A stretch of DNA of 64,000 nucleotides, taken from positions 1 through 64,000 of the forward strand of contig DASYSS010000027.1 of assembly GCA_036003045.1 (NCBI GenBank), written 5' to 3'. Numbering within the stretch: the stretch's first letter is position 1; the number at the start of each line of letters is the position of its first letter. The stretch comes from Gemmatimonadaceae bacterium (GTDB taxonomy: Bacteria > Gemmatimonadota > Gemmatimonadetes > Gemmatimonadales > Gemmatimonadaceae). Under the pieces are notes generated by a model. It was not told the DNA's origin. It saw only the letters and a program-made list of their open reading frames with translations, and did not search any database. This document shows, piece after piece, positions 1 through 64,000 of the stretch. The position numbers were made by a program, and so were the translations under genes.

Positions 1-60
1 AACTTCAAGGCGCTGTTCGAGGCGATCGAGCACGAACAGGGGCGCCGGGGTAACCTGTAG
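1..60 (+). CDS. hppD: 4-hydroxyphenylpyruvate dioxygenase, C-terminal fragment
   Basis: Only the last 19 codons and a TAG stop lie in the window; the gene starts upstream of it. The peptide (NFKALFEAIEHEQGRRGNL) matches the conserved C-terminal helix of 4-hydroxyphenylpyruvate dioxygenase, which ends FKALFEAIE-x-EQ-x-RRGNL in many bacteria. The enzyme converts 4-hydroxyphenylpyruvate to homogentisate in tyrosine catabolism. The next gene downstream, homogentisate dioxygenase, consumes that product, which supports the call. The metal ligands are outside the window, so the assignment rests on the tail peptide and the context. Confidence 0.75.
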   Translation, partial: NFKALFEAIEHEQGRRGNL

Positions 61-100
61 TCTGGACTCACTCACTAAAAGACATCACGGATGACTCGGG

Positions 101-189
101 CACTCTAGTCGCCAGCGACGGCGTCAGCGCCAGGAAACTGCGCCTTGAGACTTGCCTGACGGTGTCGCTGTCAACGAGAGCCTAGAGTG
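101..189 (+). promoter_or_regulatory. Structured spacer/leader between hppD and hmgA
   Basis: Three perfect inverted repeats are nested inside each other. CACTCTAG (101-108) pairs with CTAGAGTG (182-189), CAGCGAC (113-119) with GTCGCTG (164-170), and CGTCAG (122-127) with CTGACG (156-161). A small CAG-GAAA-CTG hairpin (131-140) sits in the apical loop. As RNA this is about 21 base pairs in one long imperfect hairpin. A run of six T (208-213) lies between the structure and the hmgA start at 236. It may be a cis-acting leader or attenuator, a processed intercistronic RNA, or a DNA-level palindrome. It matches no riboswitch class that I recognise. Confidence 0.5.
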
Positions 190-235
190 GTCGGTTGATC
201 AGAGATCTTTTTTAGTCCACGCACCCTAGACAAAG

Positions 236-1435
236 ATGCCCATCTACCACACCCTCGGCGCCATCCCCCGTAAACGCCACACCGCGTTCCGAAAGCCGGA
301 TGGGGGCATCTATGCCGAGGAGCTGATGGGGCACGAGGGGTTCACGGGGACGTCGTCGCTGCTGTACCACGTACATCCGCCGACGACGGTAAAGTCCGTG
401 CGCCGCGTGAAAGAGACGGCGTTCGAGGCTGACCCCGACCAAACGCTCCGGCATCGGCATTTTCTGACGGCGCGCGCGAAGAAGGGGGGGAGCCCGACCC
501 TCGACCGCATTCCGCTGATGTTCAACCCGGACATCGCGATGCTGTACGTCGAGCCGGACAAACAGGACGAGCACTTCTATCGAAACGCGCAGTCCGACGA
601 GCTGGTGTACGTCGCCAAGGGGAAGGGCGTTCTCGAGTCGGTGTTCGGCCGGCTGCCGTTCGGCGAGGGCGACTACTTGATCATCCATCGCGGCATCCTG
701 CATCGATACGTCTTCGAGTCATCCGGCGACAAGCCCAAGCTACTCGTCTTCGAGAGCCGCGGGCACGTGCGGTGGCCGAAGCGGTATCGCAACGAGTTCG
801 GCCAACTGAAGGAGGGCGCGCCGTATTCGGAGCGCGACATCCGCCGCCCGCTCGAGCTCGAGACGCACGACGAGATGGGCGACTTCCGTCTGCTCGTGAA
901 ACAATACGACGGCATCAACGAGCTCATTCTCGACCACCATCCGTTCGACGTCGTCGGGTGGGATGGCTACTTCTATCCGTGGGCGTTCAACATCGCCGAC
1001 TTCGAGCCGATCGTCGGCCGCGTGCACCAACCGCCGCCTGTGCACCAGACGTTCGAGGGCGACGGATTCGTCGTCTGCTCCTTCTGCCCTCGCCCCTACG
1101 ACTTCGACCCGAACGCCGTCCCGGCGCCGTACAACCACAGCAACGTGGATTCGGACGAAGTGCTGTACTACGCGTCGAGCGAATTCATGAGCCGGAAGGG
1201 GATCGAGTTCGGGAGCATCACGCTGCACCCCGACGGCATTCCGCACGGTCCGCATCCGGGACGCGCCGAAGCGTCGATCGGCGCCAAGTCGACGAACGAG
1301 CTGGCGGTGATGATGGACAGCTTCCGCCCGCTGCGTGTCGCGAAGAGTGCGATGGCGTTCGAGGACCCGAACTACCACAAGAGCTGGATCGAGGCACAGC
1401 ACTCGGGGATCGCATTCAATCCGCCGACCAGCTGA
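236..1435 (+). CDS. hmgA: Homogentisate 1,2-dioxygenase
   Basis: This 399-residue enzyme opens the ring of homogentisate to maleylacetoacetate, the central step of tyrosine and phenylalanine catabolism. The N-terminus (MPIYHTLGAIPRKRHTAFRK) and the block YNHSNVDSDEVLYY followed by HPDGIPHGPHPG are typical of the cupin-fold homogentisate dioxygenases. The His and Glu residues of the latter blocks include the Fe(II) ligands. The length is normal for the shorter bacterial forms. It starts at ATG 236, 176 bases after the putative hppD stop, with the structured spacer in between. Maleylacetoacetate isomerase and fumarylacetoacetase, needed to finish the pathway, are not in the window. Confidence 0.93.
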   Translation: MPIYHTLGAIPRKRHTAFRKPDGGIYAEELMGHEGFTGTSSLLYHVHPPTTVKSVRRVKETAFEADPDQTLRHRHFLTARAKKGGSPTLDRIPLMFNPDIAMLYVEPDKQDEHFYRNAQSDELVYVAKGKGVLESVFGRLPFGEGDYLIIHRGILHRYVFESSGDKPKLLVFESRGHVRWPKRYRNEFGQLKEGAPYSERDIRRPLELETHDEMGDFRLLVKQYDGINELILDHHPFDVVGWDGYFYPWAFNIADFEPIVGRVHQPPPVHQTFEGDGFVVCSFCPRPYDFDPNAVPAPYNHSNVDSDEVLYYASSEFMSRKGIEFGSITLHPDGIPHGPHPGRAEASIGAKSTNELAVMMDSFRPLRVAKSAMAFEDPNYHKSWIEAQHSGIAFNPPTS

Positions 1436-1465
1436 TCGCGGGCCTGACTGGCCCCTGACAAGATC

Positions 1466-1589
1466 CCAAGAAACTCAACACAGATGCCGCAGACCTTTAA
1501 CAGCGATTGCCGCGGATAAACAACGAAAGCTTTTGTAGTTACTGCGGGATTGCTTTTTCAAATCTGCGGCATCTGCGTTGCATTCTTGG
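1466..1589. repeat. 124-bp palindromic element between convergent genes
   Basis: The spacer between the hmgA stop and the minus-strand crotonase stop holds a long imperfect palindrome. CCAAGAA (1466-1472) pairs with TTCTTGG (1583-1589), CAAC (1476-1479) with GTTG (1577-1580), and CAGATGCCGCAGA (1481-1493) with TCTGCGGCATCTG (1563-1575). That is 24 paired positions around an AT-richer centre. It may act as a bidirectional terminator. Its composition differs from the flanks, so it could also be a dispersed MITE- or REP-like repeat; no second copy was seen in this window. Confidence 0.55.
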
Positions 1590-1621
1590 CCGCGGGCGAG
1601 CGTGGCCGGCGTGGCGGGCGA

Positions 1622-2434
1622 CTACTTCGCCCCGAATCTCGCGATCGCGTCGCGGGTAAACTGAGAGAGCACGAGCGTGCCGCTCGTCTCCGCCCGCTGC
1701 TCGAGAAGGGCGGGCCAATCGTCGGTGCCGGCCCAGACCGCGCGCTTGATGCCCATCACGGCGTCCGGGTTCGCCTCGATGAGAGCGGCCACGCGGCGCG
1801 CGACTTCGGCGTCCAACTGCCCGCTGTCGTTGACGACGCGCGCGTAGAGGCCGTGGCGCTCGGCCCACTCCGCGTCTCGCCAGTCGGCGTCGATGGCCAT
1901 GGCGCCGAAGGCGCCGGTGCCGATCTTCCGCTCGATGGCCGGCCCCACCACGAACGGACCGATGCCGACGGCGAGCTCACTCAATCGCACCGACGCGTTC
2001 GACGTCGCGATCGCGTAGTCCGCCGCGGCGACGATCCCGACGCCGCCGCCGACCGCCTTGCCGTGCACGCGCACGACGATCGGCTTCGCCGACTTGATCA
2101 TCGAGCCGATGACGCGGGCGAACCCCATGAAGAACGCTTTCCCCTGCACGGCGTCGCCGATCGACGAAAGCTCGTCGAACGACGCGCCGGCGCAGAACGC
2201 CCCCGTGCCATAACTCCGGACGACGATGACGCGCACGTCGGCGCGCACGCTCACGTCGGCGATGGACACGGCGAGGTCGCGGAGCACCGTCGCCGGAAGC
2301 GAGTTGCTCTTGGGGTGCCCGAAGCAGATATCGGCGACGCCGTCGGCGACGAGCCTCGAAACATTCCCGTCCGCGGAGAGCGGCGCGTGCTGGCCGAGCG
2401 TCACCTCGCGGGGGCGGGTCGTGCCTGCCGTCAT
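1622..2434 (-). CDS. Enoyl-CoA hydratase/isomerase (crotonase) family protein
   Basis: The 270-residue product has the crotonase fold. The oxyanion-hole region is seen in RSYGTGAFCAGASFDEL and in VHGKAVGGGVGIVAAADYAIA. The first catalytic Glu of classical enoyl-CoA hydratases (GGGCE) is replaced here by Gly (GGGVG), while the second Glu is kept in SELAVG. A hydratase using only one acid, or another crotonase reaction such as isomerase or C-C lyase, is therefore more likely than plain crotonase. ATG 2434 overlaps the stop of the upstream minus-strand gene as ATGA, so the two are co-transcribed. Its place beside hmgA and paa genes suggests CoA-thioester chemistry in aromatic catabolism, but the substrate cannot be read from the sequence. 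Confidence 0.82.
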   Translation of the reverse strand: MTAGTTRPREVTLGQHAPLSADGNVSRLVADGVADICFGHPKSNSLPATVLRDLAVSIADVSVRADVRVIVVRSYGTGAFCAGASFDELSSIGDAVQGKAFFMGFARVIGSMIKSAKPIVVRVHGKAVGGGVGIVAAADYAIATSNASVRLSELAVGIGPFVVGPAIERKIGTGAFGAMAIDADWRDAEWAERHGLYARVVNDSGQLDAEVARRVAALIEANPDAVMGIKRAVWAGTDDWPALLEQRAETSGTLVLSQFTRDAIARFGAK

Positions 2435-3183
2435 TGGCCGACGCGAACGCGCACACCGCCTCGAATCGTTCCGATCGTCGTGTTGCCGTTGCGGAATGTG
2501 TCGCACGCGACGCTGCTGCAGACACCGCCCGACGACACGAAGCCGCTGCCGTAGCTCGTATAGCCGTAGACGTACAGCGCTTCGCCGAAAACGCCGTAGC
2601 GATCGTAGAGATTCTTCTCGATGCCCGCGCCGACGGTCACTTCAGCACTCACGCGGTGCTGTTGCTTGGCGCTGCCGGTGCCCGCCGTCGATTCGTAGTG
2701 GATCGTGCCGGGCTGCCAATCGATGAGTCCGAGCCCGAGGCTGAGGTTCGGCATCAGGTAGGGGACGGGCATCCGCAGGCGAAGTCCCGAAGTCACCTCG
2801 AGAATCCCGGCGTGCGACGCGGTCACCGACGTCACGGTCCCGCCGTTGAGCGGTGTAAAGTTCGCGAGAAAGAGCGGCGTGTTGAGCGGGAGAGCACTAT
2901 ACGCCGCGTTGAGGCTGAAGCCGACTCGGCTGACCCCGCTCGAGCCCGTATCCCAGTTTTCCCAGCCGGCGTAGTACGTCGTGCCGCGATCCCAATAGCG
3001 CAGCGCCGCGTGAGGACTCACGGGTGTCGAGGAGCCGGTGCTCATCCGCACGTAGTTGCCGGGCACCAAGCCGTCGTTCCATGGGTTGCTTGGTACCTCA
3101 TCCCCGCCGCCTTGAGCGAGCGCCGCGCTCGACCCGAGCACGGTGAGAAGAGCGGTAACGGCGAGCGACGTCGGTCGGCGCAT
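2431..3183 (-). CDS. Secreted, probably outer-membrane beta-barrel protein
   Basis: The 250-residue product begins with a clear signal peptide (MRRPTSLAVTALLTVLGSSAALAQ). The rest is rich in alternating small, polar and aromatic residues, for example GVFGEALYVYGYTSYGSG and NTTIGTIRGGVRVRVGQ. It ends in a strand-like segment, as expected for an outer-membrane barrel, although the last residue is Gln rather than Phe or Tyr. No enzymatic motif is visible. ATG 3183 is preferred because the signal peptide begins there; the reading frame stays open to 3243. It heads a two-gene minus-strand unit with the crotonase gene and is divergent from paaA. A role in uptake of aromatic substrates is a guess from context. 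Confidence 0.55.
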   Translation of the reverse strand: MRRPTSLAVTALLTVLGSSAALAQGGGDEVPSNPWNDGLVPGNYVRMSTGSSTPVSPHAALRYWDRGTTYYAGWENWDTGSSGVSRVGFSLNAAYSALPLNTPLFLANFTPLNGGTVTSVTASHAGILEVTSGLRLRMPVPYLMPNLSLGLGLIDWQPGTIHYESTAGTGSAKQQHRVSAEVTVGAGIEKNLYDRYGVFGEALYVYGYTSYGSGFVSSGGVCSSVACDTFRNGNTTIGTIRGGVRVRVGQ

Positions 3184-3306
3184 GCGGACTCTGGGACGAG
3201 GTGAGACGATGGCGAAATCTATCCGGCGGTATCGGCCGGGCACTAGATTTCACAACGAGATAGAGGGTGCGCCGCGAGTCGGTACGCCCCACTCGATCAG
3301 ACACTC
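3184..3306. promoter_or_regulatory. Divergent promoter region, OMP gene and paaA
   Basis: The 123-base gap between divergent starts contains TAGATTT on the minus strand (3221 to 3215) and again on the plus strand (3244-3250). Together they form an 8-base inverted repeat, GAAATCTA (3214-3221) and TAGATTTC (3244-3251). Each copy points toward its gene and could serve as a -10 element; no convincing -35 hexamer is seen. The repeat could instead be a regulator operator. Confidence 0.35.
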
Positions 3307-4305
3307 ATGTCATCGACGAACCCCCGCCCACGCCCCCCAACGCCGGCCCCGTCGCCCCCCGCCGAGGACCCGGCGAAGATCCGGGAGTTCGAGGCGCGAA
3401 TCGCCCGGGGCGAGTCAATCGAGCCGAAAGACTGGATGCCGGAGCGCTACCGCCGGCAGCTCGTTCGCATGATGTCGCAGCACGCGCATTCAGAGGTTGT
3501 CGGGATGCTGCCGGAGGGCAACTGGATCACGCGCGCGCCGAATCTTCGCCGGAAAATGGCTCTGCTCGCCAAAGTGCAGGACGAAGCGGGCCATGGACTC
3601 TACATCTACTGCGGCACCGAGACGCTCGGCGTCGACCGCGGTACGTTGATCGATCAGCTGCTCGACGGGACGGCGAAGTACTCGAGCATCTTCAACTATC
3701 CCACGCTGACGTGGGCGGATATCGGGTGCATCGGCTGGTTCGTGGACGGCGCGGCGATCGTCAACCAGACGATGCTGGCGCGCGCGTCGTACGGACCGTA
3801 CGCCCGCGCGATGGTGCGGATCTGCAAAGAAGAGAACTTCCACAAGCGTCAGGGCTACGAGATCATGGCGACGCTCGCCGCCGGCACGCCGGCGCAGCGC
3901 GCGATGGCGCAGGATGCCGTGAACCGCTGGTGGTGGCCGTCGCTCATGATGTTCGGTCCGTCCGACAAGGATTCGCCGAACTCCGCAGAGCTGATGCGCT
4001 GGGGCGTGAAGAAAAAGAGCAACGACGAGTTGCGGCAGCGGTTCGTGAACCTCACCGTCGCGCAGGCGAAAGCGATCGACGTCACGCTCCCCGATCCAGA
4101 GTTGCGCTACGACGCCGAGACGGAAAACTGGAACTTCGGCGAGATCGACTGGGACGAGTTCTGGCGCGTCGTGAAAGGCGACGGCCCGTGCAACCGCGAA
4201 CGGCTTGCGGCGCGCCGTGCCGCGCACGACGAAGGTGCGTGGGTTCGTGAGGCCGCGGTGTCATACGCCGCCAAGCATCGCCCCGAAGCCGACGAAGCCG
4301 CGTGA
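3307..4305 (+). CDS. paaA: 1,2-phenylacetyl-CoA epoxidase, catalytic subunit PaaA
   Basis: This 332-residue protein is the di-iron catalytic subunit of the multicomponent oxygenase that epoxidises the ring of phenylacetyl-CoA. Family blocks are [33 protein letters not shown] (DEAGH with Glu and His ligands) and [14 protein letters not shown] (a second E-x2-H iron-binding site). A proline-rich N-terminal tail of about 20 residues precedes the conserved part. It is the first gene of the plus-strand paaABCD run, starts at ATG 3307 and is transcribed away from a divergent outer-membrane-type gene. Electron transfer would need PaaE, which is not found here. Confidence 0.95.
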
Positions 4306-4332
4306 TCCCGCCTCAACACGGCCCGACTGCCG

Positions 4333-4372
4333 TTTTCCGGTCTACCGGTCTTCCGGTCCACCTGTTTCCGGT
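4333..4372 (+). repeat. CCGGT short direct repeats between paaA and paaB
   Basis: Four CCGGT pentamers occur at 4337, 4345, 4353 and 4368, embedded in TTCCGGTC-like units about eight bases apart. They lie in the 70-base gap just before the paaB start. The unit resembles the CCGGTGA heptamer array near 17350. The repeats are short and may be slipped-strand sequence rather than a regulatory site. Confidence 0.5.
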
Positions 4373-4375
4373 GTC

Positions 4376-4666
4376 ATGAGCGACGACTCGCAGTGGCCGC
4401 TCTGGGAAGTGTTCGTGCAGCCGCCGAAGGGCGCGCCGCACGAGCATGCCGGGAGCGTGCACGCCGCCACGGCCGAACAGGCGCTCGAGAACGCGCGCGA
4501 CGTCTACGCGCGGCGCGGCGAAGCGGTGAACATCTGGGTCGTTCCCAGCTCGGCGATCACCGCGTCGTCGCCGGAGGATGCCGGGCCGTTCTTCGATCCC
4601 GGGAACGACAAGCCCTACCGGCATCCGCAGTTCTACAAGGTTCCGCGCGGCGTTCGAGGGGTCTAG
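4376..4666 (+). CDS. paaB: 1,2-phenylacetyl-CoA epoxidase subunit PaaB
   Basis: The 96-residue product matches the small PaaB subunit that bridges the PaaAC heterodimers. Family features are WPLWEVFVQPPKGAPHEHAG near the start, the middle block ALENARDVYARRGEAVNIWV, and a C-terminal NDKPYRHPQFYKVPRGV. ATG 4376 is chosen because the conserved domain starts at once (MSDDSQWPLWEVF); the open frame extends upstream to 4205 only as an overlap with paaA. It lies 70 bases after paaA and 21 bases before paaC in one operon. Confidence 0.93.
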   Translation: MSDDSQWPLWEVFVQPPKGAPHEHAGSVHAATAEQALENARDVYARRGEAVNIWVVPSSAITASSPEDAGPFFDPGNDKPYRHPQFYKVPRGVRGV

Positions 4667-4687
4667 CGAGTTAGCGCTGACGCCGCC

Positions 4688-5443
4688 ATGACCGCCCCCG
4701 CCGCTTTTCACTATTTGCTCGCTCTGGGCGACGATCGCCTGATCCTCGGGCACCGTCTGTCCGAGTGGTGCGGGCACGGGCCGATTCTCGAAGAAGACAT
4801 CGCGCTCACGAACATCGCGCTCGATCTGATCGGACAGGCCACGCTTTTTTTCAAGCTTGCCGGTGCGACGGAGGAAAAGGGGCGCAGCGAAGACGACCTG
4901 GCCTTTCTGCGCGACGCCGTCGAGTTCCGGAACGCACTGATCGTCGAACTTCCGCGCGGCGACTTCGCGTTCACCATCGTCCGCCAAATGTTGTTCAGCG
5001 TCTACTCGCTCCTCCAGATGGAGGCGCTGGCGTCGGTGACCGACGCCGACGTCGCGGGAATCGCCGCCAAGGCCGCGAAGGAGACTCGCTATCACGTACG
5101 GCACGCGACACAGTGGGTCGTGACGCTCGGCGACGGCACCGACGAAAGCCATCGCCGGGCGCAGGACGCGCTCGACGAGTTGTGGCGCTACACGGGTGAG
5201 CTGTTCATCGCCACGTCGAGCGATTCAGAGGCGGAAAAGGCAGGCGCGGGCGTGAATCCCGAGACCCTCTCATCGTCGTGGCACGCGCAGGTGGGAGAGA
5301 TTCTCCGTACCGCGGGGCTCGAGATCCCTGAGACGGGGTACATGCAGAGAGGCGGCCGCGAGGGCCGCCACACCGAACATCTCGGACACCTTTTGTCGGA
5401 AATGCAGATCCTGGCGCGTTCCCACCCGGGAGCCCAATGGTAA
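4688..5443 (+). CDS. paaC: 1,2-phenylacetyl-CoA epoxidase subunit PaaC
   Basis: This 251-residue protein is the ferritin-like structural partner of PaaA; it stabilises the oxygenase and helps bind the CoA substrate. Recognisable blocks are LGDDRLILGHRLSEWCGHGP, EEDIALTNIALDLIGQA, RYHVRHATQWVVTLGDGT and the C-terminal GRHTEHLGHLLSEMQ. The length is normal for PaaC. It starts at ATG 4688. Its TAA stop forms a TAATG junction with paaD, which implies coupled translation. Confidence 0.94.
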   Translation: MTAPAAFHYLLALGDDRLILGHRLSEWCGHGPILEEDIALTNIALDLIGQATLFFKLAGATEEKGRSEDDLAFLRDAVEFRNALIVELPRGDFAFTIVRQMLFSVYSLLQMEALASVTDADVAGIAAKAAKETRYHVRHATQWVVTLGDGTDESHRRAQDALDELWRYTGELFIATSSDSEAEKAGAGVNPETLSSSWHAQVGEILRTAGLEIPETGYMQRGGREGRHTEHLGHLLSEMQILARSHPGAQW

Positions 5444-5949
5444 TGCGGGCTCCTTTGTCGAGCGCGGAGTTGCTCGAGATCCTCGAGGAGGTAAAGGATC
5501 CCGAGGTGCCCGTGTTGAGCGTCGTGGAGCTCGGGATCGTTCGCGAGGTCGAGCGCGATGGCTCGGGTGCCCGTGTGACGGTAACGCCGACCTATTCGGG
5601 TTGCCCGGCGATGCGCGAGATCGAGACCGAGATTCGGCGCGCGCTCGAGGCCCGCGGCGTGGACCCCGTCGAGATTCGAACGGTGTACGCGCCGGCGTGG
5701 ACGACCGATTGGATATCGGATACCGCGCGCGCGAAGCTCGAAGCGTACGGAATCGCGCCGCCGAGTGGCGGCGCCGCCGTGTCACCGACCGCGGTCGTGC
5801 GGTTGGAGCGGCGCGCCGCGCGAGTGCGATGTCCGCGCTGCGGATCGGAAAACACGACGTTGACGAGCGAGTTCGGATCGACGGCGTGCAAGTCGCTGCG
5901 CGTGTGTCGCGCGTGCGGAGAGCCGTTCGAGGAATTCAAGACGATCTAA
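5443..5949 (+). CDS. paaD: PaaD, Fe-S/Zn accessory protein of phenylacetyl-CoA epoxidase
   Basis: PaaD is needed for maturation of the oxygenase, probably of its iron centres. The N-terminal half is a MIP18/DUF59-type domain (EEVKDPEVPVLSVVELGIV, then YSGCPAM with the conserved Cys). The C-terminal tail carries a four-Cys metal site: CPRCGSEN and CRACGEPF. ATG 5443 overlaps the paaC stop by one base and has GGGAG ten bases upstream. An ATG six bases earlier (5437) is possible but sits too close to that sequence. It is the last gene of the first paa block; paaE would normally follow but does not. Confidence 0.92.
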   Translation: MRAPLSSAELLEILEEVKDPEVPVLSVVELGIVREVERDGSGARVTVTPTYSGCPAMREIETEIRRALEARGVDPVEIRTVYAPAWTTDWISDTARAKLEAYGIAPPSGGAAVSPTAVVRLERRAARVRCPRCGSENTTLTSEFGSTACKSLRVCRACGEPFEEFKTI

Positions 5950-6267
5950 CTCACCGCCGCGGTCGGTTACTCCGTTCGGGAAATTTTCTCGATTGACGGA
6001 TCGAGAACACAATTGCACTTTAGCCCCACGCGATCGGACACGGTCTTCACCGTTCGCGTGAAGCTTCGGGCACGACGGTGTTCGGGGCGCTCGTGAGGCG
6101 GACGTTCGACGTCGCTTCACCGGTCACGAGGTCGCTGGACGTGGCTGTAGCTTTGCAGAATTCCAGAGCACCGGGTGGGACCGATACCGTCCGGAAAAGG
6201 GAAGTCGATCAGGCCATGCACGTCATGGCGTCGAACCAAATGATCGAATCCCGCCAGCGAGGATGAG
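5950..6267. other. 318-base spacer with hairpins and one small doubtful ORF
   Basis: No recognisable gene lies between paaD and the terminator. There is an 8-bp hairpin TTCTCGAT/ATCGAGAA (5986-6007) just after paaD and a CTTCAC/GTGAAG hairpin near 6047-6065. An open frame (6078-6266, GTG start, 62 codons) has no known similarity and stops one base before the terminator stem. The space could hold a small RNA or small protein whose 3' end is the terminator at 6268. Confidence 0.35.
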
Positions 6268-6305
6268 CCCCTCAGGCCGCAGCGTGCTGCGCCTGAGGGG
6301 TTTGT
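6268..6305 (+). terminator. Intrinsic terminator between paaD and the E1 gene
   Basis: A perfect 10-bp stem, CCCCTCAGGC (6268-6277) with GCCTGAGGGG (6291-6300), has an inner GCAG/CTGC extension. It is followed by TTTGT. It lies between the plus-strand paa block and the end of the convergent minus-strand E1 gene and can serve the plus strand. The minus side lacks a T run. Confidence 0.8.
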
Positions 6306-6341
6306 CACATCTACGGGCGGATAGCGCGACCGGTGGACCGG

Positions 6342-8525
6342 TCAAACGGCGAGCAGTCGCTCGATGCGCTCGGCGATCGTGTCGACGCTCGGGAGCACGG
6401 CTTCGAGCAGAATCGGATGATAGGGCATCGGCACGTCTTCGACGGCGATGCGATCGACGGGCGCGTCGAGCGACCAGAAGGCGTCGCGAGCCACGGTGGC
6501 CGCGATCTCCGCGCCAAAACCTGCCGTGAGATTGTCCTCGTGGACGATCGCGCATCGGCCGGACTTCTCGACCGACTCGAGTACGCACGCGCGATCCCAA
6601 GGAGCGATCGTGCGGAGATCGATCACTTCGACGCGATCGCCGAAGCGGCCGGCGGCTTCGATGCACCGGTGCACCATCGCGCCCCACGTCACCAGCGTGA
6701 CGTCGCTGCCGGCCATTCGAACCGCGGCGCGTCCGAAAGGAAGCACGTAGTCGTCGCCGGGATAGTGCGCGCTCCCTTCGCTCGTCATCAACAGCGAGCG
6801 GTGCTCGAAGAAAATCGTCGGATCGGCGCCGCGCATCGCCGCGCGCAGCAGCCCCGCCGCATCGGCCGCGTCGGACGGAATCGCGACGCGCCAACCGTAG
6901 GCATGCGCGAAGCGCACTTCATCACTCAAGCTGTGCCACGGGTCGCCGACGTCTTTTCCGAACCCACCCGGCATTCGCACCACGATTGGCGCCGCGAACC
7001 GGTTCGCGGTCCGCCAGCGAAGCGTGCCGCAGTTGTTCAACTGCTCCGCGGCGGGATCGGCGTACTTCCGGAACTGAATCTCAGCCACGGGCATGAGGCC
7101 GCTGATCGCCATTCCGACCGCGCGCCCGATAATGCCTTCCTCGGAGAGACTCGTGTCGAACACACGGCGATCGCCGAATTGCTTCTGGAGTCCCTCGGTG
7201 ACGAGGTGCACTCCACCTTTGCGTCCGACGTCCTCGCCGAACACGAGGCACTTGGGGTTGGCCTCGAGCTCGTGTCGCAACGTCCGTCGCACCGATTCGG
7301 CGAAGCGGACGACGTCTCCGCCTTCTGTAGGAACGTCCGTCCCGTCGAGCTCGGCGCGCTCGGCGCGTGAAAGCCCGCCGAACGCCTCGGGCGAACCGGG
7401 AGTGTCGTCCGCGTAGACCCAGTGCGCGACGTTGGCGGGGTCGGGGTACGGCCTCGCGCGGGCTGCGTCCAGCGCCTGCTGCACGTCGCGCGCGACGTCG
7501 GCCTCCAACTCGCTCCACTGTGTTTCGCTCAGGATCGACGGAACGAGGTGCGCGCGGAGGCGCGGCATCGGGTCGCGCGCCGCGTCGGCGGCGATCTCCG
7601 CGTCGGTTCGATAGCCGCGCTGATTATCCGGGCCTGAATGGCTCGACAGGCGCGGCACCGTGAGACGCACCAACGCGGGACCGCCGCCTCCTCGCACGTG
7701 CGCGACACCTTCGGCGAGGAGCTTCGCGGCTTCCCCAGGATTCGTCCCGTCGCCGTCGCGAATGAACAAATTGCCGAACGATGCCAGGTTTCGGGCGATG
7801 TTGGCGCCCGGCGTCTGCATGTCGCCGCGGACGGAAAGTCCGAGCCCGTTGTCCTCGACGTAGAACAGCATCGGCAGCGAAAGGGTGGTCGCCATCGTGA
7901 GGGCGGACCAGAACCCGTTCGTGGCGACAGAACCCTCACCGCCCAGGACCACTGCGATCGCGCCTTTCCAACTCGCGTCGCCGAGTACGTCCGTGTGGTA
8001 GCGAATCGACTGCGCCCATCCGGCGCACGGCGTGAACTGAGAACCCACGTCGCCCGACATCGGAAGCACGATCGGGCAGTCGCGGCTCGGAAGGTTGCAA
8101 ACCACGCCGATGTCACGCCCGTCGCTGAATCCCCCTGAACGTCCCAGCGGACTCGCCAGAGCGTCCTCGACGCTCAATCCGAGCGAGAGGAGAAGGGGGC
8201 GCGAGCGATAATAGGCGCTCGCGGCGTCGCGCGGATGCGTGAGGAGCGACCCGAGAATCGCCTGGGCGACGTCGTGTCCGCGCGCCGAGAACTGGTAGAG
8301 CACAACATGCTCGCGCGGAACGCTCGCGCGGTTCTTGTTGGTCGCCTCTTCGACGTCGTCGAGCGCGCGCGAGACCAGTGCGTGATACGCGATGCCCCGC
8401 CAATCGAAGCGCGAGCCGGCCGCGCCGGAATTCGGCGCGGAGTCGGCCGCGCTAGGCGCGGGGGCAGCCGGCGCTTTACTCGACACGCGCGCGCGCGACC
8501 CGCGGGGTGGTGGAACGGTCGTCAC
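6342..8525 (-). CDS. Fused alpha-beta E1 component of a 2-oxoacid (branched-chain type) dehydrogenase
   Basis: The 727-residue product joins the E1-alpha (about 40-370) and E1-beta (about 400-727) parts of a thiamine-diphosphate dehydrogenase. The alpha part shows the thiamine-binding segment with VLGGEGSVATNGFW and, about 25 residues later, VEDNGLG. The usual GDG...NN is thus GEG...DN. The beta part contains FGEDVGRKGGVHLVTEGL, FDTSLSEEGIIGRAVGMA and IDLRTIAPWD, typical of E1-beta. Substrate is probably a branched-chain or related 2-oxoacid, producing acyl-CoA with E2 and E3, which are not adjacent. It starts at GTG 8525, is divergent from paaG and lies between the two paa blocks on the opposite strand. 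Confidence 0.85.
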   Translation of the reverse strand: MTTVPPPRGSRARVSSKAPAAPAPSAADSAPNSGAAGSRFDWRGIAYHALVSRALDDVEEATNKNRASVPREHVVLYQFSARGHDVAQAILGSLLTHPRDAASAYYRSRPLLLSLGLSVEDALASPLGRSGGFSDGRDIGVVCNLPSRDCPIVLPMSGDVGSQFTPCAGWAQSIRYHTDVLGDASWKGAIAVVLGGEGSVATNGFWSALTMATTLSLPMLFYVEDNGLGLSVRGDMQTPGANIARNLASFGNLFIRDGDGTNPGEAAKLLAEGVAHVRGGGGPALVRLTVPRLSSHSGPDNQRGYRTDAEIAADAARDPMPRLRAHLVPSILSETQWSELEADVARDVQQALDAARARPYPDPANVAHWVYADDTPGSPEAFGGLSRAERAELDGTDVPTEGGDVVRFAESVRRTLRHELEANPKCLVFGEDVGRKGGVHLVTEGLQKQFGDRRVFDTSLSEEGIIGRAVGMAISGLMPVAEIQFRKYADPAAEQLNNCGTLRWRTANRFAAPIVVRMPGGFGKDVGDPWHSLSDEVRFAHAYGWRVAIPSDAADAAGLLRAAMRGADPTIFFEHRSLLMTSEGSAHYPGDDYVLPFGRAAVRMAGSDVTLVTWGAMVHRCIEAAGRFGDRVEVIDLRTIAPWDRACVLESVEKSGRCAIVHEDNLTAGFGAEIAATVARDAFWSLDAPVDRIAVEDVPMPYHPILLEAVLPSVDTIAERIERLLAV

Positions 8526-8665
8526 GTCCCGAAATCTGCCCCCCTGTGGTGACCGATACCAGCGCGAATCGCGGCGTCGAGCATCGCGGGCGGGGGCAGG
8601 GACGGGCTAATTTGAACGCCGAGTCGAGAAGGGTGGGCTGCATTTCCCCCCAAGGACGAGCGACC

Positions 8666-9481
8666 ATGGGTCGCGATTTCACAGCCACTACCGCAACGAT
8701 GGCCGAGATTCTCTGTGAAGTAGCCGACGGCGTGGCCGCGATCACGCTCAACCGGCCGGACGTTCTCAACAGCTTCACGCGCCCGATGGCTGCGGCCTTG
8801 CTCGAATCGCTCGGGCGCGCTGCCGAGGATCAGACGATCCGCGCCGTCCTGTTGACCGGCGCCGGGCGCGGGTTTTGTGCGGGCCAGGATTTGGCCGAAG
8901 CCGCTCCGAGCAACGACGTCATGCCAGACCTCGGCGACTTCGTTCGCGACAGCTACAACCCGATCGTTCGCGCGATTCGGACGCTGGAGAAGCCAGTCGT
9001 CTGCGCGGTGAACGGGGTTGCGGCGGGCGCTGGCGCCAATCTCGCGTTCGCGTGCGACATCGTCTTCGCCTCGTCCAGCGCGACGTTCATTCAATCGTTC
9101 GCGAAGATCGGAGTCATCCCCGACAGCGGCGGGACTTTCATTCTTCCGCGCATCGTTGGACTGCAGCGGGCATCGGTCATGACGATGCTTGCCGAAAAAA
9201 TGACAGCCGAGCAGGCGCGTGATTGGGGTCTGATCTACATGGTCGTGGATGCTCCAGCGCTGCTCGAAACAGCTTTAGGTACGGCGCGCTATCTCGCTAC
9301 GCAGCCGACGCGTGGACTGGGACTGATCAAGCGTGGCTTCAACCGGTCGCTCGGTGTGGATTTGGAGACGCAGCTCGACTACGAGGAGGAACTGCAGCGC
9401 GAGGCCGGGGCGACGGCCGACTATGCCGAGGGCGTTCACGCGTTCCTCGAGAAGCGCAAACCGGTTTTCACCGGCCGTTGA
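8666..9481 (+). CDS. paaG: 1,2-epoxyphenylacetyl-CoA isomerase PaaG
   Basis: The 271-residue crotonase-fold protein fits PaaG, which converts the ring epoxide into the oxepin. Marker blocks are TGAGRGFCAGQDL (oxyanion hole), AVNGVAAGAGANLAFACDIV, and FAKIGVIPDSGGTFILPR. The Asp of IPDSGGT occupies the catalytic position of PaaG instead of the Glu of enoyl-CoA hydratase. ATG 8666 is chosen for an AAGGA sequence about nine bases upstream; ATG 8699 would remove 11 residues and has no ribosome site. Its stop overlaps the paaH start by one base. Confidence 0.9.
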   Translation: MGRDFTATTATMAEILCEVADGVAAITLNRPDVLNSFTRPMAAALLESLGRAAEDQTIRAVLLTGAGRGFCAGQDLAEAAPSNDVMPDLGDFVRDSYNPIVRAIRTLEKPVVCAVNGVAAGAGANLAFACDIVFASSSATFIQSFAKIGVIPDSGGTFILPRIVGLQRASVMTMLAEKMTAEQARDWGLIYMVVDAPALLETALGTARYLATQPTRGLGLIKRGFNRSLGVDLETQLDYEEELQREAGATADYAEGVHAFLEKRKPVFTGR

Positions 9482-10692
9482 TGGCCCCTCCCCCCCGCCA
9501 CCCGCTCGACGCGAGCACCGTGGTCGGCGTCGTCGGCGCCGGCGCGATGGGAACCGGGATCGCGCAAGTGGCGTCGTCGGCGGGTCACCGGGTCGTCCTC
9601 GCCGACTCGATGGGCGGTGCCGTGGATCGAGCCAGGGCCTCGATCGTCAAAGCAGTCGCGCGCGACGTCGAGAAGAAGCGAATGACCAGCGAGGCCGCCG
9701 ACGCGCTCGTGTCACGCATCGACTTCCGCGCCGAGCCGCTCGATTTCGAGCGATCGCCCTATCATCGCTGTGGCCTCGTGATCGAGGCGATCGTCGAGGA
9801 CCTCGCGGCCAAGCGATCGGTGGTGCAACGGCTCTCGATCTCGACCAGGGACGCCCTGCTCGCGACGAACACGTCATCGTTGTCCGTGACGGCCATCGCG
9901 GCCGCGTGCCCCTCGCCCGACCGGGTGATCGGTCTCCATTTCTTCAATCCGCCGCCGCTGATGCCACTGGTCGAGGTCGTACCTCGCGCCGGCGGCTCGG
10001 CACCGCTGGTCGAGGAGTGCGTTCAGCTGATGCGCGCTTGGGGCAAGGTGCCGGTGGTCGCGTCCGATACGCCCGGGTTCATCGTGAATCGCGTGGCGCG
10101 GCCGTTCTACGGCGAATCAATCCGCATCCTCGAGGAGGGAATCGCCGACTGCGCGACGATCGACTGGGCGATGCGCGAGCTCGCCGGCTTTCGCATGGGA
10201 CCGTTCGAGCTGATGGACTTCATCGGCAACGACGTCAACTACGCCGTGACGCGCGCGGTCTACGACGGGATGTTCAACGATCCGAGGTACAAGCCGTCGA
10301 TCACGCAACAGCGACTCGTCGAAGCTGGACGTTTCGGCCGCAAATCGGGGCGCGGCTACTACGATTACGGGTCGGGTGCCACCGCGGCTGAGCCGACAAA
10401 AGATCCCGCCCTGGGACGGCAAGTGGTCGACCGCGTGCTCGCGATGCTGATGAACGAGGCGATCGACGCGGTCTACATGCGGGTCGCGTCGCCGGCCGAC
10501 GTCGATCTCGCGATGACGCGCGGGGTCAACTACCCCAAAGGCCTGCTCGCGTGGGCCGACGAGCTTGGCGCGGCGGTCGTACTCGAGAGAATGGAGCGGC
10601 TCCAGGCGGAATTCGGCGAGGATCGATACCGTGCGAGCCCGCTCCTCAAGCGCACGGCACGCGCGAGCGGCCGCTTCCTCCCCTCGGCATGA
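9481..10692 (+). CDS. paaH: 3-hydroxyacyl-CoA dehydrogenase PaaH
   Basis: This 403-residue NAD-dependent enzyme oxidises 3-hydroxyadipyl-CoA to 3-oxoadipyl-CoA. The Rossmann motif GVVGAGAMGTGIAQ lies near residue 15, followed by the dehydrogenase block GLHFFNPPPLMPLVEVV with the catalytic His and DTPGFIVNRVARPFY. A first C-terminal domain (GPFELMDFIGNDVNY) is followed by a second, shorter one ending GVNYPKGLLAWADELG, typical of PaaH rather than the 280-residue Hbd type. ATG 9481 overlaps the paaG stop (TGATG), and the stop overlaps paaI (ATGA). Confidence 0.92.
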   Translation: MAPPPRHPLDASTVVGVVGAGAMGTGIAQVASSAGHRVVLADSMGGAVDRARASIVKAVARDVEKKRMTSEAADALVSRIDFRAEPLDFERSPYHRCGLVIEAIVEDLAAKRSVVQRLSISTRDALLATNTSSLSVTAIAAACPSPDRVIGLHFFNPPPLMPLVEVVPRAGGSAPLVEECVQLMRAWGKVPVVASDTPGFIVNRVARPFYGESIRILEEGIADCATIDWAMRELAGFRMGPFELMDFIGNDVNYAVTRAVYDGMFNDPRYKPSITQQRLVEAGRFGRKSGRGYYDYGSGATAAEPTKDPALGRQVVDRVLAMLMNEAIDAVYMRVASPADVDLAMTRGVNYPKGLLAWADELGAAVVLERMERLQAEFGEDRYRASPLLKRTARASGRFLPSA

Positions 10693-11144
10693 CCACATCG
10701 AATTCCGCGGCATTCGAGGAACAGGCCCTGGCCGAGCGCGTCGTGTCCGCGATGATGGCACGCGACGCATTCAGTCGGTGGTTGGGCATCGAGGTGCTCG
10801 ACGTACGGCCGCGTGGCGCCACGATTCGTATGCGGGTGCGGGACGACATGCTGAACGGCTTCGGCGTCTGCCACGGGGGCGCGCTGTTTTCGCTCGCGGA
10901 CAGCGCGCTCGCGTTTGCCTGCAACACGCATGGGCGCGTGACGGTGAGCATCGAGAACAGCGTGACTTACCCGGTGGCGATTCAAGCGGGCGACGAGCTG
11001 ACCGCCGATGCGATCGAGGAGAATGCGACCCGGAAACTGGCTTTCTACCGTGTCGAGGTGCGGCGCGCGGGCGCGATCGTCAGCATCTTTCGGGGGACCG
11101 TGTTCAACACCGAGAAACCATTCTTTACCGACTCGAAGCCGTGA
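10689..11144 (+). CDS. paaI: Acyl-CoA thioesterase PaaI
   Basis: The 151-residue hotdog-fold protein matches PaaI, a thioesterase that clears dead-end phenylacetyl-CoA intermediates. Signature: GFGVCHGGALFSLADSALAFACN, where HGG and the following acidic residue form the active site, then SIENSVTYPVAIQAGDELT. ATG 10689 overlaps the paaH stop as ATGA, and the paaI stop overlaps the GTG start of paaJ, so translation is coupled through the block. The length is normal. Confidence 0.92.
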   Translation: MTTSNSAAFEEQALAERVVSAMMARDAFSRWLGIEVLDVRPRGATIRMRVRDDMLNGFGVCHGGALFSLADSALAFACNTHGRVTVSIENSVTYPVAIQAGDELTADAIEENATRKLAFYRVEVRRAGAIVSIFRGTVFNTEKPFFTDSKP

Positions 11145-12370
11145 CTCCGACCGCCCTCCGAGCAGCTTACCTGGTCGATGGGATTCGCACCCCTGTGGGA
11201 AACCTCGGCGGCGCGCTGAGCGAGGCGCGCCCCGACGACCTGGGGGCGCTCGTCATCGCCGAGGTCCTGAAGCGGAATCCGGCGCTGGATCCGGCGCGGG
11301 TGAGCGACGTCGTGCTCGGCTGCGCGAATCAGGCAGGTGAGGACAATCGCAACGTAGCGCGCATGGCGCTGTTGCTCGCGGGCCTGCCGACGTCCGTCCC
11401 GGGCGAGACGGTGAATCGTCTCTGTGCGTCTGGAATGAGCGCGGTGGTGAACGCGGCGCGGGCGGTGCAGGTCGGCGACGGGGACTTTTATATCGCGGGG
11501 GGAGTCGAGAGCATGACTCGCGCGCCCTATGCGATGTCGAAGGGAAGCAAGCCGTTCGCGCGCGACATCGAGTTGTTCGACACGAGTCTGGGCTGGCGCT
11601 TCGTCAATCCGCGGATGAAGTCGAAGTACGGCACGGATTCGATGGGACAGACGGCGGAAAACGTCGCCGAGCAGTATCACGTTTCGCGCGACGACCAGGA
11701 CCTGTTCGCGGTTCGGTCGCAGCAGAAAGCCGCGGCGGCACGAGGCGCGGGGCGCTTCGTCCGCGAGATCGTGCCCGTCCAGATTCCTCAGAGGAAGGGT
11801 GCGCCCAAGTGCGTCGATGCGGATGAGTTTCTGCGTCCCGACACGACGCTCGAGATTCTGGCGACGCTGAAGCCCGCGTTTCGCGCCGAAGGGGGGGGCG
11901 GTTCGGTGACCGCTGGAAATTCGTCGGGGCTCAACGACGGAGGGGCAACGCTGCTCGTCGCGTCCGAGGTCGGCCTGAAGGAATTGGGTACCGCGCCGCT
12001 CGCGCGAGTCGTGGCGAGCGCGGTGGCGGGTGTCGAGCCGCGAGTCATGGGCATGGGCCCGGTGCCGTCGACGCGACAGGCACTCGCGCGCGCCGGGCTC
12101 ACGCTGGATCAGATGGAGGTGATCGAGCTCAACGAAGCGTTCGCCGCCCAGTCGCTCGCTTGCCTGCGAGCGCTCGGCGTAGCCGACGACGATCCGCGCG
12201 TAAACCCGAACGGCGGTGCCATCGCGCTCGGGCATCCGCTCGGAATGTCAGGCGCGCGGCTCTTGCTCACCGCCGCGCGAGAGCTCGAAGCACGCGGCGG
12301 CCGATACGCGCTGTGCACGATGTGCATCGGTGTGGGGCAGGGGATGGCGACGATTCTCGAGCGCGCGTGA
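11141..12370 (+). CDS. paaJ: 3-oxoadipyl-CoA/acetyl-CoA thiolase PaaJ
   Basis: The 409-residue thiolase would cleave 3-oxoadipyl-CoA to acetyl-CoA and succinyl-CoA, the last step of the pathway; it could also act on the oxepin-derived 3-oxo-5,6-dehydrosuberyl-CoA. The nucleophile Cys is in [11 protein letters not shown], the active-site His in [16 protein letters not shown], and the second Cys in [17 protein letters not shown] is also present. It starts at GTG 11141, which overlaps the paaI stop as GTGA; the conserved N-terminus [14 protein letters not shown] follows directly. The gene ends 25 bases before paaZ. Confidence 0.92.
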
Positions 12371-12395
12371 GACTCCACATGTTTTCGAGGCTTTC

Positions 12396-14492
12396 ATGAC
12401 GACGACAGCGCCGGCCTCACGCTTGATCGGTGTGGCGGGCAACGAGCCGCGCCGGCTGGAGAATTTCGTGAAGGGTCGCTGGATGTCCGGCGACGGCAAC
12501 GCCACCGATCTCTTTCACGCGGTGACCGGTGAGAAGATCGGCGAGGCGTCGACGAACGGCGTCGACTTCGCGGGCATGGTGGACTACGCGCGACGGGTCG
12601 GCGGCCCGGCGCTTCGCACGCTCACCTTCCATCAGCGCGCATTGATGCTCAAGGCGATGGCGCAGCGGCTGATGGAGCTGAAGGAGGATTTCTACCTCGT
12701 CTCGGCCGCGACCGGCGCTACGCGCGGCGATTCGTGGATCGACATCGAAGGCGGCATCGGGACCTTCTTCGCCTACGCGTCGCGCGGCCGCCGCGAGCTT
12801 CCCAACGAGACCTTCTATATAGACGGGCCGCCCGAGCCCCTCTCCAAGGGAGGCACGTTCGTCGGACGGCACATCTGCGTTCCGATCGAAGGAGTCGCGG
12901 TTCACATCAACGCGTTCAACTTCCCCGTCTGGGGAATGCTGGAAAAGCTCGCGCCGACGTTGCTCGCCGGCGTGCCGGCGATCGTGAAGCCCGCGACGAT
13001 CACATCGTATCTCGCCGAGTCCGTGTTTCGAGCGATGATCGACGCGCGAATCTTCCCTGAGGGCGCTATCCAGCTGATCTGCGGAAGCGCCGGCGACCTG
13101 CTCGACCACCTGGACGAGCAGTGCGCGGTGGCGTTCACCGGATCCGCGTCGACCGGGCGGATGCTCAAGACGTCGAGGGGAATCGTCGAGCGAAACGTGC
13201 GCTTCAACATGGAAGCGGACTCCCTGAACTATTCGATGCTCGGGCCCGACGCCGCGCCGGGAACGCCGGAGTTCGACCTCTTCGTGAAAGAGGTCGTCCG
13301 CGAAATGACGGCGAAGGCCGGGCAGAAGTGCACGGCCATTCGCCGGACGTTGGTGCCCGAGGCAGCATTGCAGGACGTCATGACCGCCATCGGCAAGCGC
13401 CTCGATTCGACAACGGTGGGCGATCCGGCCGTTGATGGGGTTCGCATGGGCCCCTTGGCCGGCAAAGCGCAGGTCAGCGAGGTGCGGAAGAGCGTCGAGG
13501 CCATCGCCCGCGTGACCGAGCTGGTGCACGGCAGCCTCGACGACTTCACGGTCGTCGGAGCGGATCGGCAGCGGGGCGCCTTCTTTCCGCCGCTGTTGTT
13601 CTACGCTCGCGAGCCCCTTACCACGCAGGCGCCACACGACGTCGAAGCGTTCGGGCCGGTCAACACCGTGATGCCCTATCGCACCGTGGACGACGCCATC
13701 GAGCTGGCGAAAAAGGGGCGGGGCAGTCTCGTGGGTTCACTGTTCACGGCCGACGACCGCGTCGCCCGCGACGTCGTCATGGGCACCGCGGCGTACCATG
13801 GCCGGCTCATGCTCGTGAACCGCGACAGCGCCAAGGAGTCGACGGGCCACGGCTCGCCGCTGCCGCACCTCGTGCACGGCGGGCCCGGACGCGCGGGCGG
13901 CGGCGAGGAGATGGGCGGCGTACGCGGCGTTCTGCACTACATGCAGCGGACGGCGCTCCAGGGCTCGCCGACGACGCTCATGCACGTCGTGAACGAGTAC
14001 ATGCCGGGCGCCGCACGCACGACGGATCAGGTGCATCCCTTCCGCAAGCACTTCGACGACCTCCGGGTGGGCGACGCGCTCGTCACGGCGCGGCGCACGG
14101 TCACCGAGGCGGACATCGTCAATTTCGCGGGCATCAGCGGGGACTTCTTCTACGCCCACATGGACGACATCGCGGCTCGAGATTCGCTGTTCGAACGCCG
14201 GGTCGCGCACGGATATTTCGTGCTGTCCGCCGCGGCGGGGTTGTTCGTCGACGCGGCGCCGGGACCCGTGCTCGCTAACTACGGTCTGGAGAGCCTTCGC
14301 TTCGTCAAGCCGGTCTACCCTGGCGACACGATACAGGCCACTCTTACGGTCAAGCAAAAGACCGCGAAAGAACCCAAGCCCGATCAGCCGCCGCAAGGCG
14401 TCGTCGCCTGGGACGTCGAAGTGAGGAATCAGACGGGAGAGCCGGTCGCGGTGTACACGATCCTGACCCTCGTGCGCCGCCGGTCGGAGTGA
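12396..14492 (+). CDS. paaZ: Bifunctional oxepin-CoA hydrolase/dehydrogenase PaaZ
   Basis: PaaZ opens the oxepin ring and oxidises the resulting aldehyde with NADP. The 698 residues show an N-terminal aldehyde dehydrogenase domain (about 1-530), with the Glu in FNMEADSLNYS and the nucleophilic Cys in KAGQKCTAIRR. A C-terminal MaoC-type hydratase domain (about 555-698) contains HPFRKHFDDLRVGDAL and GISGDFFYAHMDDIAA. Both halves look intact and the length matches E. coli PaaZ (681). ATG 12396 is preferred because the family N-terminus (LENFVKGRW) follows; the open frame upstream only overlaps paaJ. It is the last gene of the paaGHIJZ block. Confidence 0.95.
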   Translation: MTTTAPASRLIGVAGNEPRRLENFVKGRWMSGDGNATDLFHAVTGEKIGEASTNGVDFAGMVDYARRVGGPALRTLTFHQRALMLKAMAQRLMELKEDFYLVSAATGATRGDSWIDIEGGIGTFFAYASRGRRELPNETFYIDGPPEPLSKGGTFVGRHICVPIEGVAVHINAFNFPVWGMLEKLAPTLLAGVPAIVKPATITSYLAESVFRAMIDARIFPEGAIQLICGSAGDLLDHLDEQCAVAFTGSASTGRMLKTSRGIVERNVRFNMEADSLNYSMLGPDAAPGTPEFDLFVKEVVREMTAKAGQKCTAIRRTLVPEAALQDVMTAIGKRLDSTTVGDPAVDGVRMGPLAGKAQVSEVRKSVEAIARVTELVHGSLDDFTVVGADRQRGAFFPPLLFYAREPLTTQAPHDVEAFGPVNTVMPYRTVDDAIELAKKGRGSLVGSLFTADDRVARDVVMGTAAYHGRLMLVNRDSAKESTGHGSPLPHLVHGGPGRAGGGEEMGGVRGVLHYMQRTALQGSPTTLMHVVNEYMPGAARTTDQVHPFRKHFDDLRVGDALVTARRTVTEADIVNFAGISGDFFYAHMDDIAARDSLFERRVAHGYFVLSAAAGLFVDAAPGPVLANYGLESLRFVKPVYPGDTIQATLTVKQKTAKEPKPDQPPQGVVAWDVEVRNQTGEPVAVYTILTLVRRRSE

Positions 14493-14503
14493 CGTACAGA
14501 AGA

Positions 14504-14521
14504 GATTAGAGCGCTCTAATC
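14504..14521. promoter_or_regulatory. Perfect 18-bp palindrome after paaZ
   Basis: GATTAGAGCGCTCTAATC is identical to its reverse complement and starts 12 bases after the paaZ stop, in a 173-base gap before the histidine kinase gene. It has no loop and no T tract, so it is a poor terminator and looks more like the operator of a dimeric regulator. A TetR- or MarR-type site is possible; nothing in the window names the protein. Confidence 0.45.
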
Positions 14522-14665
14522 CGGAGCGCGGCTGGGTTCCCGAGTGCCGATTCGGTGCGCAGCCGGCGCGCCGAAGACCGATACCGAAATTACGCCGTAG
14601 CGTCGTTCGTCGTCCCGAGTAGGGGCGTGCCTCGCCAAAACCCCATCGACTCCTGACCTGACTTC

Positions 14666-17323
14666 ATGACGCCACGTCCGCGCGACGACGCGAGGATCGC
14701 TGAACAAGGCGGCCGGATACGGCCGCGGGCGTCGCTGCGCTCGCGGGTCGCGTTGGCCATCGTCGGCGTATCGGCGGCTGTCGTCGCGTCGTTCGGCGCG
14801 GTCGTACACCGCCAGATGACCGAATCGGCCACCGCCGCGGCGACCGAGCATCTCGAGCGCGCCGCCCGCGAAGTCGCGAGCATGCTGGGCGCGCAGGCCA
14901 AGAACATGCGGACCGCGATCGCCGCGGTCGCCGCGGATTCGGACGTCGTGAAGTTCTTGCGCCAGCCCAGCGAGCGCGGCGCCGAGGGGGCCCGCGAGGC
15001 CATGAAGAGTTTGTCGCCGATGCCCGGCGCGGCCGACGCGGAGTTGTGGAACGCGTCGGGCATTCGCACGCGGGCGTCGGTTTCATCATGGCCGGTCATG
15101 CCGGGCGCGGCGCGGACCGCGCTCATGAAAATCGTCGGCGGCCACGATTCGACGATCGTAACGCCGCTGTCGGTCCGCGACTCCGCTCTCGTCTACGAAA
15201 TCATCTCGCGCGTCGGCTCCGCGTCGGCGCCGCTCGGATACGTCGTGTTGCGCAGACACCTCACGACTCCAGGCGTCGACGGATCGGCCCAACTCCGCGC
15301 CATGGTTGGTACCGACGCGTCGATTCTCCTCGGCAATGTGGACGACGACGTCTGGACCGACCTCAAATACCCCGTGCCGCGCCCGAGCCTCGCGGCTGCG
15401 CGTATCCCCGGCATCGTGGAGTTGGAGGAGCCGCGTATCGGCGCCGTTTTCGCATCCAGCCATCCCATCGCGTCCACGCCATGGAGCCTGGTCATCGCGT
15501 TCCCGCGTGCGACCGTTCTCAAGGACGTTCGCGAAGGGATGATCGCGATCATCATTTTCGGACTCGCCGTGTTGTTCATCGCCGCGGCGATGTCGTGGCG
15601 ATTGAGCGGAGCGTTCACTCGTCCGCTGGTCGACCTGGCGACTGCCGCCGAGCGAATCACCGGCGGCGACTACGATCGCCCGTTGACGGTGCGCGGCGAC
15701 GACGAAATCGGCGCGGCGGCCAGCGCGTTCAACCGGATGGCGACGAGCTTGCGCGGCAGCAGGTCCGAGCTGGAGGCCAAAGTCGCCGAAGCGGCATCGA
15801 CCGCGCGCCGCCTCGAGCGCGTGATCACGTCCAGCGGCGCCGTGTTGTACGAGCTGGCGCCGCGCGACGGGGTGATGCGGATCACCTGGATCAGCGACAA
15901 CGTTCCTGACCTCCTCGGCTACACGCTCGCCGAGGCGCTCGCGCCGGGGTGGTGGTCGAGCAACGTGTACCCGGACGACCTGAAGAAGACACCTGGGGGA
16001 TCGGGCGATGCACGCACGGACGGCATACGCGAATATCGCTTTCGTCACAAGGATGGCCGCTATCGCTGGATGCGCGACGACCAGCGCATCGTGACCGACG
16101 ACGCCAGCGGGCGGGCGCACGTAGTCGGAACGTGGCTCGACATCACGGAGCAGCGGCAGCTCGAGGAGCAGCTCCGTCACGCGCAGAAGATGGAAGCGAT
16201 CGGTACGCTGGCGGGCGGTGTGGCGCACGACTTCAACAACATCCTCACGGTGGTCACGTCGTACGCCGAGCTGCTTTCGCGTACGGAGGACGATCCCAAC
16301 CGCCGCTGCGATCTCGACGAGATCGTCGCCGCCGCGCGGCGCGCGACGCTGCTCACACGCCAACTGCTCACCTTCAGCCGGAAGACGATCGCCGAGCCGC
16401 AGTCCATCAGCGTGAGCTACGTCGTGGCTCGCCTTGGCGGCATGCTGCGGCGCCTGCTCAAGGAGAACGTCAAGCTCGTTCCGCGCTTGAGCGACGATGT
16501 CGCACCCATCGTCGGCGATCCGAACCAACTCGAACAGGTGGTGATGAATCTCGTGATCAATGCCGCCGACGCGATGCCCGATGGCGGCACGCTCGTAATC
16601 GAGACGCAGAACGTCGAGCTCGACGACGAGTACGCGCGGGCGCACGGCGGCGTGACCGCCGGCCGCTACGTGATGCTCGCCGTCAGCGACACCGGCGCGG
16701 GGATCGATCCGAAAATCATGGACAAGATCTACGAGCCGTTCTTCACGACCAAGCCGCCGGGCCAGGGAACGGGGTTGGGTCTCGCCAGCACCTACGCGAT
16801 CGTGAAAGAGGCGGGCGGCCACATCTGGGTGTACAGCGAGCCGGGAGAAGGCTCGACGTTCAAGGTCTATTTCCCGTGGGAGCGCGGCTCGAAGGCGTCG
16901 CCGTCTCCGTCATTGACGCCCTCGGAGTTTCGTATGGTCGGCACGGCGCTGCTCGTCGAAGATGACGCGCGCGTGCGCCGCGCCGTGCGCCGCATGCTCG
17001 ACCGAATCGGCTTCGACGTGCTCGAAGCCGGGGACGGCGAGGCGGGTCTAGAGGCCGCCGCGGGCCACGACGGCCCGATCGACGTCGTCGTGACCGATCT
17101 CATGATGCCGCGGCTCGGCGGCGGCGCATTCGCTCGCCGCCTGGCGCTGACGCGTCCGAACGTTCCCGTGGTGTTCACGTCGGGCTACACCGACGACACG
17201 GCGTTCCGGCGCGGGCTTCTGGAGTCAGAATACACGTTCGTCCAGAAGCCGTTTACGCGGGAACACCTCGAGGCAGCGATAGCGAGGGTGACACGAAAGG
17301 TCCGGAGTACGGTCGAGGTCTAG
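14666..17323 (+). CDS. Hybrid sensor histidine kinase with HAMP, PAS and receiver domains
   Basis: The 885-residue membrane protein has an N-terminal transmembrane helix (about 25-48), a periplasmic sensor region to about 290, a second helix (IIIFGLAVLFIAAAMSW) and a HAMP linker (FTRPLVDLATAAERITGGDY). A PAS domain (about 390-500; KDGRYRWMRDDQR) follows. The phospho-acceptor His is near residue 521 in GGVAHDFNNIL. The ATPase domain has N, G1 and G2 boxes (NLVINAADAM, DTGAGID, GTGLGLAS). The C-terminal receiver has its Asp near 810 in VVTDLMMPR. The phosphorelay partner is not adjacent. The gene follows the paa block after 173 bases; a link with paa regulation is not shown. Confidence 0.9.
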   Translation: MTPRPRDDARIAEQGGRIRPRASLRSRVALAIVGVSAAVVASFGAVVHRQMTESATAAATEHLERAAREVASMLGAQAKNMRTAIAAVAADSDVVKFLRQPSERGAEGAREAMKSLSPMPGAADAELWNASGIRTRASVSSWPVMPGAARTALMKIVGGHDSTIVTPLSVRDSALVYEIISRVGSASAPLGYVVLRRHLTTPGVDGSAQLRAMVGTDASILLGNVDDDVWTDLKYPVPRPSLAAARIPGIVELEEPRIGAVFASSHPIASTPWSLVIAFPRATVLKDVREGMIAIIIFGLAVLFIAAAMSWRLSGAFTRPLVDLATAAERITGGDYDRPLTVRGDDEIGAAASAFNRMATSLRGSRSELEAKVAEAASTARRLERVITSSGAVLYELAPRDGVMRITWISDNVPDLLGYTLAEALAPGWWSSNVYPDDLKKTPGGSGDARTDGIREYRFRHKDGRYRWMRDDQRIVTDDASGRAHVVGTWLDITEQRQLEEQLRHAQKMEAIGTLAGGVAHDFNNILTVVTSYAELLSRTEDDPNRRCDLDEIVAAARRATLLTRQLLTFSRKTIAEPQSISVSYVVARLGGMLRRLLKENVKLVPRLSDDVAPIVGDPNQLEQVVMNLVINAADAMPDGGTLVIETQNVELDDEYARAHGGVTAGRYVMLAVSDTGAGIDPKIMDKIYEPFFTTKPPGQGTGLGLASTYAIVKEAGGHIWVYSEPGEGSTFKVYFPWERGSKASPSPSLTPSEFRMVGTALLVEDDARVRRAVRRMLDRIGFDVLEAGDGEAGLEAAAGHDGPIDVVVTDLMMPRLGGGAFARRLALTRPNVPVVFTSGYTDDTAFRRGLLESEYTFVQKPFTREHLEAAIARVTRKVRSTVEV

Positions 17324-17335
17324 CAGGGCTTCGGT

Positions 17336-17371
17336 CTCCGGTCACCGGTGACCGGTGACCGGTGACCGGTC
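17336..17371. repeat. CCGGTGA heptamer tandem array
   Basis: Five CCGGT cores at 17338, 17345, 17352, 17359 and 17366 are spaced exactly seven bases apart, with GA or CA between them. They fill the 49-base gap between the convergent kinase and amidohydrolase genes. ACCGGT is self-complementary, so the array can fold on itself. Copy number is likely to vary by slippage. A looser CCGGT array lies between paaA and paaB. Confidence 0.7.
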
Positions 17372-17372
17372 T

Positions 17373-19043
17373 TCAGGGCACCGCCTTCGTCGTATCGCGG
17401 ACCGTCGGGTACTTGATCCCGAGCTGATCGAGGTACGTCTTGTACTTCGTGGGATCGTAGTAGTACTTCCGCATCTCCGGGCGGTACTTGTCCATGATCG
17501 CCTTGTTGAGCCAGATCGCCGGCTGGTCCTCGGCGCGCATGAGCGGGAAGTACTTGATCTCCTTCGTCTGCACGTTGCGGAAGTAGTCCCACGCCTGCGT
17601 GACGACGGTCGGCTTGGTCATGAGATCGAGCACCGTCATCGCCTGCACCTTGGCGCCCGCGACGACCCCCTTGTGCGCGATCGGCGTCGCCATGGCGATG
17701 GCGTTCCACCAGCTATGGCCGGGCAGTCCGGGAATGTTCGACGGATAGCGGAGCGTCACCGTCGGCAGATTCCACGACACATCGCCGATATCGTCGCTTC
17801 CGCCGCCGCGCAGATCTTCGGTCCGCGGCGGCGCTGGCAGCTCCGTCATCGTCCGGTCGGAGAGACCGCGCGGATTCTTCTGGCCGTACTCGCGCTGCAC
17901 GCCCTTGGCCATCGTCTGATCGGCCTCGCTCCACTGCGGCATGCCGACCGCCTTGATGTTCTGGAACATGTCGTCGGCGATGACCTTGTTGAAATGGCCC
18001 GACCAGCCGGAGCCGAGGATGTTCACCGAGGCCAGCTTGGTGCTCGTCATCATCGCGGCGGCGCGGGCCATCGTGTCGCCGAGCGCGAACAATCCCTGCA
18101 CGAGCGGCGAGTCGGTCTCGCGGAAGAAGTACCAGACGGACGCCGTCGGCGGCACGACGTTCGGCTGGTCGCCGCCGTCCGTGATGACGTAGTGCGAACG
18201 TTGGGTCAGGGGCAGGTGCTCGCGGCGGAAGTTCCAACCCACGTCCATCAGCTCGACCGCGTCGAGCGCACTGCGGCCCGCCCACGGAGCGCCCGCCGCG
18301 TGCGCGGCCTGTCCGGTGAAGTTGAAGCGCGCGCTGATCAGCGCGTTCTGTCCGGACTGCCCGTACGAGACGCCCAGATCCGAGCCGACGTGGGCGAACA
18401 GCACGATGTCGACGTCCTTGAACATGCCGGCGCGCACGAAGTACGCCTTGGCCGCCATCTGCTCTTCGGCGATGCCGGGCCACAGATGGATCGTCCCGGT
18501 CATGTGCTCGCGTTCCATGATGCGCTTCACCGCGATCGCCGCGGTGATGTTCATCGGCACGCCGGAATTGTGCCCTTCGCCATGTCCCGGCGCGCCGGCG
18601 ACGAGCGGATCCTTGTAGCCGACGCCGGGTTTCTGATTCGCCTGCGGAATGTCGTCGACGTCGGAGCCGAGGGAGATCACCGGCTTGCCCGAACCCCAGG
18701 TTGCGTACCAGGCCGTTGGGATTCCCGCGAACCCGCGCGTGACCTTGAAGCCGTTCTTCTCGAGGATGCCCGTCAGGTACTTGGACGTTTCCTCTTCCTG
18801 CATTCCAAGCTCGCCGAAGCTGAACACCTCGTCGACCATCTGCTGCGACAACGTGGACAAGCTGTCGACGAGACGAATCGCCTCCTTCTTCATGGCGGCG
18901 AGCTTGGCGTCGTCGGCTGGGAGGTCGACGGGAAAGGTGACTTCGGGACGGTTGTCGGGGCCACCGCGTCCGCCGCGGCCTTGGGCAACGAGCGGGAGGG
19001 AGACGGTAAGAAGGAGCGCGGGGACGAGGAGTCGTGAGCGCAT
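17373..19043 (-). CDS. Secreted M20-family amidohydrolase (AbgB-like)
   Basis: The 556-residue protein has a signal peptide (MRSRLLVPALLLTVSLPLVAQ) followed at once by GRGGRGGPDNRP. The mature part carries M20 metal-site motifs: SLGSDVDDIPQ, GAPGHGEGHNSG and PGIAEEQMAAK (the catalytic Glu pair). The domain order, with a lid insertion at about 260-380, resembles aminobenzoyl-glutamate utilisation protein B and related peptide deacylases. It probably cleaves N-acyl or peptide amide bonds outside the cytoplasm. ATG 19043 is chosen because the signal peptide begins there; the open frame runs to 19094. The gene is convergent with the histidine kinase. Confidence 0.85.
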   Translation of the reverse strand: MRSRLLVPALLLTVSLPLVAQGRGGRGGPDNRPEVTFPVDLPADDAKLAAMKKEAIRLVDSLSTLSQQMVDEVFSFGELGMQEEETSKYLTGILEKNGFKVTRGFAGIPTAWYATWGSGKPVISLGSDVDDIPQANQKPGVGYKDPLVAGAPGHGEGHNSGVPMNITAAIAVKRIMEREHMTGTIHLWPGIAEEQMAAKAYFVRAGMFKDVDIVLFAHVGSDLGVSYGQSGQNALISARFNFTGQAAHAAGAPWAGRSALDAVELMDVGWNFRREHLPLTQRSHYVITDGGDQPNVVPPTASVWYFFRETDSPLVQGLFALGDTMARAAAMMTSTKLASVNILGSGWSGHFNKVIADDMFQNIKAVGMPQWSEADQTMAKGVQREYGQKNPRGLSDRTMTELPAPPRTEDLRGGGSDDIGDVSWNLPTVTLRYPSNIPGLPGHSWWNAIAMATPIAHKGVVAGAKVQAMTVLDLMTKPTVVTQAWDYFRNVQTKEIKYFPLMRAEDQPAIWLNKAIMDKYRPEMRKYYYDPTKYKTYLDQLGIKYPTVRDTTKAVP

Positions 19044-19174
19044 GAGAGAGAGGTCAGGGGAGACGAGGAGCGGCGGGCAGGCCGCCCGCGACAATTCTTC
19101 ACGCCGCGTCGCGGTGACGCAACCGGCGACACGACAGTTCTTGCCTCAAGCGACCATCCGGCGTCGCCCGGCTG

Positions 19175-20467
19175 TCAGCCGCGCATTACTCGCTCGACCT
19201 CCGATACGAGCGGTTCGATCTCGATGGGCGGATTGGCGTGTGGCCGGTCCGCGCTTCGAGCGGCATGATACTCGGCGACCGCGTCGGGATCCTTGAGCAA
19301 ATGCCCCGTCAACACCGACACGACGCGGTCATCTCGCGAGATCGTTCCGGACGCAAGCAGCTTGCGCACGCCGGCCACGCTAGCCGCGCTCGCGGGCTCG
19401 CATCCGATGCCCGCGGCGTCGATCACCGCCTTGGCTTCGAGAATCTCCGCGTCCGTCACCGATGTCACGACGCCATTCGTCTCGCGCATGGCCCGCACCG
19501 CGCGGTTCCACGACGCCGGTGCGCCGATCCGGATCGCTGTGGCGATCGTCTCGGGTTGGACCGTCACGCGTTCGGCGAAACCATGCTCGAAGCTGCGCGC
19601 GAATGGAGCGGCTCCTTCGGCTTGCACCGCGCAGAGGCGTGGCACGCGATCGATCAGCCCGGACTCTCGCGCATCGCGCAGCGCTTTTCCGAAGGCAGAG
19701 GTGTTGCCGAGGTTCCCGGCCGGCAGCGCGATCCAATCCGGTGCCCTCCACTCGAGTTGTTCGAGCAGCTCGAAGACGATCGACTTCTGCCCCTCGATGC
19801 GAAAGGGGTTCACGGAGTTGAGCAGATGAATTCCCAACTCGGCGCTCGCCGACCGCGCGAGGGTGAGGCATTCGTCGAAGCCGCCGCGCACGAACAGTGT
19901 GCGCGCCCCGTAGGCGATCGTCTGCGCCAACTTGCCGCCCGCGACTTTTCCCTTTGGGACGAAGACCAGAGCCGGTAGCTCGGCTCGTGCCGCGTACGCC
20001 GCGAGCGACGCCGACGTGTTCCCTGTAGACGCGCACGCCACCGCGCGAGCCGAACTCCGTTTTGCCTGTGTGATCGCGACGGTCATGCCGCGATCCTTGA
20101 ACGATCCCGTCGGGTTGTGGCCTTCGTGCTTGATGAGCAATCGTTCGGGCGATTCGAATCCGATCCATCGAGCGACGGCGCGACTGTCCAGCAAGGGCGT
20201 GTTGCCTTCGGGATGGGTCACGATTTCGTCGGGGCGGGCCGACGGCAGCACGAGCTCCCGATACCGCCAGACGCCTGAAGCATCGGGCCCCCGCAACGCG
20301 GACCGCCGATCGGCGAAGCGCGCGCGCAACGCCGGCCCTTCTCCGACCAGCACGTGTCTCAGCTCGAGAAGGCCGCCGCAGGACGGGCACACACCCGCCG
20401 CGTTCAACTCGTCGAGCTCCGTCCCACAGTCTTCGCAGACCTGAACGCTCGTCGCGACGGACGTCAC
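19175..20467 (-). CDS. thrC: Threonine synthase
   Basis: The 430-residue PLP enzyme converts O-phosphohomoserine to threonine. An N-terminal zinc-ribbon (CEDCGTELD and CPSCGGLLEL) precedes the PLP fold. The Schiff-base Lys is in HNPTGSFKDRGMTVA, the phosphate-contact motif in ASTGNTSASLAAYAA, and PAGNLGNTSAFGKAL follows. GTG 20467 overlaps the thrB stop as GTGA and lies three bases after GGAGGT. No later in-frame start fits before the zinc-ribbon. It forms a two-gene operon with the homoserine kinase, whose product is its substrate. Confidence 0.93.
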   Translation of the reverse strand: MTSVATSVQVCEDCGTELDELNAAGVCPSCGGLLELRHVLVGEGPALRARFADRRSALRGPDASGVWRYRELVLPSARPDEIVTHPEGNTPLLDSRAVARWIGFESPERLLIKHEGHNPTGSFKDRGMTVAITQAKRSSARAVACASTGNTSASLAAYAARAELPALVFVPKGKVAGGKLAQTIAYGARTLFVRGGFDECLTLARSASAELGIHLLNSVNPFRIEGQKSIVFELLEQLEWRAPDWIALPAGNLGNTSAFGKALRDARESGLIDRVPRLCAVQAEGAAPFARSFEHGFAERVTVQPETIATAIRIGAPASWNRAVRAMRETNGVVTSVTDAEILEAKAVIDAAGIGCEPASAASVAGVRKLLASGTISRDDRVVSVLTGHLLKDPDAVAEYHAARSADRPHANPPIEIEPLVSEVERVMRG

Positions 20468-21423
20468 GTCACCTCCACCAGGCGTGCGCCGCGCTCGTCG
20501 ACCGATGCGACTCGTCCGTCGGCGCGAACGCCGTGCTCCTCGAACGCGCCGAGCATCGCCGCGAGCGCCGCCTGCGCGGCGAGCTCGCCGTCGGCGAGGG
20601 CGAACAAAGTGGGGCCCGCGCCCGAGATCGAGCATCCGAGCGCGCCGGCGTCGAGCGCGGCGCGCTTCACGTCGTGGAACGCCGGGATCAACGGTGCGCG
20701 CGCCGGTTCGGCGATGCGATCGTCGACCGCGCCGCGGAGCAGCGCGGGATCGTCGAGGCAGAAGGCGGCGACCATCGTCGCTACGGCGGTGGCCTGCGCG
20801 AGCGCGGTCGCGCGGTCTACCGAATCGGGAAGGATCTGGCGCGCGCGCTGCGTGGTCAGCGTGAGGTCGGGGCGAGCGAGCGCGATGCGGAGCCACGACG
20901 GGACCGGCACGCGCACGAAATCCAACGGCTCGACTTGGCGAATCAGGAGAATTCCGCCGAAGAGACACGGCGCGATGTTGTCGACGTGCCGGCCGGCGAC
21001 GCGTTCCTCGGCGGCGAGCGCGGCGAGCACGAGCGCGCGGTCGTCGAGTGGACGGCCGATCAGCGCGTTGGTCGCCAGCGCGCCGGCCACTGCCGACGCC
21101 GCGCTGCCACCCTGGCCCCCCGCGAGCGGCAATCCCTTGTCGACGCGAAGCGTGACGCCCACGTCTTCGCGCCCCGCGAGACGAAGAACCTCGAGCGCCG
21201 CGAGTCCGCTGGAGTGCATTTCCGCGTCGCGCGGCAGGCGAGGATCTCCCGCCTCCTCGATCCAGACGCCAGGCGCGCCGTCGACGCGCGCTTCGACCGA
21301 GTCGCCGATACCAGTGAGCGCGCAGCCGAGAATGTCGAGCCCGGGACCCATGTTGCCGACTCCTCCGGGCGCGAACGCGCGAACCTTCGTCCGCGGGTTC
21401 GCACCCACGATCGCTTCGTTCAT
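20464..21423 (-). CDS. thrB: Homoserine kinase
   Basis: This 319-residue GHMP-family kinase phosphorylates homoserine with ATP, making the substrate of the next gene. It shows VRAFAPGGVGNMGPGLDILG at the start, the ATP loop LPLAGGQGGSAASAVAGA and the C-terminal GCSISGAGPTLFAL. The ATP loop has GGQGGSAAS where GSGLGSSAAS is usual, so it is a variant of the P-loop-like motif. Context with thrC makes homoserine the likely substrate. It starts at ATG 21423, divergent from an amino acid permease gene with about 60 bases between them. Confidence 0.9.
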   Translation of the reverse strand: MNEAIVGANPRTKVRAFAPGGVGNMGPGLDILGCALTGIGDSVEARVDGAPGVWIEEAGDPRLPRDAEMHSSGLAALEVLRLAGREDVGVTLRVDKGLPLAGGQGGSAASAVAGALATNALIGRPLDDRALVLAALAAEERVAGRHVDNIAPCLFGGILLIRQVEPLDFVRVPVPSWLRIALARPDLTLTTQRARQILPDSVDRATALAQATAVATMVAAFCLDDPALLRGAVDDRIAEPARAPLIPAFHDVKRAALDAGALGCSISGAGPTLFALADGELAAQAALAAMLGAFEEHGVRADGRVASVDERGARLVEVT

Positions 21424-21485
21424 GCTTGATTCAAGTCTCCGTCATGCGGAACGACAAGTGCTCGTCGTGCGCGTATTTTCTCTGC

Positions 21486-22883
21486 GTGTCTGAAACCACC
21501 GGAACCCGAGCGTCCGTCGCGCTCAAGACCGAGGGCCGCGCGCGCTCCGGCGGGCTCGCCGCGCGTTCGGCGCTCGGCACGTTCGCCCTCGTCTTCGTGC
21601 TGTTCTTCTGCACGTCGGGCGGACCGTACACGACCGAGACGCTGATTCACCGAGTCGGTCCGGGGCTCGGGTTGCTCATCCTGATTCTCGTTCCGCTCGT
21701 CTGGTCGCTGCCCGAGGTTCTCATCGTCGGCGAGCTGGCGAGCATGATGCCGGAAGAGGGCGGCTACTACCGGTGGGTCGATCGCGCGTTCGGACGCTTT
21801 TGGGCGTTCCAGAACGGATGGCTGACGTGGATGTACTCGCTCGTCGACATGGCGATCTACCCGGTGCTGTTCAACCAATACTTGACACACTTCGTCCCCG
21901 GCATCGACGCACGCTTCGAGTGGGTCGTGTCGCTCATCGTCATCTGGGGCGCGACGGCGATCAATCTGCGCGGGTCGGTTCGGGTAGGACGCGCGTCCGT
22001 GCTCGCGGGGGCGTTCATCGTCGTCGGCTTCGTCGCCGTCGCGCTCAGTGCGCTGCCCAACGCGTCGCACATTCCGTGGCGCCCGTTCGCCGCGCCCGAA
22101 GGCGGCGGGGTGAGCGGCCTCGCCGTCGGCATCTCGATCGCGCTCTGGAACTACATCGGCTGGGACAACGCGTCGACGGTCGGCGGAGAGATGCGGGATG
22201 CGTCGCGCGGCTACCCGCGGGCCCTCGCGTTCGCGCTTCCACTCGTCGCGTTCATCTATCTCGTTCCGTTGCTCACGACGTTGGCGGCCACCGACTGGAC
22301 GACGTGGGAAGACGGCGGCTGGCCGGCCATCGCCGCGGCCGCGGGGCACGGCCGCGTTGGAGTGTTCCTCGGCGCCTGGGTCGGAATCGGCGGCATGGTG
22401 AGCGCGCTGGCGTTGTTCAACGCGTTGCTGATGTCGTACTCGCGAATTCCCTTCGTCATGGCGCAGGATCGATTGCTGCCGTCGCCGCTTGCCCGCGCTG
22501 ACTCGCGCGGCACGCCGCGCACGGCCGTGGTGGCGTCGGCAGTGCTGTACTCGATTTTCGTGCTCGCGCCGTTCGGCGAGCTGGTGATCGCCGACGTGCT
22601 TCTGTACTCGCTCGCGCTCTTTCTCGAGTTCGGCGCGCTGGTGCGTTTGCGCCGCACGGAGCCGGATCTTCGCGGCTACTTCCGCATTCCGTTGGGTCGG
22701 CGCGGAGTGTCGGTGTTGGCCGGTATCCCGATGCTGGTACTCGTCGGCGTGATCGCGATCTCGTTCATGGACGGCGAGTACGGTATCAAGGCCGTACTCG
22801 CCGCGGGTGTGGCGATCGCGCTCGGGCCGATCATGTTCTCACTCGCGTCGCGCGGAAAGGCACAAGAAGCCGTGCCGCGGTGA
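21486..22883 (+). CDS. APC-family amino acid permease
   Basis: The product (465 residues from GTG 21486) has about 12 hydrophobic segments and belongs to the amino acid-polyamine-organocation superfamily. Typical features are FCTSGGPYTTE in helix 1, VIVGELASMMPEEGGYYRWV, and WNYIGWDNASTVGGEM in the helix 6 region. It would move amino acids or polyamines across the inner membrane. The start is uncertain: ATG 21444 would add 14 Cys-containing residues (CSSCAYFLC), and no candidate has a clear ribosome site. It is divergent from thrB and ends 22 bases from a convergent amidohydrolase gene. Confidence 0.87.
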   Translation: MSETTGTRASVALKTEGRARSGGLAARSALGTFALVFVLFFCTSGGPYTTETLIHRVGPGLGLLILILVPLVWSLPEVLIVGELASMMPEEGGYYRWVDRAFGRFWAFQNGWLTWMYSLVDMAIYPVLFNQYLTHFVPGIDARFEWVVSLIVIWGATAINLRGSVRVGRASVLAGAFIVVGFVAVALSALPNASHIPWRPFAAPEGGGVSGLAVGISIALWNYIGWDNASTVGGEMRDASRGYPRALAFALPLVAFIYLVPLLTTLAATDWTTWEDGGWPAIAAAAGHGRVGVFLGAWVGIGGMVSALALFNALLMSYSRIPFVMAQDRLLPSPLARADSRGTPRTAVVASAVLYSIFVLAPFGELVIADVLLYSLALFLEFGALVRLRRTEPDLRGYFRIPLGRRGVSVLAGIPMLVLVGVIAISFMDGEYGIKAVLAAGVAIALGPIMFSLASRGKAQEAVPR

Positions 22884-22905
22884 ACGCAGGTGGGGCACGG
22901 GTCGA

Positions 22906-24168
22906 TCACGGCTTCTTGTAGACCGTCCCGCCTTTCATCACGAAGTCGACACTGCTCAATGCCATGATGTCCTTCGTCGGGTCGCCCTTCACGGCGATGA
23001 GATCGGCGAAGAGTCCGGTCTTCACGGCGCCGATGCGATTCTCCCAGTGGAGCATCTTGGCGTCGTTCACCGTCGCCGCGCGCAACGCCTGAAGCGGCGT
23101 GAGACCGTTGGTCACCAGTCCTTCGACTTCCTTGGCGTTGTCGCCGTGCGCGAGCGGACCCGAGTCGGCGCCGTTGCAGATCATCACGCCCGCGTCGAGC
23201 GCGTACTTCAAAACGGCCGCCTTGTTTCGGCCTCCCACGGACACCGTCGGTACGTAGCACACGCCGTGTTCGGCCATGAGCTTGAAGACGTCGGGCGTGC
23301 CGTTGTCGCCATGCTCGATCGTCGCGACGCCGGCCAATACCGCACGGCGCATGCCTTCGGCCGTCGTCGCGTGCGCGGCGACCGATCGACCCGAGCTCTT
23401 GGCCGCACTCACGGCCGCGTTGAATTCTTCCTGCGTCGGCCCCGGCATCGTTTCGCCGTTCGGACCCCAGCGGTAGTCGGCGTAGATCTTGATCCAATCG
23501 GCGCCGTGTTTGATCTGATCGCGCACGACGCGCGTGAATCCCTCGGGTCCGTTCGCTTCTTCGGCGCCCTGAGGAATCGCGTCCATGTACTCGGTGGCGA
23601 AGTTCTTCGGCGCGTACTGCCCCGTGACGACGATGGCGCGAGTGACGACCTGCATGCGCGGGCCGGGAATGATCCCTTGATTGATCGCTTGCTTGAGACC
23701 CACGTCGGCGTAGCCGGCGCCCTCCGTACCCAGATCGCGAACCGTCGTGAAGCCCGCCATCAGTGTGGCGCGAGCGTGATTCACCGCGCGCGCGACGCGC
23801 AACGCTTCCGACTCGTGGAGCACCTGGTCGTCCCACGGCGTCTCGTTGTACGGATGGAGAAGCAAGTGTGAATGCCCTTCGACGAGTCCCGGCAGCAGCG
23901 TCGTACCGGGGAGCGTGATGGTCACGGCATCGGGCGGCGCGGACACCTGACTCCGCGGTCCGACCGCGTCGATGGTATCGCCGCGGACGAGCACGACCCA
24001 GCCGTCGTGCGGCGCGTCGGCGACCGCATCCCAAACGCGATCGGGCACCAGGAGCGTCGGCGGTCCGGAAGGGCGAGCCGTGGCTCCGCCGCGTCCGCCG
24101 CGGCCTTGTGCGGAGGCCAGCACTGGAAAAACGACGACAACGGCGGCGAGCAGGAAAGAGCGATGCAT
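22906..24168 (-). CDS. Secreted metal-dependent amidohydrolase, imidazolonepropionase-like
   Basis: The 420-residue protein has a signal peptide (MHRSFLLAAVVVVFPVLASAQ) and then GRGGRGGATARP, the same stretch as in the M20 enzyme at 17373-19043. The amidohydrolase TIM-barrel ligands are visible: EGHSHLLLHP (HxH), DWIKIYADY (a Lys that can be carbamylated), AAHATT, IEHGD and GADSGPLAHGD. The family includes prolidase- and imidazolonepropionase-like enzymes that cleave C-N bonds. The substrate is not evident; export suggests peptides or amides from the medium. It starts at ATG 24168. Confidence 0.87.
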   Translation of the reverse strand: MHRSFLLAAVVVVFPVLASAQGRGGRGGATARPSGPPTLLVPDRVWDAVADAPHDGWVVLVRGDTIDAVGPRSQVSAPPDAVTITLPGTTLLPGLVEGHSHLLLHPYNETPWDDQVLHESEALRVARAVNHARATLMAGFTTVRDLGTEGAGYADVGLKQAINQGIIPGPRMQVVTRAIVVTGQYAPKNFATEYMDAIPQGAEEANGPEGFTRVVRDQIKHGADWIKIYADYRWGPNGETMPGPTQEEFNAAVSAAKSSGRSVAAHATTAEGMRRAVLAGVATIEHGDNGTPDVFKLMAEHGVCYVPTVSVGGRNKAAVLKYALDAGVMICNGADSGPLAHGDNAKEVEGLVTNGLTPLQALRAATVNDAKMLHWENRIGAVKTGLFADLIAVKGDPTKDIMALSSVDFVMKGGTVYKKP

Positions 24169-24204
24169 GATTTGGTGTTTGTGAATGAGGCGGATCGATA
24201 CGAT

Positions 24205-25623
24205 CTACTTCTTGCCGTGCGAGCGTTCAACGGGAAACCGCGCGGCCGTCCAGGCGTCCATGCCGCCCTTCAACGTCGCGACGTTCGTAAAACCTTTTGC
24301 CTGCAGCATGCTCGCCGCGATCGACGCGCGGGTACCGCCCTGACAGTGAATCGCGATTGGAAGGTCGCGCGGGAGATCGTCGCTGGCGTTGGGCAGGTCA
24401 CCGAGAAAGAGATGTCGCGCGTTCGGGATGTGGCCCGCGTCCCACTCGGCGGCCCCGCGCACGTCGATCACCGTTCTGTGGTTCGCCGTTGTCACGTCGG
24501 CCAGATCCACTTGCTCGACGTTCGCCAGACGGTCGGTCGCGGCCCACTCGCTCCGCGCGGCGCGTCCGGCCCACCCCACGACGCGATCGAACCCGATCAG
24601 CGCCAGCATCCGCCGCGCGTTCTCGACGCGAGTTGGTTCGTCGGCAAGAAGGACGATGTCCTGCGCAGGGCCGATCAGCGTCCCGGCCCACGTCGCGAAC
24701 GACGTCCCGAAAGGGATCGACATCGACCCGGGAATGTGCGATTGAGCGAATTCCGCGCTTGGCCGCGCGTCGATCACGACGTTCGACGCAAGCGCGCGGC
24801 GCAGATCGTCCACGCCGAGCTCCGACAGCTCGCCGCGCGGCGGCATCGCCGGTGGTCCGTCGCGGTTCAACGATTTCATGCGCGCGAAATACCTCGGCGG
24901 CTCCGGCTGGCCGGCCAGAACGGCGCGCACGAAATCCTCTTCGCTGGCGGCCTGAAACGCCCAGTTCGCGAGACGCTCGTATCCGAGTGTCGTGGAAGGA
25001 ATCGCGCCGAGGGCCTTGCCGCATGCCGAGCCGGGTCCGTGTCCCGGCCACACCTGGAGATGGGCCGGAAGGGAATCGATGGCGTGCAGTGAGCGATACA
25101 GGCGGCGAGCCATCGGCTCCATCGTTCCGCCGGCCTTTGCCGCGCGCTCGAGAAGGTCGGGCCGCCCGACATCTCCCGCGAAGAGGAAATCGCCGGAGAA
25201 CATTCCCACTGGAATCGGCGCGGCGGCGGTGTCGGTCACCACGAGGCTCACGTGTTCCGGTGTGTGTCCCGGCGTGTGGATCACGCTCACCGACAGCGTG
25301 CCGACGTCGAAACGGTCGCCGTCGTGAAGAAGCCGGGCCCCTTCCGCCGCGGCGAACGCGTACTGCCAATCGGCTCCGCCGTCTCCTGAGAGCAGAAGCT
25401 GGGCGCCGGCGCGCCGCGCCAGCTCTCGAGAGCCCGAAACGAAGTCTGCGTGAATGTGAGTTTCGGTGACCGCGACGATCGTCACGTGCGCGCGCGCGGC
25501 TTCCTCGAGATAGCGGTCCACGTCGCGGTTCGGATCGACCACCATCGCCATCGATGTCTGGTCGCACGCAACGAGATACGCGGCCTGCGCAAGTCCGTCT
25601 TCGTAGATCCGAGTGAGAAGCAT
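24205..25623 (-). CDS. MBL-fold persulfide dioxygenase-like protein with two rhodanese domains
   Basis: The 472 residues show an N-terminal metallo-beta-lactamase domain with THIHADFVSG, HTPGHTPEH, GDFLFAGDVGRPDL and PGHGPGS, the pattern of ETHE1-type persulfide dioxygenases. Two rhodanese domains follow (about 265-360 and 375-465). The second has an active-site Cys in AIHCQGGTRAS. The first has LLADEPTRVENARR at this place and no Cys, so it is probably structural. The protein would oxidise glutathione- or thiol-bound persulfide and handle sulfane sulfur. ATG 25623 is chosen because the domain begins with MLLTRIYEDGLAQ. It lies 36 bases from the neighbouring amidohydrolase on the same strand. 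Confidence 0.85.
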   Translation of the reverse strand: MLLTRIYEDGLAQAAYLVACDQTSMAMVVDPNRDVDRYLEEAARAHVTIVAVTETHIHADFVSGSRELARRAGAQLLLSGDGGADWQYAFAAAEGARLLHDGDRFDVGTLSVSVIHTPGHTPEHVSLVVTDTAAAPIPVGMFSGDFLFAGDVGRPDLLERAAKAGGTMEPMARRLYRSLHAIDSLPAHLQVWPGHGPGSACGKALGAIPSTTLGYERLANWAFQAASEEDFVRAVLAGQPEPPRYFARMKSLNRDGPPAMPPRGELSELGVDDLRRALASNVVIDARPSAEFAQSHIPGSMSIPFGTSFATWAGTLIGPAQDIVLLADEPTRVENARRMLALIGFDRVVGWAGRAARSEWAATDRLANVEQVDLADVTTANHRTVIDVRGAAEWDAGHIPNARHLFLGDLPNASDDLPRDLPIAIHCQGGTRASIAASMLQAKGFTNVATLKGGMDAWTAARFPVERSHGKK

Positions 25624-25671
25624 GCAGGAGAATGGCTTGCCAGAGGTTGGCACGCAACGCAGGATTCAGCG

Positions 25672-27009
25672 ATGCGTCGCATCTTCGGGTTCTGTCTTGC
25701 GCTCGTCGCTCTCTCTCGCGCGGGTGCGCAGACGACCGAAACTCCGGTTCCGTTCGACAGCGCCCACCGCGTGTTGGTCATCACGCCCGCGCTTGCCGAG
25801 CGTTTGCATCTCGCCGATCCGACGTGGCCCGTGCGCGATGAGTATCGCGACGTGCATCTCTATGCCTCGTCGACGGGGGGATTCGTTCTCGTCGCGCTGC
25901 TCCCAACCGGTTCACTCAAGCGCTATGAACTGACAGAAGCGCAGCGTGCGGCACTCGGCACGGCGATCGACGCGGCCATGGCGACGTCGGGCCGGCCTAT
26001 CGGTCAGGTCGGCGCTGAGCCATCGGAACCGGCTGGGAATGGGTACGCGCGAAAGATCACGGCTCTCACCGCGTTGGGATACGCGCCGCTCGCGGCTTCG
26101 CTCAGCGACGACGGCTCCGTCGCGGGCGCCACGTACGTGCTCACTACGGGCGCCGCGTTTTTCATCTCGTACGGTGCGGCGCAGAGCGGCCAGATCACGC
26201 GCGCTCAGGGCGACCTATCCGCGAACCTCGGGGTCGCGGCCGGGGCGGCGGGGCTCGGCGTGGGATACGCCGCGACGGGAAACGGTGATCGCGGCGTGCG
26301 CGCCATCGCGCTCGGCTCGGCGCTCGCGGGGACGATCGCGGGCATTGGCCTCGGCCGCCATCTGACCGACGCCGAAGCGCATTCGTCGACGCTCGGCATC
26401 GAAGGAACGGCGGCGTCGGCGTGGGCCGTCGGCGCGGCCGCGGGCGCGCAAGGCCGAGGAATGGCCGCAATCGTCGCGGCGAGTGAACCGCTCGGCTATG
26501 TGATTGGTCTCCAGTATCCGCGCATGGCGTCGTACGGCGTGACCGCCGGTGACGTGAACGCCATGCAGACCGCGGGTCTGGTCGGCGCGCTCGTCGGCGG
26601 AGCATTGATCGGCGGCAGTCATCCGAGCCCTCGCCTGACCGGCGTCGCGCTGGGCTCGTCCTACGTCGCGGGACTTCTCATCGGCGATGGGGCGATCGCG
26701 CGGCCGTTCGACCTCACGACCTCCGACGCCAATCTCGTCACGATCGGCGCGGTCGCGGGAGCCGTCATGGGCTTGGCCATTCCGCTGATCGCACAGACCG
26801 ACAACGGCTCGGTCATCTCAGGGTCGGCCGCGGCCGGCGCGACACTGGGCATGTCGCTGGTCTTCGGAAGCACAAATTTTCGGAGGGCAGGGGAGATCGT
26901 TCCCGTCAATCGCTCCTCATCGCGCCTTCGCATTGGGCCTGGGCTCGGCGTTCTCGGCCTCGTCACGCGGGCGCCGGGCCGGTATCCCGTCGCCAGCTTC
27001 ACGTTCTGA
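25672..27009 (+). CDS. Secreted Gly/Ala-rich protein of unknown function
   Basis: The 445-residue product has a signal peptide (MRRIFGFCLALVALSRAGAQ). A region of about 120 residues with no known motif follows, and then a long Gly-Ala-rich part (about 140-410). This part is made of repeated hydrophobic stretches such as AAGAAGLGVGYAATGNGD, LVGALVGGALIGGSH and AVAGAVMGLAIPLIAQ. These look like paired glycine-zipper hairpins and suggest membrane insertion or an oligomeric barrel-like assembly. No catalytic motif is seen. It is divergent from the MBL/rhodanese gene, 48 bases apart. I do not recognise the family. Confidence 0.75.
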   Translation: MRRIFGFCLALVALSRAGAQTTETPVPFDSAHRVLVITPALAERLHLADPTWPVRDEYRDVHLYASSTGGFVLVALLPTGSLKRYELTEAQRAALGTAIDAAMATSGRPIGQVGAEPSEPAGNGYARKITALTALGYAPLAASLSDDGSVAGATYVLTTGAAFFISYGAAQSGQITRAQGDLSANLGVAAGAAGLGVGYAATGNGDRGVRAIALGSALAGTIAGIGLGRHLTDAEAHSSTLGIEGTAASAWAVGAAAGAQGRGMAAIVAASEPLGYVIGLQYPRMASYGVTAGDVNAMQTAGLVGALVGGALIGGSHPSPRLTGVALGSSYVAGLLIGDGAIARPFDLTTSDANLVTIGAVAGAVMGLAIPLIAQTDNGSVISGSAAAGATLGMSLVFGSTNFRRAGEIVPVNRSSSRLRIGPGLGVLGLVTRAPGRYPVASFTF

Positions 27010-27021
27010 CACCAAATGGCA

Positions 27022-27038
27022 ACGCGCCGAGGGCGCGT
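27022..27038. terminator. GC-rich hairpin after the Gly/Ala-rich gene
   Basis: ACGCGCC (27022-27028) pairs with GGCGCGT (27032-27038) around a GAG loop, 13 bases after the upstream stop codon and about 60 bases before the S9 peptidase start. There is no T run, so it may be a weak or Rho-assisted terminator, or only a hairpin. Confidence 0.4.
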
Positions 27039-27099
27039 GTCGTAGACATAGAGCGAAGTCCCACCCCTTCATTCCGACCGTCCCCAGTCCCCCGTCCCC

Positions 27100-30096
27100 A
27101 TGAGATACACTCGGCTCGCAGCTCTGCTCACCGCCGCGCTCGCCTTGGTTCCAGCGGCGCAGGCACAAAAGAAGGCGCTGACGCAAGCAGACTGGGACAA
27201 ATGGAAGTCGATCAACGCCCCGCTGCTCTCCAACGACGGAAAGTGGGCGGTGTACACGCTCATTCCACAGGTCGGCGACGGCGAGCTCGTGATCCGCTCG
27301 ACCAGCGGCACGACGGAATTTCGCGTTCCGCGTGGCTACCTCGGTCGGCCGAACAATGTCCCTGGCGGTTTGCGAGGTCCGGCCGGCGGTACCGGTGAGG
27401 GAGACCCCGTCGGCCCCAACGCGTCGCCTGCGCAGATCACGGCCGACAGCCGTTTCGTCATCGTCAGCACGCAGGCCTCGCAGGCGGAGGTCGAGCGAGC
27501 GGGTCGCGGACGCGGCGCGGCGGCGACCAATCGGCAGTCGCTCGCCATCGTGAGTCTGCCCGACGGCAAAGTCACCACGATCAACGGAGTGCGGTCGTTC
27601 CGACTCGCGCGCTCGAACGGGACGTGGCTCGCCTACGTGCCCGAGCCCGACAGCACGACTCCGGGCGACTCGTCAGCGCGCGGTGCGGCGAATGCCGCCG
27701 GCGGTGGCGGCCGTGGCCGCGGCGGCAGAGGTGGCGGTGGTGGTGCGCCGAGCAATCGTCGCCAGTTCGGAACGCCGCTCGTGCTTCGCAACCTCGCGAG
27801 TGGCGCCGAAGAGCGTTTGGCCGACGTGCTCGCGTTCGCGTTCGACGACAGCGCCAAGGTGATGGCCTACACGATCGTCTCGCGCGACTCGACGAAGGAC
27901 GGCGCGTTCCTCCGCACGATGGGGGGCGCGACGACGACGCTGCTCGCGGGACGTGGCGACTACAAAGCGCCGACGTTCGATCGGACCGGCACGCAGCTGC
28001 TGTTCCTCTCGGATCACGACTCGTTCGGTCACGAGACGCCGGCGCGTTACACGCTCTACCAGGCGTCCACCAAGGGCGGCGCCGCGCAGGCGATCGTGAA
28101 CCCGTCGCAGGTGACGCCCGGCATGCACATCGCCGACAACGGACCGCTGGCGTTCACGCGCAGCGGCACGGCGATCACGTTCAACGTCGCCCCGCCGCCG
28201 ATCGACTCGGTGCCGGCGGATTCCCTCGTCGGCAAAGCCGTGTTCGACCTGTGGCATTACAAGGATCCCGTGCTCCAGCCGACGCAGCGCATCAACGCGC
28301 AGCGCGACCGGAACAAGTCCTACCAAGCGATCTACTTCGCGTCGACGAAGAAAGTGGTCCAGCTCGCCGACGACTCGATCCCCACGGTGAGCGTCTCCGA
28401 GGATGGTAAGATCGCCGTCGCGAGCTCGCGCGAGCGCTACATGATCGAGCAGATGTGGGGCGACGGCGGCTCCGACGTCTACGTCATCGATCCCTCGACG
28501 AACGCGCGTCACCTGATCCGCGAGAAGATCAATGGCAACGCGCAGCTCTCGCCCGATGCCAAGTTCGTGATCTTCTATGACAAGAAGCACTGGTACACCT
28601 ACAATACGGCGACCAGCAAGCTCGTCGACCTTACGGGAAGCCTGAAGGGCGTCCACTTCGACAACGAGACGGACGACCATCCGAACGAGCCGCCGGCGTG
28701 GGGAGTCGCCGCGTGGACGAAAGGCGACAAGTCCGTCCTGATCAACGACCGCTACGACGTCTGGGAGTTCGATCCGACGGGCGCCAAGCCGGCCACCGTG
28801 GTGACCGACTCGGTGGGCCGAAAGAACTCGATCCAGTTCCGCGTCGAAATCGCGGGCGGTGGCCGCGGTGGCCGCGGCGGTGGCGGCGGCCGTGGAGGCG
28901 CCGCGCCGGGCGGAGAAGATCGCGGTGTGATCGACCCGGCCGAGCCGCTCATGCTCCATGCCGTCAACCAGGAAACGATGGCCAGCGGTTTCTACCGCAC
29001 GCAGCTCGGCACGAAGAAAGAGCCCGAAAAGATCGTGATGTCGGATCTCGCCTACGGCACGCCGGTCAAAGCGGCGAACGCCGACGAGTGGATGATCACG
29101 AAGAGCACGTTCACCGAGTTCCCGAACCTGTGGGTCGGCCCGTCGCTCACGAACCTGACGAAGATCTCGGACGCGAATCCGCAGCAGAAGGACTACAACT
29201 GGGGTTCGGCGGAGCTCGTGCGTTGGCGCAGCGCCGACGGCGTCGAGCTCAAAGGCATTCTGTACAAACCGGAAAACTTCGATCCGAACAAGAAGTATCC
29301 GCTGATCGCGTACTTCTACGAGATCCTGTCGAACAATCTGTACAGCTACGTGCCGCCCACCGGCCGCAACGTGATCAATCCTACCCACTATGTGTCGAAT
29401 GGGTACCTCGTTTTTGAGCCGGACATCGTCTACGAGACGGGCTTCCCGGGCCAGAGCGCGGTGCGGTCGATCGTCTCCGGCGTCGAATCGCTCGAGCGGC
29501 GCGGCTTCGTCGACGAGAAGCACCTGGGTATCCAGGGGCAGTCGTGGGGAGGCTATCAGACGGCGTACACCATTACGCAGACGCATATGTTCGCCGCGGC
29601 CATGGCCGGCGCGCCGGTCGTCAACATGACGAGCGCCTACGGGGGCATCCGCTGGGGCACGGGGATCTCGCGCGAAGGACAGTATGAGGTCGGCCAGAGC
29701 CGCATCGGCAAGCCGCTCGTCGAGGCCCCGCAGCTCTACATGCAGAACTCGCCGCTCTTCTATCTCGACCGGATCACGACGCCCTTGTTCATCATGAACA
29801 ACGACGCCGACGACGCCGTGCCGTGGTACCAGGGCATCGAGTTCTTCGTCAACATGCGCCGGCTTGGCAAAGAAGTCTATTTCATCGATTACAACAACGA
29901 CGTGCACAACCCGGCCAGCCGCGCGAACCAGAAAGACATCGCGATGCGCATGCAGCAGTTCTTCGACAACAAGCTGAAAGGCACACCGGCGCCCGACTGG
30001 ATGGTGCACGGCATCCCGTACGTCGCGAAGGGCAAGGATCAGCTCGGCCCCGCTCCGGTTCAGGCGGGCATTCAGCCGGAAGTGAAGAAGCAGTAG
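27100..30096 (+). CDS. Secreted S9-family prolyl-oligopeptidase-type peptidase
   Basis: The 998-residue protein has a signal peptide (MRYTRLAALLTAALALVPAAQAQ), a long beta-propeller part (about 40-690) and a C-terminal alpha/beta-hydrolase domain. The catalytic Ser is near residue 815 in GIQGQSWGGYQT (G-x-S-x-G-G), the Asp lies in NNDADDAVPW and the His in YNNDVHNPAS. Two Gly-Arg-rich insertions interrupt the propeller: GGGGRGRGGRGGGGG near residue 200-215 and GGGRGGRGGGGGRGG near 585-600. It would cut small extracellular or periplasmic peptides. The flanking genes are a Gly/Ala-rich secreted protein and an ABC pair. Confidence 0.9.
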   Translation: MRYTRLAALLTAALALVPAAQAQKKALTQADWDKWKSINAPLLSNDGKWAVYTLIPQVGDGELVIRSTSGTTEFRVPRGYLGRPNNVPGGLRGPAGGTGEGDPVGPNASPAQITADSRFVIVSTQASQAEVERAGRGRGAAATNRQSLAIVSLPDGKVTTINGVRSFRLARSNGTWLAYVPEPDSTTPGDSSARGAANAAGGGGRGRGGRGGGGGAPSNRRQFGTPLVLRNLASGAEERLADVLAFAFDDSAKVMAYTIVSRDSTKDGAFLRTMGGATTTLLAGRGDYKAPTFDRTGTQLLFLSDHDSFGHETPARYTLYQASTKGGAAQAIVNPSQVTPGMHIADNGPLAFTRSGTAITFNVAPPPIDSVPADSLVGKAVFDLWHYKDPVLQPTQRINAQRDRNKSYQAIYFASTKKVVQLADDSIPTVSVSEDGKIAVASSRERYMIEQMWGDGGSDVYVIDPSTNARHLIREKINGNAQLSPDAKFVIFYDKKHWYTYNTATSKLVDLTGSLKGVHFDNETDDHPNEPPAWGVAAWTKGDKSVLINDRYDVWEFDPTGAKPATVVTDSVGRKNSIQFRVEIAGGGRGGRGGGGGRGGAAPGGEDRGVIDPAEPLMLHAVNQETMASGFYRTQLGTKKEPEKIVMSDLAYGTPVKAANADEWMITKSTFTEFPNLWVGPSLTNLTKISDANPQQKDYNWGSAELVRWRSADGVELKGILYKPENFDPNKKYPLIAYFYEILSNNLYSYVPPTGRNVINPTHYVSNGYLVFEPDIVYETGFPGQSAVRSIVSGVESLERRGFVDEKHLGIQGQSWGGYQTAYTITQTHMFAAAMAGAPVVNMTSAYGGIRWGTGISREGQYEVGQSRIGKPLVEAPQLYMQNSPLFYLDRITTPLFIMNNDADDAVPWYQGIEFFVNMRRLGKEVYFIDYNNDVHNPASRANQKDIAMRMQQFFDNKLKGTPAPDWMVHGIPYVAKGKDQLGPAPVQAGIQPEVKKQ

Positions 30097-30136
30097 AGAT
30101 TCGCGGCGAGGGCCGGCCCGGGCTTAAGTTCGTTCA

Positions 30137-31171
30137 ATGCCCGCGATCGAGACCCGAGCGTTGCGTAAGGTGTATCCCGCGCCCGCCGCCCCGAAGCGGC
30201 GGGGCGCGGGGGCGATGCCCGGCATCGGCGGACCCGGCGGTCCGCCGACCGCCACACCGTCCGGCGCATGGCCTCGCGCCGAGATCGTCGCCCTCAAAGG
30301 ACTCGACCTCGCCGTTTACGAAGGCGAATTCTTCGGGCTGCTCGGCCCGAACGGCGCCGGCAAAACGACGACGATCGGCATTCTCACCACGCGTGTGCGC
30401 CCGACGTCGGGCACCGCGCTCGTCGGCGGCGCGGACGTCGGCACGGATCCGGTGCGCGTGCGCCGCCGCATCGGCGTCGTGCCGCAGCGCCCGAATCCCG
30501 ACCGCAGTCTGAACGTGATCGAGAACCTCCAGTTCCACGCCGCGTACTTCGGCATCGGCTCGTCGCATTCTCTGCCTCGCGCGATGCAACTGCTCGAGCA
30601 GCTCGGGATCGCCGACAAGGCGAATGCCAAGGTCGACGAGATGTCCGGCGGCCAGCAGCAGCGGCTCATGATCGCTCGCGCGCTGATCCACGAGCCGCGC
30701 GTCATCTTTCTCGACGAACCGACGGTGGGGCTCGACCCGCAGACGCGCCTCGCGCTCTGGGACATCCTCCGCGAACTGCACGGCGAGGGACGCACGATCG
30801 TCATGACGACGCATTACATGGAAGAGGCGGACAAGCTGTGCGACCGCGTCGCGATCGTCGATCGCGGCGAGCTGCTCGAGCTGGACACACCCGCCGCGCT
30901 CAAGCAGCGCGCGCCGGGCGGCACGCTCATCGAGGTCACGCTCTCCGGCGACGCGAACGGCGTGGTGGACGAGGTCCGCGCCGTCGAGGGCGTGCTCCGC
31001 GCCGAACCGCAGGGAAGGCTGCTCCGTGTGTTCAGCGATCGCGGCGGACGCGTGGTCTCGCCCGTGATTCAGGCGGTCGAAGAGCGCGGCACTTCCGTCG
31101 CGAACATCACGCTCATCGAGCCGAGCCTCGAGACGCTGTTCGTGTCTCGCACCGGGAGGAAACTCGATTGA
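30137..31171 (+). CDS. ABC transporter ATP-binding protein (ABC-2 type)
   Basis: The 344-residue ATPase has Walker A GLLGPNGAGKTTT (about residue 70), the Q loop VPQRPNPD, the signature MSGGQQQRL, Walker B VIFLDEPTVGLDP and the H loop TTHYMEEAD. A C-terminal regulatory domain of about 100 residues follows, as in DrrA/CcmA-type exporters. A Pro-Gly-rich insertion (about residues 15-45) splits the first beta-strands and is unusual. The gene starts at ATG 30137. Its stop overlaps the TTG start of the permease gene, so the two form one transporter. Confidence 0.93.
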   Translation: MPAIETRALRKVYPAPAAPKRRGAGAMPGIGGPGGPPTATPSGAWPRAEIVALKGLDLAVYEGEFFGLLGPNGAGKTTTIGILTTRVRPTSGTALVGGADVGTDPVRVRRRIGVVPQRPNPDRSLNVIENLQFHAAYFGIGSSHSLPRAMQLLEQLGIADKANAKVDEMSGGQQQRLMIARALIHEPRVIFLDEPTVGLDPQTRLALWDILRELHGEGRTIVMTTHYMEEADKLCDRVAIVDRGELLELDTPAALKQRAPGGTLIEVTLSGDANGVVDEVRAVEGVLRAEPQGRLLRVFSDRGGRVVSPVIQAVEERGTSVANITLIEPSLETLFVSRTGRKLD

Positions 31172-32016
31172 GCGCCGTCGACGTCGTCGCCGGGGGCGCC
31201 GCCACCGACGCGCGCCATCCACCGGGCGTCGAGGAGCACCAGGCCTCCGTTTGGTCGGTGTTCTTCGCGCTATTGCGCCGGGATCTCCGCGTCGCGCGGA
31301 AGGAGCTGGTGTTCTTCCTCGTGCGCACGACGATGCAGCCGCTTCTCTTTCTCGTCGTGTTCGGCTACCTGCTGCCGAAGATGAGCTTCGTCGGCAAGGG
31401 CTATCAGACCGCGCTGCTGCCGGGAATTCTCGCCGTGAGCCTCAGCCTCTCGGCGATTCAGTCGGTCGCGCTGCCGATGGTTCAAGATTTCGGCTGGACC
31501 AAGGAGATCGAGGACCGACTGCTCGCACCGGTGCCGACGCTCGTGATCGCCGCCGAGAAGATCGTGTCGGCGATGCTGCAGGGATTCATCGCCGCGGCGT
31601 TCGTGCTTCCGATCGCGCGGCTCGTGATGGGCCCGATCCCGGCCCTCACGCTGTCCCATGGCGGCGAAGTCGTCGTCGTGATCCTCCTCGGGTCGCTCGC
31701 CTTCTCGTCGCTCGGCATGTGGCTGGGCACCGCCATCGCGCCGCAGCAGATCGGACTGATGTTCAGCGTCATCATCGCCCCGATGCTGTTCTTCGGGTGC
31801 GCGTACTACCCGTGGCGCGGGCTCGACGTGATTCCGGTCCTCAAGTACATCGTGCTCGTGAACCCCATGGTGTACGTAGCCGAGGGAATGCGGGGCGCGC
31901 TCACCCCGGCCGTCCCGCATATGCCGCTGGTCGTCGTCGTCGTGGCGCTCCTCATCATCTCGGCGTTCTTCTGGACGCTGGGCACGCGGAGCTTCTTCAA
32001 GCGCGCCATCGGATGA
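31168..32016 (+). CDS. ABC-2 type transporter permease
   Basis: The 282-residue protein has six hydrophobic segments of the ABC-2 family; the family block LVNPMVYVAEGMRGALTP lies before the last helix. Together with the preceding ATPase it forms an exporter of the drug/polysaccharide type, substrate unknown. TTG 31168 overlaps the ATPase stop as TTGA and is preceded by GGGAGGA at seven bases, so the rare start codon is well supported; no ATG or GTG fits better. The stop overlaps pdxH by ATGA. Confidence 0.9.
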   Translation: MSAVDVVAGGAATDARHPPGVEEHQASVWSVFFALLRRDLRVARKELVFFLVRTTMQPLLFLVVFGYLLPKMSFVGKGYQTALLPGILAVSLSLSAIQSVALPMVQDFGWTKEIEDRLLAPVPTLVIAAEKIVSAMLQGFIAAAFVLPIARLVMGPIPALTLSHGGEVVVVILLGSLAFSSLGMWLGTAIAPQQIGLMFSVIIAPMLFFGCAYYPWRGLDVIPVLKYIVLVNPMVYVAEGMRGALTPAVPHMPLVVVVVALLIISAFFWTLGTRSFFKRAIG

Positions 32017-32627
32017 CCGGGCCTCCCCCGTCGCAGACCGCCGGCCCCGATCCGTTCACGCGATTCGCGGCGCTTTTCGAAGAAGCCAAGAACCTGCCTC
32101 GCGACCTCCTGCCGGAGCCGACGGCGTTCGCCCTCGCCACGGTGGACGAGCGCGGCGCGCCGAGCCTGCGGATCGTTCTGCTCAAACACGTCGACGAGCG
32201 CGGATTCGTGTTCTACACGAACCACGAGAGCCGCAAGGGGCGCGAGCTGCTCGCGACTCGCCGCGCCGCGCTCTGCTTTCACTGGCAGCCGATGGAGGTG
32301 CAGGTCCGCGTCGAGGGCGCCGCTGCTCCGGTGACGGACCAGGAGGCGGACGAGTACTTCGCGTCGCGCGCGCGTGGAAGCCAGATTGGCGCGTGGGCGT
32401 CGCGGCAGAGCCGAGCGATCGAGCACGAGGGCGATCTCGAGGCTCGCGTCGCCGAGATGGAGAAGCGTTTCGCCGGGGGACCCGTGCCTCGACCGCCGCA
32501 ATGGTCCGGATTCCGCGTCGTTCCGACTCGCATCGAGTTCTGGAAAGGACGCCCCAACCGGCTGCACATTCGCGACGTGTACGAACGGGACGGTAACGGA
32601 TGGCGGGTCAGTCGTCTCTACCCGTGA
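32013..32627 (+). CDS. pdxH: Pyridoxamine 5'-phosphate oxidase
   Basis: The 204-residue flavoprotein oxidises pyridoxine or pyridoxamine phosphate to pyridoxal phosphate. Recognisable parts are the substrate block PSLRIVLLKHVDERGFVFYT, the FMN contact NHESRKGRELLATRRAALCF, and the C-terminal signature EFWKGRPNRLHIRDVY. It starts at ATG 32013, overlapping the permease stop by four bases, and lies 22 bases before speA, itself a PLP enzyme. Confidence 0.95.
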   Translation: MTGPPPSQTAGPDPFTRFAALFEEAKNLPRDLLPEPTAFALATVDERGAPSLRIVLLKHVDERGFVFYTNHESRKGRELLATRRAALCFHWQPMEVQVRVEGAAAPVTDQEADEYFASRARGSQIGAWASRQSRAIEHEGDLEARVAEMEKRFAGGPVPRPPQWSGFRVVPTRIEFWKGRPNRLHIRDVYERDGNGWRVSRLYP

Positions 32628-32649
32628 TGAATTCGATTATTTTCGGCGC

Positions 32650-34674
32650 ATGGCTACCACCACTCGCGTAACAGACGCTCCGACCGGATCGGCCGCGCCC
32701 GCGAACGGCGCGGCGCCGGCGGCCGGCGCTTCCGGCGCCGAGACGACGTCCACCGGCGCGGGCTGGTCGATCGACGCCGCTCGCGCGCTTTACAGGATCG
32801 AAGGGTGGGGCGCCGGGTTTTTCGACGTGAACGACCAAGGCCACGTCATCGTGCGGCCGGACAAGGATCGTCCCGACCACACCGTGGACCTCTACGAGAT
32901 CACGAACGATCTCGAGGAGCAGGGGATCGCACTCCCCGTGTTGTTGCGCTTCTCGGACATCCTGCGTTCGCGCATCGAGGACCTGACGACGCGGTTCGAG
33001 CAGGCGCGCGAGGAATTCGGCTACACGGGCGGATACACGACCGTCTACCCGATCAAGGTCAACCAGCAGCGCCACGTCGTCGAAGAGATCGTCGAATTCG
33101 GCAAGGGTCGCCGCGTGGGACTCGAATGCGGGAGCAAGCCCGAGCTCCAGGCGATTCTCGGCCTCGCCGAAGACACCGAGCACCTGATCGTCTGCAACGG
33201 CTACAAGGACGAGGAGTTCATGCGCCTCGCCCTGATGGGCCAAAAGCTCGGGCACCAGGTGTTCATCGTCATCGAGCAGCTCAGCGAGATCGACGTGCTG
33301 CTCCAGGTCGCCGACGAGATGGGTGTGACGCCGACCGCCGGCGTCCGCATCAAGCTCGCGTCGCGCGGATTCGGCCGCTGGAAGGAGAGCGGCGGCGAGA
33401 AGTCGAAGTTCGGACTCAACTCCGCGCAGCTGATGCAGGCGATCGACAAGCTCCGCGCCGCCAACAGACTCGACATCATCAAGCTGATCCACTTCCATCT
33501 CGGATCGCAGATCACCGACATTCGCTTCATCAAGCTCGGGCTCACGGAACTGACGCGGTTCTACGTCGAACTCCGGAACCTTGGCCTCGACATCACGCAC
33601 GTGGACGTGGGCGGCGGCCTGGGCGTCGACTACGACGGCACCAACTCGACGGCCGACGCGAGCGTGAACTACTCGCTGCAAGAGTACGCGAACGACGTCG
33701 TCTACACGTTGGCGGAGGCGTGCAGGGAACACGAAGTGCCCATGCCGCACGTCATCAGCGAGTCGGGGCGCGCGCTCACCGCGCACCACGCATTGCTGCT
33801 CATCAAGGTCATCGACGTCGAGTCGCAGGCCGATCGACCCGTGCCGGAGCTGACCGAGGACGATCATCAGCTGCTGCACGAGATGCTCGCCGACCATCGC
33901 GACGCGTCGCGCAAGACCGTGTCCAAGCGACGCGTGCGCGAGATCTACCACGACATGACGTTCGACAAGGAGCGCGCGCAGGAGCTGTTCAACAGCGGGG
34001 TGTTCACGCTGCGCGAGCGCGCGTTGGCCGAGCAGATCTATTTCGCCACGGCGAACGTGCTCGCCAAGTCGGTCCTGCGCAAAGGTGCCGACTTCGCCGA
34101 CATCATCGCCGATCTCGATTCGACGCTCGTCGACCGGTACTTCTGCAACTTCTCGCTCTTCCAGTCGCTGCCCGACAGCTGGGCGATCGATCACGTCTTC
34201 CCGATCATGCCGATTCACCGGCTGAACGAAGAACCGAACCGCCGGGGAACGCTTCAGGACGTGACGTGCGACTCGGATGGCAAGATCGACCGGTTCGCCG
34301 GCGAGACCTCGGCCAACGCGAGCCTCGAGCTCCACGAGTTCCACGACGGCGAGCCGTACATGCTCGGCGTGTTCCTGACCGGCGCGTACCAGGAGATCCT
34401 GGGCGACCTGCACAATCTCTTCGGCGACACGAACGCGGTGCACATTCGCCTCGCGAACAACGGCGGATACGACGTCACGGATCTCGTGCACGGCGACACG
34501 GTGACGGAGGTGCTGAACTACGTCCAGTTCCGCGCGCCGGATCTCCTGCAGACGTTCAGGCGGAAGGTCGCCGCCGCGAAGCACATTTCGCGGCAGGAGG
34601 CGAATACGTTCATCGCCGACTACGTCGCCGGACTCGAAGGCTACACGTACCTCGAGGGCGAGGCCGCGCAGTAG
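32650..34674 (+). CDS. speA: Biosynthetic arginine decarboxylase
   Basis: The 674-residue PLP enzyme decarboxylates arginine to agmatine for polyamine synthesis. Motifs: PLP Lys in VYPIKVNQQRHVVEE, then GLECGSKPELQAIL, HFHLGSQITDIR, HVDVGGGLGVDYDG, and the C-terminal DSTLVDRYFCNFSLFQSLPD. The length is close to E. coli SpeA (658). An Ala/Thr-rich tail of about 35 residues precedes the conserved start WSIDAARALYRIEGWGAGFF. ATG 32650 was chosen; the frame is open farther upstream within pdxH. Convergent with the first lipoprotein gene, with 10 bases between stops. speB is not in the window. Confidence 0.95.
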   Translation: MATTTRVTDAPTGSAAPANGAAPAAGASGAETTSTGAGWSIDAARALYRIEGWGAGFFDVNDQGHVIVRPDKDRPDHTVDLYEITNDLEEQGIALPVLLRFSDILRSRIEDLTTRFEQAREEFGYTGGYTTVYPIKVNQQRHVVEEIVEFGKGRRVGLECGSKPELQAILGLAEDTEHLIVCNGYKDEEFMRLALMGQKLGHQVFIVIEQLSEIDVLLQVADEMGVTPTAGVRIKLASRGFGRWKESGGEKSKFGLNSAQLMQAIDKLRAANRLDIIKLIHFHLGSQITDIRFIKLGLTELTRFYVELRNLGLDITHVDVGGGLGVDYDGTNSTADASVNYSLQEYANDVVYTLAEACREHEVPMPHVISESGRALTAHHALLLIKVIDVESQADRPVPELTEDDHQLLHEMLADHRDASRKTVSKRRVREIYHDMTFDKERAQELFNSGVFTLRERALAEQIYFATANVLAKSVLRKGADFADIIADLDSTLVDRYFCNFSLFQSLPDSWAIDHVFPIMPIHRLNEEPNRRGTLQDVTCDSDGKIDRFAGETSANASLELHEFHDGEPYMLGVFLTGAYQEILGDLHNLFGDTNAVHIRLANNGGYDVTDLVHGDTVTEVLNYVQFRAPDLLQTFRRKVAAAKHISRQEANTFIADYVAGLEGYTYLEGEAAQ

Positions 34675-34684
34675 CCCGCAGTAG

Positions 34685-35110
34685 CTACCAGTTTCCGTTC
34701 TGGTACACGTGCGATGTACCGAGCGTCGGCGCGACGACGATCCTCACGCGGTCGCCTTTGTTGAGGCTCAGCGGGCCGAGTAGCGTCGATCCGGTATCGC
34801 CCACCGGCCGGACCTCGAATGTCGTGAGCGAATAACGGAAGAAATCGGTACCCAGCCCGACGGTTTGCGTCGTGCCGCCGGCCACCGTGGCGACCTCGCT
34901 CGTGTCCTCGTTCGCTTCGGCGTAGACCTTCACCGCCGTCGGGAAATCGTTCTGCACGCGAAGCACGACGGCCGCCTGCGGCGGCGTCTGCAGCGTATCG
35001 AACGCCAACTGTCCGGCTGCCGTTTGCGACCGAATGCCGCTCTCGTGCGCGCACGCGGCGAAAAACACCATGGCAGCCGCCACGGCGGCGCCGATCGATC
35101 GTCGAGTCAT
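34685..35110 (-). CDS. Putative lipoprotein, member 1 of a tandem paralogous family
   Basis: The 141-residue product starts with a lipoprotein signal (MTRRSIGAAVAAAMVFFAAC). It shares a pattern with the next two minus-strand genes: a T-A-A-G segment after the Cys, then VVLRVQNDFPTAVKVYAEAN, an FEVRPVG segment and LGPLSLNKGDRVRIVVAP. The order of beta-strand-like segments suggests a small beta-sandwich anchored in the membrane. Good ribosome site (AAGGAG, six bases before ATG 35110). It lies 27 bases after member 2 and is probably transcribed with it. The family is not one I recognise. Confidence 0.8.
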   Translation of the reverse strand: MTRRSIGAAVAAAMVFFAACAHESGIRSQTAAGQLAFDTLQTPPQAAVVLRVQNDFPTAVKVYAEANEDTSEVATVAGGTTQTVGLGTDFFRYSLTTFEVRPVGDTGSTLLGPLSLNKGDRVRIVVAPTLGTSHVYQNGNW

Positions 35111-35137
35111 TCGTTGCTCCTTCTCTCCTGCTTCCCG

Positions 35138-35542
35138 TTACGGCACCGTGGGACGGATTTCGACGCGGGCCGAGTCGAGGTTGGGCGTCACGATGAGGTT
35201 GGCGGTTTGGCCCCGACTGAGCCGGAATGGTCCGATCTGTTTCGAGGGGCCGGTCGCGGGCACGATCTCGAGCGAGAAGGATGTGCCGGGGAACGAGTTC
35301 GCGTCGAGTGCGACGGTTCCGAAACCGTCGCTCGCCAGGTTCACGAGCTCGTTGCGATTGTTCCCAACGATCGAAAAGACCTGGACGCGAGTCGGGTAAT
35401 TGTTCTGCACGCGGATCAGTACGGTCCGCGATGTCGTGGCGCCGACGTCGATGTCGCCGGCCGCCGTCCGCGTGTTCTGCTGCGTACAGGCGTGCACCGC
35501 CGAGAGCGCGATGCTCGCGACCAGTATTCGCATGGGGCTCAT
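35138..35542 (-). CDS. Putative lipoprotein, member 2 of a tandem paralogous family
   Basis: The 134-residue product has a signal peptide ending SAVHAC (a less usual lipobox), then TRTAAGDIDVG, VLIRVQNNYPTRVQVFSIV, GNNRNELVNLASDG, FSLEIVPATG and IGPFRLSRGQTANLIVTPN. These align with members 1 and 3. ATG 35542 is preferred over the upstream start at 35593 because GGAGG lies close before it and the signal peptide begins there; ATG 35533 is a second option. A -24/-12-like promoter element lies at 35606-35619. Confidence 0.8.
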   Translation of the reverse strand: MSPMRILVASIALSAVHACTQQNTRTAAGDIDVGATTSRTVLIRVQNNYPTRVQVFSIVGNNRNELVNLASDGFGTVALDANSFPGTSFSLEIVPATGPSKQIGPFRLSRGQTANLIVTPNLDSARVEIRPTVP

Positions 35543-35605
35543 GCCTCCCTCCTTCGAGCGGCCTGGTGAAGCGCACCGCTCGACTGCCACCATCGGGACA
35601 AAAGG

Positions 35606-35619
35606 GCAGGTTCAATGCC
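35606..35619 (-). promoter_or_regulatory. Possible sigma-54 type -24/-12 element before lipoprotein 2
   Basis: On the minus strand the sequence reads GGCATTGAACCTGC, a GG-N10-GC spacing with GGCA and TGC at the expected ends of a sigma-54 promoter. The start codon is about 64 bases downstream of the GC. The same arrangement and the following CCYTTT-GTCC are conserved before lipoprotein 3. No activator site was identified. Confidence 0.4.
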
Positions 35620-35717
35620 CGCGACGCGCATTCGACAGCGCCGCGGTCACTGTGCGGGCGGGCGCGGCCCGACGAGCCGCGGCCACTGTTGTGGCGCGAC
35701 TCGCGGACCTCTTTTCC

Positions 35718-35738
35718 CCGGCCTCAGCCGGTCTTTTT
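35718..35738 (+). terminator. Plus-strand intrinsic terminator in a lipoprotein spacer
   Basis: CCGGC (35718-35722) pairs with GCCGG (35727-35731) around a CTCA loop, followed by TCTTTTT. The T run is on the plus strand only, although both neighbouring genes are on the minus strand. It therefore does not serve them and may end an unannotated plus-strand transcript. Confidence 0.5.
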
Positions 35739-35740
35739 AC

Positions 35741-36160
35741 TTATGGTGCGGAGTGGTGAATGTCGACGTGGGACAGATTGATGTCCGGCGTCAGGACCAG
35801 CTCAGCCGTCTCGCCCTTGTTGAGCTTGAACGGCCCGAGCCGTTTGATCATGTGGCTGTCCTCGGGCCGGACCTCGAACGAAATCGATGGATAGGGAAAC
35901 AGGTTCGGATCGAGCACGATGGTGCGCACGCCCTTGGTCGCGACGCTCGCCACCTCGTTGGGCTGGCCGCCCATCACCGTGTAGACCCGAACTTTCGCAG
36001 GATAGTTGTTCTGCACGCGGAGGAGCACCGTCCGCGTCGCCGACAGCGAATCGACGGCGATGTCGCCGGCAGCTGATTGCGTTCGCGATTCGCTTTGCAT
36101 GCAGCCAGCGAGCATGCCCGCGCAAATCGCGCATCTGACGCCAATCGCAACACGTGTCAT
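35741..36160 (-). CDS. Putative lipoprotein, member 3 of a tandem paralogous family
   Basis: The 139-residue product has the best lipobox of the three (GMLAGC at about residue 21). It continues TQSAAGDIAVDS, VLLRVQNNYPAKVRVYTVMG, GQPNEVASVATKG, FEVRPEDSH and LGPFKLNKGETAELVLTPDI. Similarity to member 2 is clear along the whole length. ATG 36160 has AGGAGG nine bases upstream; the open frame to 36409 is not needed. A promoter element like that of member 2 lies at 36232-36245. It is divergent from a secreted amidohydrolase gene. Confidence 0.82.
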   Translation of the reverse strand: MTRVAIGVRCAICAGMLAGCMQSESRTQSAAGDIAVDSLSATRTVLLRVQNNYPAKVRVYTVMGGQPNEVASVATKGVRTIVLDPNLFPYPSISFEVRPEDSHMIKRLGPFKLNKGETAELVLTPDINLSHVDIHHSAP

Positions 36161-36231
36161 ATGTTTATGCCTCCTCGGAGAGCGAGCTGAAGCAAGCTGC
36201 TCGAAAACTCCCTCGTTGTTGGACCAAAGGG

Positions 36232-36245
36232 GCAGTTTCGGTGCC
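36232..36245 (-). promoter_or_regulatory. Possible sigma-54 type -24/-12 element before lipoprotein 3
   Basis: The minus strand reads GGCACCGAAACTGC, close to the -24/-12 consensus (TGGCAC-N5-TTGC) with exact GG-N10-GC spacing. It is followed by CCCTTTGGTCC, shared with the element before lipoprotein 2. The GC lies about 72 bases before the ATG at 36160. Confidence 0.45.
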
Positions 36246-36308
36246 GACACCTGGCGTCGGTTGCCGAAATCCGGGATTGCCCTGATCGGACTCAACCGGC
36301 AACCGTCG

Positions 36309-37547
36309 ATGAGAGCTCTGTCATTTGCCGCCGGAATCGCGCTCACGGCACCGTCGATCGCCGACGCGCAGAATTCGTCGTTCGCCCCGACCCGCTCGAC
36401 GGTCACCACGATTCACGCGGCGCGAATGATCGACGGCCGCGGGAAAGAGACCGAGAACGTGGTCGTCACGGTGAGCGAAGGCAAAATCACGAATGTGGCG
36501 CCGGCGACCGGCCGCGGCGTCCAGGCCACGTACGAGCTCGGCGACGCGACGCTGCTCCCGGGGCTCATCGACGCCCACGTCCACCCCGGGTGGTACATCA
36601 ACGGGCAGGGCGCGCTGCACAATGGCCGCGACGGAGATACCCCGACGCAGTCCGTGCTCGCGCGTGCCGGGAATCTCGACGCGACGCTGATGGCCGGATT
36701 CACGACGATCCAGAGCGTAGGCGGGGCCGAGGACCTCGAGCTGCGCGACGCGGTCGCGCGCTGGCAGATCCCCGGGCCGAGGATTCTCACGTCGATCACG
36801 CAGCTGAGCAACACCAGACCGTCCCCCGATTCGCTGCGCGCCCTCGTGCGGTCGCTCAAGGCGCGCGGCGCCGACGTCATCAAGCTGTTCGCGTCGGCGG
36901 GACTCGGCGCGGGCGGGGCACAGACGCTGTCCGATGAACAACTCGCCGCGATCTGCGGCGAAGCGAAGGCGCAGGGACTTCGCTCGGTCGTCCACGCGAT
37001 CAGTGCCGGCAGCGTGCGCGCCGCCACGCTCGCCGGCTGTACCGAGATCGAACACGGCACGTTCGCGACGCAGGCCGAGCTGACGCTCATGGCGGAGCAA
37101 GGAACGATCTTCGATCCCCAGGTTTGCCTGGTTTTTCAGAACTACATCGACCATCGCGACGTGTACGCGCGCTCCGGATACACGGACTCGACCTTCATGC
37201 TGCTCGGCCAGGCGATTCCCACGGCCACGGCGATGTTCAAGAAGGCCCTGGGCACCCCGGGACTGAAGATCATTTTCGGCACCGACGCGGTCGCGCTGGC
37301 TCACGGGCGGAACGCCGAGGAATTGCTCTGCCGAGTGAAGGCGGGTCAGAATCCGATGGACGCGATCACGTCCGCGACGTCGGCGACAGCGGCAGCGCTG
37401 GGGTTGGGCGCGACGATCGGAACGGTCGCACCGGGCTACGAGGCCGACCTCATCGCCGTGCGCGGCGATCCGTCGCGAGACATCGCCGCGATCAGGAAAG
37501 TGACGTTCGTGATGCGAGGCGGCGTGGTGTTCACCGGAACGCCGTGA
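36309..37547 (+). CDS. Secreted metal-dependent amidohydrolase
   Basis: The 412-residue protein begins with a signal peptide (MRALSFAAGIALTAPSIADAQ). Amidohydrolase barrel ligands are seen in LPGLIDAHVHPGWY (HxH), DVIKLFASAG (Lys), VVHAISAG, IEHGTF and GTDAVALAHGRN. The C-terminal beta-domain ends GYEADLIAVRGDPSRDI, typical of imidazolonepropionase-like hydrolases. It is a distant relative of the enzyme at 22906-24168 but lacks the Gly-Arg stretch. ATG 36309 is used; the frame is open upstream. It is convergent with the superoxide dismutase gene. Confidence 0.87.
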   Translation: MRALSFAAGIALTAPSIADAQNSSFAPTRSTVTTIHAARMIDGRGKETENVVVTVSEGKITNVAPATGRGVQATYELGDATLLPGLIDAHVHPGWYINGQGALHNGRDGDTPTQSVLARAGNLDATLMAGFTTIQSVGGAEDLELRDAVARWQIPGPRILTSITQLSNTRPSPDSLRALVRSLKARGADVIKLFASAGLGAGGAQTLSDEQLAAICGEAKAQGLRSVVHAISAGSVRAATLAGCTEIEHGTFATQAELTLMAEQGTIFDPQVCLVFQNYIDHRDVYARSGYTDSTFMLLGQAIPTATAMFKKALGTPGLKIIFGTDAVALAHGRNAEELLCRVKAGQNPMDAITSATSATAAALGLGATIGTVAPGYEADLIAVRGDPSRDIAAIRKVTFVMRGGVVFTGTP

Positions 37548-37601
37548 GCGATCGATGAATCGGAGAAAACGCTCGCGACAAATGCCAGACGCGGACAGAA
37601 A

Positions 37602-37640
37602 AGTGGCTAGCGATGGGCGTTGTGCCCACAGCTAGCCACT
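37602..37640. terminator. Bidirectional terminator between amidohydrolase and sod genes
   Basis: AGTGGCTAGC (37602-37611) pairs perfectly with GCTAGCCACT (37631-37640), and GGGC/GCCC extends the apex. On the minus strand the stem is followed by TTTTCTG, good for the sod transcript. On the plus strand GTCGTTTGTT follows, a weaker T tract. Confidence 0.8.
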
Positions 37641-37656
37641 GTCGTTTGTTCGTCGC

Positions 37657-38255
<599 letters not shown>

Positions 38256-38256
<1 letters not shown>

Positions 38257-38876
38257 TAGGCTCTCCTTGCTCTGTACCACCCGATGATGCCAGGCGAGAT
38301 CGAGAGCAACACGACGATCGCGATCACACTCTCGATATGCTGGTCGACTCCCGGAATGTAGCGCCCCAGGAAGTAGCCGATGAACAGCATGCTCCAGATC
38401 CACGCGACGCCGCCGATGACGTTGTACAGCGCATATCGCCGGTGATCCATTTGCGCCATGCCGGCCACGACAGGAACGAACGTGCGAATGATCGGCATGA
38501 ACCGCGCGATGACGATCGTCGCGGCGCCGCGCCGTTCGTAGAAATCGTGCGCGCGATACAGATGCTTCTTGTTGAAGAGCAGCGAGTCTTCGCGCTTGAA
38601 GAGCCGGGGGCCCGTCGCGGCGCCGACCACGTAGCCGACCTGGTTGCCGATGATCGACGCTACCGTCAACAGGAGTCCGAGCAGCCACACGTTGAACACG
38701 CCGGTGGTGGCCGCGAGGAGTCCGGCGGTCACGATCAGCGAATCGCCCGGCAGGAAGAATCCGACCAAAAGTCCTGTCTCGGCGAAAATGATCGCCGTCA
38801 GCCCCACGTACCCGCCCCAGGCGATGATGCCGCGGACGTCGCGGACGCGATGCAACCAGTCGAGCAGTGTGTGCAT
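38256..38876 (-). CDS. DedA-family membrane protein
   Basis: The 206-residue protein has the DedA/SNARE-associated domain: [20 protein letters not shown] near the start, [16 protein letters not shown], the block [20 protein letters not shown] with the conserved RF-x-P-x-x-R, and [11 protein letters not shown]. Four to five membrane segments are visible. Relatives are involved in membrane lipid and undecaprenyl-phosphate recycling and proton-dependent processes. ATG 38876 is chosen; upstream codons to 38936 lack a ribosome site. It is divergent from the GH38 gene and coupled to sod. Confidence 0.9.
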
Positions 38877-39018
38877 GGTGGCGGAAAGCTGAGTTGGCGG
38901 GCACAGGAAGTTCTGCGAGCAAGACGATCGAGGCAACGGTTGCGTTCGGCGACGAACGCGTCACGTTCAGAGCGTTCTCGCCGCCGCCACTCCTTCGACC
39001 TCGGGGACCAGTTCGACC

Positions 39019-41646
39019 GTGCTCGACGTACACGTCGTTTCACACACACACTGGGACCGCGAGTGGTATCTGCCAGTCGAGCGCTTTCGGCAGCGGCTCG
39101 CCGCGCTGGTCGATGAGCTGATCGACGATCCACCGGGAGAAGGGGAGAGCTTTCTGCTCGACGGCCAGGCGGTCGTGCTGGACGACTACGTTCGCGTGCG
39201 GCCGGAGCGCGTCCGCGCGCTGAGCGAGCTGCTTCGCCGCGGCAGTCTCGAAGCCGGGCCCTGGTACGTGCTTGCCGACGAGTTGATCCCGAGCGGCGAG
39301 GCACTGGTCCGAAACCTCCTGACCGGCCGGCGAACCCTCGAGCGGTTCGGCGCCGTCGCGCCGCCGGTCCTCTACTGCCCCGACTCGTTCGGACATCCGG
39401 CGGCGCTCCCGGCGATCGCCGCGGGCTTTGGTCTCGACCTCATCGTTCTTTGGCGCGGCTACGGCAGCCGGCGCTTTCCTCCAGGCGACGGAGCGTGGTG
39501 GCGTTCACCGAGTGGTGAGCGGGTTCTTCTCTTTCACTTGGCGCGCGACGGCTACTCGCTGGGATCGAATTTGCCGGTCGATCCGGCGGAAGCCGAGGGA
39601 CGGTGGGCCGCGATGCGCGAGCAGCTGGCGCCGCGCTCGACGACCGGCGTCGTGCTCTTGCCCAACGGCGCCGACCACCACGCCCGGCAACTCGATTACC
39701 GCGACGCCGTGGGTGCACTCCAGTCGGTCGCCACCCACGACGCGGTCCATCGAAGCTCGCTGCGCGCGTTTCAACACGCGCTCTCCGAGCGCGCGGCGGC
39801 AGCGACCCTCCCGCTCGTCGAGGGCGAGCTTCGCGACTCGTACGGATACACGTGGACGCTGCAAGGCACGTTGGCGACCCGCGCGCACGAAAAGCGCCTC
39901 AACGCAATCGCCGAACGTTCGCTCCTCCGCGACGCCGAGCCGTGGAACGCGCTCGCGTCGCGTCGAAGCCGATCTCGCCGTTTCTTGCTCGACGAAGCGT
40001 GGCGCACGCTGCTCGAAGCGCACCCGCACGACACGCTCTGTGGCTGTTCGATCGACGAAATCGCCATCGCGATGGAGCAGCGCGTGCGTTCCGCGACGAA
40101 CCAGGCGGCGGGCGTTCGCGACGATGCCATCCTCGATCTCGCTGGCCACGATCCGGCCGAGGCGCGCACGGCACGCGACGCGTGGCAGCCGGTGGCTCTC
40201 ATTCGGAATCCAGCGCCGCGCGGGCGGAGTGGTGTCGCGATCATCGACGTCGAAGAGTTCGTCGCGGACGTGCCGGTCGGCCCGGGATCCCAGCCAGGCG
40301 ACTCGCTCGACGTCCCCGAGCCGCGACGAACGCCGATCATTGCCGGGCTCGGCCCCGTCCAGGTCCTCGATCGCGCGACGCGCTACTCCCGAACCGAATC
40401 TCCGCGGCACTATCCGGACAACGATCTCGTATCCGTCACGCAGGTTGCCGCGTGGGTCGGGGACGCGCCGCCGTACGGCGTGGCCACCCGTGCGATCGGC
40501 CGCCGGTCGCGCGGCGCTGCTCCGGCCGATCGCGTGCGAACGGAGTCTCGCTCTCTCGAAAACGCGACGCTCGTCGTGGCCGTCCACGACGACGGGACGA
40601 TTTCCTTGCTGCACAAACCCAGCGGCCGTCGCATCTCCTCGCTCATTCGATTCGAGGACGACGCGGACGTCGGCGACCTCTACACGCCGGCGCCGCGCGA
40701 GCGCGCCTGCGAATTTCGCCTCGGCGTCGTGCGTCGCGTGCACCGCGGCCCGCTTCGCGGCGAGCTCGCACTGACCACGAGAATCACGGAGCCGGGCGCG
40801 CCTCGCAGCCAGGGTGGCGTGGATCTGGCCATTCACCTGGCTCTCGACGCCGGCGCGTCGCACCTCGCGATCGGCTTGACCGGAAACAATCAGCGCGACG
40901 ACCATCGTCTGCGAATCATTCTCTCCACCGACGTCGCGGCTCCGGAAATCTGGGCCGACGCCGCGTTCGGACCGGTGCGTCGCGTGCCGATCGCGCCGAG
41001 CGCGGACGAGACGCAGAGCGAGCGAGTCCCGCCAACAGCGCCGCTTCATCGGTACGTGTCGCTGTTCGACGACGCCCGCGGCTGCACCGTCTTCAGCGAC
41101 GGCCTCGCCGAGTACGAGGGTCTCGAGGACGGCGGTATCGCGGTGACGCTCGTGCGTGCAGTCGGCGATCTCTCGAAGAGCGATCTTCCCGAACGTCCCG
41201 GCCACGCCGGGTGGCCCGCTCCGACACCGCTCGCGCAGTGCCGCGGCCCCTTCGCGGCGAGTCTCGGCGTAATGCTTCACGGCCCACGCGGCGCAACGAC
41301 CGTCGACGCGATCGAGCACACGGCGGACGATTTTCTCGTGCCGATCTCGGGCGTGACTCTCCGATCCGCACTGCGCGTGTCCGACGACGCCGTAGGCCCG
41401 GAGCTCATCGGTGCCGGCCTCGCATTCTCGACGATCAAGGAGAGCGAGGACAGCCGCTGGCTCGTGCTTCGCTGCGTGAACCTCACCGACGAACCAGTCT
41501 CCGGCGCTTGGCGTCTTCCATTCACTATCGAAGAGGCTCGCCTCTCTCGTCTCGATGAAACGCCCGGCGACTCCGCACCGTTCGTCGGTCAAACGACTTC
41601 GTTCACCGCCGAGCCCCGCGGCATCGTCACCATTCTCGCGCGTTAG
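39019..41646 (+). CDS. Glycoside hydrolase family 38 alpha-mannosidase-like
   Basis: The 875-residue protein starts at GTG 39019 with the zinc-binding family motif [16 protein letters not shown]. The nucleophile Asp is in [13 protein letters not shown], and a further ligand His in [15 protein letters not shown]. The layout of catalytic barrel (to about 300), helical bundle and large beta-sandwich (about 420-875) fits GH38. Without a signal peptide it should act in the cytoplasm on imported manno-oligosaccharides or glycan fragments. It is convergent with the Dpp-type permease genes and divergent from dedA. Confidence 0.9.
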
Positions 41647-41755
41647 CGTTTTCGGTACCGACGCCTTAAGGGCTCGAGAACAGCAAAAAAGCTGTTGCTG
41701 GCGCCGCCGAATCCGTGGTGTATGCGCGCAAGTGTTCAGTTCTGGCAGTTCAACA

Positions 41756-42625
41756 TCAGGCCCTATCGCGTAACGTCGCTCCGGACTCGCCCGCGAGACG
41801 ATCGCGGAGGTCATCGCCGATCAGGGTGCAACAAAGCACGGTCGCGATCAGCGCGAGGCCCGGCGCGATGGCCACCCACGGGGCGACGACGATCAGGTCG
41901 CGTCCGCCGGCGATCATGTTTCCCCAACTCGGGCGCGGCGGCTGAACACCCAGTCCAAGAAACGACAGGCCGCTCTCGAGGAGAATCGCATTGCCGACGC
42001 CCAGCGTCGTCGCGACGATCGCCGGGCCCAGCGAGTTGGGGAGAGCGTGCCGCCAGAGCACGCGGGCGCTCGACGCGCCGAGGCTCGTCGCGGCGTCGAC
42101 GAAGGGGCGCGTCTTCATGCCGAGCAGCTCGGCGCGGACCATGCGCGCGACGCCCATCCAGCCGGTCAGGACGAGCACGGCGACGACCGTGGTGAGACCC
42201 GGGCGCCAGAGCGACGCGCATACGAGCAGCAGCACGAGGCGCGGGATGGCGAGCAGCGCGTCGGAGAGCGCCATGAGCGTGCGATCCACGACGGCGCCCA
42301 TCCATGCGGCCGCCGCGCCGGCGATCGTCCCCACGCCGCTGGCGACAACCGACCCGACGATTCCGACGGCGAGCGAGATTCGGCCGGCAAGCATCATTCG
42401 CACAAAGAGATCGCGGCCGAAGCGATCCGTCCCGAGAAGATGAAAGCGTCCGAGCGCGTCGCGCGAGAACGGCGGCAAGAGTCGCAGGCGAAGTACGTCG
42501 CCGATTCCGAGCGGGTCCTGACGCGACACGGCCGGCACGAGCAGGGTGGCGAGCACGAGCACGCACAATAGCGCCGTGGCGGCGCCAGGGAGCGTCCGCG
42601 CCGTCCGAATCGCGCGCGAGATCAC
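41756..42625 (-). CDS. Oligopeptide-type ABC transporter permease (DppC-like)
   Basis: The 289-residue permease has about six membrane helices and the inner-membrane permease signature region around ATSLGASSARVLWRHALPNS, the loop that contacts the ATPase; GTDRFGRDLFVRMMLAGR near the start is typical of DppC/OppC. It starts at GTG 42625, overlapping the DppB-like stop as GTGA. With the next gene it forms the membrane part of an importer for peptides or small oligosaccharides; no ATPase gene is nearby. Confidence 0.92.
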   Translation of the reverse strand: MISRAIRTARTLPGAATALLCVLVLATLLVPAVSRQDPLGIGDVLRLRLLPPFSRDALGRFHLLGTDRFGRDLFVRMMLAGRISLAVGIVGSVVASGVGTIAGAAAAWMGAVVDRTLMALSDALLAIPRLVLLLVCASLWRPGLTTVVAVLVLTGWMGVARMVRAELLGMKTRPFVDAATSLGASSARVLWRHALPNSLGPAIVATTLGVGNAILLESGLSFLGLGVQPPRPSWGNMIAGGRDLIVVAPWVAIAPGLALIATVLCCTLIGDDLRDRLAGESGATLRDRA

Positions 42626-43623
42626 GCGCGGCGCCTCGGATCGACCAGCGGCAGGGCGAGGTCGCCCGCGAGGTTCGCGAAGATTACCAGCGCGGCGTAC
42701 ACCGCGGCCGCGCCCATCACGAGCGGATAGTCGCGCGCGGCGATCGCGTCCACCATGAGCCGGCCCATTCCCGGCCAGGCAAACACGGACTCCACAAAGA
42801 TCGATCCCGCGACGAGCCCGGGCAGCGACAGCGCGAACAGCACGATCAGCGGCGGCAGAACGTTGGAGAGTACGTGCCGCACGTTCACGCGCGCTGGCGA
42901 CGATCCTTTCGCGCGAGCCGTGCGCACGAAATCCTGTCCCATCACGTCGGCGACGCTCGAGCGCGAGTAGCGCGCGATGCCCGCCGCTCCGACGGCGGTG
43001 AGGATGCTCACCGGCAGGATCGCGTGGCGCAGGAGATCCGAGAGCGCGGCGAATCCATGCACCTCGAGTCCCGGCGCATGAATCCCGAACGCCGGCAGGC
43101 GCAGCCACGCCGGCAATCCCCACTCCGCCGCGCCGTACGTGAACACGGCGACCAGCGCGAGCGCCAGCCAAAAGCTCGGCGCGGCATACATGGCCGTGGT
43201 AATCACCGTCAGCGCCCGATCCACGGCCCGGCCGCGACGCGCCGCCTGAATGAGACCGAGCGGAACTCCAATCAGGAACGTCAGAGCGAGCGAGGCGGCG
43301 CCGAGTCCAAGCGATACGGGAAGCGCATCGGCGACGGCGCGAGTCACCGGTTCTCGGCGGAGCGAGCTTTCGCCGAGATTGCCGTGCAGCACGCCGTTCG
43401 CCCACCGTGCATATTGCACGGCGACCGACCGGTCGAGTCCGAGCTCGGCGCGGATTCGCGCGGCGTCGGCCGCCGTCGCGGACGGCGGAACGAGGAAGGT
43501 CGCGGCATCACCCGGGGCGAGGCGGACGAGCGCGAACGTGAGCGTGAGCACCAGCCAGAGAAGCGCGAACGCGCCGGCGAGGCGCCGCAGCACGGCGAGG
43601 AGATGCACGCGCTGAACCTGCAT
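42622..43623 (-). CDS. Oligopeptide-type ABC transporter permease (DppB-like)
   Basis: The 333-residue protein matches DppB/OppB: an N-terminal helix followed by FALVRLAPGDAATFLV, the periplasmic block ELGLDRSVAVQYARWANGVL, GNLGESSLRREPV, and the EAA-type loop DFVRTARAKGSSPARVNVRH. About six helices are visible. ATG 43623 would overlap the divergent binding-protein gene by 21 bases; GTG 43608 or 43593 are alternative starts. It is followed by the DppC-like gene. Confidence 0.92.
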   Translation of the reverse strand: MQVQRVHLLAVLRRLAGAFALLWLVLTLTFALVRLAPGDAATFLVPPSATAADAARIRAELGLDRSVAVQYARWANGVLHGNLGESSLRREPVTRAVADALPVSLGLGAASLALTFLIGVPLGLIQAARRGRAVDRALTVITTAMYAAPSFWLALALVAVFTYGAAEWGLPAWLRLPAFGIHAPGLEVHGFAALSDLLRHAILPVSILTAVGAAGIARYSRSSVADVMGQDFVRTARAKGSSPARVNVRHVLSNVLPPLIVLFALSLPGLVAGSIFVESVFAWPGMGRLMVDAIAARDYPLVMGAAAVYAALVIFANLAGDLALPLVDPRRRA

Positions 43624-45222
43624 GGGCGTGTTCGAGTGTCAACCGTCGCGAGCGTCGGCGCGGCGGCGCTCGTCATCGCATGCTGGAACGCCGAGCGGCC
43701 GCCCGACACGGTCGTTTATGCATCCGGCACGGATCTCGAGTCCGGCAACCCGCTTGTCACGATTCACCCATTGTCGCGCCAGATCCAGCGATTCGTTCTG
43801 TACGTGACGCTGGCGAAGTACGACGACAAGCTGCAGCCCACGCCGTACGCGGCCACGTCCTGGTCCTGGTCGCCCGATCGACGCGATCTCACGTTGCATC
43901 TCGCGAACGGTCTCCAGTGGCAAGACGGCGTGCCGACGACCGCGCGCGACGTCGCCTATACACTCGAGGCGGCGCGCGATCCGGCGACCGGATATCTGCG
44001 CTCGGCCGATCTCGCCGGCGTCGACACCGTCCTCGCTCGCGACGATCAAACCGTCGAGATTCGCTTTCACGCGCCGCAGTCGTCGTTGCCGCTCGTGTTC
44101 TGCGAGCTGCCGATCGTCCCCGCGCATTTGCTCGACACGATCGCCCACGCGGAATTACGGCGCGCGGCCTTCAACTTCGCGCCCGTCGGCAACGGCCCGT
44201 TCGAGTTCGTCGAACGGCGGGCAGGATCGCGATGGACGTTTCGCCGGAACCCGCGCTTCCCGTCGTCACTCGGCGGACCGCCGCGCGTCGCGGGTTTGGT
44301 AGTCGCCGTCGTCGACGAGCCGACGACCAAGTTCGCCGGTCTGGCAAGCGGCGAGTTGGACGTTGCCGGCATCTCACCCGCGATGGCGCCGCTCGCGCGG
44401 CGCGACCCGTCGATGCGCGTCGTCGAGTACCCGATTCTGTTCACGACGGGGCTGGTGTTCAACGTTCGCAAGCCGCCGTTCGACGACGCCCGCGTGCGCC
44501 GCGCGATCTCATTCTCGATCGACCGCGCGCGGATCGTCGCCGCCGCGCTCGCGGGCTTCGGAGTTCCGGCCACGGGACCAGTGCCGCCCGAGAGTCCGTT
44601 CGCCCTTCCCGCGACCGCGTCGCGCGACACGACCCGCGCGGATTCGCTGCTCGACGCCGCGGGATGGAAGCGTTCGGCCAACGGCATTCGTCAACGACTC
44701 GGCCGCCCGCTCGAGCTCGATCTGCTCACTGTCGGGTCGGGCGACAACGCGCTCGAGCAACTCGTTCAGGCCGATCTCGCGGTGCGCGGGATCCGCGTCA
44801 GCATCCGGCAGGTCGAGTTGGGCACTTTCCTCAACGACGCGCGCGCCGCGACGAAGACATTCGACGTGCTGGTGGCCGGAATTCCCGGCGACGTGGCTCT
44901 CTCATTCGTGTCGGCGATGTTCGAGACGAGGCAGCGCGGCGGCGCCCTCGACTACACGGGCTTTCATTCTCGCGAGCTCGATTCGCTCTTCGTTGCGGCG
45001 CGAAACGCGACCGATGAGCCGGCGCGCGTCGCCTCGTGGCGCTCGGCGCAGCAAGTGCTCGACGACAGCATGCCGGTCGCCTGGCTGTACTACTCGCGCG
45101 GCGTCCAAGGAGTGTCGGCGCGGCTCCGCCACGTGACGATGGATCTCCGCGGCGAGATGGTGTCCGTCTCCGACTGGAGCATCGAGTCTGCGGCGGCGCG
45201 CAAGGTCGCCGCGTCGCGATGA
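43603..45222 (+). CDS. Peptide/oligosaccharide ABC transporter substrate-binding lipoprotein
   Basis: The 539-residue protein belongs to the family 5 extracellular solute-binding proteins. A lipoprotein signal with VIAC lipobox lies at about residues 12-27, followed by YASGTDLESGNPLVTIHPL and the family block YTLEAARDPATGYLRSADL. PVGNGPFEFVERRAGSRW and VFNVRKPPFDDARVRRAISF are typical of DppA/OppA types. ATG 43603 gives arginines before the hydrophobic core; GTG 43636 would not. It is divergent from dppB with overlapping 5' ends. Its stop overlaps the heparinase-like gene as ATGA. Confidence 0.9.
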   Translation: MHALNLHGRVRVSTVASVGAAALVIACWNAERPPDTVVYASGTDLESGNPLVTIHPLSRQIQRFVLYVTLAKYDDKLQPTPYAATSWSWSPDRRDLTLHLANGLQWQDGVPTTARDVAYTLEAARDPATGYLRSADLAGVDTVLARDDQTVEIRFHAPQSSLPLVFCELPIVPAHLLDTIAHAELRRAAFNFAPVGNGPFEFVERRAGSRWTFRRNPRFPSSLGGPPRVAGLVVAVVDEPTTKFAGLASGELDVAGISPAMAPLARRDPSMRVVEYPILFTTGLVFNVRKPPFDDARVRRAISFSIDRARIVAAALAGFGVPATGPVPPESPFALPATASRDTTRADSLLDAAGWKRSANGIRQRLGRPLELDLLTVGSGDNALEQLVQADLAVRGIRVSIRQVELGTFLNDARAATKTFDVLVAGIPGDVALSFVSAMFETRQRGGALDYTGFHSRELDSLFVAARNATDEPARVASWRSAQQVLDDSMPVAWLYYSRGVQGVSARLRHVTMDLRGEMVSVSDWSIESAAARKVAASR

Positions 45223-47966
45223 GTGTTCTCGTCGATCAAGAGACGCTCGCGCGGCGGCGACACGCCGCCGACACTCCGCTGCGGGACCTCGCCGATTCGC
45301 TGGCCTCGGACCTCGCGCCGCTCATCGGACTGGACTTCTACTTTCCGCCGCAGAAGGCGTTGCTCTCGCGTGCCGGTGGACGATGCGAGGTAGACGGCGC
45401 GATGCTCGAGTTCGATCCGTTCTCGCCGCACGAGCATCGCTGCCCCCGCTGCGGCCGGGTGTACTCGGGCGAATTGCACGACCGGTTTTGGACCTACTGG
45501 TACCAACTGTGGCTCGCCGAACGCGCGGTGCACGGCGCGGCACTGGCATCGGTCGGCCGCGGCGACCAGTTCGCAGCGTTGTCCCGCGACATTCTTGCCG
45601 GATACTGCGAGCGGTATCTGCGCTATCCCAACATCGACAATGTTCTCGGGCCCACGCGCCTGTTTTTCAGCACGTACCTCGAGTCGATCTGGCTGTTGCA
45701 GATCTGCGTCGCCGCCGACTTGATGGCCGAACGCGAGAGCGCGCTGGTCGACCGCGTGCGCTCGGAGATCGTCGAGCCGAGTCGTGCGTTGATCGCTGAG
45801 TTCGACGAAGGAGGATCGAACCGGCAAGTCTGGAACGACGTCGCGTTGCTCGCGGCCGCCCGCCTCCTCAAGGACGGCACGTCGGCCGAGCGCGCGGTGT
45901 TCGGCCGAAGCGGCGTAGCGCGCCAGATCGCGCACGGCGTGCTGAGCGACGGCACGTGGTACGAGGGCGAGAACTACCATTTGTTCGCGCACCGCGGCCT
46001 CTGGTACGCGGTGACGATGGCCGAGCGCGCGGGAATCGCGCTCGACTCCGAGCTCGTGCGGAGATTTCAGCGCGGGTTCGCCGCTCCGTTTCTCTCGGTG
46101 CTTCCGGACTTCACCCTTCCATCTCGGCGCGATTCACAGTACGCGATCTCGCTGCGTCAGTGGCGCATCGCCGAGCATTGCGAGCTGGGACTCGCTCGAG
46201 AGGACGATCCGACGCTCCGCGGCGCGCTCGCGCGCATGTACCTCGACCCCGCGCCGCGAGGGACGCTGGGACGCGACCGTTCGTCCGCCGACGTCGAGCG
46301 AAACGTGATCGCGTCGTCGTTGACCCGCGCCGATCTCAGTTGGCGCGCGTTGTTGTTTGCGCTGCCCCACCTGCCTCCGCTCGAAGCCGCCGCGCCGGAG
46401 TCGGCGTTGCTGGAGGGGCAGGGACTCGGCGTCTTTCGCCGAGACGCCGGGCGCGCGTACGCGGCACTCGACTACGGGCACTCGGGTGGGGGCCACGGCC
46501 ATCCCGACCGCCTGAATCTTCTGCTCGCCCACGACGCCGTGCGCTGGCTGGACGACTTCGGCACCGGCTCGTACGTCGATCGCACGCTCCACTGGTACCG
46601 CAGCACGCTCGCGCACAACGCGCCGCTCGCCGACGGCCACTCGCAGCGGCCGACGAACGGCATGCTGCGGAACTACGAAGAGCGCGAGGATTGCGGTTGG
46701 ATCTCGGCGGAAGCGGAAATCGCGCCTGGCGTTCGCGTGCGCCGCTCGGTCGCCGTGTTCGCGACGTATCTCGTCGACAGCGTCGAGTGGGAGGAAGAAG
46801 AGATCCCCGTGTCGCCCGCGTCGACATCGGAGCTCGGCGACGTCGAGCCGTGCCCGACGTTCGACCTTCCGATTCACGCCGCCCTGGAGCTGACTGGCGG
46901 CGTCGGCGCGGCCGAAGGCGCGCCGCTGACCGGCGGACACGGTCTCGAGGACGGTTTCGACTTTGCTCATGAAACGACGGTCCAGCAAGCACCGGTCGGC
47001 ACGACCGTCGTCGGGCTGGCGATGCGCGACGGCGCGCGGGCGTCGTTGTGGGGGCGCTCGATGGTGCCGTGCGAATGGTGGCGTGCGACGGCGCCCGGCG
47101 CGCCGGGACGCGGCGACCATGTGTTCTGGATCGTGCGCGCGCGGGAGCGAGACGGCCGGCACGACTTCGTGTGGAGTTGGAGCGAGGACGTCGTTCGCGC
47201 GGAGTTCGGTGAATCGATCCGAGTGGTGATGGCCGACGGCAGCGTCCACGACCATCAGCCCATGGCCGACCGATGGGAGATCGCGTTCGTCGATGCCGGC
47301 GGTAAAACGCGGCGCGTCGGACTCACCGGCGTCGTGCGGAGGACGGAGGCGCAACAGTCGATCGCGACGGCAGCCGACGCCGCGCCGCTCCGCCTCGTTC
47401 GCGGCGGCGAAACGAGGGTGACGCTGGGCGCGGAGCACTATCGACGCTCGGAGGAAACGTGGGAAGCGGCCAGGTGTCCCTCCGCCGACGTCGTGTTTCG
47501 CGCCCGTGGCGCCGTACTGACGATCGCCGTGACCGTTCACCGCAGCGACGTCACGTTCGCGCCGCGAAACGCCGAGAATCCGTTCGACAATGAGTCCTCC
47601 GACGTGAACGGCGACGGAATTCAACTGTACGCCAAATTCGACGGCCGGATCGCCGGATGGATGCTCGTACCCGAATTGGGCGGCGACTCCGTTCGTGTCC
47701 GCAGCCTCATCGGTACGGAGACGCAGCCTGAGCCGCCGCGGGCAACCTGGGAACGAGTCGGCGGCGGCTACCGCGTCACCATGGCGCTCGACGCGTCAGG
47801 TCTCACGGCGATCGACCTCATCGTGAACGAGATGCCCCGCGGCCGACTCCGTCGCCGCGGTCAACTCGTGCTCAGTGGAGCGTCGGGCGAGTTCGTCTAT
47901 CTCCGTGGCGACCGTCAGGACGCCGACCGACTCCTTCCCATCGACTGGGCCGACGAAAATGTCTGA
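45219..47966 (+). CDS. Heparinase II/III-like polysaccharide lyase with CBM9-like C-terminus
   Basis: The 915-residue product shows an alpha-toroid N-terminal half (about 60-400; DNVLGPTRLFFSTYLESIW, SDGTWYEGENYHLFAHRGLW) and a beta-sandwich domain starting near 410. The block LDYGHSGGGHGHPDRLNLLL with WLDDFGTGSY is the metal-site region of the heparinase II/III family. The last 200 residues (FRARGAVLTIAVTVHRSDVT, SSDVNGDGIQLYAKFDG) resemble a CBM9-like carbohydrate-binding domain. A CPRCGRVY motif near residue 72 may bind zinc. No signal peptide is seen, so it probably acts on imported uronate-containing oligomers. ATG 45219 overlaps the binding-protein stop. Confidence 0.8.
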   Translation: MSVLVDQETLARRRHAADTPLRDLADSLASDLAPLIGLDFYFPPQKALLSRAGGRCEVDGAMLEFDPFSPHEHRCPRCGRVYSGELHDRFWTYWYQLWLAERAVHGAALASVGRGDQFAALSRDILAGYCERYLRYPNIDNVLGPTRLFFSTYLESIWLLQICVAADLMAERESALVDRVRSEIVEPSRALIAEFDEGGSNRQVWNDVALLAAARLLKDGTSAERAVFGRSGVARQIAHGVLSDGTWYEGENYHLFAHRGLWYAVTMAERAGIALDSELVRRFQRGFAAPFLSVLPDFTLPSRRDSQYAISLRQWRIAEHCELGLAREDDPTLRGALARMYLDPAPRGTLGRDRSSADVERNVIASSLTRADLSWRALLFALPHLPPLEAAAPESALLEGQGLGVFRRDAGRAYAALDYGHSGGGHGHPDRLNLLLAHDAVRWLDDFGTGSYVDRTLHWYRSTLAHNAPLADGHSQRPTNGMLRNYEEREDCGWISAEAEIAPGVRVRRSVAVFATYLVDSVEWEEEEIPVSPASTSELGDVEPCPTFDLPIHAALELTGGVGAAEGAPLTGGHGLEDGFDFAHETTVQQAPVGTTVVGLAMRDGARASLWGRSMVPCEWWRATAPGAPGRGDHVFWIVRARERDGRHDFVWSWSEDVVRAEFGESIRVVMADGSVHDHQPMADRWEIAFVDAGGKTRRVGLTGVVRRTEAQQSIATAADAAPLRLVRGGETRVTLGAEHYRRSEETWEAARCPSADVVFRARGAVLTIAVTVHRSDVTFAPRNAENPFDNESSDVNGDGIQLYAKFDGRIAGWMLVPELGGDSVRVRSLIGTETQPEPPRATWERVGGGYRVTMALDASGLTAIDLIVNEMPRGRLRRRGQLVLSGASGEFVYLRGDRQDADRLLPIDWADENV

Positions 47967-48708
47967 ATCGCTGCTCGACTCGGTTGTCGTCGTGCTCTAC
48001 GAGCCCCTCGATCCGGTGAATATCGGGGCGACGGTGCGCGCGATGAAGAACATGGGCGTGCACCGTCTGCGCCTGATTCGACCCGTCGTTTACGACGTCC
48101 AGCGAATCGAAGGGATCGCGCACGGCACGATGGACGTGATTCAGCAGATCGAGCGCTTCGACACGTTCGACGAAGCGGTTTCGGACTGCGTTCGCACCGC
48201 GGCTTTCACGGCGCGCCGCCGCTCGGCGAAGATTCGGCTGGTCGAGCCGCGCGAGGCGGCGCGCGAGCTGCTCGACGCGGCGCCCGACGGCCTGGTCGCC
48301 ATCATCTTCGGTCGTGAGGACAACGGTCTGCCGAACGACGTGCTCGACCGGGTGCACGTGACGGTGACCATCCCGACGACGAATCACGCGTCGCTCAACC
48401 TCGCGCAGGCCGCGCTGATCGCGTTGTACGAGCTTCACCGGCTGGCCGCCGATGCGACGCGAACCATCGCGCCGCCGCGAAAAGACGCGCCGCCGCCGAC
48501 CAACGGTGAATTCGAGCAGTATTTCTCCGACGCGGCGAAGTCGCTCGAGATGATCGAGTTCTTCAAGACGCGCTATCCCGAGCACATCATGCGCACGCTG
48601 AGGTCGCTCACCTTTCGCGCCGCGCCCGACGCCCGCGAGCTGTCGTTGCTCCGCGCGATGTCGATCGAGGTGATGAACTTCATCGAGCGCAAACGCCGGC
48701 GGGGTTGA
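47959..48708 (+). CDS. tRNA/rRNA 2'-O-methyltransferase, TrmJ/SpoU family
   Basis: The 249-residue SPOUT enzyme methylates a ribose 2'-OH with S-adenosylmethionine. The family motifs are EPLDPVNIGATVRAMKNMGV, IIFGREDNGLPNDVL and IPTTNHASLNLAQAALI, which form the knotted cofactor site. The C-terminal helical extension (residues 170-249) fits TrmJ, which acts on tRNA position 32, but another target is possible. It starts at ATG 47959, eight bases inside the heparinase-like gene, an odd partner for an RNA enzyme. Confidence 0.9.
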   Translation: MSESLLDSVVVVLYEPLDPVNIGATVRAMKNMGVHRLRLIRPVVYDVQRIEGIAHGTMDVIQQIERFDTFDEAVSDCVRTAAFTARRRSAKIRLVEPREAARELLDAAPDGLVAIIFGREDNGLPNDVLDRVHVTVTIPTTNHASLNLAQAALIALYELHRLAADATRTIAPPRKDAPPPTNGEFEQYFSDAAKSLEMIEFFKTRYPEHIMRTLRSLTFRAAPDARELSLLRAMSIEVMNFIERKRRRG

Positions 48709-48740
48709 CGTCGGCGAACCGACGGACCTCAATTTCGAGC

Positions 48741-50099
48741 ATGCCATTTCGCCGCTTCTTCGAGCGGGGTGCGAAGGACGCACCCGCTGCGCCGGCTCCT
48801 GCAGCCGATGAATCTGCTGAGGACACGGCCACCGTCGCCGACGACGAAGCGGAGGCTTCCGCCGAAGCGGAGGTGATTCCCGCGGAACACGATGAAGCCG
48901 ATTACCGCGACCGCGCCGCCGCCGTGCTGCCGACCGGCGCCTCGACGGGCAGCAAACGCACCGCCGCCCTGTACGGCTCCGAGGATTCTCCCGGGCCGTC
49001 GCACTACATTCGCGCTGTCGGGTGCCGCGTCACGGACGTGGACGGCAACGAGTACGTCGACTGCACGATGGCGCTCGGCGCCGTCTCGCTGGGATACGCT
49101 GAGCCGAACGTCACGCGCGCCGTCGTCGACGCGATCGCCGGCGGCAACGTCAGCGCACTCTCGAGCGTGCACGAAGTGGATGTCGCCGAGCGATTATGCG
49201 GGGTCATCCCGTGCGCGGACAAAGCGCAGTTTCTCAAGTCCGGCGCGGAAGCGATCGCCGCCGCGGTGCGCATCGCGCGAACGTACACGTCGCGCGACGT
49301 CGTGGTCGGATGCGGCTACTTCGGGTGGCTGGACTGGTCGGCCGACGAGACCACGGGCGTTCCGCAGGGTGTGCGGAAGGATTTTCGGCGGATTCCATTC
49401 GACGACGTCGCTGCGTTGGAGGCGGCCGTGGCCGCGGCGGGGAGCCAGCTCGCGGCGATCGTGATCGAGCCCGTCATCGAGCGCATGCCGTCGTCCGAGT
49501 GGATCAACCGCGCGCGTGAGCTCGCGACGCAATCGGGCGCCGCGCTCATCTTCGACGAGATCAAAACCGGATTCCGCCTCAAGACCGGCGGCTACCAGGC
49601 GTTCGCCGACGTCGTGCCGGATCTCGCCGCGTTCGGAAAGGCGATGGCCAACGGATTCCCGCTCGCCGCGGTCGTCGGCCACCGGGACCTCATGGACGCC
49701 GCGCGCAAGACGTGGATCTCGTCTACGCTGGCGAGCGAATCGTCGGCGCTGGCCGCGGCGGGGGCGGTGCTCACGTGGCACGACAGCGTCGACGTGTGCG
49801 CCTCGCTCTGGTCGATCGGCGCGGACATGAAGCACGCGATCACCGCGGCGATCGAGGCGAGCGGGGTGCAAGGGATTACCATCGACGGCCCCGACCCCAT
49901 GTGGATGCTCCGCTTCGACCGACCGGAACGCGAACAGCGTTTTCTCGAGCTCGGCGTGGCGAACGGCGTGATCCTCAAACGCGGCGCGTACAACTATGCC
50001 GCGCTCGCTCACGACGACGACGCGCTGAGGGACCTCGAGCGCGGCGCGAGCGACACGCTGGTCGCGTTGCGTGACGAGGAGGCGGAGGGCACCGATTGA
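48741..50099 (+). CDS. Class III aminotransferase (glutamate-1-semialdehyde mutase-like)
   Basis: The 452-residue PLP enzyme has the class III fold: MALGAVSLGYAEPNVTRAVV, FLKSGAEAIAAAVRIARTYT, IFDEIKTGFRLKTGGY and the Schiff-base Lys in AAFGKAMANGFPLAAVVG. The closest-looking relatives are glutamate-1-semialdehyde 2,1-aminomutase-like proteins of nucleotide-sugar or amino acid pathways. The first 60 residues are an unusual Ala/Glu/Asp-rich tail. ATG 48741 is used; a TTG at 48705 overlapping the previous stop would add 12 residues. Its stop overlaps the next gene as TTGA. The substrate cannot be read. Confidence 0.85.
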   Translation: MPFRRFFERGAKDAPAAPAPAADESAEDTATVADDEAEASAEAEVIPAEHDEADYRDRAAAVLPTGASTGSKRTAALYGSEDSPGPSHYIRAVGCRVTDVDGNEYVDCTMALGAVSLGYAEPNVTRAVVDAIAGGNVSALSSVHEVDVAERLCGVIPCADKAQFLKSGAEAIAAAVRIARTYTSRDVVVGCGYFGWLDWSADETTGVPQGVRKDFRRIPFDDVAALEAAVAAAGSQLAAIVIEPVIERMPSSEWINRARELATQSGAALIFDEIKTGFRLKTGGYQAFADVVPDLAAFGKAMANGFPLAAVVGHRDLMDAARKTWISSTLASESSALAAAGAVLTWHDSVDVCASLWSIGADMKHAITAAIEASGVQGITIDGPDPMWMLRFDRPEREQRFLELGVANGVILKRGAYNYAALAHDDDALRDLERGASDTLVALRDEEAEGTD

Positions 50100-50998
50100 G
50101 CGCGCGCACGGCGGGTGTTCCTCTCGGCGGCGGTGGCCCCCTCGTCGACGTCCACGCGCACTTTCATCACGCACGTACCGGTCGTTCCGACTGGGCGGAA
50201 GTGAACGAGGCGCGGTTCCGCGCCGGCGACCGCATCGGCATCACCTACCACGTTGCGTCGATCCTCGGCACGTGGGGGTTTTCGTCGCCGACCTACTTCC
50301 CGTCGCCCGACGACATCGCGCTCGGCAACGACGCGATGCTGGATCTGTGCGCGCGCGAGCCGGATCGGGCGCGCATGTTCACGACGGTGAATCCGAACTA
50401 CACGGAGCACGCGTGCGCCGAGATCGAGCGGTGCAGGGCGCGCGGAGCGATCGGCATCAAGCTGCTCGCCAGCCGGCGCGCCGACGACGCGCTTCTCGAT
50501 CCGATCGCCGCGCTCGCGGCCGAGCATCGCCTGCCGATGCTCCATCACATCTGGCAGCACCGCACGCGGGAGTGGCCGTCGCAAGAGATCTCTGATGGCG
50601 CCGACTTGGCGCGCCTCGCCGACCGACATCCGCGAGCGAGCTTCATCCTCGCGCACATCGGCGGCGGGGGCGACTACGCCCACACCTTTGCCGCCGTCCG
50701 CGACGTCCCGAACATCTTTCCCGACCTATCCGGCAGCGGCGTCGATCGCGGCATGCTCGACGCCGCCGTCGACGCGCTCGGCGCCGAGCGCTTGTTGTGG
50801 GGATCGGATCTCACGATGTGCACCGGTCTGGCGAAGCTTCGCGCGCTCGACGTGATGGGTCTGAGCCGCGACGAGATCGAAGCGATTCGCTGGAAGAACG
50901 CGGCGCGGCTGTTTCGCCCCGGAAGCTTTCCGAGGTGTGAGCGGTCGTCCGCCGGCATCGATGCGGCGCGCGATTCCCTCGCCGGAGTGCGCGCGTGA
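50096..50998 (+). CDS. Amidohydrolase-2 family metal-dependent hydrolase
   Basis: The 300-residue TIM-barrel protein carries the ligand motifs LVDVHAHFHH (HxH), MLHHIWQH, FILAHIGGGG and LLWGSDLTMCTG (Asp), as in the amidohydrolase-2 family of decarboxylases and lactone or C-C hydrolases. TTG 50096 overlaps the aminotransferase stop and has GGAGG about eight bases before it. The C-terminal block IEAIRWKNAARLF is typical of the family. The stop overlaps the next gene by four bases, so the pair is probably made in equal amounts. Confidence 0.85.
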   Translation: MSARTAGVPLGGGGPLVDVHAHFHHARTGRSDWAEVNEARFRAGDRIGITYHVASILGTWGFSSPTYFPSPDDIALGNDAMLDLCAREPDRARMFTTVNPNYTEHACAEIERCRARGAIGIKLLASRRADDALLDPIAALAAEHRLPMLHHIWQHRTREWPSQEISDGADLARLADRHPRASFILAHIGGGGDYAHTFAAVRDVPNIFPDLSGSGVDRGMLDAAVDALGAERLLWGSDLTMCTGLAKLRALDVMGLSRDEIEAIRWKNAARLFRPGSFPRCERSSAGIDAARDSLAGVRA

Positions 50999-51771
50999 TC
51001 GACGTCAACACGCTGATTGGTTCATATCCGTTCCGCGAAGTTCCCCATCCCGACCCTGACGCGCTCGTGCGCGTTCTCGACCGAGAGGGAATCGACGGCG
51101 CGTGGGTCGGCCATCTGCCGTCGGCGTTTCATCGGGATCCGACGGCGGGCAACGCGTCGCTCTACAAGGCTCTCGCGCCGTACGCCGGCCGTCTTCGGCC
51201 TGTCCCCGCGATCCGGCCCGATTGGCCCCACTGGCTCGGGGCGCTTGCGGCGGCGAGAGAGCAGGGGGCTCCCGCAGTGCGCGCATATCCGCCGCAGTGG
51301 GGCCTCGCACCCGGCGGCGGCGCGTCGACGAGCCTGCGCGAGTTCGCCGTGGCGACGGGAGAGATCGGACTCGCGCTGCTGTTGACGGTTCGATTCGAGG
51401 ATCTCCGGCAGCGCCATCCTATGGATTCCGTCGGAGACGTGACGGGCGCGACGGTCAGGGCGCTGGCGCGTGCGGGCGAATCGGTGCGCCTTGTCGTAAC
51501 GGCGGCGTCGCGAGAGTTGATCGAGGAGGTGCACTGGGGGTTGACGCCGGCCGAACAGCGGCGGGTCTTCTGGGACATCTCGTGGGTGTGGGGGCCGCCC
51601 GAGGATCATCTCTCGAAGCTCTTCCGCACGGTCGGCTCGAAGCGATTCGTGTTCGGCTCGCAGTGGCCGCTGCGCTTGATGCAAACGCCGACGGCAAACC
51701 TCGACCTGCTCGGTGACGACGTCGCCGATTCGTCGCTCGCCGACGCGCGCGACATCTGCTCGGCCGCGTAA
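50995..51771 (+). CDS. Amidohydrolase-2-like protein lacking metal ligands
   Basis: The 258-residue product has the same barrel outline as its neighbour. However, the HxH is replaced (IDVNTLIGSYPFRE) and the final Asp of GSD is Gln (VFGSQWPLRL). It is therefore probably not a metal hydrolase by itself, and may be a structural partner or a non-catalytic paralogue. GTG 50995 overlaps the previous stop as GTGA. It is the last gene before the act promoter. Several amidohydrolase-2 subfamilies start with a similar N-x-x-x-G-x-x-PFR, so this loss may be ancient rather than recent decay. Confidence 0.75.
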   Translation: MIDVNTLIGSYPFREVPHPDPDALVRVLDREGIDGAWVGHLPSAFHRDPTAGNASLYKALAPYAGRLRPVPAIRPDWPHWLGALAAAREQGAPAVRAYPPQWGLAPGGGASTSLREFAVATGEIGLALLLTVRFEDLRQRHPMDSVGDVTGATVRALARAGESVRLVVTAASRELIEEVHWGLTPAEQRRVFWDISWVWGPPEDHLSKLFRTVGSKRFVFGSQWPLRLMQTPTANLDLLGDDVADSSLADARDICSAA

Positions 51772-51778
51772 ACGTGGC

Positions 51779-51808
51779 TTGCGTGCAATCTCCCGCCCTT
51801 TCTAGATT
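51779..51808 (+). promoter_or_regulatory. Putative promoter of the act operon
   Basis: TTGCGT (51779-51784) and TAGATT (51803-51808) are 18 bases apart and can serve as -35 and -10 elements. The start codon of actA lies 79 bases downstream. The same TAGATTT occurs before several other genes in the window. Transcription would start near 51815, just upstream of the operator-like palindrome. Confidence 0.45.
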
Positions 51809-51826
51809 TCCCGGCCAGTCGGACGC

Positions 51827-51846
51827 CTTGTGAATTAGTTCACAAG
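51827..51846. promoter_or_regulatory. Rex-like operator upstream of actA
   Basis: CTTGTGAATTAGTTCACAAG has perfect 8-base arms around TTAG. It equals the Rex consensus TTGTGAA-N4-TTCACAA. It also contains TGTGA-N6-TCACA, the CRP-family half-sites, so a CRP/FNR-type regulator is the alternative. If the promoter call is right, the site covers about +13 to +32, which suits repression. Rex senses the NADH/NAD ratio, fitting a respiratory operon. Confidence 0.65.
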
Positions 51847-51887
51847 ACCGTAGCAGCCCGCCGCGTTTCAAAATTCACCCCATCGCG

Positions 51888-52577
51888 ATGACCAAGCGAA
51901 GGAAATGGACCGCCATACCAGGGCTGTTCGCTCTGGCCGTAGGCGCCGTGATGCTCTCCGCGTACGCCGGAGCCTCGTCCTCGCAACGCCGCACCGTCAT
52001 CCAGCCGATCGCCTTTCCGCACACGGTGCACGTGCAGAAGCTCGGCATCAACTGTCTCTACTGTCACAACGCGGCGAACAAGTCGATGGACCCCGGGCTC
52101 CCGGCCGTGTCGACGTGCATGGGATGCCACAACGCGATCGGTCCCGATCGTCCCGCGAACGATCTCCACGGCAACAAGCCGTATAAGAGCGCGGAGATTC
52201 AAAAGCTCTACAACTACGCGAATCAGACCGCCCCGTTCCTCGGCATGGGCGCGAAGGCGATTCCCATTCCGTGGAATCGCGTCCACAAACTTCCCGAGTA
52301 CGTGCACTTCCCGCACACGCGCCACATCAACGCCGGCGTGACGTGCCAGACGTGCCACGGGCAGATCCAGAACATGGAGCGCGTCTACCAGTTCTCGAGC
52401 CTCAACATGGGCTGGTGCGTCAGCTGCCACGTGAATGGCTACAGCCCGCAGGAAGGACTGGAGGCGGCCGGCTACGCACCGCAGCCCGGTATCGGCGCCA
52501 ATGCCGCCGCGGCGACTACGGGTACGACGGTCGAGCGCAAGAAGGCGCGCTACGACTGCGCCAACTGCCACTACTGA
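51888..52577 (+). CDS. actA: Alternative complex III subunit ActA, pentaheme cytochrome c
   Basis: The 229-residue protein has an N-terminal membrane anchor or signal (about residues 8-30) and five CXXCH heme sites: CLYCH, CMGCH, CQTCH, CVSCH and CANCH. This is the count expected for ActA. It takes electrons from the Fe-S subunit ActB and passes them on to the monoheme subunit or an oxidase on the periplasmic side. It is the first gene of actABCDEF, preceded by the operator region. Its stop is one base before actB (TGAG ATG). Confidence 0.93.
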   Translation: MTKRRKWTAIPGLFALAVGAVMLSAYAGASSSQRRTVIQPIAFPHTVHVQKLGINCLYCHNAANKSMDPGLPAVSTCMGCHNAIGPDRPANDLHGNKPYKSAEIQKLYNYANQTAPFLGMGAKAIPIPWNRVHKLPEYVHFPHTRHINAGVTCQTCHGQIQNMERVYQFSSLNMGWCVSCHVNGYSPQEGLEAAGYAPQPGIGANAAAATTGTTVERKKARYDCANCHY

Positions 52578-52578
52578 G

Positions 52579-55677
<3,099 letters not shown>

Positions 55678-55689
55678 GGAGCGCGCGGC

Positions 55690-57159
55690 ATGGCTACGAC
55701 CGTTCAGGGTTATCAGGATCCCGCCCGCCCGGGCGGACCGAGGCCGAACATTCCGTCGGCGGGCGTCCGATTCCCGGCCGTGCGGGATTACGAGCAGGTC
55801 GATCGCGAGATTTCGGGAACGCTCCGGCCGACACTCGGCTGGTTCGCGCTCCTCGGCGTCGCGATCCTCTGCATGCTGATCGGCGCGCTGACGTGGACGT
55901 ATCAGATCCACGAAGGCCTGGGCGCCGCGGGCTATCAGCCGCCGGTGATGTGGGGCGTGTACATCATCACCTTCGTGTTCTGGGTCGGTATCGGCCACGC
56001 GGGCACGCTGATCTCGGCGATCTTGTATCTGTTCCGCGCCGGCTTCCGCACCAGCATCTACCGGGTGTCCGAAGCGATGACGGTGTTCGCGGTCATGACC
56101 GCCGGACTCTTCCCGATTCTGCACCTCGGGCGCCCGTGGAAATTCTTCTGGCTGATCGCGTACCCGAACTGGCGGCTCATCTGGCCGAATCCAAAGAGCC
56201 CGCTGGTGTGGGACGTCTTCGCGATCCTCACATACCTCACGATCTCGAGCACCTTCCTCTACATCGGGCTGATCCCCGACATCGCGATTCTGCGCGACCG
56301 GGAAAAGAATCCGTTGCGGAAGTCGATTCTCGCGATGCTTTCGCTGGGATGGCGGAACTCGGATCGCGAGTGGCGTCACTTCACGCGCGCGTACCTCTTC
56401 CTCGCCGCGTTCGCCACGCCGCTCGTGCTCTCGGTGCACTCGGTCGTGTCGTTCGATTTCGCCATGGCGCTCTCGCCCGGTTGGCACGCGACGATCTTCC
56501 CGCCGTACTTCGTCGCCGGCGCCATTTTCTCAGGCATCGGCATGGTGTTCACCATCGCCATTCCCCTGCGCAAGGCGTTCAAGCTCGAGCACTACATCAC
56601 GCTGAACGACCTCGACGCCGCCGCGAAGCTCTGTCTCTTCACGTCGATGGTCGTGGGACTCGCGTACCTCACCGAGTTCCAGGTCGCGTGGATGAGCGGC
56701 AACCGGTTCGAGCAGGACTACTTCTGGAACCGGGTGTTCGGCCAGTGGGCGTGGGCCGCCTGGATCATGCTCATCTGCAACATGGTGCTGCCGCTCTCGC
56801 TCTTCTCGCAGAAGCTGCGGCGCAATCCGAGCTGGCTCTTCATGCTCTCGCTCACCATCAACCTCGGCATGTGGTTCGAACGGTTCGTGATCGTCGTGCC
56901 GTCGCTCTCGCATGAGTTCGAGCCGTGGCAGTGGGGCACCTACCATCCGACGTTCGTCGATTACAGCATCCTGCTGGGCAGCTTCGGTTGGTTCTTCATG
57001 TGGTTCCTGCTGTTCGTCAAGCAGCTCCCCGTGATGGCGATGTCGGAGATCAAGGAAGTGATTCCACCGCGCATCAGAAAGGCTTTCCCGCACGGCGATC
57101 CCGACCGCGATCTGGCGATGCCGTTCGTGCACCCCGACGAGATGGGAGCGGAGCACTGA
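55690..57159 (+). CDS. actC: Alternative complex III subunit ActC, NrfD-like quinol-binding protein
   Basis: The 489-residue integral membrane protein has about ten helices of the NrfD/PsrC family. The N-terminal part (TLGWFALLGVAILCMLIGAL) is followed by VMWGVYIITFVFWVGIGHAG, HLGRPWKFFWLIAYPNWRLI and SVHSVVSFDFAMALSPGWH, close to known ActC. It binds menaquinol or ubiquinol and probably takes part in proton movement. It starts at ATG 55690. Its stop forms TGATG with actD. Confidence 0.94.
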   Translation: MATTVQGYQDPARPGGPRPNIPSAGVRFPAVRDYEQVDREISGTLRPTLGWFALLGVAILCMLIGALTWTYQIHEGLGAAGYQPPVMWGVYIITFVFWVGIGHAGTLISAILYLFRAGFRTSIYRVSEAMTVFAVMTAGLFPILHLGRPWKFFWLIAYPNWRLIWPNPKSPLVWDVFAILTYLTISSTFLYIGLIPDIAILRDREKNPLRKSILAMLSLGWRNSDREWRHFTRAYLFLAAFATPLVLSVHSVVSFDFAMALSPGWHATIFPPYFVAGAIFSGIGMVFTIAIPLRKAFKLEHYITLNDLDAAAKLCLFTSMVVGLAYLTEFQVAWMSGNRFEQDYFWNRVFGQWAWAAWIMLICNMVLPLSLFSQKLRRNPSWLFMLSLTINLGMWFERFVIVVPSLSHEFEPWQWGTYHPTFVDYSILLGSFGWFFMWFLLFVKQLPVMAMSEIKEVIPPRIRKAFPHGDPDRDLAMPFVHPDEMGAEH

Positions 57160-57659
57160 TGCAAGGCGTCCTCGGAGCATTCCACGAGATCGACTCGGCG
57201 CTTCACGCCATTGAAGATCTGAAGGATCAGCGGTTCGGCGATATCACGGTTTTCACCCCGACGCCGCGCCACGAGTTCGACCACGTCATGAAGCATCCGC
57301 CCAGCAAGGTGCGGCTCGTGACGTTGTTGTTCGGCTTGGCCGGCGTGACGTTCGGCTACTGGATCGCGGTGTGGATCTCGGACTACTGGCCGATCGTCGT
57401 CGGCGGCAAAGCCATCGCGACGTGGGTGCCGTTCACCATTCTCGGGTTCGAGGTCATGGTGCTGATCGGCGGACTGGCGACGGCCTTCGCGATGTTCGCC
57501 TTCGCGCACGTGCCCAGGCTGACGACGACGGTCGGCTACGACGCGCGCTTCAGCGGCGGACACTTCGGCGTTTGGGTCGTGACCGACCCGGATCGCGCCG
57601 ACGCCGTCATGGGAATTCTCAAAAAGCACGGGGCCGAGGAGGTGCGTCGTGAGCGATAA
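57159..57659 (+). CDS. actD: Alternative complex III subunit ActD (DUF3341)
   Basis: The 166-residue protein has two membrane helices (LVTLLFGLAGVTFGYWIAVW and VPFTILGFEVMVLIGGLATA) and the DUF3341 layout, with an N-terminal GVLGAFHEIDSALHAIEDLK and C-terminal FSGGHFGVWVVTDP. It holds the Fe-S subunit to the membrane part of the complex. ATG 57159 overlaps the actC stop by one base. The actE start lies within its last codons, 11 bases before the end. Confidence 0.92.
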   Translation: MQGVLGAFHEIDSALHAIEDLKDQRFGDITVFTPTPRHEFDHVMKHPPSKVRLVTLLFGLAGVTFGYWIAVWISDYWPIVVGGKAIATWVPFTILGFEVMVLIGGLATAFAMFAFAHVPRLTTTVGYDARFSGGHFGVWVVTDPDRADAVMGILKKHGAEEVRRER

Positions 57660-58377
57660 TGTCGGTTTCGCTCGGCGCGCCGGCACGGTGGTTCTCGCGG
57701 TCGCCCTCACGGGTTGCTCGTGGTTCACCGATTTCCGACAGCAGCCCAAGATCGACCCGTGGGAGTCGTCGAACGACTCGATCCCTCCGCGCGGCAATCC
57801 GCAGTACTCGGTGTCCATCTATGGAAGCTCGGCGCCGGGCTTCCAGTACGCCCGCGAGAATCTGCCGGCGGACATCACGGCGATGGCGGGGATTCCAAAT
57901 CCGACGCGGCCCGACTCGGCGTCGGTGAATCGCGGACGCATCCAGTTCCAGATCAACTGCGCGCCGTGCCACGGTCCGCTCGGCATGGGCAACGGACCGG
58001 CGACGAAGTACGGCATGCCGCCGATTCCAATCGGCGCGGGAACCGCCGCGGCCGACAAGTACACCGACGGCTACATCTTCGGCATGATCCGCAACGGTCG
58101 CGGTATGATGCCGACGTACAACCGCATCGAAGAGATGGACCGCTGGGACATCGTCAACTATCTGCGCTCGATTCAGAACAAGTTGCCAGGGTTCGCCCCG
58201 GACACGATGCACGGACGCCCCGGCGAGACCGGACCTCTCGTGCCCGGCGCTTCGCGGATGGGACCGACGCGTCCCGTTCCGTTCTGGAAGGCGACGAACG
58301 CGGCGAGGCCCGTGACCGACACCGCGCGCGCCGCGGCGCCGGCGGATTCGACGAAGAAGCCGGAGGGTTCGCGATGA
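57649..58377 (+). CDS. actE: Alternative complex III subunit ActE, monoheme cytochrome c lipoprotein
   Basis: The 242-residue product has a lipoprotein signal (LAVALTGCSW) and one heme site, CAPCH, near residue 105. The axial Met is probably in NGRGMMPTYNRI. It hands electrons to the terminal oxidase or a soluble carrier. GTG 57649 has GAGGAGG six bases upstream and overlaps actD by 11 bases. An Ala/Pro-rich tail follows the cytochrome domain. Its stop overlaps actF by four bases. Confidence 0.92.
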   Translation: MSDNVGFARRAGTVVLAVALTGCSWFTDFRQQPKIDPWESSNDSIPPRGNPQYSVSIYGSSAPGFQYARENLPADITAMAGIPNPTRPDSASVNRGRIQFQINCAPCHGPLGMGNGPATKYGMPPIPIGAGTAAADKYTDGYIFGMIRNGRGMMPTYNRIEEMDRWDIVNYLRSIQNKLPGFAPDTMHGRPGETGPLVPGASRMGPTRPVPFWKATNAARPVTDTARAAAPADSTKKPEGSR

Positions 58378-59705
58378 GCGCCATTCATCCGCCGCGCGAG
58401 TGGTCCGGCTCCGAGGTCCTCGCGGCGACGAATCGCGAGCTGCCGTCGTGGATCAATACGGCGGTCAAAGTGCTCTTCGGCGTCGGGCTCATCGTGTTCA
58501 TCGTGGGCCTGTTCATGGCGCCCGATCGCGTGTGGCGCGCCTGGCACACGAACTGGCTGTTCTTCGCCGGTTTGACGAGCGGTGGGATGACGATCGTCGC
58601 CGTCCAGCGGATCACGACGGCTCGCTGGTCGCGCCACGTGATTCGATTCATGGAGGCGTACGTGGCCTTCATGCCCGTCGCGTTCCTCTTTCTGCTGATC
58701 ACGTTCATCGGCGGGAAGAACTACGTCTTCCCCTGGACGCACGAGGCGTATCCGGGACCGGAAAAGGCGCTCTACTTCAATCCGGGTTTCCTCATTTCGC
58801 GCGACCTCGTGATCTTCGCGATCATGACGCTGCTCGGCCTTTGGTACGTCTACACGTCGGTGCGCCTCGACGTGGGGCGCGTGCCGGAGTGGGGCGCGAA
58901 GTGGGCGGCCAACCTGCGCGCGCGCATGCGCAACGGGTTCGGCAACGAGCGGCGCGAGATCCACTCGACCCACTCGCTGCAGGGCAAGCTCGCCGTCTTC
59001 TCGGTGCTCGCGTTCGCGCTCGGCTGGTCCGTGCTGTCGTGGGATCTGTCGATGGGTCTCTCGCTCCACTTCCAGAGCACCCTCTACAGCTGGTGGTTCT
59101 TCATGGGCGCGTGGCTGTGCGCGCTCACGATGTTCGCGCTGCTCGTGATGGCGTGGGACAAGCGCCTGGGCACCGCCGATGGACTCATCCAGGAGGTCCA
59201 CTACCACGACATCGGTAAGCTCTGTTTCGCGTTCACCGCGTTCTGGGGCTACCTGACGTTCGGCCAGTACCTGGTGATTTGGTACGGCAACATGGGAGAG
59301 GAGACTTTCTTCCCACACTTGCGGCTCATTCAGCCGTGGAAGTGGGTGACGGTGTCGTCGGTGCTGCTCGTCTTTTTCGCGCCGTTCTTCGGGTTGCTCT
59401 CGCGCGCGGCGAAGGTCTACAAGCCCACGCTCGCGCTGTTCGCGGTGTGCAGTCTCGTCGGCATGTGGCTGATGCGATACATCGAGGTGTACCCATCGGG
59501 CTACGGCGTCGTCCCCACGGTTCCGTTCAGCATCTGGGAGATCGGCGTGCTGGCGCTCTACCTCGGCGCGTGGGGCTGGTGCTACACGACGTTCGTGAGC
59601 GGCTTCCCGCGCATTCGCGTCACGCTCTCGACGTCGCCGTATCGCGACGAAGTCCAGGTCCCGGTCGACCCCGAAACGATGGAGCCGCTGCCGGCGCACG
59701 AGTGA
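58374..59705 (+). CDS. actF: Alternative complex III subunit ActF, NrfD-like membrane protein
   Basis: The 443-residue protein has about ten helices and is a second NrfD-like subunit. The end of the N-terminal region LPSWINTAVKVLFGVGLIVF is followed by HTNWLFFAGLTSGGMTIVAV, HDIGKLCFAFTAFWGYLTFG and QYLVIWYGNMGEET, strongly conserved in ActF. It is the last gene of the operon; ActG and cytochrome oxidase genes, often found downstream, do not follow. ATG 58374 overlaps the actE stop. An intrinsic terminator lies 71 bases after its stop. Confidence 0.94.
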   Translation: MSAIHPPREWSGSEVLAATNRELPSWINTAVKVLFGVGLIVFIVGLFMAPDRVWRAWHTNWLFFAGLTSGGMTIVAVQRITTARWSRHVIRFMEAYVAFMPVAFLFLLITFIGGKNYVFPWTHEAYPGPEKALYFNPGFLISRDLVIFAIMTLLGLWYVYTSVRLDVGRVPEWGAKWAANLRARMRNGFGNERREIHSTHSLQGKLAVFSVLAFALGWSVLSWDLSMGLSLHFQSTLYSWWFFMGAWLCALTMFALLVMAWDKRLGTADGLIQEVHYHDIGKLCFAFTAFWGYLTFGQYLVIWYGNMGEETFFPHLRLIQPWKWVTVSSVLLVFFAPFFGLLSRAAKVYKPTLALFAVCSLVGMWLMRYIEVYPSGYGVVPTVPFSIWEIGVLALYLGAWGWCYTTFVSGFPRIRVTLSTSPYRDEVQVPVDPETMEPLPAHE

Positions 59706-59776
59706 CAGAGCGGGTTTGAGTCCTCGATAGGAACGGCAGCCTCGAGCGGCAGCTTGGAGCGTCAGCAATGAGCAAC

Positions 59777-59806
59777 AACGGCGCGATTCGCCTCGCGCCG
59801 TTTTGC
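59777..59806 (+). terminator. Intrinsic terminator of the act operon
   Basis: AACGGCGCGA (59777-59786) pairs perfectly with TCGCGCCGTT (59793-59802) around TTCGCC, followed by TTGCTTT. It lies 71 bases after the actF stop. The A-rich 5' flank (CAACAA) gives little support in the minus direction for the convergent thioredoxin gene. Confidence 0.88.
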
Positions 59807-59854
59807 TTTAGCTCGAGGCTCTCGTTCGGGGCTCGTCCTCGAGGCTCGGGTTAG

Positions 59855-60274
59855 TCACGCCCGATCGACGAGTTCTTCCAATCCGCGCTTTTGCATCGCG
59901 CCGGTGTGCCGCGCCGCTTCTTTGCCGCCGCGAAAGACGATCGACGTCGGGATGCCGCGGATGTTGAACGCCATCGACGTCTGCTGCGCGCGATCGGTGT
60001 CGAGCTTCGCGACGAGTACCGACCCTTGTCGCTCGCGCGCGATCTCGTCGATGAAGGGCGCCATCATTTTGCACGGGCCGCACCAGTCGGCGTAGAAGTC
60101 GACCAGCACCGGCACCTCGCTCTCGGCGATCGTGCGCGCGAACGTGTCGTCGTTGAGCGCGATCGGCCGGTCGAGGAGAATCGGCTTGCCGCACTTGCCA
60201 CACTTCGGTCGGTCCGGCGCGCGCGCCGCGTCGACGCGGTTCCACGTCTCGCAGAACTGGCAACGGACGGTCAT
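59855..60274 (-). CDS. trxC: Thioredoxin with N-terminal zinc motif (TrxC/Trx2 type)
   Basis: The 139-residue protein starts MTVRCQFCETWN and has CGKCG at about residue 25, together a two-pair Cys zinc site as in TrxC. The thioredoxin domain follows with the active site DFYADWCGPCKMMAPF and the cis-Pro loop RGIPTSIVF. It reduces protein disulfides. ATG 60274 fits the family start. GTG 60319 would add 15 residues and has GAGGAAA about nine bases before it, so it is a serious alternative. It is divergent from tRNA-Ala. Confidence 0.93.
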   Translation of the reverse strand: MTVRCQFCETWNRVDAARAPDRPKCGKCGKPILLDRPIALNDDTFARTIAESEVPVLVDFYADWCGPCKMMAPFIDEIARERQGSVLVAKLDTDRAQQTSMAFNIRGIPTSIVFRGGKEAARHTGAMQKRGLEELVDRA

Positions 60275-60386
60275 GTGCCGCGCCGTCTCGGTCTGCGCGT
60301 TATGAGCGGTATCAGTCACTGGAGCGTTTCCTCGGTCGTCTAGATTTGCTGCTAGATTCAAATCTACGAATCATATGCAAGGCCGA

Positions 60387-60459
60387 GGGGCGTTAGCTCA
60401 GCTGGGAGAGCGCCTGGTTTGCAACCAGGAGGTCACCGGTTCGATCCCGGTACGCTCCA
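60387..60459 (+). tRNA. tRNA-Ala(TGC)
   Basis: The 73 bases fold into a full cloverleaf. The acceptor is GGGGCGT with ACGCTCC and discriminator A, and it contains the G3:U70 wobble that marks alanine tRNA. The D arm is GCTC...GAGC, the anticodon stem CCTGG/CCAGG with loop TTTGCAA (anticodon TGC at 60420-60422), and the T arm CCGGTTCGATCCCGG. No CCA is encoded. Confidence 0.97.
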
Positions 60460-60533
60460 TGTAGTTACGAGATCGGCTGTAACGTCAATGCGACGTGGAA
60501 TGGCCGAAACTCCTCTAAAAAAGTGCCGGAGCC

Positions 60534-60797
60534 ATGAGCGACACGCGCGAACTCCGCCCCCTCTCGTGGAGCCAGGCTTCGCACACACCGACCGCGCCGC
60601 GGGCACTCGGCGGGCCGCTTAGGGTCACGCACGAGGCGTTTGTTGGGACGACGGACTACCTCTGCCCGTCGTGCAAAGTGGTGCTCGTCGAACAGAGCAA
60701 CGCGCGCGGCGTCGCGACCATCAAGCGGCTGGACTGCTACAAGTGCGGCCAGCCAGCGACCGGTTCCGGGGCCGATGTTCTGGCTGAGACGGATTGA
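60534..60797 (+). CDS. Small zinc-ribbon protein of unknown function
   Basis: The 87-residue product has two Cys pairs, LCPSCKVVLVEQ and LDCYKCGQPATG, spaced about 22 residues apart, which look like a zinc ribbon. No other domain is visible. It starts at ATG 60534, 74 bases after tRNA-Ala. I do not recognise the family; a role in nucleic acid or protein binding is only a possibility. The Cys pairs and convergent gene arrangement support a real gene. Confidence 0.6.
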   Translation: MSDTRELRPLSWSQASHTPTAPRALGGPLRVTHEAFVGTTDYLCPSCKVVLVEQSNARGVATIKRLDCYKCGQPATGSGADVLAETD

Positions 60798-60882
60798 AGC
60801 CGAATTTCCGCCTGCCAGCTTCACGTCGTGGACGTCAAGCTCCCTAGACGTTCACCGCCTTCATGTCGCGCAGTTGGTTGGC

Positions 60883-61596
60883 TCACTCATGACGGGCTCG
60901 CGTCGTCGCATCCGCCTCGGCATCGTCGTCCTCCTCGATGCGACCGGCCTGCCGCGTTCGCATTCCGCGCAAGCCGAACAGGCCGAGCAAGCCGACCAGC
61001 CCCACCCAGTTCCAGTTGTAGCTGTACGCGCCCGAGTATTCGCTTTGCGCGTATGTGCCGCCCGCCGTTCCCACGCGGCTGCTGTCGCTCGTGCGACGAG
61101 CGCTGTCACCGACGTCAGTGAAACCGCGGCCAGTGTCCGGTATGAACCGAATCGGAGGCGTCCGCTGAGCCGCCGACACCGATTCTCCGGGCGTGTCCGA
61201 GGCAGTGATCGGAGCAACGCCAGCGTTAGGCGACACCGATTGGGGTGAGTTCATCGGCACGGGATTGCTCGGCGCAGGAATTTGCGGCGGCGGCGAAACG
61301 GTCGGCCCTGGTGACGGCATCGTTCTCGGCGTCGGATTGAGCGGCGTCGGGATACTTGGCGAAGAGTTGCGGGGCTGAGGCTGTGGCGACGTTGCCGGTG
61401 CGCTGAACGTCGTCGGTTGCGCCCCAGGCGGTCGCGGACCCATTGGCCCGATGGTCGCGCCGGGGAGCGGCGGCGCGCCGGGGCCTCCGGGCTGACCCGA
61501 CGAGCCGCGCTGCGCCCGAGCAGTAGCCGACAAGAAAACCATCAACACCGAGAACGCGGCGGCCGCGTTCGCCATTTTCATCTTCTTCATGAGCAT
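60883..61596 (-). CDS. Secreted Pro-rich protein with WGxxGxxG-like C-terminal tail
   Basis: The product (237 residues from ATG 61596) has a signal peptide ending LSATARAQ. A long low-complexity Pro/Ser/Thr/Gly region (about residues 30-130) follows. A C-terminal segment holds YNWNWVGLVGLLGLFGLRG and then basic residues. This short Gly-Leu hydrophobic helix plus positive tail resembles the WGxxGxxG-type C-terminal sorting or anchoring signals of secreted proteins. An acidic end (EEDDDAEAD) follows, which is unusual. No enzymatic motif was seen. The start could also be ATG 61590. Confidence in the gene is good, in the function low. Confidence 0.7.
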   Translation of the reverse strand: MLMKKMKMANAAAAFSVLMVFLSATARAQRGSSGQPGGPGAPPLPGATIGPMGPRPPGAQPTTFSAPATSPQPQPRNSSPSIPTPLNPTPRTMPSPGPTVSPPPQIPAPSNPVPMNSPQSVSPNAGVAPITASDTPGESVSAAQRTPPIRFIPDTGRGFTDVGDSARRTSDSSRVGTAGGTYAQSEYSGAYSYNWNWVGLVGLLGLFGLRGMRTRQAGRIEEDDDAEADATTRARHE

Positions 61597-61712
61597 GCTC
61601 GTCGCGATTCCATCGCGGGCTGCGCGCGCACGGAGTCTCACGCGGGCAGCCAGTGTGCCATCTGATTCGGCGCGAGTCTATTTCGCGCGGGCTCGACCGC
61701 TCGTCATTCGTG

Positions 61713-62243
61713 ATGACCAACTTCGGGAAACCGGCAATGCCCGCTCAGACTCAACTCACTCGACGAAGCGCCCTCACGATCGGCGTCGTGTGCCTGGCGT
61801 GCGGGATCGGCCCCGTCCTCGGCTCGGTGGGCGTCGGCCCCTTTCACCGCTCCGACGGTGTTCCCGTTTGGATGGGAGTCGCCGCGGGTTCGACCTTCCT
61901 GCTTGCCGCCGTGCTGCTGTTCGCCGACGCCGCCGCCGGCGGTACGAACCCCGACGGCTCGCTGCCGGCGAGCGCGTCGCCGATCGCTCGATTCATTCAA
62001 TCCGCGGCCGGGCTGGGCATCGTCGTCACGATGGCCGCGATGGCGACGTGGATTGCGTTCGGCAGGGGAGAGCGGCACTTCACCACGACGATTGCGCTGC
62101 CGTTCACCGCCTATCGTTCGGCGAATACTGAGCTGCCCGGCCGAATCGCCTTCGGAATCGCGGCGTTCATGATCTGGGTCGTCGCGATCGCCGCCACCGT
62201 AGCCGCGCTCAAGAAGCACCTGGCTCGGCTTCGCGCGACTTGA
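61713..62243 (+). CDS. Small integral membrane protein of unknown function
   Basis: The product (176 residues from ATG 61713) shows four hydrophobic segments: ALTIGVVCLACGIGPVLGSV, GVAAGSTFLLAAVLLFADAA, AGLGIVVTMAAMATWIAFG and AFGIAAFMIWVVAIAATVAA. No catalytic motif is visible. ATG 61737 is an alternative start. It lies between two divergent-to-convergent neighbours and ends 13 bases from the convergent FKBP gene. I do not recognise the family. Confidence 0.65.
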   Translation: MTNFGKPAMPAQTQLTRRSALTIGVVCLACGIGPVLGSVGVGPFHRSDGVPVWMGVAAGSTFLLAAVLLFADAAAGGTNPDGSLPASASPIARFIQSAAGLGIVVTMAAMATWIAFGRGERHFTTTIALPFTAYRSANTELPGRIAFGIAAFMIWVVAIAATVAALKKHLARLRAT

Positions 62244-62256
62244 CGCGAAGGCTCGT

Positions 62257-62745
62257 TCAATAAATCGACGTCAGCGTCATGTCGAACACGAGCACCGTGT
62301 TCGGGGGAATATCGTTGCCAGCACCGCGCGCGCCGTAGCCGAGGTTCGGCGGTACGACGAGTCGCCGTTTTCCCCCGACGCGCATCCCGAGCACTCCTTC
62401 TTCCCACGCGGCGATCGTCTGCGCCTTACCGAGCGTCATCGTGATCTCGCCGTCGTCGAACTGCTTGCCGTCGGCGCGCCATCCGGTGTAGCGCAAAACC
62501 GCCGTCCGTCCGCGCGAGGCGAACGTGCCGGTGCCCATCGTGAGATCCTGTACGTAGAGCCCGGACGCGCGCTTGACCATCTGGTCGAGGTGCACGTTGA
62601 GCGCGGGCGCGAACGTCGTGCGCTCCACATCGCCCGCGATCGGCTGGGGCACCGTCGTCGCAGAGGCCGCGGGACTCGATCCGCCGCCGCACGCCGCGAG
62701 GGTTCCGGCGAGCAACAGCGAACAAAGCGTCGGCGCACGACGCAT
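62257..62745 (-). CDS. FKBP-type peptidyl-prolyl cis-trans isomerase lipoprotein
   Basis: The 162-residue protein has a lipoprotein signal (LLLAGTLAACGG) and a C-terminal FKBP domain: VLRYTGWRADGKQFDDGE, AWEEGVLGMRVGGKRRLVVPP, LGYGARGAGNDIPPNTVLVFDMTL. These blocks are complete, so it should be an active prolyl isomerase and periplasmic folding helper. ATG 62745 begins at the signal peptide; ATG 62766 would add seven residues. It is divergent from the peroxiredoxin gene. Confidence 0.93.
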   Translation of the reverse strand: MRRAPTLCSLLLAGTLAACGGGSSPAASATTVPQPIAGDVERTTFAPALNVHLDQMVKRASGLYVQDLTMGTGTFASRGRTAVLRYTGWRADGKQFDDGEITMTLGKAQTIAAWEEGVLGMRVGGKRRLVVPPNLGYGARGAGNDIPPNTVLVFDMTLTSIY

Positions 62746-62819
62746 GGGGTTCGACCCGGGGCTCATAGATTTCGCTCGATCCAAAGGCGTCACATCAACG
62801 CTCCCACATTCTTCGATCC

Positions 62820-63305
62820 ATGACTGCTGTCGAATCTCGCGCCGTTCCCGCCGTCGGCCAAGAAGCGCCCGACTTCACGCTGACCTCCACGACCGGGGAC
62901 AAGGTCACACTCTCGGCGCTTCGCGGCACGCCAGTTCTCATCGCGTTCTTCCCCCTCGCGTTCACCAGCACGTGCACGGCCGAGTTCTGTGAAATGCGCG
63001 ACGATCACGACCAGTTCGCGCTCCGCGGCGTGACCGTTCTTCCGATCAGCGTCGACTCGACGCCGACGCTCAAGGAATACCGCCACAAGCACGGCTTTCA
63101 GGTCCACATGTTGAGCGACTTCCGCCGCGACGTGTCGCGTCTCTATGGAGTGCTGCTCGAGGAGAAGTACTTCTCGAACCGCGCCTACTTTCTGCTCGAC
63201 GCGAGCGGGACCATTCGCTGGGAGCACGTCGAGCACAACCCGAGCGACCGCCGGATGGACGCGGAGCTACTGGAGCACATCGACAAGCTAACTGCTGTCA
63301 AATAG
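62820..63305 (+). CDS. Peroxiredoxin (AhpC/TSA family, AhpE-like)
   Basis: The 161-residue thiol peroxidase reduces hydrogen peroxide or organic peroxides. The peroxidatic Cys region is FFPLAFTSTCTAEFCEMRDD: the T-x-x-C Cys plus a second Cys five residues later. The C-terminal part is short (1-Cys or AhpE/BCP type). VGQEAPDFTLTSTTGDKV is the typical start. A TAGATTT element lies 47 bases before ATG 62820, and a terminator follows the stop directly. Confidence 0.93.
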   Translation: MTAVESRAVPAVGQEAPDFTLTSTTGDKVTLSALRGTPVLIAFFPLAFTSTCTAEFCEMRDDHDQFALRGVTVLPISVDSTPTLKEYRHKHGFQVHMLSDFRRDVSRLYGVLLEEKYFSNRAYFLLDASGTIRWEHVEHNPSDRRMDAELLEHIDKLTAVK

Positions 63306-63311
63306 TGTGTT

Positions 63312-63348
63312 AGGCTCGATCGTTTGAGACGCGGTCGAGCCTCTTTTT
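63312..63348 (+). terminator. Intrinsic terminator after the peroxiredoxin gene
   Basis: AGGCTCGA (63312-63319) pairs with TCGAGCCT (63335-63342), with a longer imperfect extension (TCG/CGG) in the loop, and CTTTTTC follows. It begins six bases after the peroxiredoxin stop codon. Confidence 0.85.
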
Positions 63349-63467
63349 CGAGGGTCGCCGCGGGGTAGTGAATCAAGTTTTCGACGTGCGTTGCGCGTCG
63401 GATGGGTGCGCGTCTAACCAGTGCGATCGGTCATCTTGTCCCTGCATCCCGAGACCGCTGCGACGCT

Positions 63468-64000
63468 GTGTCCCCATCGTCATCCTCTCCGACTCCGAGT
63501 TCGTCGGCTCCCAGTGCGCGTTCGCGCGCCAAGCGCCGACTCTCAGTTCCTGTTCCCCGCACACTTACCGCCCTCGCCGAAATCGCGACCGCCATCGCGA
63601 CCGGCGATAGCGTCGGCGCGGTAGTCCCGGGGGTCTTGTCGTCCGTCGCGACGCAACTCGACGGCACCCACGCGACGCTTTGGCTGCGAGGACTCGATGG
63701 GCTTCGCCGCGCGTGGTCGGTCGCGCAGGATCCGACGACCGCCGAGGCCGTCGCGGAACAGCTCGAGCGCGGGGGCGAGCACGCCGACGACGGCTTCGTC
63801 TCAGCGCGCCTCATCGCCGGACGGCAGGAGCTCGGAGCGCTCACGGTGCGGCCCGGGCGCGAGCTCTCGGGCGAAGACGCGATCTTCGTTTCGGCGATAG
63901 CGGACCTTCTCGCACCGGCCCTTCGCGACGCGGAGTACGCGCACCGACTGGAGTCGGAGGTCGCGGCCCGCACGCGCGAGATCGAGGACCAACGCCGGTT
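63468..64000 (+). CDS. GAF-domain sensor protein, N-terminal part (probable histidine kinase)
   Basis: The frame is open from ATG 63402 to the window edge and the gene continues beyond it. From GTG 63468 it reads a Ser/Pro/Arg-rich tail of about 30 residues and then a GAF-like domain (ALAEIATAIATGDSVGAVVP, THATLWLRGLDGLRRAW, ARLIAGRQELGALTVR). A coiled-coil (AYAHRLESEVAARTREIEDQ) follows that usually links GAF to a His kinase or PAS domain. The start is uncertain, since neither candidate has a clear ribosome site. The catalytic part is outside the window. Confidence 0.65.
   Translation, partial: MSPSSSSPTPSSSAPSARSRAKRRLSVPVPRTLTALAEIATAIATGDSVGAVVPGVLSSVATQLDGTHATLWLRGLDGLRRAWSVAQDPTTAEAVAEQLERGGEHADDGFVSARLIAGRQELGALTVRPGRELSGEDAIFVSAIADLLAPALRDAEYAHRLESEVAARTREIEDQRR

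Follow-up and report, generated by a model that had tools for sequence, protein, structure and literature searches.

The described proteins that come closest to the lipoproteins reported here resemble them in fold only. The NMR structure of Eubacterium rectale YP_002937094.1 (2mca) is a domain of the same size, and its record states no function. The luminal beta-sandwich of HGSNAT (8jkv, 8vly, 8vlg) belongs to a human membrane acetyltransferase. TssJ (3zhn), the outer-membrane lipoprotein of type VI secretion, is also a small, transthyretin-like sandwich. DUF4397 (PF14344) is likewise a beta-sandwich in exported proteins, and the putative cell adhesion protein 3ufi is presumably one of its members.

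Promoters of the sigma-54 type are defined by -24/-12 elements in which GG and GC doublets lie ten bases apart, with the consensus TGGCAC-N5-TTGC. Francke et al. (2011; PMC3162934) proposed that sigma-54 controls the bacterial exterior, including lipoproteins. That survey ties sigma-54 promoters to lipoprotein and envelope genes across phyla, as appears to be the case here, but it reports associations with biosynthesis and transport genes, and no mention of the present family was found there. A literature search found no paper on this lipoprotein family, nor on sigma-54 control of lipoproteins in Gemmatimonadota.

The window is a 64,000-nucleotide stretch of contig DASYSS010000027.1 from a Gemmatimonadaceae bacterium. 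It carries three tandem genes on the minus strand, read in the order P0003, P0004, P0001. The features of the locus are as follows.

32653..34674, plus strand: speA, arginine decarboxylase; syntenic neighbour conserved in the genus, context only
34685..35110, minus strand: lipoprotein gene 3 (P0001, 141 aa), the most diverged duplicate, without a promoter-like element of its own
35138..35542, minus strand: lipoprotein gene 2 (P0004, 134 aa), a diverged duplicate preceded by a promoter-like element
35605..35620, minus strand: -24/-12 element of gene 2, GGGCATTGAACCTGCC, with GG 77 nt upstream of the ATG
35741..36160, minus strand: lipoprotein gene 1 (P0003, 139 aa), the slow-evolving copy
35744..36034, minus strand: predicted beta-sandwich encoded by gene 1 (some 97 residues), corresponding to the conserved domain of the family (AlphaFold2 and family alignment)
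36231..36246, minus strand: -24/-12 element of gene 1, CGGCACCGAAACTGCC, with GG 85 nt upstream of the ATG
36309..37547, plus strand: exported amidohydrolase in divergent orientation to gene 1, a neighbour kept in three of four relatives; context only
37657..38250, minus strand: Fe/Mn superoxide dismutase (SOD); syntenic neighbour conserved in the genus, context only

The first-pass annotation described the three as tandem paralogous lipoproteins with retained ribosome sites, and this description is borne out. The proteins can be aligned over their whole length with 28 invariant columns, P0003 is 38–42% identical to P0004 and P0001, and a whole-genome search with P0003 recovers the other two at E=3e-28 and 2.5e-21; the similarity is far above chance level. 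Each has the features of a signal peptidase II substrate: a basic N-terminus, a hydrophobic stretch and a lipobox ending in Cys (LAGC, VHAC and FAAC, with Cys at residues 20, 19 and 20). The VHAC of P0004 is a weak lipobox; the Cys is invariant in a 22-row alignment (A2). Two of the motifs listed earlier, VQN-[DN]-[FY]-P and GP[LF]xL[SN][KR]G, are present in all three proteins. A third, T-A-A-G, is found in two, but P0003 reads S-A-A-G, leaving AAG in all; similarly, the F-x-[VI] segment is FEV in two, but P0004 has LEI. Strong Shine-Dalgarno sites precede all three ATGs (gaggaggcataaacat-ATG, gaaggagggaggc-ATG, gaaggagcaacga-ATG). P0003 and P0004 are separated by 198 nt, and P0004 and P0001 by 27 nt; genes 2 and 3 probably form a bicistron.

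The explanation we favour, and consider rather probable, is that the trio belongs to a phylum-wide family of lipoproteins that act as non-enzymatic envelope modules under sigma-54 control, and that it arose by tandem duplication and asymmetric divergence. Each protein would be exported, then cleaved and lipidated at the lipobox Cys, and a flexible linker of about 20 residues would tether it to the membrane, probably the outer membrane. The part presented would be one eight-strand beta-sandwich, which probably has a non-enzymatic binding or structural role in the envelope. Gene 1 and the gene 2–gene 3 pair would each be transcribed from their own -24/-12 promoter, and RpoN together with an activator ATPase would be required for expression. 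The present arrangement would have come about through two local rounds of tandem duplication in the lineage, after which the new copies diverged faster.

Gemmatimonadota are abundant in soil and poorly studied. Genome searches for the family covered this phylum, and an iterated profile restricted to the mature domain of about 95 residues (A4, 46 rows) matches 277 of 395 sampled genomes and 110 of 138 genera; the family is thus not confined to one strain. Within the same taxonomic family, a full-length profile matches 114 of 179 genomes. In the window's own genome six copies are clear and a seventh (C27:91996) is weaker, at E=1.6e-5. As the first-pass annotation supposed, the family has no known name: Pfam, NCBIfam and PHROGs models gave no match over cut-off, whether single proteins or alignments of the trio and its relatives were used, and the search for a characterised domain found none. 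This is an uncatalogued, phylum-wide lipoprotein family that is locally amplified in the window. About 70% of the sampled genomes encode the domain and the three family libraries consulted lack it, an obvious gap in annotation. Searches of plasmids with P0003 and of phages with one canonical domain found nothing, and a narrow pattern run against GTDB contigs returned a single Gemmatimonadaceae locus.

The wider-family consensus is V-x-N-x4-D-[VM]-x-V-Y...G-x3-R-[LI]-G-x-V-x-G...P-[IV]-G...S-x-x-[IL]-x-V-x-P-G, in which the near-invariant columns are one V, one N and one G. Since Val, Asn and Gly are the residues kept and no catalytic-type residue is invariant, a non-enzyme seems indicated. In another Gemmatimonadota genome of the same order but a different family, the domain is found C-terminal to an alpha-amylase (PF00128) in one open frame (L018:1-1782, G044); its position after a catalytic domain suggests the role of an accessory module. 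The predicted fold, the lack of catalytic residues, this enzyme fusion and the lipobox together point to a binding or structural module. Binding is the default reading, because no conserved partner gene accompanies the family outside the genus.

In the AlphaFold2 model of P0003 the stretch that follows the Cys is a poorly ordered linker; the beta-sandwich starts near residue 45 and takes up the rest of the chain, with pLDDT mostly above 90 in the domain and a whole-chain mean of 83. C44, a canonical member from the same genome, is predicted with pLDDT 95.8. For both, the nearest Foldseek matches are transthyretin-like and related sandwiches (2mca, the HGSNAT luminal domain, 3ufi and TssJ); with identities of about 10%, these neighbours reflect resemblance of fold only. 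The top match of C44 is 2mca (E=2.3e-4, TM 0.61), but identity is just 12%. HGSNAT gives the best superposition (TM up to 0.78 by C44 length), but again at about 10% identity and with no sign of a common function. By sequence, neither single proteins nor alignments gave a convincing match in the PDB; weak matches to antibody domains and nitrite reductase are attributable to chance or to the fold level.

Tests for membership in TssJ and in DUF4397 were both negative. TssJ is a fold match at E=0.014 and TM 0.53, but the family has no PDB sequence match, and no type VI secretion genes were seen near family copies in about 30 loci read by eye. By fold, 3ufi ranks with the best matches (E=8e-5), but there is no Pfam match to DUF4397 even at E=1, and hhalign gives a probability of 0.7% against a small six-row alignment. 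DUF4397 matches in the same genome are in genes other than the family members. Two adjacent frames at C102:9039-11310 each have two such matches and are possibly a second family of tandem exported sandwiches.

The order speA–lipoprotein–amidohydrolase–SOD is syntenic within the genus. Four relatives have one copy (G002, G004, G005) or two (G003) at the same site, and it is P0003 that corresponds by synteny to the lone gene of other species. One syntenic site with 1, 1, 1, 2 and 3 copies thus offers a natural series for asymmetric divergence after duplication. At the G003 site (L080, G003:C275) the amidohydrolase is missing, unlike in the other species.

The lipoproteins have changed faster than their surroundings. 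Neighbouring proteins (speA, SOD, amidohydrolase and an ABC ATPase) are 72–88% identical to their counterparts, compared with 44–51% for P0003 and its syntenic orthologues. In a phylogenetic tree the locus genes form one clade (support 99/91), with branch lengths of 0.18 for P0003, 0.88 for P0004 and 1.44 for P0001; the G003 pair has the same asymmetry, 0.28 versus 1.72. In the best tree the three window genes form one group, weakly supported (54/89). The AU test disfavours descent of P0001, P0004 and the second G003 copy from one common duplication (p=0.009); pairwise versions of this hypothesis are borderline (p=0.04–0.05). Because each multi-copy genome has one short-branch copy and a shared duplication is disfavoured, separate tandem duplications with asymmetric divergence are suggested. 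As judged from sequence comparisons, the fast change looks like asymmetric divergence following duplication.

The long branches of P0004 and P0001 could also mean that constraint on genes 2 and 3 has been lifted and that both are decaying towards loss. This seems improbable to us, as open frames, lipobox, ribosome sites and core motifs are kept in all, and gene 2 retains its own promoter-like element.

The first-pass annotation further suggested a surface-exposed, possibly diversifying system, and the faster evolution relative to neighbours lends diversification weak support; no phase variation, recombination or hypervariable segment was found. A surface antigen or adhesin whose tandem copies vary under selection by phages, predators or neighbours would fit the rapid divergence, the recurrence of tandem pairs (G003 in the genus; G035, G024 and G211 in other genera) and the likeness of the fold to the putative adhesion protein 3ufi. 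However, recombination between copies is unlikely at 38–42% identity, repeats are not seen, the divergence is too great for a positive-selection test, and one copy remains slow. Only fast divergence speaks positively for such a system, and we regard it as unlikely, somewhat less so than decay.

Small divergent lipoproteins in arrays are a known layout of immunity genes, and the trio could be imagined as immunity or exclusion lipoproteins maintained against secreted toxins. But no toxin or secretion gene is seen nearby, the surrounding housekeeping genes are conserved across the genus, and members elsewhere are mostly single genes with no fixed partner, which makes this reading very improbable. 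About 20 loci surveyed outside the genus revealed no recurrent partner gene, with single copies lying in unrelated contexts; a dedicated operon or system is therefore rejected.

The regions upstream of the syntenic genes can barely be aligned, with the exception of GGCA[CT]-N6-TGC. This element is located 57–85 nt before the ATG in seven of seven locus genes once the second gene of each bicistron is set aside, and it has the GG and GC doublets at exactly the sigma-54 spacing. A scan for sigma-70 promoters found none. The count was extended to 200 nt upstream of each of 60 family genes with a recognisable lipobox. GGCAY-N6-TGC is found in 21 of these, at 48–98 nt upstream in 20 and at -132 in one; the independent weight is below 21/60, because the first seven genes, the discovery set, are counted within it and orthologues share history. 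The opposite strand gave 1, reversed sequence 0 and shuffles 0.54 on average, and alternative spacings from N2 to N11 (excluding N6) gave 0–2 genes each. The strict motif is absent from 39 of the 60, and by our own count it is present in 16 of 22 genes inside the genus and 5 of 38 outside.

The genome encodes RpoN (PF04552, E=2.1e-63, at G000:C18:15784), and a sigma-54 promoter is likely to lie ahead of many family members, to judge from motif and spacing. The element does deviate from the textbook form: position -14 is usually C, not T, giving C-TGC-C versus T-TGC-A/T, and GGCA...TGCC is also a short dyad. An alternative is that a repressor or activator binds the dyad (GGCA-N7-TGCC), which would make the element an operator rather than a sigma-54 promoter. 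The palindromic C follows TGC in 12 of the 21 sites, but the palindrome is broken in the other 9, the GG and GC doublets keep to one interval of 10 nt, some variants (TTGGCATCGCATCTGC and GTGGCATCACTGATGCA, for example) match the sigma-54 consensus, and RpoN is encoded. An operator is accordingly the less expected reading, though of the alternatives weighed here we give it the most credence. The sigma-54 interpretation offers a testable handle, as it predicts RpoN dependence of the family.

Genome-wide, the string itself is not enriched: YGGCAYN5CTGCC occurs 20 times, versus 44 for the reversed control, and the signal is therefore carried only by position and spacing. The refined motif GGCAYCGANNCTGC has four matches in the genome, two of them at family genes. 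Copies of the motif are found about 57–86 nt before lipoprotein or exported genes, namely P0003, C44, C48, L153, L155, L156 and L158. L153, L155 and L156 (C30:12439, C33:55817 and C33:157598) are unrelated lipoprotein genes with the same element 57–77 nt upstream, which hints at a wider lipoprotein regulon. The element thus groups family genes with other lipoproteins of the genome, and suggests activator control of envelope composition. It is conceivable, though we would put it no higher than a tentative proposal, that Gemmatimonadota control a set of envelope lipoproteins mainly through sigma-54, the beta-sandwich family foremost, and that a signal sensed by the activator remodels the surface as a block.

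Two further occurrences may be mentioned. Elsewhere in the window, at 61645-61660 on the minus strand, a sigma-54-type element (TGGCACACTGGCTGCC) has its GG 63–84 nt, depending on the ATG chosen, before an exported protein that begins MKKMKMANAAAAFSVLMVFLSATARAQ. In the same genome (L144, C59:106218), GGCACCGATGCTGC lies 80 nt before a small Ser/Gly-rich protein that begins MADRDNDRSNDPNNPSKSGSSGG.
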